A stretch of 20,964 bases of DNA from a virus. The position numbers and the translations under genes were made by a program. Location: IMG/VR virus record IMGVR_UViG_3300017917_002846, positions 1 to 20,964 of that record; one strand, given 5' to 3'. Shown here piece by piece: positions 1 through 20,964 of this stretch. The first letter of the stretch is position 1; every line of letters begins with the position of its first letter. The notes beneath the pieces were generated by a model. That model saw only the letters and a program-made list of their open reading frames with translations, searched no databases and was not told where the DNA came from.

Positions 1-2187
1 GCTTATGGTATAGGAGGAACTGATTTTGGTTTAGTTCCTATGCCTGGTTTAACTAACATTTCAATAAAAACTGGAGGTAAATTAGGTACTTTAAAAGAAA
101 CTACTTTTGATTTTGTATGCCACAATATAGAGCAATTAAATATAATGGAAGCTCTTTATATGAAACTAGGATTTGGAGTTTTAGTTGAATGGGGTCATAC
201 TTACTATATTGATAATGACACTGAAATTATAAAATCAAATCCTTTACCACTTCCTTTCTATGGTATCCATACCAAAGAAGATTTAATGGAAAAAATAGCA
301 GCCCAAAGAAAAAAATATAGTGGAAATTATGATGCTTCTTGGGGAACTGTTAAAAATTTTACTTATAGTCTAGATGGAAATGGAAGATTTAACTGTCAAG
401 TACAATTAGTAGGAGCAGGTGATATTTTAGAATCATTAAAAGTAAACCTATCAGGTGAATTTCAATCTAATATTACAGGTTCAAATAATACAGGTTCAAT
501 ATATCCTGTAGTAGCAGACAAAAATTTATCATTATTAAATAACGCATTATTTGACATATATCAAAATAATGTAATCAATCAAGATAATGTAAAAGGTTCA
601 TTAGTAGATTTTGATAAAACTTATAAAGAATTACTAGATAATATATTCAGTGTAGATAACATAAGTATATCTAATTGGTCACAAAACTCTGAATTAATAA
701 GAAAAGGCTATAATTTTCGTTTAATTAATACTCCTGGTATGAATGAATCTCATACTGGTAATATAGATTCTATAGTTCCTGAAATTGATCCTATGAAATT
801 TTTTGCTAGACTTGTTGCAGGATATGAAATTGATGGAGCAGGTTTAAGTAGTGATAATGATGATACAAAACCAGGACTAGAACAAGTTTATATCACATTA
901 GGACATTTATTATTACTAATAAATAAATTAGGAATGATATATGAACGAGGTGAAAATGATACAGACTCAACTAATCAAAAACCCTACAATTACATAGATG
1001 TAAACCCTGAAACTAATAGATGTTATACATTTCCTGGACATTGTTCTTTAGATCCTACAATATGTTTAATAGGATCTCAACAATTACCTTTTGGAATAAC
1101 TTCTAACTATTTTGATAATTTTAAGAATACTTTTACTTTTTACGGAGATAATATTAATGCTCCTGGAATTGGAGATGCAGACTTAGGAGGAAAATTTATG
1201 TATACTTTAGTAAACATAAATTATGTAGCAAGTTTAATGAAAAAATGGAGAGCTACTAACACTAAAGGAGATGTTTACTTTGTAGATTTAGTTAAAGATA
1301 TACTAGATGGAATTTCTAAAGCTACAGGTGGCTATAATGAATTTAGAATAGTTCCAGATGATGATACTAGCTGTATTAGAATATTAGATGATAGAAGAAC
1401 AGTAGGACCTGGTCCTGGTCAATCTATTCCTGATTATACAGAAATACCTATTTTAGGTAAAAAGAGTATAGTATATAATTTTAGTTATACTTCTAAAATA
1501 GCTCCTAATACTGCTGCTATGATTGTAGTAGCGGCTCAAGCCCAACCTTATGGAGTGCAAGGGGCAGAAAATGCATTAGCCTTTTCTCACTTAAATAAAG
1601 GTCTATATAATAGATTAGGTACAGTTAGAGTAGATTCAGCAAATGATTTAAACAAAAATGCTAGTACTAATGATAATATTACTCAAAGATATATAGAATT
1701 AAGAGATTTTATAAAAAATATATATGATGGAACTGGAGGTGCTAATGCCTTAGCAACCGAAGAAGCTAATACTGTGTTAAAACAGGCCGAAAGTGGTAGT
1801 CAAGCATCAGATGTTTTAATAAAAGAAGCTTTATTAAAACGAATAACTGATACTTATAACGAAATGATAACACTTGCTAGTGGGTTACCAAATGAAGGTG
1901 AGATTAATGAATTAACTAGAGTATATAATTTATCTATAGCTAGAATTGAAAGATTATCTCCTGAAGATCTAATTAAAGAATTAAGTGTAGAAAGAAATGA
2001 CCAAGGTAATATTATAATTCCAAGTGAAACACAAGCTATTTGGGTTCATAATTTATTTTTAGGAAAAAGTATATTTTCTGAAATTAAATATGAATCTCCA
2101 AATCTTATTCAAGATACAGAAATTGAGGAAAAATGGACATCTTTAGCTCAAAGACAAACTGGAATACCTCTTGGAGCTTTCTATTAA
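1..2187 (+). CDS. Putative tail/baseplate structural protein (5' partial)
   Basis: The reading frame is open from base 1, so the gene starts left of the window. The ATG at 40 is internal: the residues before it (AYGIGGTDFGLVP) run smoothly into a conserved-looking segment rich in glycine and hydrophobic residues (PGLTNISIKTGG, then LGFGVLVEWGHTYY). At least 728 residues are present, with no signal peptide, membrane segment or catalytic motif that I can identify. The many Asn, Gly and Thr residues, the large size and the position directly before a baseplate/lysozyme gene and another structural-type gene point to a virion component. I recall similar openings in large structural proteins of Bacteroidota myoviruses, but I cannot name a T4 counterpart. 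The structural assignment is inferred from size, composition and neighbours. Confidence 0.6.
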   Translation, partial: AYGIGGTDFGLVPMPGLTNISIKTGGKLGTLKETTFDFVCHNIEQLNIMEALYMKLGFGVLVEWGHTYYIDNDTEIIKSNPLPLPFYGIHTKEDLMEKIAAQRKKYSGNYDASWGTVKNFTYSLDGNGRFNCQVQLVGAGDILESLKVNLSGEFQSNITGSNNTGSIYPVVADKNLSLLNNALFDIYQNNVINQDNVKGSLVDFDKTYKELLDNIFSVDNISISNWSQNSELIRKGYNFRLINTPGMNESHTGNIDSIVPEIDPMKFFARLVAGYEIDGAGLSSDNDDTKPGLEQVYITLGHLLLLINKLGMIYERGENDTDSTNQKPYNYIDVNPETNRCYTFPGHCSLDPTICLIGSQQLPFGITSNYFDNFKNTFTFYGDNINAPGIGDADLGGKFMYTLVNINYVASLMKKWRATNTKGDVYFVDLVKDILDGISKATGGYNEFRIVPDDDTSCIRILDDRRTVGPGPGQSIPDYTEIPILGKKSIVYNFSYTSKIAPNTAAMIVVAAQAQPYGVQGAENALAFSHLNKGLYNRLGTVRVDSANDLNKNASTNDNITQRYIELRDFIKNIYDGTGGANALATEEANTVLKQAESGSQASDVLIKEALLKRITDTYNEMITLASGLPNEGEINELTRVYNLSIARIERLSPEDLIKELSVERNDQGNIIIPSETQAIWVHNLFLGKSIFSEIKYESPNLIQDTEIEEKWTSLAQRQTGIPLGAFY

Positions 2188-2197
2188 AAAATAATTT

Positions 2198-3187
2198 ATG
2201 GCAAGTATAAAAAAACTTACTACAGATAAAATAGACTCATGTCTAAATTCATTTAGAGAAGTATTTTCTGATCCTCTAAAATCAGGAGACGATAATGCTT
2301 TTAACGCTGGAGTTATATTACCATTAGATTTTAGTTTAGAAATGGATGGATTAAGTGGAATAATACCTCACTCAGCCTTTACTATACCTTCAGATTCATT
2401 ACCTTCATCTTATTTAATTCAATCAGGTTCTGATAAAGGAAAACAAAAGATTGCTTTTATTTTACATACAATTGAACAAGATTTTAGTAATAATAAATGG
2501 ACAACTAAGTTAACAGGACAAACTCTTAATATTAGATTTGAACCATTAACTGAAGAAGAAAAAGCAGCAATTAAAGCGGCTAAAGATAAACAAAAATCCC
2601 TATCAGATTTCCAAAATGTAGGAAATAGTGGCTCTCAAACTTCTAATGCAAGTAAACAAGCTGCTTACAATAAAGCCGAAGCAACATATCCTGGATTTAA
2701 AAATAAATTAAAACAAGTAGCTGCAAATATTGGGGTAACTGAAGATGCTTTAGTAACAGTAATATATAAAGAATCAGCAAGAACTTTCTCTCCATCTATT
2801 AGAAATAGTATAGGGTGTGTAGGATTAATCCAATTTTGTCCTGATGTAAGTAGAGGATCTACTAAAACTATAAAAGGAAAAACTTATAGCTTATCAGCAA
2901 TTCAAAATATGGATGGTTTAACTCAATTAGATTTAGTTGAAATCTATTTTAAATCTTTAGGTTTTTCTAGTGGAAAACCTGCTTCAGCTGTTGATTTATA
3001 TATTGCTACTTTTTATCCACTTGCTAGAAATAAACCACAAAACTTTATTATAGGTAGCGAAAAAAGTGCTACATATGCTGCTACAGTAGCTGAACAAAAC
3101 CGTGGTATAGCCGTATTTAGTAATAGATTCTTAAATGGTAAAAAAGTAATTGATAAAGCTGCTATTGAAAAATTTATTCTTTCTTAA
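2198..3187 (+). CDS. Baseplate-type protein with C-terminal lytic transglycosylase-like domain
   Basis: This 329-residue protein has two parts. Residues about 35-115 (LDFSLEMDGLSGIIPHSAF, then ...TTKLTGQTL) resemble the terminal domain of phage baseplate/hub proteins. A charged Ala/Lys/Glu linker (about 116-165) leads to residues about 166-329, which look like a soluble lytic transglycosylase or goose-type lysozyme fold. E192 in YKESA is the candidate catalytic acid, followed by GLIQF at 209-213, the usual substrate-groove motif. The likely role is local peptidoglycan cleavage when the tail penetrates the cell, like T4 gp5 although the enzyme family differs. The ATG lies 10 bases after the preceding stop, with only an A/T leader. 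Hydrolase versus transglycosylase chemistry cannot be decided here. Confidence 0.7.
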   Translation: MASIKKLTTDKIDSCLNSFREVFSDPLKSGDDNAFNAGVILPLDFSLEMDGLSGIIPHSAFTIPSDSLPSSYLIQSGSDKGKQKIAFILHTIEQDFSNNKWTTKLTGQTLNIRFEPLTEEEKAAIKAAKDKQKSLSDFQNVGNSGSQTSNASKQAAYNKAEATYPGFKNKLKQVAANIGVTEDALVTVIYKESARTFSPSIRNSIGCVGLIQFCPDVSRGSTKTIKGKTYSLSAIQNMDGLTQLDLVEIYFKSLGFSSGKPASAVDLYIATFYPLARNKPQNFIIGSEKSATYAATVAEQNRGIAVFSNRFLNGKKVIDKAAIEKFILS

Positions 3188-3193
3188 TAAAAT

Positions 3194-3793
3194 ATGAAAT
3201 ATTTCCCTAAATCACGTATAAGAACAAACCAAACAGCTAACCCAGGTCAGTTTGTAACTCCTAGTGGTAAAGATTATACTGGTCCCTATTATACTACTTT
3301 TGATGGTAAATCATTTACAGGAATTGATCCTAGTAAAGGATCTTCAACTCCTTTAACTGAGACTCCTCCAATAGCTAGTTTTGATTTTGGTAATCCTGCA
3401 GTTGAAAATTATAAAAGATTAAATTCTAGTATAGATGTTAATTTAATAGATCCTACCCCATTTACTCCTTCTCCTACAGAAGCAGACTATAGAATAGGTA
3501 GAATTACAAGATACATTGCAAGGCAAAAAGGTGGTACTCAATTTAAAATAATGGAAATAGATAAAACCACTTTTGATAACTTAACTAAACAACGAGGAGA
3601 TGTTAACTTCTCAGTTTGGAGAGCAATTTCCATCCAATGGCAAATTTCAGGCCCTTTACACGATGAATTAGTAAACGGAATTAAAGTAAGACCTGGCATA
3701 ATTGATACTAATGAAAAAATATTAAATCAAGCAGAAAAGAATTTTATAGGTATAAAACAATATCTAAGCAATCTAACTCAGTTTGCTAGGTAA
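3194..3793 (+). CDS. Putative virion structural protein, unknown function
   Basis: The product is 199 residues with no signal peptide or membrane helix. The N-terminus (MKYFPKSRIRTNQTANPGQF) is followed by repeated Gly/Tyr/Phe turns (YTGPYYTTFDGKSFTG), a Pro/Thr-rich middle (about residues 50-95) and a more ordered C-terminal half that includes KGGTQFKIMEIDKTTF and SVWRAISIQWQISGP. It starts 6 bases after the baseplate/lysozyme gene, so it is very probably cotranscribed and part of the tail module. I recall similar N-termini in tail-region proteins of other Bacteroidota phages, but I do not recognise a defined family. Function is unassigned; structural is an inference from position. Confidence 0.55.
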   Translation: MKYFPKSRIRTNQTANPGQFVTPSGKDYTGPYYTTFDGKSFTGIDPSKGSSTPLTETPPIASFDFGNPAVENYKRLNSSIDVNLIDPTPFTPSPTEADYRIGRITRYIARQKGGTQFKIMEIDKTTFDNLTKQRGDVNFSVWRAISIQWQISGPLHDELVNGIKVRPGIIDTNEKILNQAEKNFIGIKQYLSNLTQFAR

Positions 3794-3812
3794 AATATTT
3801 TTCGTATATTTA
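3782..3812 (+). promoter_or_regulatory. Candidate Bacteroidota-type promoter
   Basis: TTTG (3782-3785) is followed after 19 bases by TATATTTA (3805-3812). Bacteroidota promoters have TTTG near -33 and TA-nn-TTTG near -7, so only the last base differs. The -33 element overlaps the end of the previous gene. It would drive the micropeptide and the small-protein cluster up to the terminator at 4874. The same arrangement recurs at 6970. Confidence 0.4.
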
Positions 3813-3835
3813 TTATAAAACAGTTTATTAAGGAA

Positions 3836-3910
3836 ATGGGCTACGGTCTTATAGTTGGAATTATAATTTTTGGTTGTATTTTAATAATTAAAGAATACAA
3901 TCAAGAATAA
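3836..3910 (+). CDS. Single-pass membrane micropeptide (24 aa)
   Basis: An ATG at 3836 opens a 24-residue frame: MGYGLIVGIIIFGCILII followed by a charged tail (K, E, Y, N, Q, E) and a TAA. Residues about 4-18 form an uninterrupted hydrophobic stretch, so the product would be a single membrane-spanning peptide with a short polar end. AAGG lies just upstream of the ATG. It sits between a candidate promoter and the first capsid-leader protein. Single-helix phage peptides of this size are sometimes lysis accessories or superinfection factors, but nothing here identifies a role. It may also be chance coding in a short intergenic stretch. Confidence 0.4.
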   Translation: MGYGLIVGIIIFGCILIIKEYNQE

Positions 3911-3921
3911 AAAATTAAAAT

Positions 3922-4140
3922 ATGAGTAACATTAAATTAAATGATATCTTACAAGATATCCTGGCAGAATCTACCGAGGAAAAAACATATATAGTTACTT
4001 ACTATATAATAGATAAAAGAGGTGATGATATAGATTATGATGAAACTGTGAAAGCAACTTCTGAAGAAGAGGCTATTAAAAAAGTTAAAGATGGTGCTGG
4101 TAGATTAGCTAGAAAATTTTCTGCAGAATTAAAAAAATAA
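3922..4140 (+). CDS. Small protein with putative prohead-protease leader (LAE|S)
   Basis: This 72-residue protein starts MSNIKLNDILQDILAE and then continues STEEKTYIVTYY. The leader has L-A-E followed by S at residues 14-17, matching the T4 gp21 cleavage rule (I/L-x-E, then A/G/S). If processed, about 56 residues remain. That part looks like a compact alpha/beta domain: a beta pair (YIVTYYII), a charged turn, then a helix (SEEEAIKKVKDGAGRLARKF). This resembles small stress- or DNA-associated phage proteins only in general shape. It heads a run of three small genes, two of which share a related leader. I infer packaging inside the head; the function there is unknown. Confidence 0.65.
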   Translation: MSNIKLNDILQDILAESTEEKTYIVTYYIIDKRGDDIDYDETVKATSEEEAIKKVKDGAGRLARKFSAELKK

Positions 4141-4155
4141 AAAATAAAAATAAAA

Positions 4156-4446
4156 ATGGAAAACACATTTAATTTAAAAAAATTCCTTGCTGAAGGAAAA
4201 CTACTGAAAGAAGAAACAAATATTAACGAATCTAAACGTTTTAAAGTTAATGCTGATACTAAAACCGCCAATGATGTTTATATACAAACAGGGGGTAAAA
4301 CTTTCCAAGTATCTACTAAAAAAGGTTTATTTACAGTATATCCTTCAGAATTAAAAGGAAATAATGATACTGCAATTCTAGGATATACAAAAGATGGAAC
4401 TGAACTTTATATCAACATCCCAGAAATTGATTTTATACAAATGTAA
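4156..4446 (+). CDS. Small protein with capsid-leader type N-terminus (FLAE|GKLLKEE)
   Basis: The 96-residue product begins MENTFNLKKFLAE|GKLLKEE. The same prefix, with a few substitutions, opens the next gene, and the DNA across the first about 60 bases of both genes is also clearly similar. That implies duplication, or strong selection on the leader. Cleavage after E13 by a T4 gp21-type protease would release about 83 residues. The rest is beta-rich (FQVSTKKGLFTVYPSELKG, then DGTELYINIPEIDF) and unrelated to the body of the next protein. A conserved prefix on unrelated bodies is the expected pattern for a capsid-targeting sequence. It starts 15 bases after the previous stop with an A-rich leader. 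Confidence 0.65.
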   Translation: MENTFNLKKFLAEGKLLKEETNINESKRFKVNADTKTANDVYIQTGGKTFQVSTKKGLFTVYPSELKGNNDTAILGYTKDGTELYINIPEIDFIQM

Positions 4447-4462
4447 AATATTAAAATAAAAA

Positions 4463-4852
4463 ATGGAAAACTTTGATTTCAAAAAATACCTTGCTGAAGG
4501 AAAATTACTAAAAGAAGAACAAAATTTTGATAAATGGGATTATGATAACAATCATGGTGTAGATATAGTTTTTAAACCTTCTCCTGCTAATCCTGATGAA
4601 ATATTAACTCAACATGATGAAGAATATTTAGATCCTAATGATCCTGAATCTGAAAATTTTACTAAAGCTTCATTTTGGAGTATTGATATTCCCAAATATT
4701 CTAAAGTTGATCAAGGATATTATGATGAAGGTGGAATAATTTATGCTAGTAAATTACCAAACGGAACTTGGATATTTACTTGGGACTCTGGGGAAATTTC
4801 TGGGTTTGTAGAGGGTGAAGATTTTGAATTTGTTCCTGAAAGCGAATTATAA
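4463..4852 (+). CDS. Acidic small protein with capsid-leader type N-terminus (YLAE|GKLLKEE)
   Basis: This 129-residue protein opens MENFDFKKYLAE|GKLLKEE, nearly the same as its upstream neighbour. The body is strongly acidic, with Asp/Glu clusters such as DEEYLDPNDPESE and EGEDFEFVPESEL, and has several aromatic residues (GTWIFTWDSG). It may be a DNA-mimic-like or charge-balancing protein, but that is only a composition-based suggestion. The L-A-E|G site at residues 10-13 fits prohead-protease processing. It is the last gene before the intrinsic terminator, so 3922-4852 looks like one transcription unit. I do not recognise a family for the body. Confidence 0.65.
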   Translation: MENFDFKKYLAEGKLLKEEQNFDKWDYDNNHGVDIVFKPSPANPDEILTQHDEEYLDPNDPESENFTKASFWSIDIPKYSKVDQGYYDEGGIIYASKLPNGTWIFTWDSGEISGFVEGEDFEFVPESEL

Positions 4853-4873
4853 ATCAATTTATATAAAAGTACT

Positions 4874-4896
4874 AGGCTCCTTAAAGGAGCCTTTTT
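4874..4896 (+). terminator. Intrinsic terminator
   Basis: AGGCTCC (4874-4880), a TTAAA loop and GGAGCCT (4886-4892) make a perfect 7-bp GC-rich stem. The stem can extend toward 9 bp because the loop is itself complementary. It runs straight into a T-tract ending at 4896. It separates the small-protein unit from the replication block and is the clearest terminator in the window. Confidence 0.9.
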
Positions 4897-4924
4897 ATAT
4901 TTAAACAAATAAAGGTTATAACAA

Positions 4925-6256
4925 ATGTTTTATATAGTAGAGACTCAAGATCAATTATCACAACTCCATATCCAAGAGAGTTGCTACATTAATGTCATTC
5001 CACTATCATCAAACTATCACCCTATACTAACAGAAGTATCTTTAATTTACTATAAACCTAAATATGGTAAAGGATTAATCTTTACAATCAACCATAGTGA
5101 AGGATTTTACCTTGCTTTAGATAAAGTAAAAGAATTTCTTTTAAAACACGAATTAATTTACGTTTTAGATAAAAAAACAACATCACATTTAATAGGGGAA
5201 GAATTTTTACAAAATAAAGTACAAGATATAAATTTGCTTTCACTACACACCACCCAAACCACTCCGTATATACAGGAATGTCAAACAAGTATTCACACTC
5301 ATTTTGAAAGGCTTTATGGGGATAAACCTTATTTAAACTCAATTATCCCTATTTGTAAACATTATGAGACTCAAGAAAAAATTTATAATGTAGTACAACA
5401 ATGGATTGAAAAACAACATGAAATCTCGTATTATAACGAGGATTATATCAAAGTGTTCTATCGCATCGAAAAACAAGGTATAATGTTAAATATGCCTGTT
5501 TTTAACGAGAGTTTTAATGTAAATAATCCTAAATTCAATATAAAAGATGATAGAATTTACACTCAATTTAATTTGAATAATTTTACCTCAAGACCTTCAA
5601 ATTCATTCAATGGAATTAATTTTGCGGCTTTAAATAAAAATAACGGTTCCCGAACCGCTATTGTACCTCAAAATGATTATTTATTTGAGTTTGATTACGA
5701 TTCGTATCACCCACGTATTTTAGCAAAATTAATTGGATACGAGTTTGATGAGGCCTCGGTTCACACTCATTTAGGAAAAATGTATTTTAAAACAGAAGAA
5801 TTAACAGAGGAACAATATCAAGCCTCTAAAGAATTAACATTTAAACAACTATATGGAGGTGTTTTTGAACAATACAAAGACATACCGTTTTTTGCTAAAG
5901 TAAAACAATATACTGATAAGATATATCAAGATTATAATTCTCTGGGATATATAGAGTTAATAGGTGGGAGAAAATTATTTAATATTGAGAATCCAACTCC
6001 TCAAAAACTATTAAATTATATTATACAATCAGGAGAAACTTTTTATAACGTAAATTCGATAAAAAAAATATTAAAATATTTGGAAGGTAAAAAAAGTAAT
6101 ATTATACTATACACGTATGATTCAATTTTAATAGATTATAGTAAAGATGATGGAAAGGAGATATTAAAAGAGATAAAAAATCTATTAGAAAATAGCTTTG
6201 GATTCAAAGTAAATGCAAGTTATGGAATCAATTACAATAATTTAAATAAAATATAA
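4925..6256 (+). CDS. Family A DNA polymerase (compact, degenerate N-terminal domain)
   Basis: The 443-residue protein carries the palm/fingers motifs of family A polymerases. Motif A is DYDSYHPR with D257 and R264. The fingers helix has K302, F306 and Y310 in the K-xxx-F-xxx-YG spacing of E. coli Pol I K758/F762/Y766. Motif C is YDS with D399. Both metal-binding aspartates are kept, but the usual HDE is YDS and the motif A Glu (IEL) is replaced by YHP. Residues 1-about 160 sit where a 3'-5' exonuclease would be, yet I see no DxE or YxxxD exonuclease motifs, so proofreading is probably lost or supplied elsewhere. It follows a terminator and begins the replication block. T4 itself uses a family B polymerase. 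A weak AAAGG and the leader motif AAAGGTTAT precede the ATG. Confidence 0.85.
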   Translation: MFYIVETQDQLSQLHIQESCYINVIPLSSNYHPILTEVSLIYYKPKYGKGLIFTINHSEGFYLALDKVKEFLLKHELIYVLDKKTTSHLIGEEFLQNKVQDINLLSLHTTQTTPYIQECQTSIHTHFERLYGDKPYLNSIIPICKHYETQEKIYNVVQQWIEKQHEISYYNEDYIKVFYRIEKQGIMLNMPVFNESFNVNNPKFNIKDDRIYTQFNLNNFTSRPSNSFNGINFAALNKNNGSRTAIVPQNDYLFEFDYDSYHPRILAKLIGYEFDEASVHTHLGKMYFKTEELTEEQYQASKELTFKQLYGGVFEQYKDIPFFAKVKQYTDKIYQDYNSLGYIELIGGRKLFNIENPTPQKLLNYIIQSGETFYNVNSIKKILKYLEGKKSNIILYTYDSILIDYSKDDGKEILKEIKNLLENSFGFKVNASYGINYNNLNKI

Positions 6257-6265
6257 ACAAAAGTT

Positions 6266-6733
6266 ATGATTAATACACAGACTATAAATTCTTCATATAT
6301 TTATTTCCAGTATGACATTGATGTCACTCACCCAGATTTAAAAGATATGAATAAACTATTTTGTACGTTTTCAAGTAAAGATGACTTGGAATTTACTTTA
6401 TCTAATATAAGAACTAAATACGCAGTATTATTTAATAAAATATTTGTGTTGTACATTGCTTCAACAGAGGAATATGTCTGTACTTATAATATAGATCATA
6501 ATAATTTAGTTGATGGATTATTACCTAATACAATTTTATTGCATAGAAAAAAGGAATCAAATACACTTTATACCATAAATGCTTTAAATGATTTAATTAA
6601 ATCATTAAATGGTGGTGTATTGAATACTTCTTATATGGTAAATTGGAATGATTATAAGAACTGCATATTATTAACACACGCAGGTGAATTAAGAAAATTA
6701 GATACTAAAATATATAAAATTATTACTTTATAA
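6266..6733 (+). CDS. Hypothetical protein downstream of the polymerase
   Basis: This 155-residue protein has no signal peptide, membrane helix or recognised motif. It alternates short beta-like segments (YIYFQYDIDV, KIFVLYIASTEEYVCTYNID) with a helix near ALNDLIKSL, and ends in a basic, hydrophobic strand (KLDTKIYKIITL). The start codon is fused to the leader motif AAAAGTTATG, which also opens the ssDNA-binding protein gene. It begins 9 bases after the polymerase stop and 4 bases before the next gene, so it is in the same transcript. A replication-accessory role is only suggested by position. Confidence 0.6.
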   Translation: MINTQTINSSYIYFQYDIDVTHPDLKDMNKLFCTFSSKDDLEFTLSNIRTKYAVLFNKIFVLYIASTEEYVCTYNIDHNNLVDGLLPNTILLHRKKESNTLYTINALNDLIKSLNGGVLNTSYMVNWNDYKNCILLTHAGELRKLDTKIYKIITL

Positions 6734-6737
6734 AAAT

Positions 6738-6953
6738 ATGGAAAATTTTAATTTAAAGAAAGCAAAACAACAATTATTAGAAGGTGAAATGAGTAGCAGA
6801 GATACTTTAATTAGATATTTTAATAATTATCCAAAATCACAAGCTCTTGCTACTAAAATCGCTGATAATTTAGGAGAAGCTTTAACAGATGATGTAGTAA
6901 AAGATATTCTAGCTTTAGCTGATGGATATGGTTTTGAAACCCCACAAAGATAA
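6738..6953 (+). CDS. Small protein with LLE|G capsid-type leader
   Basis: The 71-residue product starts MENFNLKKAKQQLLE|GEMSS, a longer variant of the leader shared by the proteins at 4156 and 4463. L-L-E then G fits the T4 gp21 cleavage rule. The body is mostly helical: RDTLIRYFNNYPKSQALATK, then ADNLGEALTDDVVKDILALAD. It lies in the replication block rather than beside the other leader proteins, starting 4 bases after the previous stop. The next gene has its own candidate promoter. I do not recognise the body. Confidence 0.6.
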   Translation: MENFNLKKAKQQLLEGEMSSRDTLIRYFNNYPKSQALATKIADNLGEALTDDVVKDILALADGYGFETPQR

Positions 6954-6969
6954 TTACTTTATAAAAATA

Positions 6970-7001
6970 TTTGGCTGTCTGAGATATCTTTATTATATTT
7001 A
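6970..7001 (+). promoter_or_regulatory. Candidate Bacteroidota-type promoter upstream of the SSB gene
   Basis: TTTG (6970-6973), 20 bases, then TATATTTA (6994-7001), in an 88-base gap before the ssDNA-binding protein. Spacing and sequence match the Bacteroidota -33/-7 form apart from the final base. A leader of roughly 35 bases would follow, ending in AAAAGTTATG. A dedicated promoter fits the high demand for this protein. Confidence 0.5.
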
Positions 7002-7041
7002 CGATCACATAAATTAGTTTTAACATTTAAATAAAAAAGTT

Positions 7042-7878
7042 ATGAATTTAGACTTGATTCAAAGCAAGCTGAACGCCCTATCTGCACCTAAAGGAGGTGG
7101 GCAAAAATCTAACGAAAAAGCATTAAGCTTTTGGAAACCAACTGTTGGAAAAGCCTTAGTAAGGTTTGTTCCTTCAAAGTACAATCCCGAAAATCCATTT
7201 AGAGAATTATATTTCCATTATGGGATTGGAAAAAGAACTATTATTTCACCTTCAAACTTCGGTGAAAAAGATCCAATTATCGAATTTGCAAAAGAACTTC
7301 GCAAAACTAAAGAACCTGAAAACTGGAAACTAGCTAAAAAACTTGAACCAAAAATGAGAGTTTTTGCTCCTGTTATCGTTAGAGGTGAAGAAGATAAAGG
7401 AGTACGTTTGTGGGAATTTGGTAAAGAAATTTATCAATCATTACTATCATTAGCTGCTGATGAAGATATCGGAGATTTTACTGATATTATGGAAGGTAGA
7501 GATATGAAAGTTGAAACAGTAGGACCTGAAACTACAGGAACTGAATACAACAAATCTCGTATCATGCCTGCTTTAAAAACTTCAACACTAACTGATAATA
7601 GTGATGATTTAAACAAATGGATGGAAAATCAACCAGATCCAGTTTCATTCTCAAAACGTTATACTTTTGAAGAAATTAAACAATTCTTAGCTGAATGGTT
7701 AAATCCTGAAGAAGAAGCTAAGGAAGAAGAAAGTATTGTAGATGGTCCAGCTACTGATTTTGAACCTACAAATGATCCTAAGTTTGCATTAAGTTCTAAA
7801 CCAACTGCTAATAAAGCATTCCCTCCTAAAAAGGAAATTCCAACTGCGGATGAATTTGATGATTTATTTAAAGACTAA
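7042..7878 (+). CDS. gp32-like single-stranded DNA-binding protein
   Basis: This 278-residue protein coats ssDNA at the replication fork and during recombination. The features fit T4 gp32 (301 aa): a short N-terminal helix, a glycine/lysine turn (PKGGGQKSNEK), a central OB-fold-sized region with aromatics and basics (FWKPTVGKALVRFVP, YFHYGIGKRT), and a C-terminal tail that turns acidic and ends EFDDLFKD, the site used by gp32 to recruit partners. The protein has no cysteine at all, so the gp32 Cys/His zinc site is missing. Order (SSB, recombinase, nuclease, helicase) supports the call. It has its own candidate promoter. An internal AAAGGAGGTG at 7090-7099 resembles a strong Shine-Dalgarno but has no start codon at useful distance. 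Confidence 0.8.
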   Translation: MNLDLIQSKLNALSAPKGGGQKSNEKALSFWKPTVGKALVRFVPSKYNPENPFRELYFHYGIGKRTIISPSNFGEKDPIIEFAKELRKTKEPENWKLAKKLEPKMRVFAPVIVRGEEDKGVRLWEFGKEIYQSLLSLAADEDIGDFTDIMEGRDMKVETVGPETTGTEYNKSRIMPALKTSTLTDNSDDLNKWMENQPDPVSFSKRYTFEEIKQFLAEWLNPEEEAKEEESIVDGPATDFEPTNDPKFALSSKPTANKAFPPKKEIPTADEFDDLFKD

Positions 7879-7885
7879 TTAATTT

Positions 7886-8956
7886 ATGGCCAGTAAAAAA
7901 ACAGAAAGCCTTTCCGGCAAAGTCGGAAAGGCAGTTACTGGGACTTTCTCACTTGATAAGTTCAAAAAAGGTAAAAATCTAGGACAAGGTGCTTCTAATT
8001 TTAAACCACAGGCTTGGATTAAATTTTCTGACCCTGTAGCTGAAACCTTAGAAATGCCCGGAATACCTAAAGGACATATTACTCTAGTTAGAGGTCATAG
8101 TAATACAGGTAAAACAACCTTACTGATTGAGGCTGCAATTGAAGCCCAAAAAACAAACATACTACCAGTTATTATTATAACTGAAATGAAACATAGCTGG
8201 GAACATTGGTCTGCTATGGGATTTGATTTAGGAGAAACAGTTGATGCTGATGGTAATAAAGAATATACAGGATTTTTTCTTTATGCTGATAGAGAACAAC
8301 TTCAATCAATTGAAGATGTAGCTGCTTTTATTGCTGATCTATTAGATGAACAGAAAAAAGGTAATTTACCTTATGATTTATTGTTCTTATGGGATTCAAT
8401 TGGATCTATTCCCTGTCAAATGTCTATAGATAAGAATACTAATTCACCAATGTGGAATGCAGGTGCAATGTCACAACAATTTAGTAATTTTATTAACCAA
8501 AGAATTGTAATGTCTCGTAAGGAATCACAACCTTATACTAACACAATGCTTTGCGTAAATAAAGTATGGGTTGAACCAGCACTTATGCCAATGGCTCAGC
8601 CTAAATTACGTAATAAAAACGGTGATAGTATGTTTTTTGATGCTTCATTCATTATTACTTTTGGTAACGTAACTAGTCCTGGTACTCAAAAGGTAAAAGC
8701 AACTAAAAATGGTAAGGAAATTGAATTTGCGTTGAAAACTAAAATTTCTTGTGATAAAAATCACGTAACAGGAGTAACAGCTAAAGGTACTATTGTAAGT
8801 ACAGCTCACGGGTTTATCAAGAATTCACCTAATGAAATTGCTAAGTATAAAAAAGAACATTCTAAAAATTGGGCTAGTATTTTAGGAAGTGATGATTTTG
8901 ATATCGTTGAAGAAGAAAATACAGATTTTGTAGGAATTGACACATCAGAAATTTAA
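7886..8956 (+). CDS. uvsX: UvsX/RecA-like recombinase
   Basis: The 356-residue ATPase has a Walker A GHSNTGKTT (70-78) directly after a RecA-type entry (PGIPKGHITLVR). A Walker B LLFLWD (165-170) and the segment MLCVNKVW (221-228) fit the core. Its length is close to T4 UvsX (391 aa). Expected role: ATP-dependent strand invasion on gp32-coated ssDNA, feeding recombination-dependent replication. It starts 7 bases after the SSB gene and ends 2 bases before the RNase H gene, so coordinated expression is likely. The first 50 residues are basic, Gly/Lys-rich and probably disordered. A perfect 9-bp hairpin lies within the first 50 bases of the gene. Confidence 0.85.
   Translation: MASKKTESLSGKVGKAVTGTFSLDKFKKGKNLGQGASNFKPQAWIKFSDPVAETLEMPGIPKGHITLVRGHSNTGKTTLLIEAAIEAQKTNILPVIIITEMKHSWEHWSAMGFDLGETVDADGNKEYTGFFLYADREQLQSIEDVAAFIADLLDEQKKGNLPYDLLFLWDSIGSIPCQMSIDKNTNSPMWNAGAMSQQFSNFINQRIVMSRKESQPYTNTMLCVNKVWVEPALMPMAQPKLRNKNGDSMFFDASFIITFGNVTSPGTQKVKATKNGKEIEFALKTKISCDKNHVTGVTAKGTIVSTAHGFIKNSPNEIAKYKKEHSKNWASILGSDDFDIVEEENTDFVGIDTSEI
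7908..7932 (+). promoter_or_regulatory. Start-proximal intragenic hairpin in the recombinase gene
   Basis: GCCTTTCCG (7908-7916) pairs perfectly with CGGAAAGGC (7924-7932) around a 7-base loop. It starts 22 bases after the A of the ATG, inside codons for ESLSGKVGKAV. No T-tract follows, so it is not a terminator. It is unusually GC-rich for this sequence. Confidence 0.55.
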
Positions 8957-8958
8957 TT

Positions 8959-9987
8959 ATGAATTATAAAGATCTTTTAAACAATATAAAAGAAGATTCA
9001 ACTAGCGAGACCCTACACTTAAATAGTAGGGTCTTATTAGTGGATAGTATGAATACTTTCCTGAGATCATTTGCTGTTATAAACAGTACAAATACACAAG
9101 GAACACACGTAGGAGGTATGATTGGGTTTCTAAGATCATTAGCTTATGTAGTTAATTTAGTTCAACCTACTAGAGTAATTTGTGTTTTTGATGGTGAAGG
9201 AAATACTACTAACAGAAAACATTTATATTCTGATTATAAAGGTAATCGTAAATTAAAAAGAGTAACAAATTGGTCTTCATTTGATAATTTAGAAGAGGAA
9301 TCTGCTTCATTATCTCAACAAATGTTAAGACTAATTGATTATTTAAAAACATTACCTATCAACATTATAACTAGAGATAAATTAGAAGCAGATGATATTA
9401 TTGGTTATTTAGCCCCTAAATTTGACTCATCAATTATAATGTCAGCAGACCAAGATTTTTTACAATTGTGTAGTGATACTGTACAAGTGTATTCCCCAAT
9501 TAAGAAAAAATTCTATGGTCCTAAAGAGGTATTTGATGAATATGGATTATGGCCTCAAAACTTTATTAACTACAAAGTACTAATGGGTGATAGTTCTGAT
9601 AATTTACCTGGAGTTAAAGGTCTAGGTCCTAAAAAATTATTTAAATTATTTCCTGAACTTGCTGAAGATGCTAAAGTAACTTTAAAGGAAATTATTCAAA
9701 AAGGACATGACAATCATGAAGAAAATGGAATTTATGGTAATGTTTATTTATTTAGAAAACAACTAGAGATAAATGAACAATTAATGTCATTAGAAAACCC
9801 TAATATCCCTGATTATGATATTGAAGTATTAGAAAGTTTATTATTAGAAAATCCTTATACTCTAAACCAAACAAGATTTTTACAATTACATCAATCAGAT
9901 TTATTAGAAAGACAAATATCCCCTAATATAGAATTTTGGATTCAGAATAATTTTTCGTATCTTACAAATTACAAACATAAAAAATAA
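8959..9987 (+). CDS. RNase H / 5'-3' exonuclease (FEN family, T4 Rnh-like)
   Basis: The 342-residue protein has the acidic clusters of the FEN/5' nuclease family: D29 (LLVDSMNTF), D78 (VFDGEG), EADD at 143-146, SADQD at 162-166 and GDSSDN at 210-215. These are followed by the helix-hairpin-helix entry LPGVKGLGPKK. T4 RNase H (305 aa) removes RNA primers and adjacent DNA from lagging-strand fragments; that is the expected role here, and may matter more because the polymerase lacks an obvious nuclease. The conserved core only begins near residue 24, so the first about 23 residues are an extension. Those residues are encoded partly by a strong hairpin. It starts 2 bases after the recombinase stop. 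Confidence 0.85.
   Translation: MNYKDLLNNIKEDSTSETLHLNSRVLLVDSMNTFLRSFAVINSTNTQGTHVGGMIGFLRSLAYVVNLVQPTRVICVFDGEGNTTNRKHLYSDYKGNRKLKRVTNWSSFDNLEEESASLSQQMLRLIDYLKTLPINIITRDKLEADDIIGYLAPKFDSSIIMSADQDFLQLCSDTVQVYSPIKKKFYGPKEVFDEYGLWPQNFINYKVLMGDSSDNLPGVKGLGPKKLFKLFPELAEDAKVTLKEIIQKGHDNHEENGIYGNVYLFRKQLEINEQLMSLENPNIPDYDIEVLESLLLENPYTLNQTRFLQLHQSDLLERQISPNIEFWIQNNFSYLTNYKHKK
9008..9034 (+). promoter_or_regulatory. Start-proximal intragenic hairpin in the RNase H gene
   Basis: AGACCCTAC (9008-9016) pairs perfectly with GTAGGGTCT (9026-9034), with a 9-base A/T loop, about 50 bases into the gene. The following TTATTAG is only weakly T-rich, so termination is unlikely. It is the second such hairpin in two consecutive genes. 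Confidence 0.55.
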
Positions 9988-9998
9988 AAGTTATATAA

Positions 9999-11378
9999 AT
10001 GGTTGCATTCGCTAGTTTAAAAGATTATGGACCTTCATTTCAAATAAAAGTCATTAATTCTTTATTAAAAAACAAAGCATTCTTACTTAATGTTAGAGAT
10101 ATTATTGATGATAATCATTTCGAACATCCTGGTCATAAATGGGTTTTAACTGAGACATTAAAATATTTTGACAAGTATCATACTACACCTACCTTAGATA
10201 CTTTAAAAATTGAAGTTAAAAAGATAGATAATGATATTTTACAAACTGCTGTAAAAGAACAGTTAAAATTAGTTTATACTACTCAATATGATGATCAAGA
10301 ATATGTTGAAGAAGAATTCTCTAATTTTTGTAAAAATCAATTACTAAAAAACGCTTTATTAGATTCAGTAGATTTACTAAAAAACGGACATTACGATGAT
10401 ATTAGATTATTAATTGATAATGCCTTAAAAGCAGGAGCTGATAAAAACTTAGGTCATGAGTATGTTAAAGATATTGAAGATCGATATAGAGAAGAAAGTA
10501 GAAAAGTAGTACCTACACCTTGGCCTTTAATTAATGATTTATTACAAGGAGGATTAGGAAACGGTGATTTTGGATTAATATTTGGAGGACCTGGTGGTGG
10601 TAAATCATGGGCTTTAGTTGCATTAGGAGCTACAGCAGCTTCATTAGGTTATAAAGTAATACATTATACTTTAGAATTAGGTGAATCTTATGTTGGTAAA
10701 AGATATGATGCTTTCTTTACAAGTATTCCTGTTAATTTAATTCATAACCATCAAGATGAAGTTAAGGATAAATTAAAAGATTTTGATAATAATGTTATTA
10801 TTAAAGAATATGCTCCTAAAATTGCTTCATTAACTACTATTAAATCTCATATCCAAAAAACAAAAGATTTAGGTTTTACACCTGATTTAATTCTAATTGA
10901 TTATGTTGATTTATTAAAACCACCTTCTAAACGTAGTAGAGATAGAAAAGAAGAAATTGATGACTTATACTACGGAACTAAAAGCTTAGCCAAAGAACTA
11001 GATTTACCTATTTGGTCAGTATCACAAGTAAATCGTTCAGGTGCTAAAGATGAGGTAGTAGAAGGAGATAAAGCAGCTGGATCTTATGATAAAATGATGG
11101 TGATTGATTTTGGTATGTCTCAATCACGTTTAAGAAAAGATAAAACAGAAGGTACTGGACGTTTCCACATCATGAAAAATAGATACGGAATGGATGGTAT
11201 GACATACTTTGCAGAAATTGATACTTCAACAGGTCACATTGTTATGGATGAAAGAGAGATAGTTGATGAAACTCCTGCTGAAAATTCGAAACCTTCATTT
11301 GGAGGAATTACAACTAATGAGAAAAATGCAATGAGTGATTTGTTCAAACACTTCACTTTAAGCAATGATACTGAATAA
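9999..11378 (+). CDS. Replicative DNA helicase (gp41/DnaB-like)
   Basis: The 459-residue protein has a DnaB-type layout. An N-terminal helical domain (about 1-150) precedes a RecA-like motor with Walker A GGPGGGKS (196-203), a catalytic Glu in YTLELGE (E226 or E229), Walker B LILIDYVDLL (297-306) and SQVNR (342-346), the DnaB motif that contacts the nucleotide. It should form a hexamer unwinding DNA 5' to 3' on the lagging strand, as T4 gp41 (475 aa) does. The C-terminus (about 415-459) is polar and probably flexible. No separate primase gene is in the window. The leader motif AAAAGTTAT lies just upstream, with the start 11 bases after the previous stop. Confidence 0.88.
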   Translation: MVAFASLKDYGPSFQIKVINSLLKNKAFLLNVRDIIDDNHFEHPGHKWVLTETLKYFDKYHTTPTLDTLKIEVKKIDNDILQTAVKEQLKLVYTTQYDDQEYVEEEFSNFCKNQLLKNALLDSVDLLKNGHYDDIRLLIDNALKAGADKNLGHEYVKDIEDRYREESRKVVPTPWPLINDLLQGGLGNGDFGLIFGGPGGGKSWALVALGATAASLGYKVIHYTLELGESYVGKRYDAFFTSIPVNLIHNHQDEVKDKLKDFDNNVIIKEYAPKIASLTTIKSHIQKTKDLGFTPDLILIDYVDLLKPPSKRSRDRKEEIDDLYYGTKSLAKELDLPIWSVSQVNRSGAKDEVVEGDKAAGSYDKMMVIDFGMSQSRLRKDKTEGTGRFHIMKNRYGMDGMTYFAEIDTSTGHIVMDEREIVDETPAENSKPSFGGITTNEKNAMSDLFKHFTLSNDTE

Positions 11379-11412
11379 TATTTATGACCACGTTTTTTAA
11401 AAATAAAAATTT

Positions 11413-12363
11413 ATGTTAACTGAACCAAGACACTATTATAAACCATTTGAATACCAAGAAGCATTTGACTTCTACCTAAACCAACAAAGAGCACACTGGC
11501 TCGCAGATGAAGTCCCATTAGCATCCGATTTAAATGATTGGAAATTAAAACTAACAGAATCTGAAAAGAATTTAATAGGAAATATCCTAAAATCATTTGC
11601 ACAAACTGAAGTACACGTAAATGATTATTGGTCATCAAATGTATCAAAATGGTTCCCAAAACCAGAGATTGTAGCAATGACTTCAACTTTTGGTTCATTT
11701 GAAGCAATTCATGCTCAAGCATATGCTCGTTTAAATGAAGAGTTAGGACTAGAAGATTTTGCTGCATTTTTAGAAGATGAAGCCTCAGCAGCTAAAATTG
11801 AACGTTTGTTATCAATTCCTAATGATACTATCGAAGAAAAAGCGCAATCTTTAGCTATATTCTCTGCATTCACGGAAGGTGTTAATTTATTCTCTTCATT
11901 CGCGATTTTAATGTCTTTTCAATTGAGAAACTTAATGAAAGGTACAGGTCAAATTGTTGAATGGTCTGTAAGAGATGAATCACTTCATTCACAAGCTGGT
12001 TGTTGGTTATTTAGAACTCTTCTAAAAGAGCAACCTCACTTAAACACAGATGAACTAAGAAATAAAGTAACTGAAGCTTGCCATCTATCAGTACAATTAG
12101 AATTTAATTTTATTGATAAAGCATTTGAAATGGGAGCAGTTGAAGGTTTAAATGTAGATCAATTGAAAAACTTCATCAAAGCTAGAGCAAACGAAAAAAT
12201 GATTGAATTAGGTTATCACGCGGTTTACAATGACATTGATCCAAATTTATTAAAACAAATGGAATGGTTCGGTCACTTAACATCAGGCAAAACACACCAA
12301 GATTTCTTTGCAGGTAGAGTAACAGATTATGCTAAATCAACTTCTGATTGGTCAGATTTATAA
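11413..12363 (+). CDS. nrdB: Ribonucleotide reductase class I, small (beta) subunit
   Basis: The 316-residue protein keeps the full set of metal ligands and the radical tyrosine. These are E66, E97, H100 and Y104 (FEAIHAQAYARL), E155, E189 and H192 (VRDESLH). The spacings 66-97-100 and 155-189-192 equal those of E. coli D84-E115-H118 and E204-E238-H241. It generates the tyrosyl radical that the large subunit uses to reduce ribonucleotides, supplying dNTPs for phage replication. The C-terminus, which normally docks into NrdA, ends KSTSDWSDL. The gene precedes nrdA, the reverse of the T4 order, with a 19-base gap. ATATTTA at 11378-11384 lies in the 34-base gap upstream. Confidence 0.93.
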   Translation: MLTEPRHYYKPFEYQEAFDFYLNQQRAHWLADEVPLASDLNDWKLKLTESEKNLIGNILKSFAQTEVHVNDYWSSNVSKWFPKPEIVAMTSTFGSFEAIHAQAYARLNEELGLEDFAAFLEDEASAAKIERLLSIPNDTIEEKAQSLAIFSAFTEGVNLFSSFAILMSFQLRNLMKGTGQIVEWSVRDESLHSQAGCWLFRTLLKEQPHLNTDELRNKVTEACHLSVQLEFNFIDKAFEMGAVEGLNVDQLKNFIKARANEKMIELGYHAVYNDIDPNLLKQMEWFGHLTSGKTHQDFFAGRVTDYAKSTSDWSDL

Positions 12364-12382
12364 AATAAATTAAAACAAACAT

Positions 12383-14113
12383 ATGAGTATACAAGTAGAT
12401 ACAACCAATTGGACTAAAGGGAAAAATTACCCTGAATGGATGGATCAAATAGGATTAGATATTATCTCTAAAGGATATCTTTTACCTGAAGAAGATGCAT
12501 TTAAAGCATTTTTAAGAGTAAGTAAAGCATCAGCAAGAAGATTAAAACGTAAAGATTTACAACCTTTCTTTTATGAAGCAATGGTTAAAAATTGGTTATG
12601 TTTAGCATCTCCTGTATTATCAAATATGGGAACAGAAAGAGGAATGCCTATTTCATGTTTTGGAATTGATGTAGAAGATTCAATTGAAGGAATTGCTGGT
12701 TCTAACTCAGAGCTAATGAGATTATCATCTCAAGGTGGTGGAGTAGGTGTAGGTTTATCTCGAATCAGAGGTAGAGGTAAAGCAATCAAAGATAATGGAG
12801 TAAGTGAAGGTGTAGTTCCATGGGCTAAGATATTTGATTCAACTATTTTAGCAACTAACCAAGGTTCAGTACGTAGAGGAGCAGCTTCCGTAAACTTAAA
12901 CATCAATCACCCAGATATTGAAGAATTTTTAGGAATTAGACGACCAAAAGGTGATGTTAACAGACAATGTTTGAATCTTCATCAATGTGTTGTAATTGAT
13001 GATGTTTTTATGAATAAACTTGAAGAAAGAGATCCAAAAGCATTAAAATTATGGGGTGAAATTCTAAAAACACGTTTAGAGACAGGTGAACCTTATATTA
13101 TGTTTGAAGATAATGTTAATAATGCTAATCCTCAACCATACAAAAACAATAATTTAAAAGTAACAATGACGAACATTTGTTCTGAAATTGCACTTTACAC
13201 AGATGAATTACATTCATTTATTTGTTGTTTATCTTCATTGAATTTAGCAAGATGGGATGAGTGGAAAGATTATAAGTTTGAAAATGGGATGGATTTACCT
13301 GAACTATCAACTTGGTTTTTAGAAGGTGCATTACAAGAATTTATTGATCGTGCTAAAAACATTAAATTCTTTGAAAATACTGTACGTTCAGCTGTTAAAG
13401 GTAGAGCAATTGGTTTAGGAGTATTAGGATGGCATACATTTTTACAATCTAAAAACTTACCATTTACAGGTATTCCTGCTGATACTTACACTAGAATGAT
13501 GTTTGAATTTATTGAGCAAGGTGCTTTAAGAGCCTCTAAAGAACAAGCAGAATTGTATGGAGAACCAGAATGGTGTAAAGGAACAGGATTACGCCATACT
13601 CACCATTTAGCAATTGCCCCTACTGTATCTAATGCTCATATTTCAGGTGGTGTTTCACCATCAATTGAACCAATTCCAGCTAATGTTTATAACTTAAAAA
13701 CAGCTAAAGGTGTATTTATTAAGAAAAATAAAATACTAGAGCAATTACTTGAATCTAAAGGATTTAATATTGATAGTATTTGGGATCAAATCTTAAAAGA
13801 TCAAGGTTCAGTATTAGGATTACCTGATTATATCTTATCTCAAGAAGAAAAAGAAGTATTTTTGACATTTAAAGAAATTAATCAATTAGATTTAGTAAGA
13901 CAAAATGCTATTCGTCAAAAATATGTAGACCAAGCAATATCTTTAAATTTATGTTTTGATCCTAATGATACTCCTAAATTTATTAGTACAGTACATAAAG
14001 AAGCACATAAACTAGGAATAAAAACGCTATACTATCTACGCACTGAATCAGTACTACGTGGTGACAATTTAAATAGAACCGCTGAAAGCGCATGTATTTC
14101 CTGTGAAGGTTAA
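12383..14113 (+). CDS. nrdA: Ribonucleotide reductase class I, large (alpha) subunit
   Basis: This 576-residue catalytic subunit shows the complete active site: C92 (PISCFG), N264-C266-E268 (TNICSEI), the partner cysteine at C281/C282 (ICCLSSLNLA), the radical-transfer tyrosines Y550/Y551 (LYYLRTES) and the C-terminal redox pair C571/C574 (ESACISCEG). It is far shorter than E. coli NrdA (about 760 aa), mostly because the N-terminal ATP-cone is missing: the sequence goes directly into the catalytic N-terminal region. Overall dATP activity inhibition through a cone is therefore not expected. That suits a phage that wants dNTP synthesis kept on. The intact C-terminus argues against truncation. 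Confidence 0.93.
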   Translation: MSIQVDTTNWTKGKNYPEWMDQIGLDIISKGYLLPEEDAFKAFLRVSKASARRLKRKDLQPFFYEAMVKNWLCLASPVLSNMGTERGMPISCFGIDVEDSIEGIAGSNSELMRLSSQGGGVGVGLSRIRGRGKAIKDNGVSEGVVPWAKIFDSTILATNQGSVRRGAASVNLNINHPDIEEFLGIRRPKGDVNRQCLNLHQCVVIDDVFMNKLEERDPKALKLWGEILKTRLETGEPYIMFEDNVNNANPQPYKNNNLKVTMTNICSEIALYTDELHSFICCLSSLNLARWDEWKDYKFENGMDLPELSTWFLEGALQEFIDRAKNIKFFENTVRSAVKGRAIGLGVLGWHTFLQSKNLPFTGIPADTYTRMMFEFIEQGALRASKEQAELYGEPEWCKGTGLRHTHHLAIAPTVSNAHISGGVSPSIEPIPANVYNLKTAKGVFIKKNKILEQLLESKGFNIDSIWDQILKDQGSVLGLPDYILSQEEKEVFLTFKEINQLDLVRQNAIRQKYVDQAISLNLCFDPNDTPKFISTVHKEAHKLGIKTLYYLRTESVLRGDNLNRTAESACISCEG

Positions 14114-14275
14114 TTATGAAAAAACTATAACTAAAATACCGGTGGAGCAGCTATCCCATTTGCTTTTACCAAAATCATTAAAATCTCTAAAAGAATTTTA
14201 AAATATTATTTTTTAAATATAGCCTCAACCTTAAAAAGTTATAAAGAATATGAAGTAAAGTAATATTTATATTAA
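14114..14275. other. Intergenic gap between nrdA and the lectin gene
   Basis: The 162 bases form the largest gap in the window. They contain AAAAGTTAT (14234-14242) and TAATATTTAT (14261-14270), both recurring intergenic motifs. An ATG at 14116 is followed by a stop after four codons. A different frame from GTG 14103 to TAA 14201 could encode 32 residues (including KIPVEQLSHLLLPKSLKSL), but GTG use and lack of context make it weak. No convincing terminator or tRNA fold was seen. A promoter for the accessory block probably lies here. Confidence 0.4.
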
Positions 14276-15280
14276 ATGAAACTTGATCTGCAACATATAA
14301 CCAAATTGTTATGCCTCCTTATTCTCACTATAGGAGGCATTTCTTTCTCATATAGCCAGACATTTACTCATTCTGGATTTATTTACGGAGGTAACGGAAC
14401 AGGAATACCAGGAGTATATGTCTATCTGTATAAGAGGACTACTCCTACATTAACTGGATTTACTTCTCAACAAAACTATAATGGCCACTCCTATTATAGA
14501 TCAACATCTTCTATGACATGGACAGCTGCAAGACAGGCTTGTGCTAATATGGGAGGATATTTAGTGACAGTTACTTCAGCAGCTGAAAATAATTTTATTT
14601 TTAATCTATGGCCTTCAGGATGGATAGGATTAACAGATGAAGTAGTAGAAGGGCAATGGAGATGGGTAACAGGAGAACCATACTCTTGGACTAACTGGAA
14701 CCCAGGAGAACCTAATAATGCTGGTAATGAAGATTATGTACAATTTGTTGGAGGAGGTAGATGGAATGATTTACCTAATGTAGCTTTACCTTATGTATTA
14801 GAGTTTGATTATATAGTTACTTTTACACCTTGGGAAGTAGCAGCAGTTTCAATAACTGATTTAACAGGTAGATATTCATTTTCAATGCCAACAAATCCAT
14901 CAGTAGAGTGGTACATAACATTCTCAGCTCCTTCTTTACCTACATTACAAGTAAGTGATGCTCAAGCAGCAAATCAAATAATACTTGGTAATACAGCTCA
15001 AAGAAGTAGAGACTTTTATAGATTTGATGTTAATAACGATTCAAGATTTACAGTATCAGATGTATACTCAATATATGCTAGAAGAAATGGTTTATTAAAT
15101 TCATTTCAAGCATCACCTCCAGATAGTAGAATATTTACTACATCTCAGTGGACCTTAATAACAAATAACATAGCTAATCTAAAAGGAAGTCATCCTGGAG
15201 TCCAATCAATAACAATTAATAATCCAGTATCTGGAGGAGTTTCAACTTATTACATAACAAGAGTAGGGTATAATAATTAA
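14276..15280 (+). CDS. Secreted C-type lectin with dockerin-like module
   Basis: The 334-residue protein has a signal peptide (about 1-28, ending SYSQ). Residues about 33-55 start an immunoglobulin/transthyretin-like beta-sandwich (GTGIPGVYVYLY) that resumes at about 183-220 (PWEVAAVSITDLTGRYSF). A C-type lectin domain (about 71-178) sits between. It has WIGL (116-119), the Ca2+/mannose-type EPN triplet (145-147) and WND (163-165). The mature protein has a single cysteine (C89); the usual partner before the final Glu is replaced (YVLEF), so the standard disulfide is absent. A dockerin-like calcium loop follows: D251, N253, D255, D262. The last about 110 residues resemble the C-terminus of the next protein. 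Likely role: exported sugar binding, anchored by a cohesin. No T9SS tail is seen. Confidence 0.8.
   Translation: MKLDLQHITKLLCLLILTIGGISFSYSQTFTHSGFIYGGNGTGIPGVYVYLYKRTTPTLTGFTSQQNYNGHSYYRSTSSMTWTAARQACANMGGYLVTVTSAAENNFIFNLWPSGWIGLTDEVVEGQWRWVTGEPYSWTNWNPGEPNNAGNEDYVQFVGGGRWNDLPNVALPYVLEFDYIVTFTPWEVAAVSITDLTGRYSFSMPTNPSVEWYITFSAPSLPTLQVSDAQAANQIILGNTAQRSRDFYRFDVNNDSRFTVSDVYSIYARRNGLLNSFQASPPDSRIFTTSQWTLITNNIANLKGSHPGVQSITINNPVSGGVSTYYITRVGYNN
14311..14340 (+). promoter_or_regulatory. Start-proximal intragenic hairpin in the lectin gene
   Basis: ATGCCTCCT (14311-14319) pairs perfectly with AGGAGGCAT (14332-14340) across a 12-base loop, 35 bases into the gene, within the signal-peptide codons. 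The 3' arm carries AGGAGG. Downstream TTTCTTTCTC is T-rich, so partial termination or attenuation is conceivable. Confidence 0.5.
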
Positions 15281-15305
15281 CAAATATTTATTACAAGACA
15301 TAAGA

Positions 15306-15327
15306 GTGCGAAAGCACCTGGTTTTTT
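15306..15327 (+). terminator. Weak candidate terminator or RNA hairpin
   Basis: GTGC-GAAA-GCAC (15306-15317) forms a 4-bp stem closed by a GNRA tetraloop, followed by CTGG and six T (15322-15327). The short stem and displaced T-tract make it a weak terminator at best. It lies in the 76-base gap after the lectin gene and may set different levels for the two genes. Confidence 0.35.
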
Positions 15328-15356
15328 GAATTACTAACAACTTAAATAAAAAAGAA

Positions 15357-16451
15357 ATGAAAAAATTATTTTTAGCTTTAAGTTTGGTTTTAGTATCATT
15401 AACAGGATTTTCGCAAACTACAGCTCCTGATGCTACTAAACCTTACTTAATCTTCGACGCAACATATGAGTTGCAACCAGTGGGGTCAGGAACCCCAACA
15501 AATGTTACAATCCATTATGACAATGCAGGAGCAGTAAACATGAAAGCTGTTCAGTTTAGATTCTGGTATGACAAAAACGTATTTGCTTCTCCAACTGTAA
15601 CTTATACAGGAACAGAAACAAACAACTATTTTACAACTAGAGTAAACACAACTGAAGGAAATGTAACAGTTACTTGGGTTTACACAGGTGCTAATGCTTC
15701 TTTCAATATAGCAGATGGAGCTATGTTTAATGTAGCATTACCTTTCCAAGCATCTTATCAAAATGGAGCAGTTACCAACATGTCATTTACAGGAGCAACT
15801 TCTTTTCCTGCTTTTGCTGCTTTAGCTGATGGTACAGATACAACTTTAGGATTGCATAACTATGGTGGGGCATTCACAGAACCAGTATTTCAATATGCTG
15901 CTACATTCTCAAATTCACCCACTAACCCAGCTGAAAATATCCCAGTTGTATTACAAAAATCTTCAAATGGAACAACTTGGGTAGATGTTGCTACAGTTAA
16001 TACTAACACAAGTGGTACAGCTAATTTCAATACATTCTTAGATCAATCATACTGGCAAATTAGAGTTAAAGTAAATCCAGGATTAAATGCTTCTACTGCT
16101 TTAACAGCGGCTGATGCTAATATGATTTCAGAAATGGTAGCTGGAAACGTAGCAGTAACAGGTACTCAATTTTATACAGCAAATACAAACAGATCTTCAA
16201 ACGGAATCACAATCTCAGATGCTTATATGGTATTTGGAAGATTAGCTCAAGGTACATCTTCTTACCCAGGTGTTCCTGATGTGTTATTCTTTACAGAAGC
16301 TCAATACAACCAAATCGCTGCTTCAGCAACAGATCTATCATCAACAATTCCAGGTCAGGTTACATTCCTATCAGCAAACATTAATAACACAACGTCAGGT
16401 AATTATTATTTGTTAGTCCCAGGAGATGCTAACGGAACAGGATTAAACTAA
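15357..16451 (+). CDS. Secreted cohesin-like protein with dockerin-like C-terminal module
   Basis: A signal peptide (1-20, ending GFSQ) precedes a cohesin-like beta-sandwich at about 28-172 (VTIHYDNAGAVNMKAVQFRF, WYDKNVF, then GNVTVTWVYTG). A second sandwich follows at about 178-243 (IPVVLQKSS, TWVDVATVNTNTSG, YWQIRVKV). Residues about 248-298 look like a degenerate dockerin pair (LTAADANMISEMVAG, then SSNGITISDAY). The final part ends YYLLVPGDANG and stops. Residues 178-364 parallel the lectin protein without its lectin insert. The pairing loop has lost most calcium-binding acids, so Ca2+ binding is doubtful. Carrying both domain types would suit a scaffold or chain-forming subunit. The next gene starts 1 base after the stop, so translation is likely coupled. 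Confidence 0.7.
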   Translation: MKKLFLALSLVLVSLTGFSQTTAPDATKPYLIFDATYELQPVGSGTPTNVTIHYDNAGAVNMKAVQFRFWYDKNVFASPTVTYTGTETNNYFTTRVNTTEGNVTVTWVYTGANASFNIADGAMFNVALPFQASYQNGAVTNMSFTGATSFPAFAALADGTDTTLGLHNYGGAFTEPVFQYAATFSNSPTNPAENIPVVLQKSSNGTTWVDVATVNTNTSGTANFNTFLDQSYWQIRVKVNPGLNASTALTAADANMISEMVAGNVAVTGTQFYTANTNRSSNGITISDAYMVFGRLAQGTSSYPGVPDVLFFTEAQYNQIAASATDLSSTIPGQVTFLSANINNTTSGNYYLLVPGDANGTGLN

Positions 16452-16452
16452 G

Positions 16453-17196
16453 ATGAGATTAATACCGTACTTAATACTAATAGTAATACTCACATCAGTA
16501 CGACCACTGAATAACCCGGTACAATTTACTGTACCGGGTCTATCAGTGCCTGCTAGTACTACAATTGATTTACCTGTATCTATCCAAACAAATGGAAATA
16601 CTTTAGGTAGTCTAGAGTTTGAATTAAGATACGACCAAAATATATTACAATTTACAGATATGATTATATCTGAAAAAGCACAAGAATGGCTAACATACAC
16701 AATGGATGGAGGAAACGGTAGAGTAAGATGGGGTGGATATGATAAAACATATGGTCAATATTCAATTACTAATCCTACAGAATTATTTATAGTTCGTTTT
16801 ACAGTTTTAGATCCTAACTGGACTCAAACTCCTATAACAATAGGAAGAAAGACAGCAGGAGATGTTCAAGGATGGGATATGCCAGTTTTAAATACAGATG
16901 GGTATATCAACCAAAATAGAATGGCATTACCTCTAGCAGAAGATGGAATTCATGGAAAAGCCTACCCAGTACCTACAAATGACATAGTAACAGTTGAAGC
17001 ATCTCTACCATACAGTGGAGATTATCAAATTATATTATATGATTTGAATGGTAATGTATTACGGAATAAAAAACAAAGATGTGCTAAGGGAATGATATCA
17101 TTTGAAGAAACTTTACATGCTTATCCAAGCGGTATCTATTTATTACAAATAGCAAGTGATAAATTTGCTAAAACACTAAAACTAATTAAACAATAA
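16453..17196 (+). CDS. Cohesin-like protein with T9SS type A sorting domain
   Basis: The 247-residue protein has a hydrophobic N-terminus (about 1-17, MRLIPYLILIVILTSV) as export signal. A cohesin-like domain follows at about 22-153 (PVSIQTNGNTLGSLEFELRYD, then GRVRWGGYDK). The end (168-247) is a T9SS type A C-terminal domain: YPVPTND, YQIILYDLNGNVL, YPSGIYLLQI and KTLKLIKQ. In Bacteroidota this tail directs export through the type IX machinery and attachment to the cell surface. I infer that the phage uses host T9SS to display a cohesin that could hold the dockerin-bearing lectin. The signal peptide is short and lacks a clear cleavage motif. A 10-bp hairpin lies near its start. Confidence 0.8.
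   Translation: MRLIPYLILIVILTSVRPLNNPVQFTVPGLSVPASTTIDLPVSIQTNGNTLGSLEFELRYDQNILQFTDMIISEKAQEWLTYTMDGGNGRVRWGGYDKTYGQYSITNPTELFIVRFTVLDPNWTQTPITIGRKTAGDVQGWDMPVLNTDGYINQNRMALPLAEDGIHGKAYPVPTNDIVTVEASLPYSGDYQIILYDLNGNVLRNKKQRCAKGMISFEETLHAYPSGIYLLQIASDKFAKTLKLIKQ
16514..16539 (+). promoter_or_regulatory. Start-proximal intragenic hairpin in the T9SS cohesin gene
   Basis: ACCCGGTACA (16514-16523) pairs perfectly with TGTACCGGGT (16530-16539) across a 6-base loop, 61 bases after the ATG. This 10-bp stem is the strongest hairpin in the window. No T-tract follows. It lies in codons for the end of the export signal and the start of the cohesin domain. Confidence 0.6.
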
Positions 17197-17200
17197 AGCT

Positions 17201-17527
17201 ATGTCAGAAGAAACAAACAACGATGGAACTTGGTCAGGATTGAAAAAAACAATCATTGGAACTTTAACTACTGTTATTGGTGGTGGAGGTATTTGGTTAT
17301 CAACAACTTTATTTGGAGGTCACTCTGATGATAAAGAAGAAACTAAAACAGAACAGGTAGCTCAACCAGCTGCTGCTCCAATTGTGGTAAATGTTTCAAA
17401 CAACAATACAAACCAACAAAAACAACAATCTAACAATTCTAACTCCAATAATGCAAAGCAACAAGCAGCTCCAGCTCAAGCAGCACCTGCTCCTGCTCCA
17501 GTTAAGAAAGAAGAAGAATCATGGTAA
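17201..17527 (+). CDS. Small membrane protein with Q/N- and A/P-rich tail
   Basis: The 108-residue protein has one membrane-type segment (about 17-38, TIIGTLTTVIGGGGIWLSTTLF) with a glycine run. It is followed by an acidic/basic linker and a low-complexity tail: Q/N-rich at about 64-87 (SNNNTNQQKQQSNNSNSNN), then an Ala/Pro/Gln stretch and a charged end (KKEEESW). No signal peptidase site is evident; the short polar N-terminus suggests the tail faces the periplasm, but orientation is not determined. It starts 4 bases after the T9SS cohesin stop and its end overlaps the csgG start by 7 bases (ATGGTAA). The coupling implies a linked function. I do not recognise a family. Confidence 0.65.
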   Translation: MSEETNNDGTWSGLKKTIIGTLTTVIGGGGIWLSTTLFGGHSDDKEETKTEQVAQPAAAPIVVNVSNNNTNQQKQQSNNSNSNNAKQQAAPAQAAPAPAPVKKEEESW

Positions 17528-18234
17528 GAAATTTATTAATATTTATAACTTTATTTCTAAGTTTAGTATCCTGTGCTCAAAAATTAGGCTCTACTAAAAC
17601 TGAAGAGTATAAAGCTGATTTCGAAAAGAAGCAGTCTTTAGAAGTTGTATCTGACTATACTGACACAATCCAAATACCAATCCAAGTACTAAAGATTGGT
17701 ATTAATGAAGAACTATATGAAATGTACCCTGAGCTAAAAGATAAAAGAGTTGGTTTAGGTGTAGCAAACATAGTACTGGAATATTTAGAATCTACTGGTA
17801 GATTTATATTTACAGAAGATAGAGAAGAGATAAAACAAAAAATGATAGCTCAACATAAAGCATCAGCTAAAGGAATCTCTTCAAATGAAATAAAAGTAAA
17901 AGGAAATGTTGTACTAGCTCGATACTTTGTGTACATAGAGGTATATGATTTCTCAGTAGGTGAGGATGAAGAAGTAGCAACATCAGGAATTGAAATAAAA
18001 CAAAAAACTATATTAGGGTTACAAGTAAGATTTGTGGATGCACAAACTGGTGAAATAATTACTGGATCAGGATCTGGTGAAGCAGTTACAGTGAAGAAAG
18101 CTAATCTACTTGATGGTATAGATGATATTAAATTTAATCAATCTACTATAGGTATCTCTACAAAAAAATCATTAGAAACAGCTTGTTCAAGAGTAATTTC
18201 TAAATTGATTAAAAAAGGGATATTTCGTAGTTAA
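17521..18234 (+). CDS. csgG: CsgG-family outer-membrane lipoprotein
   Basis: This 237-residue protein has a lipoprotein signal (about 1-17) with lipobox LVSC and lipidated C18. CsgG-family segments follow: RVGLGVANIVLEYLESTGRF (76-95), FTEDREEI, ARYFVYIEVYDFSVG and LQVRFVDAQTGEI, then a helical end (KKSLETACSRVISKLIKKG). In curli systems CsgG forms a nonameric outer-membrane pore that exports amyloid subunits. Here the two stretches matching its pore-forming beta-hairpins look shorter than in the E. coli protein (277 aa), so a full barrel is uncertain. Residues after the Cys lack the acidic export signal of Bacteroidota surface lipoproteins, so the periplasmic face of the outer membrane is more likely. 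It overlaps both neighbours. Confidence 0.75.
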   Translation: MVRNLLIFITLFLSLVSCAQKLGSTKTEEYKADFEKKQSLEVVSDYTDTIQIPIQVLKIGINEELYEMYPELKDKRVGLGVANIVLEYLESTGRFIFTEDREEIKQKMIAQHKASAKGISSNEIKVKGNVVLARYFVYIEVYDFSVGEDEEVATSGIEIKQKTILGLQVRFVDAQTGEIITGSGSGEAVTVKKANLLDGIDDIKFNQSTIGISTKKSLETACSRVISKLIKKGIFRS

Positions 18235-19808
18235 TGAAAAAATGGATATTATTATTTTCACTATTTTCAGCACTGACTTCTTATGGCCAGTACAATTACA
18301 CTTATACAGACCCATGTACATTAGTGCGAAAAAGTATTTACATACCTGCTGGAGGTGGTGTAACAGTTAATTACTTTGGGAACACTAATATTTTTCAATC
18401 TTTAGATTTTCAAAATGGTGTTTTTGATACTTGGATAAATCAAGTAGCTCAAATAAATTCTTCTTCTCCATGCCAAGAAATAACAACTACTTTAGTAAAT
18501 AATATAAATAATATAACGGTAGCTAATACTTTAACTATAGTTACAAATGTTATATCTGTTACAAACGTAGCACAATCTATTACTTCAATAGGAGGTTCTA
18601 TGAGTGAATCTACGACTGCAACAGCAGGAAGTGTTACAAATTCCTCTTCAACAGGGGGTAGTACTAACCAAAACTCAAAAGATAACAAAAAAACAAATCC
18701 AAATACATCTACAGGAACGAATATAGGAACTGCTGGAACCGGCGGGACAGGTAACCAAAGTCAAGGAGGTCAAACCAATCCCAACCCTTCTGGTGGAACA
18801 CCTACTGGAACTGCTGGAACAGGCGGGACAGGTAACCAAAGTCAAGGAGGTCAAACCACTTCTAACCCTTCTGGTGGAACACCTACTGGAACTACTGGAA
18901 CAAGCCCCGCAAGTAACCAAAATCAAGGAAGTCAAACCACTTCTAACCCTTCTGGAGGAACACCTACACAACCTTCATCAGGAACACCCCAACAAGGAGG
19001 AGAAACTACAAATCCAAATCAACCAACTTCGACAGGAAGTCCTACGTCTGAGTCATCTGTAGAAGGATCAAGCGGTAGTGGAAACAATTTAGCTAACTCT
19101 TTATCAAACGCAATAGACGGAGGATCAGCCGATGGAGGAAGCACTTCTGGAGGTGGTAAAAAATCAAAATCAACTGCTAAAAATGCAGGAAGCTTAATTG
19201 CTTCAGGAGACATAGTAGCTATTGCAAATACTGATCAAACTCAAAATTTTAGATTTGTAGGAAGTGTCACTCACGCTAATACAAGAGGAACTAGAATTAA
19301 AGGAGTACTATTTAATTTTACTTCAGGAGTTAATAACTTAAATGTTACTTTCTATAAATCTTGGATTAACAAGTCTAAGAAGCTAAATACAGTAGGTGCT
19401 CAATCCTTTATGATGGATTTTGATAAAAACTTTTTTAGTACAACCACAGTATTGGAATCTTATAAAGTAAATAATAAATTAACAGCAATGTTTGGTTTAA
19501 ATTTTACAGCAGGTAAAATGGGAGAAAGATCTTTACTAAATATGTCTGCTGTAGGTGGCGCTCATACTAATTTTAAAATAAATAATAGAATCAACACCAG
19601 CCTACTTGTGTTAGGAGTGTATTCTCCATTTACTCAGTTTTATGAAGGTAGGTGGTGGGATGCTGGGATATTAGCTGTACCATTTAATTCATGGGATATA
19701 AAAATAACAAAAACATTTAAATTTAATGTAAGCTTCACTGGCGTATATCAAGTTGGTGAATCATTCTTAAATTATCAAGTATTAACAGGAGGTAAACTAA
19801 ATTTTTAA
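18234..19808 (+). CDS. Repeat-rich exported protein with outer-membrane-type C-terminus
   Basis: The 524-residue protein starts in the csgG stop (TAATG). A signal peptide (1-18, ending TSYG) leads to a domain with two Cys (C28, C80; possible disulfide), then a Val/Asn/Thr-rich helix or beta stretch. A long low-complexity Gly/Thr/Ser/Asn/Gln linker (about 120-315) includes three 27-residue tandem repeats (165-245). Residues about 318-524 have alternating hydrophobic/polar strands (LTAMFGLNFTAG, FKFNVSFTGVYQVG) and end in Phe, as outer-membrane beta-barrels do. It could be a barrel partner for the CsgG-family protein, with the repeats as a spacer or surface arm. No family is recognised. The linker is GC-rich compared with its neighbours. 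Confidence 0.65.
   Translation: MKKWILLFSLFSALTSYGQYNYTYTDPCTLVRKSIYIPAGGGVTVNYFGNTNIFQSLDFQNGVFDTWINQVAQINSSSPCQEITTTLVNNINNITVANTLTIVTNVISVTNVAQSITSIGGSMSESTTATAGSVTNSSSTGGSTNQNSKDNKKTNPNTSTGTNIGTAGTGGTGNQSQGGQTNPNPSGGTPTGTAGTGGTGNQSQGGQTTSNPSGGTPTGTTGTSPASNQNQGSQTTSNPSGGTPTQPSSGTPQQGGETTNPNQPTSTGSPTSESSVEGSSGSGNNLANSLSNAIDGGSADGGSTSGGGKKSKSTAKNAGSLIASGDIVAIANTDQTQNFRFVGSVTHANTRGTRIKGVLFNFTSGVNNLNVTFYKSWINKSKKLNTVGAQSFMMDFDKNFFSTTTVLESYKVNNKLTAMFGLNFTAGKMGERSLLNMSAVGGAHTNFKINNRINTSLLVLGVYSPFTQFYEGRWWDAGILAVPFNSWDIKITKTFKFNVSFTGVYQVGESFLNYQVLTGGKLNF
18726..18968 (+). repeat. Three tandem 81-bp repeats (27-aa unit)
   Basis: Units at 18726-18806, 18807-18887 and 18888-18968 encode GTAGTGGTGNQSQGGQTNP..., ending SGGTPT. 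Units 1 and 2 are nearly identical; unit 3 has drifted (GTTGTSPASNQNQGSQTTS). The period is a multiple of three, so copy-number change keeps the frame. Further partial copies (PSSGTPQQGGETT) follow. Confidence 0.9.
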
Positions 19809-19811
19809 ACT

Positions 19812-19880
19812 ATGAAAAAACTAAATGAATTATTTGAAAAATTTTATGACACAATTTCTAATTTCCTTTTTGGAAAATAA
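19812..19880 (+). CDS. Amphipathic micropeptide (22 aa)
   Basis: An ATG 3 bases after the repeat-protein stop opens a 22-residue frame: MKKLNELFEKFYDTISNFLF, then G, K and TAA. The spacing L4, L7, F8, F11, Y12, I15, F18, L19, F20 places hydrophobic residues on one helix face, with K/E/N/D on the other. It is too short for a cleavable signal plus mature protein and too amphipathic for a plain membrane anchor. It could be a membrane-active or chaperone-like peptide of the operon. The next gene begins 13 bases on. Tight spacing supports translation, but there is no other proof. Confidence 0.5.
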   Translation: MKKLNELFEKFYDTISNFLFGK

Positions 19881-19893
19881 ATAATTAAATTCT

Positions 19894-20331
19894 ATGAAAA
19901 AATTAATCTTTATTTTATTATTCCCTATTTTCATATTTTCACAAGAGTGTTACACTGTTAAAGAAATAACTTCAAGCGCTCAAATTGAAGAAATGAATCA
20001 AAAAAGAATTATATTTGGTATTAAACAAATGGCTGAAGAATTAATATCTGAAAAATATCAAGTATGTCAAGATGGTAAACCTGTTATTATTGATGTTTAT
20101 TCTATAGAAGCACCTTCTAAAGGATTATCTTTAGGACCATTTGCTAAAAAGAAAAAAGAAACTATAGTAAAAATAAAAATATTGTTAGGTGATAAAGAAT
20201 TAGTTGGTGAAGGGTTAGCAGAGATATCAACACAATCAATGTTTTTAGATTTAAATGATGAAAATTTACCTTTCAACAAAACTTCATTTGCATCAGCTAT
20301 TAAAAAAGCATTAGAATCAGCTTTAAATTAA
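19894..20331 (+). CDS. Secreted small protein resembling the CsgG C-terminal region
   Basis: This 145-residue protein has a signal peptide (about 1-16, FPIFIFSQ) and a Cys at 19 without a lipobox. The region ELVGEGLAE (102-110), then PFNKTSFASAIKKALESAL (126-144) parallels GSGSGEA, then KFNQSTIGISTKKSLETA in the CsgG-family protein upstream: FN, then K/Q, then T/S, then KK-x-LE-x-A. A basic patch KKKK (85-88) precedes a beta strand (TIVKIKILLGD). I infer a periplasmic protein with a related alpha/beta fold, possibly a partner or a shrunken paralogue. It is not like CsgE or CsgF that I can see. It ends the accessory block. Confidence 0.55.
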   Translation: MKKLIFILLFPIFIFSQECYTVKEITSSAQIEEMNQKRIIFGIKQMAEELISEKYQVCQDGKPVIIDVYSIEAPSKGLSLGPFAKKKKETIVKIKILLGDKELVGEGLAEISTQSMFLDLNDENLPFNKTSFASAIKKALESALN

Positions 20332-20405
20332 TATTTATTGATAAATGTTATATAATTTGTTTTAAAAGTAGGTTTTAAAAGTTATTAACCACAAAAAATT
20401 AAATT

Positions 20406-20657
20406 ATGGCATTTAAAGACATCTTTAAAAAATCAAATGATTACAATGAAAAAACAATAATTGGATTTTTATCATTCATGGTGATGGTAGGAGCAATTGT
20501 TGTTGATTTAGTAACAGGCTACTACGGTAGACCATTAGAATTAAACGAATATATTTTTGATGCTTTCATGTACATCACATTAGGATCGTTCCTTCCAGAT
20601 GTATTAGAGAAGTTTGCAGGATTTAAAAACGGAAAAAAAGAAAGTAACGAAGAATAA
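20406..20657 (+). CDS. Putative holin (two membrane segments)
   Basis: The 83-residue protein has two hydrophobic segments: about 18-41 (IIGFLSFMVMVGAIVVDLVTG) and about 50-66 (IFDAFMYITLGSFLPDV). A short charged N-terminus and a Lys/Glu-rich cytoplasmic-type tail (KNGKKESNEE) flank them. Two segments, under 100 residues, a basic/acidic tail and position 7 bases before an endolysin are the usual marks of a small holin, which permeabilises the inner membrane at the end of infection. No family is recognised by motif, so the call rests on topology and context. AAAAGTTAT and ATATTTA both occur in the 74-base gap upstream. Confidence 0.65.
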   Translation: MAFKDIFKKSNDYNEKTIIGFLSFMVMVGAIVVDLVTGYYGRPLELNEYIFDAFMYITLGSFLPDVLEKFAGFKNGKKESNEE

Positions 20658-20664
20658 TTAAATT

Positions 20665-20964
20665 ATGAGTTTAAAAAGTTTACAAGCTAAAATAGGAGTA
20701 ACAGCAGACGGTGCTTTTGGTCCTGGTACTATGAAAAAAGCAATGGAGTTTTATAAATTAACTCCTGTAAGAGCGGCGCATTTCTTTGCACAAACAGCTC
20801 ATGAAACAGGTGGTTTCAAAGCCTTTTCAGAAAACTTAAATTATTCAGCTCAAGGTCTTCAAGGTATCTTTGGAAAATACTTTCCAGGTAACTTAGAAGA
20901 ATCTTATGCTAGAAATCCTGAAAAAATCGCTAACAGAGTTTATGCATCAAGAATGGGTAACGGA
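20665..20964 (+). CDS. Endolysin, glycoside hydrolase family 19-like (3' partial)
   Basis: The frame runs from the ATG at 20665 off the right edge; 100 residues are seen. Residues about 3-30 look like a peptidoglycan-binding repeat (LQAKIGVTADGAFGPGTM). Then comes the start of a family 19 chitinase/lysozyme-like catalytic domain: HFFAQTAHETGGF (39-51), with E47 as the candidate acid, followed by FSENLNYSAQGLQGIFGKYF and NRVYASRMGN. Such phage enzymes cut peptidoglycan glycan strands for lysis. No signal peptide is present, consistent with a holin-released endolysin. The total length and second catalytic Glu lie outside the window. Confidence 0.85.
   Translation, partial: MSLKSLQAKIGVTADGAFGPGTMKKAMEFYKLTPVRAAHFFAQTAHETGGFKAFSENLNYSAQGLQGIFGKYFPGNLEESYARNPEKIANRVYASRMGNG

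Follow-up and report, generated by a model that had tools for sequence, protein, structure and literature searches.

A phage gene block coding for a split scaffoldin and dockerin-tailed lectins: a possible cellulosome-like display system in T4-like phages of Bacteroidota

To our knowledge, the ways in which phages remodel the surface of their hosts during lytic infection are poorly understood. Among the described systems closest to the locus considered here are the phage curli operons, reported in pelagiphages (PMC7029224, PMC9599517) and in phage Melnitz (PMC9004378), along with a single marine Bacteroidetes virus genome carrying csg genes (PMC7198788). The functions proposed in these four papers are aggregation, "sibling capture", defence against superinfection, and lysis, and none of them has been shown. 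Like these operons, the locus described here is a phage-borne envelope module that includes a CsgG-fold protein, and it occurs in T4-like phages of marine and freshwater habitats. Unlike them, it is without CsgF, CsgA/B, and FecR, its CsgG-fold protein lacks the pore hairpins, and it codes for a scaffoldin and lectins instead.

The second system to be considered is the cellulosome. Its scaffoldins, e.g., CipA and ScaB, share with the present block the cohesin fold, the cohesin-X/Ig-dockerin order, dockerin-tailed effectors that can be exchanged, and a scaffold directed to the surface. In contrast, the block is phage-coded, its effectors are lectins and not glycoside hydrolases, a T9SS tail takes the place of the S-layer or sortase anchor, and a single calcium loop is intact in its dockerin tails, whose docking is predicted from the sequences. 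The block also resembles the type A cargo of the type IX secretion system (T9SS) of Bacteroidota, in that the product of g3 ends in a sorting tail that scores above the curated cut-off, but this tail is phage-borne and joined to cohesins. Finally, PelC, FlgT, LptE, and other CsgG-like periplasmic proteins are similar to the product of g5, likewise without membrane hairpins, the likeness being at the level of the fold only; some proteins of this kind form rings or plugs beneath outer-membrane barrels.

Searches of open-licence papers gave no description of this system, nor of cohesin-dockerin systems in phages, which is weak evidence of novelty. The architecture of the block, namely its domains, the homology between tail and dockerin, the gene fusion, the head swaps, and the synteny, is well supported, solid, and unusual, whereas its function is hypothetical. 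Our main reading, to which we assign a probability of roughly one half, is that the block, i.e., the genes g1 to g7, directs a phage-made, cellulosome-like display of lectins on the envelope of the infected cell, late in infection and with support from g4 to g7.

Genomic setting and distribution of the block

The window, i.e., the whole stretch of 20,964 bases that was analysed, is an IMG/VR virus record and a fragment of a T4-like Bacteroidota phage. The genes 5' of the block code for a family A polymerase, a gp32-like SSB, a RecA-like ATPase, an exonuclease, and a DnaB helicase, followed by RNR, and their predicted products are those of a T4-like replication set; no structured RNA or tRNA was found in the window. 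The block lies between RNR (nrdA ends at 14113) and the start of a small membrane protein gene and an endolysin gene. Its genes are consecutive on the + strand and closely packed, as the preliminary description had it: g2 and g3 are separated by 1 base and g3 and g4 by 4 bases, while g4 and g5 overlap by 7 bases and g5 and g6 by 1.

The nearest cultured relative of the window is Flavobacterium phage vB_FspM_immuto (immuto), a T4-like phage of 160 kb that is cultured on Flavobacterium sp. LMO8. Its genes gp013–gp019 are the same block; the GenBank record names gp013 a lectin and gp015 a cohesin, and the other genes of the block are "hypothetical". Scanning IMG/VR for relatives of g5 gave at least 116 loci, on contigs of up to 309 kb, which makes the block widespread in aquatic Bacteroidota phages, and 80 of these loci were kept for the comparison of gene order. 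The synteny expected in other Bacteroidota phages was indeed found, with no fewer than 80 phage contigs, plus immuto, sharing the block. The block accompanies g5 at nearly every locus, and across the 80 kept loci the order g2-g3-g4-g5-g6-g7, together with a lectin/tail gene, is near-constant, a synteny far beyond chance. Identity among relatives is highest for g5 (65–91%) and falls to 25–40% for g2 and g3. A second scan, for which the g1-type tail alone served as the query, returned 121 loci; among the 80 that were kept, other block genes are found no farther than 3 kb away in 76, and the remaining four stand at short flanks or contig ends. The convergence of the g5 scan and the independent tail scan supports the block as a display system.

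A host origin of the block was rejected, as no more than 3 of the 196 genomes of the order contain relatives of g5, g6, or g7. Two of the matches are clear homologues on short contigs (L104 and L105) that look like phage, and the A3 matches elsewhere are generic T9SS tails. Contig L104 carries a distant version of the block, in which a gene for a cohesin with a T9SS tail adjoins a gene of the PorV/PorQ family of T9SS proteins (E 3e-20), and a membrane/coiled-coil gene and then g5, g6, and g7 follow. This predicted accessory gene supports T9SS-linked delivery, on a contig that is only probably of phage origin, judging from matches to a RusA-like resolvase and to one phage family of unknown function. 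In the scaffoldin-like protein of L105, a T9SS tail was not found. A role of the block in defence or anti-defence was discarded, with no match in PADLOC.

The scaffoldin and its dockerin-tailed heads

The products of g2 and g3 can be seen as the two halves of one protein. The front half, g2 (15357..16451, + strand), has a signal peptide, a cohesin fold (about residues 22–175), an Ig-like module, and a dockerin-like module whose calcium loop is degenerate in the window clade. The back half, g3 (16453..17196, + strand), has a cohesin at residues 23–131 (E 2e-8), followed at residues 171–247 by a T9SS type A sorting tail (E 8e-10). Both matches are above cut-off, and the tail also scores 38.6 bits with TIGR04183 against a cut-off of 23; the early claim of a T9SS-sorted product is thereby upheld. 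Distant relatives have g2 and g3 fused into a single protein of about 630 aa (51 ORFs, of which 20 are non-redundant) with the layout cohesin, Ig-like module, dockerin, second cohesin, and T9SS tail. Its predicted modules mark this fused protein as a small scaffoldin: Por_Secre_tail (PF18962) is recognised in 20/20, Cohesin in 16/20, and Dockerin_1 in 15/20 of the non-redundant sequences, and their profile matches the ScaB dockerin in the PDB with E 3e-4.

A structural model of one fused protein (L051) has a mean pLDDT of 67, with values of mostly 76–92 in the front domain. Residues 26–180 of the model adopt a clear cohesin fold (Z 14.8 to 6kgd), and its best Foldseek matches are to the CipA Coh-X-Doc fragment (3kcp, 4fl4), which has the same order of modules as g2. 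The identity of the g2 cohesin is confirmed through this modelled homologue only. The split in the window clade is due to a stop and a change of frame, which leave one base between g2 and g3, and g3 has acquired a signal-like start of its own. Read from these sequences, g2 and g3 are one split scaffoldin, so that, of the two independent cohesin-like proteins first proposed, both cohesins stand and their independence does not.

The first gene of the block, g1 (14276..15280, + strand), codes for an exported C-type lectin (residues 79–166; Pfam E 1e-16, well above the cut-off) with EPN and WND motifs, followed by a C-terminal dockerin-like tail (residues 210–334; 14903..15277, + strand) with one intact calcium-type loop, DVNNDSRFTVSD, at about 15026–15061. 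Both the lectin and the dockerin-like loop had been noticed in the preliminary description, and the profile comparison bears out the latter: the tail, of 125 aa, matches the dockerin module of the scaffoldin with an hhalign probability of 99.6% and E 1e-23, and g2 with E 5e-13. Of the two calcium-binding loops of a dockerin, the tails conserve the second (DxNxD...D) and not the first, and direct comparison of the g1 tail with Dockerin_1 gave no match. In a direct search of the PDB, the tail best matched a nuclease that is unrelated and has a single calcium-type loop, and this match was set aside.

The heads joined to this tail are of several kinds: C-type lectin, laminin-G plus lectin, Ig_7 plus lectin, PA14, GEVED, or a head without an assigned family. 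Whichever head is exchanged between phages, the dockerin tail is kept. Lectins make up 36/46 unique heads, and all 36 have EPN and WND, which in C-type lectins form the mannose-type calcium site; no glycoside hydrolase was matched among the heads scanned. The sequences indicate that head swapping is recent, because on two closely related blocks (L074 and L073, with g5 95% and the scaffold cohesin 86% identical) the heads are unrelated, and because the window shares its lectin (79% identity) with a relative, L069, whose tail is divergent (39% identity).

Surface-directed lectins with fast exchange of heads would suit an arms race over glycans, and for this reason superinfection exclusion or receptor masking was weighed, whereby the displayed lectins would cover the polysaccharide of the host or trap incoming phage. 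Exclusion genes, however, are usually early, whereas the motif evidence given below indicates late expression, and we hold this explanation to be unlikely.

The distribution of the modules is relevant to another reading, in which the proteins would decorate the virion or be released as soluble fibres or adhesins in the lysate. Phage fibres often carry lectin and Ig-like modules, and late expression of the block alongside structural genes is possible. On the other hand, the block has signal peptides and a T9SS tail and contains no annotated structural gene, and in 12 long phage records (46–309 kb) cohesins are confined to the scaffoldin and dockerin modules to the scaffoldin and one or two heads. 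As cohesin and dockerin modules occur only in block proteins of these 12 records, virion proteins would not be involved, and virion decoration is improbable. Conversely, the early proposal of a phage-coded multi-protein complex for the envelope or the surface is now well supported by the cohesin, dockerin, and T9SS modules, by the synteny, and by the lack, in these records, of virion genes with such modules.

The envelope genes g4 to g7

The remaining genes code for membrane or exported proteins. The product of g4 (17201..17527, + strand) has an N-terminal membrane helix, a low-complexity linker rich in Pro, Ala, and Gln, and a conserved acidic-W C-terminus, and is probably anchored in the inner membrane. 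The best conserved gene of the block, g5 (17521..18234, + strand), codes for an exported protein whose model, of low confidence (pLDDT 56), has the CsgG fold (Foldseek E 6e-8; Z 13.1 to 6lqh); its sequence lacks the membrane hairpins of CsgG. A lipobox-like motif is present in 23/54 homologues of g5, and that of the window has a possible one (LVSC). What was first called a CsgG-family lipoprotein is not confirmed as such: it has the fold, but the lipid cysteine is not conserved among homologues and the hairpin segments are absent.

This fold, and the precedent of curli operons in phages (PMC7029224, PMC9599517), are the two points in favour of a phage-coded curli (type VIII) secretion system as in pelagiphages, which is largely refuted by the comparison with true phage CsgG and by the other genes of the block, and which we consider very improbable. 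With the Pfam CsgG profile, the CsgG of pelagiphage HTVC008M scores 5e-53 and g5 only 0.01, and the g5 profile does not match that of true phage CsgG. Compared with the HTVC008M protein, g5 is short of about 10–11 residues at each of the two hairpins, the GGVGARYFGIG signature among them (18 sequences in a distant alignment). Furthermore, no block gene has a Pfam match to CsgA, CsgB, CsgE, or CsgF, nor does the g6 profile match phage CsgF. The amyloid export formerly attributed to the CsgG-like protein was accordingly abandoned.

The product of g6 (18234..19808, + strand) is exported and consists of a conserved N-terminal domain, a variable low-complexity linker, and a conserved C-terminal region of about 220 aa. 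The last residue of full-length members is almost without exception F or L, and our guess is that the C-terminus is a putative outer-membrane beta domain; a hydrophobic-moment test for a barrel gave a weak beta-moment z of 0.8, and there was no family match. The possibility that g6 is a curlin-like amyloid was dismissed, since its repeats are those of a hydrophilic linker and not curlin repeats, again with no family match. The last gene, g7 (19894..20331, + strand), codes for a small exported protein, remotely paralogous to that of g5 (hhalign 95%, E 2e-8). Profile searches of the PDB with g5 and g6 returned nothing useful, and those with g7 gave only weak matches to ribosomal protein S1, which we regard as fortuitous. 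Together, g5 and g7 are best read as two periplasmic CsgG-fold proteins working with a putative outer-membrane g6.

The same genes can be combined in another way, with g4, g5/g7, and g6 forming a spanin-type bridge for lysis or disruption of the outer membrane, timed with the adjacent holin and endolysin and having the lectin and scaffoldin as accessories. A holin-like gene and an endolysin gene follow the block in the window, 44/81 loci have an endolysin no farther than about 7 kb from g5, some blocks have a holin-like gene inside them, and the overlap of g4 and g5 resembles Rz/Rz1, although gene overlap and topology are suggestive only. A lysis role has also been proposed for the CsgG of Melnitz (PMC9004378). 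However, the placement next to lysis genes, which the preliminary description gave correctly for the window, is not fixed in relatives, where the endolysin varies in position and strand and may be upstream or inverted. In immuto, the annotated holin and an endolysin are at 43–45 kb, away from the block, and another endolysin is at 22 kb. This explanation also leaves the cohesins, the dockerins, the T9SS tail, and the swapped lectin heads unaccounted for, and we give it little weight.

Timing and the proposed display

The motif ATATTTAT, a candidate late-gene signal, occurs on the + strand 5' of g1 (14263..14270) and 5' of g2 (15284..15291). In the window it is found seven times, a count at chance level, always on the + strand and also before nrdB. 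Among relatives, it lies within 110 bases upstream of g2 or the scaffoldin gene in 25/36 cases, compared with 1.8 expected. The strand bias is pronounced in immuto, with 31 copies on the coding (+) strand against 4 on the opposite one; here the motif precedes both gp013 and gp014, as well as 13/53 structural genes, compared with 0/26 of the small early genes (Fisher p 0.004, with gene classes assigned by hand from the annotation). As ATATTTAT stands before g1, g2, and structural genes and not before the early genes of immuto, it suggests that the block would be expressed late, and we infer that the motif may act as a promoter.

In the display that we favour, the scaffoldin made of g2 and g3, with its two cohesins, Ig-like module, and dockerin, would be directed by the T9SS tail to the type IX secretion system of the host. 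The g1-type effectors, each with an exchangeable sugar-binding head, would dock on the cohesins by their dockerin tails, and infected cells would thereby become coated with lectins. The predicted inner-membrane protein g4, the periplasmic g5 and g7, and the outer-membrane g6 may constitute a dedicated envelope assembly that delivers or holds the complex, whose location on the surface is, like cohesin-dockerin binding, deduced from the sequences. Expression would be late, and the use would be adhesion, with infected cells, debris, or progeny held near new hosts or polysaccharide; the late display of lectins for adhesion or progeny tethering is the most likely function that the predicted modules suggest.

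Several observations weigh against the display. Signal peptides are present in the products of g1 and g2, whereas a T9SS tail is not, and how these two proteins would cross the outer membrane is the weakest link; they could either piggy-back on g3 or pass through g5/g6/g7. In addition, tails as divergent as 35% identity are found beside near-identical scaffolds, which could mean loose docking or no specific docking. The degenerate calcium loop of the g2 dockerin, the L105 protein in which a T9SS tail was not found, the weak barrel signal of g6, and the behaviour of ATATTTAT in the window, with a chance-level count and a copy before nrdB, also speak against it. The fuller version, i.e., an extracellular organelle built by large Bacteroidota phages late in infection from a T9SS-exported scaffoldin and swappable docked lectins, with its own envelope machinery in g4 to g7, that glues infected cells, neighbours, or progeny together as an adhesive counterpart of the cellulosome, is offered tentatively, as somewhat less probable than even.

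If true, a virus would be able to make its host sticky, and cohesin-dockerin assembly would be extended to viruses and to the display of lectins. The presence of the block in a cultured pair, immuto and Flavobacterium sp. LMO8, makes the idea of an adhesive host directly testable. The heads would likewise provide a ready-made collection of sugar-binding domains, swapped by nature on a single scaffold. One contig of the set, L007, has two dockerin-tailed genes in tandem.

An intergenic motif on the coding strand

The motif ATATTTAT occurs in the window at positions 14263, 15284, 11378, and 20331, in intergenic positions on the coding strand. It has the same placement in the genome (L082, L107, L089, and L090) of Flavobacterium phage vB_FspM_immuto, a cultured relative carrying the block g1-g7, where its strand bias is strong (31 vs 4) and many structural genes are preceded by it. 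When read on the opposite strand, ATATTTAT resembles the T4 late box, and it is considered here a candidate late signal of the window's phage group.

Variation of the block among relatives

The small holin-like gene, found 3' of the block in the window (20406-20657), varies in position among the relatives compared: it sits between g4 (probable inner-membrane protein) and g5 (CsgG-fold protein) in L030, L076, and L079, and adjoins the RNR gene nrdA in L028/L029. Contig L007 carries two dockerin-tailed genes in tandem (5485-6753 and 6757-7761), with unrelated heads and tails 50% identical, a pair whose sequences point to duplication, then head replacement. The block is also present in jumbo-size virus contigs (L040 and L067, 306-309 kb), whose g2, a scaffoldin part, shares only 34-37% identity with that of the window.

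On L104, a PorV/PorQ-family T9SS protein gene (1574-2443; NCBIfam E 3e-20) is located between a gene combining cohesin and T9SS tail, and g5-g6-g7; the contig, 9 kb long and assigned to the bin of a bacterial genome, is probably of phage origin.

Other genes of immuto

Besides its mannose-type lectin genes, immuto has a cluster (49172-59988, L107) of genes for glycosyltransferase, aminotransferase, epimerase, and GDP-mannose-dependent mannosyltransferase, and it may modify glycans of the surface or of the virion as well. In addition, immuto encodes GroEL/GroES, thymidylate synthase, and queuosine/7-deazaguanine genes with DpdA (L082, L107); modification of its DNA bases is likely.
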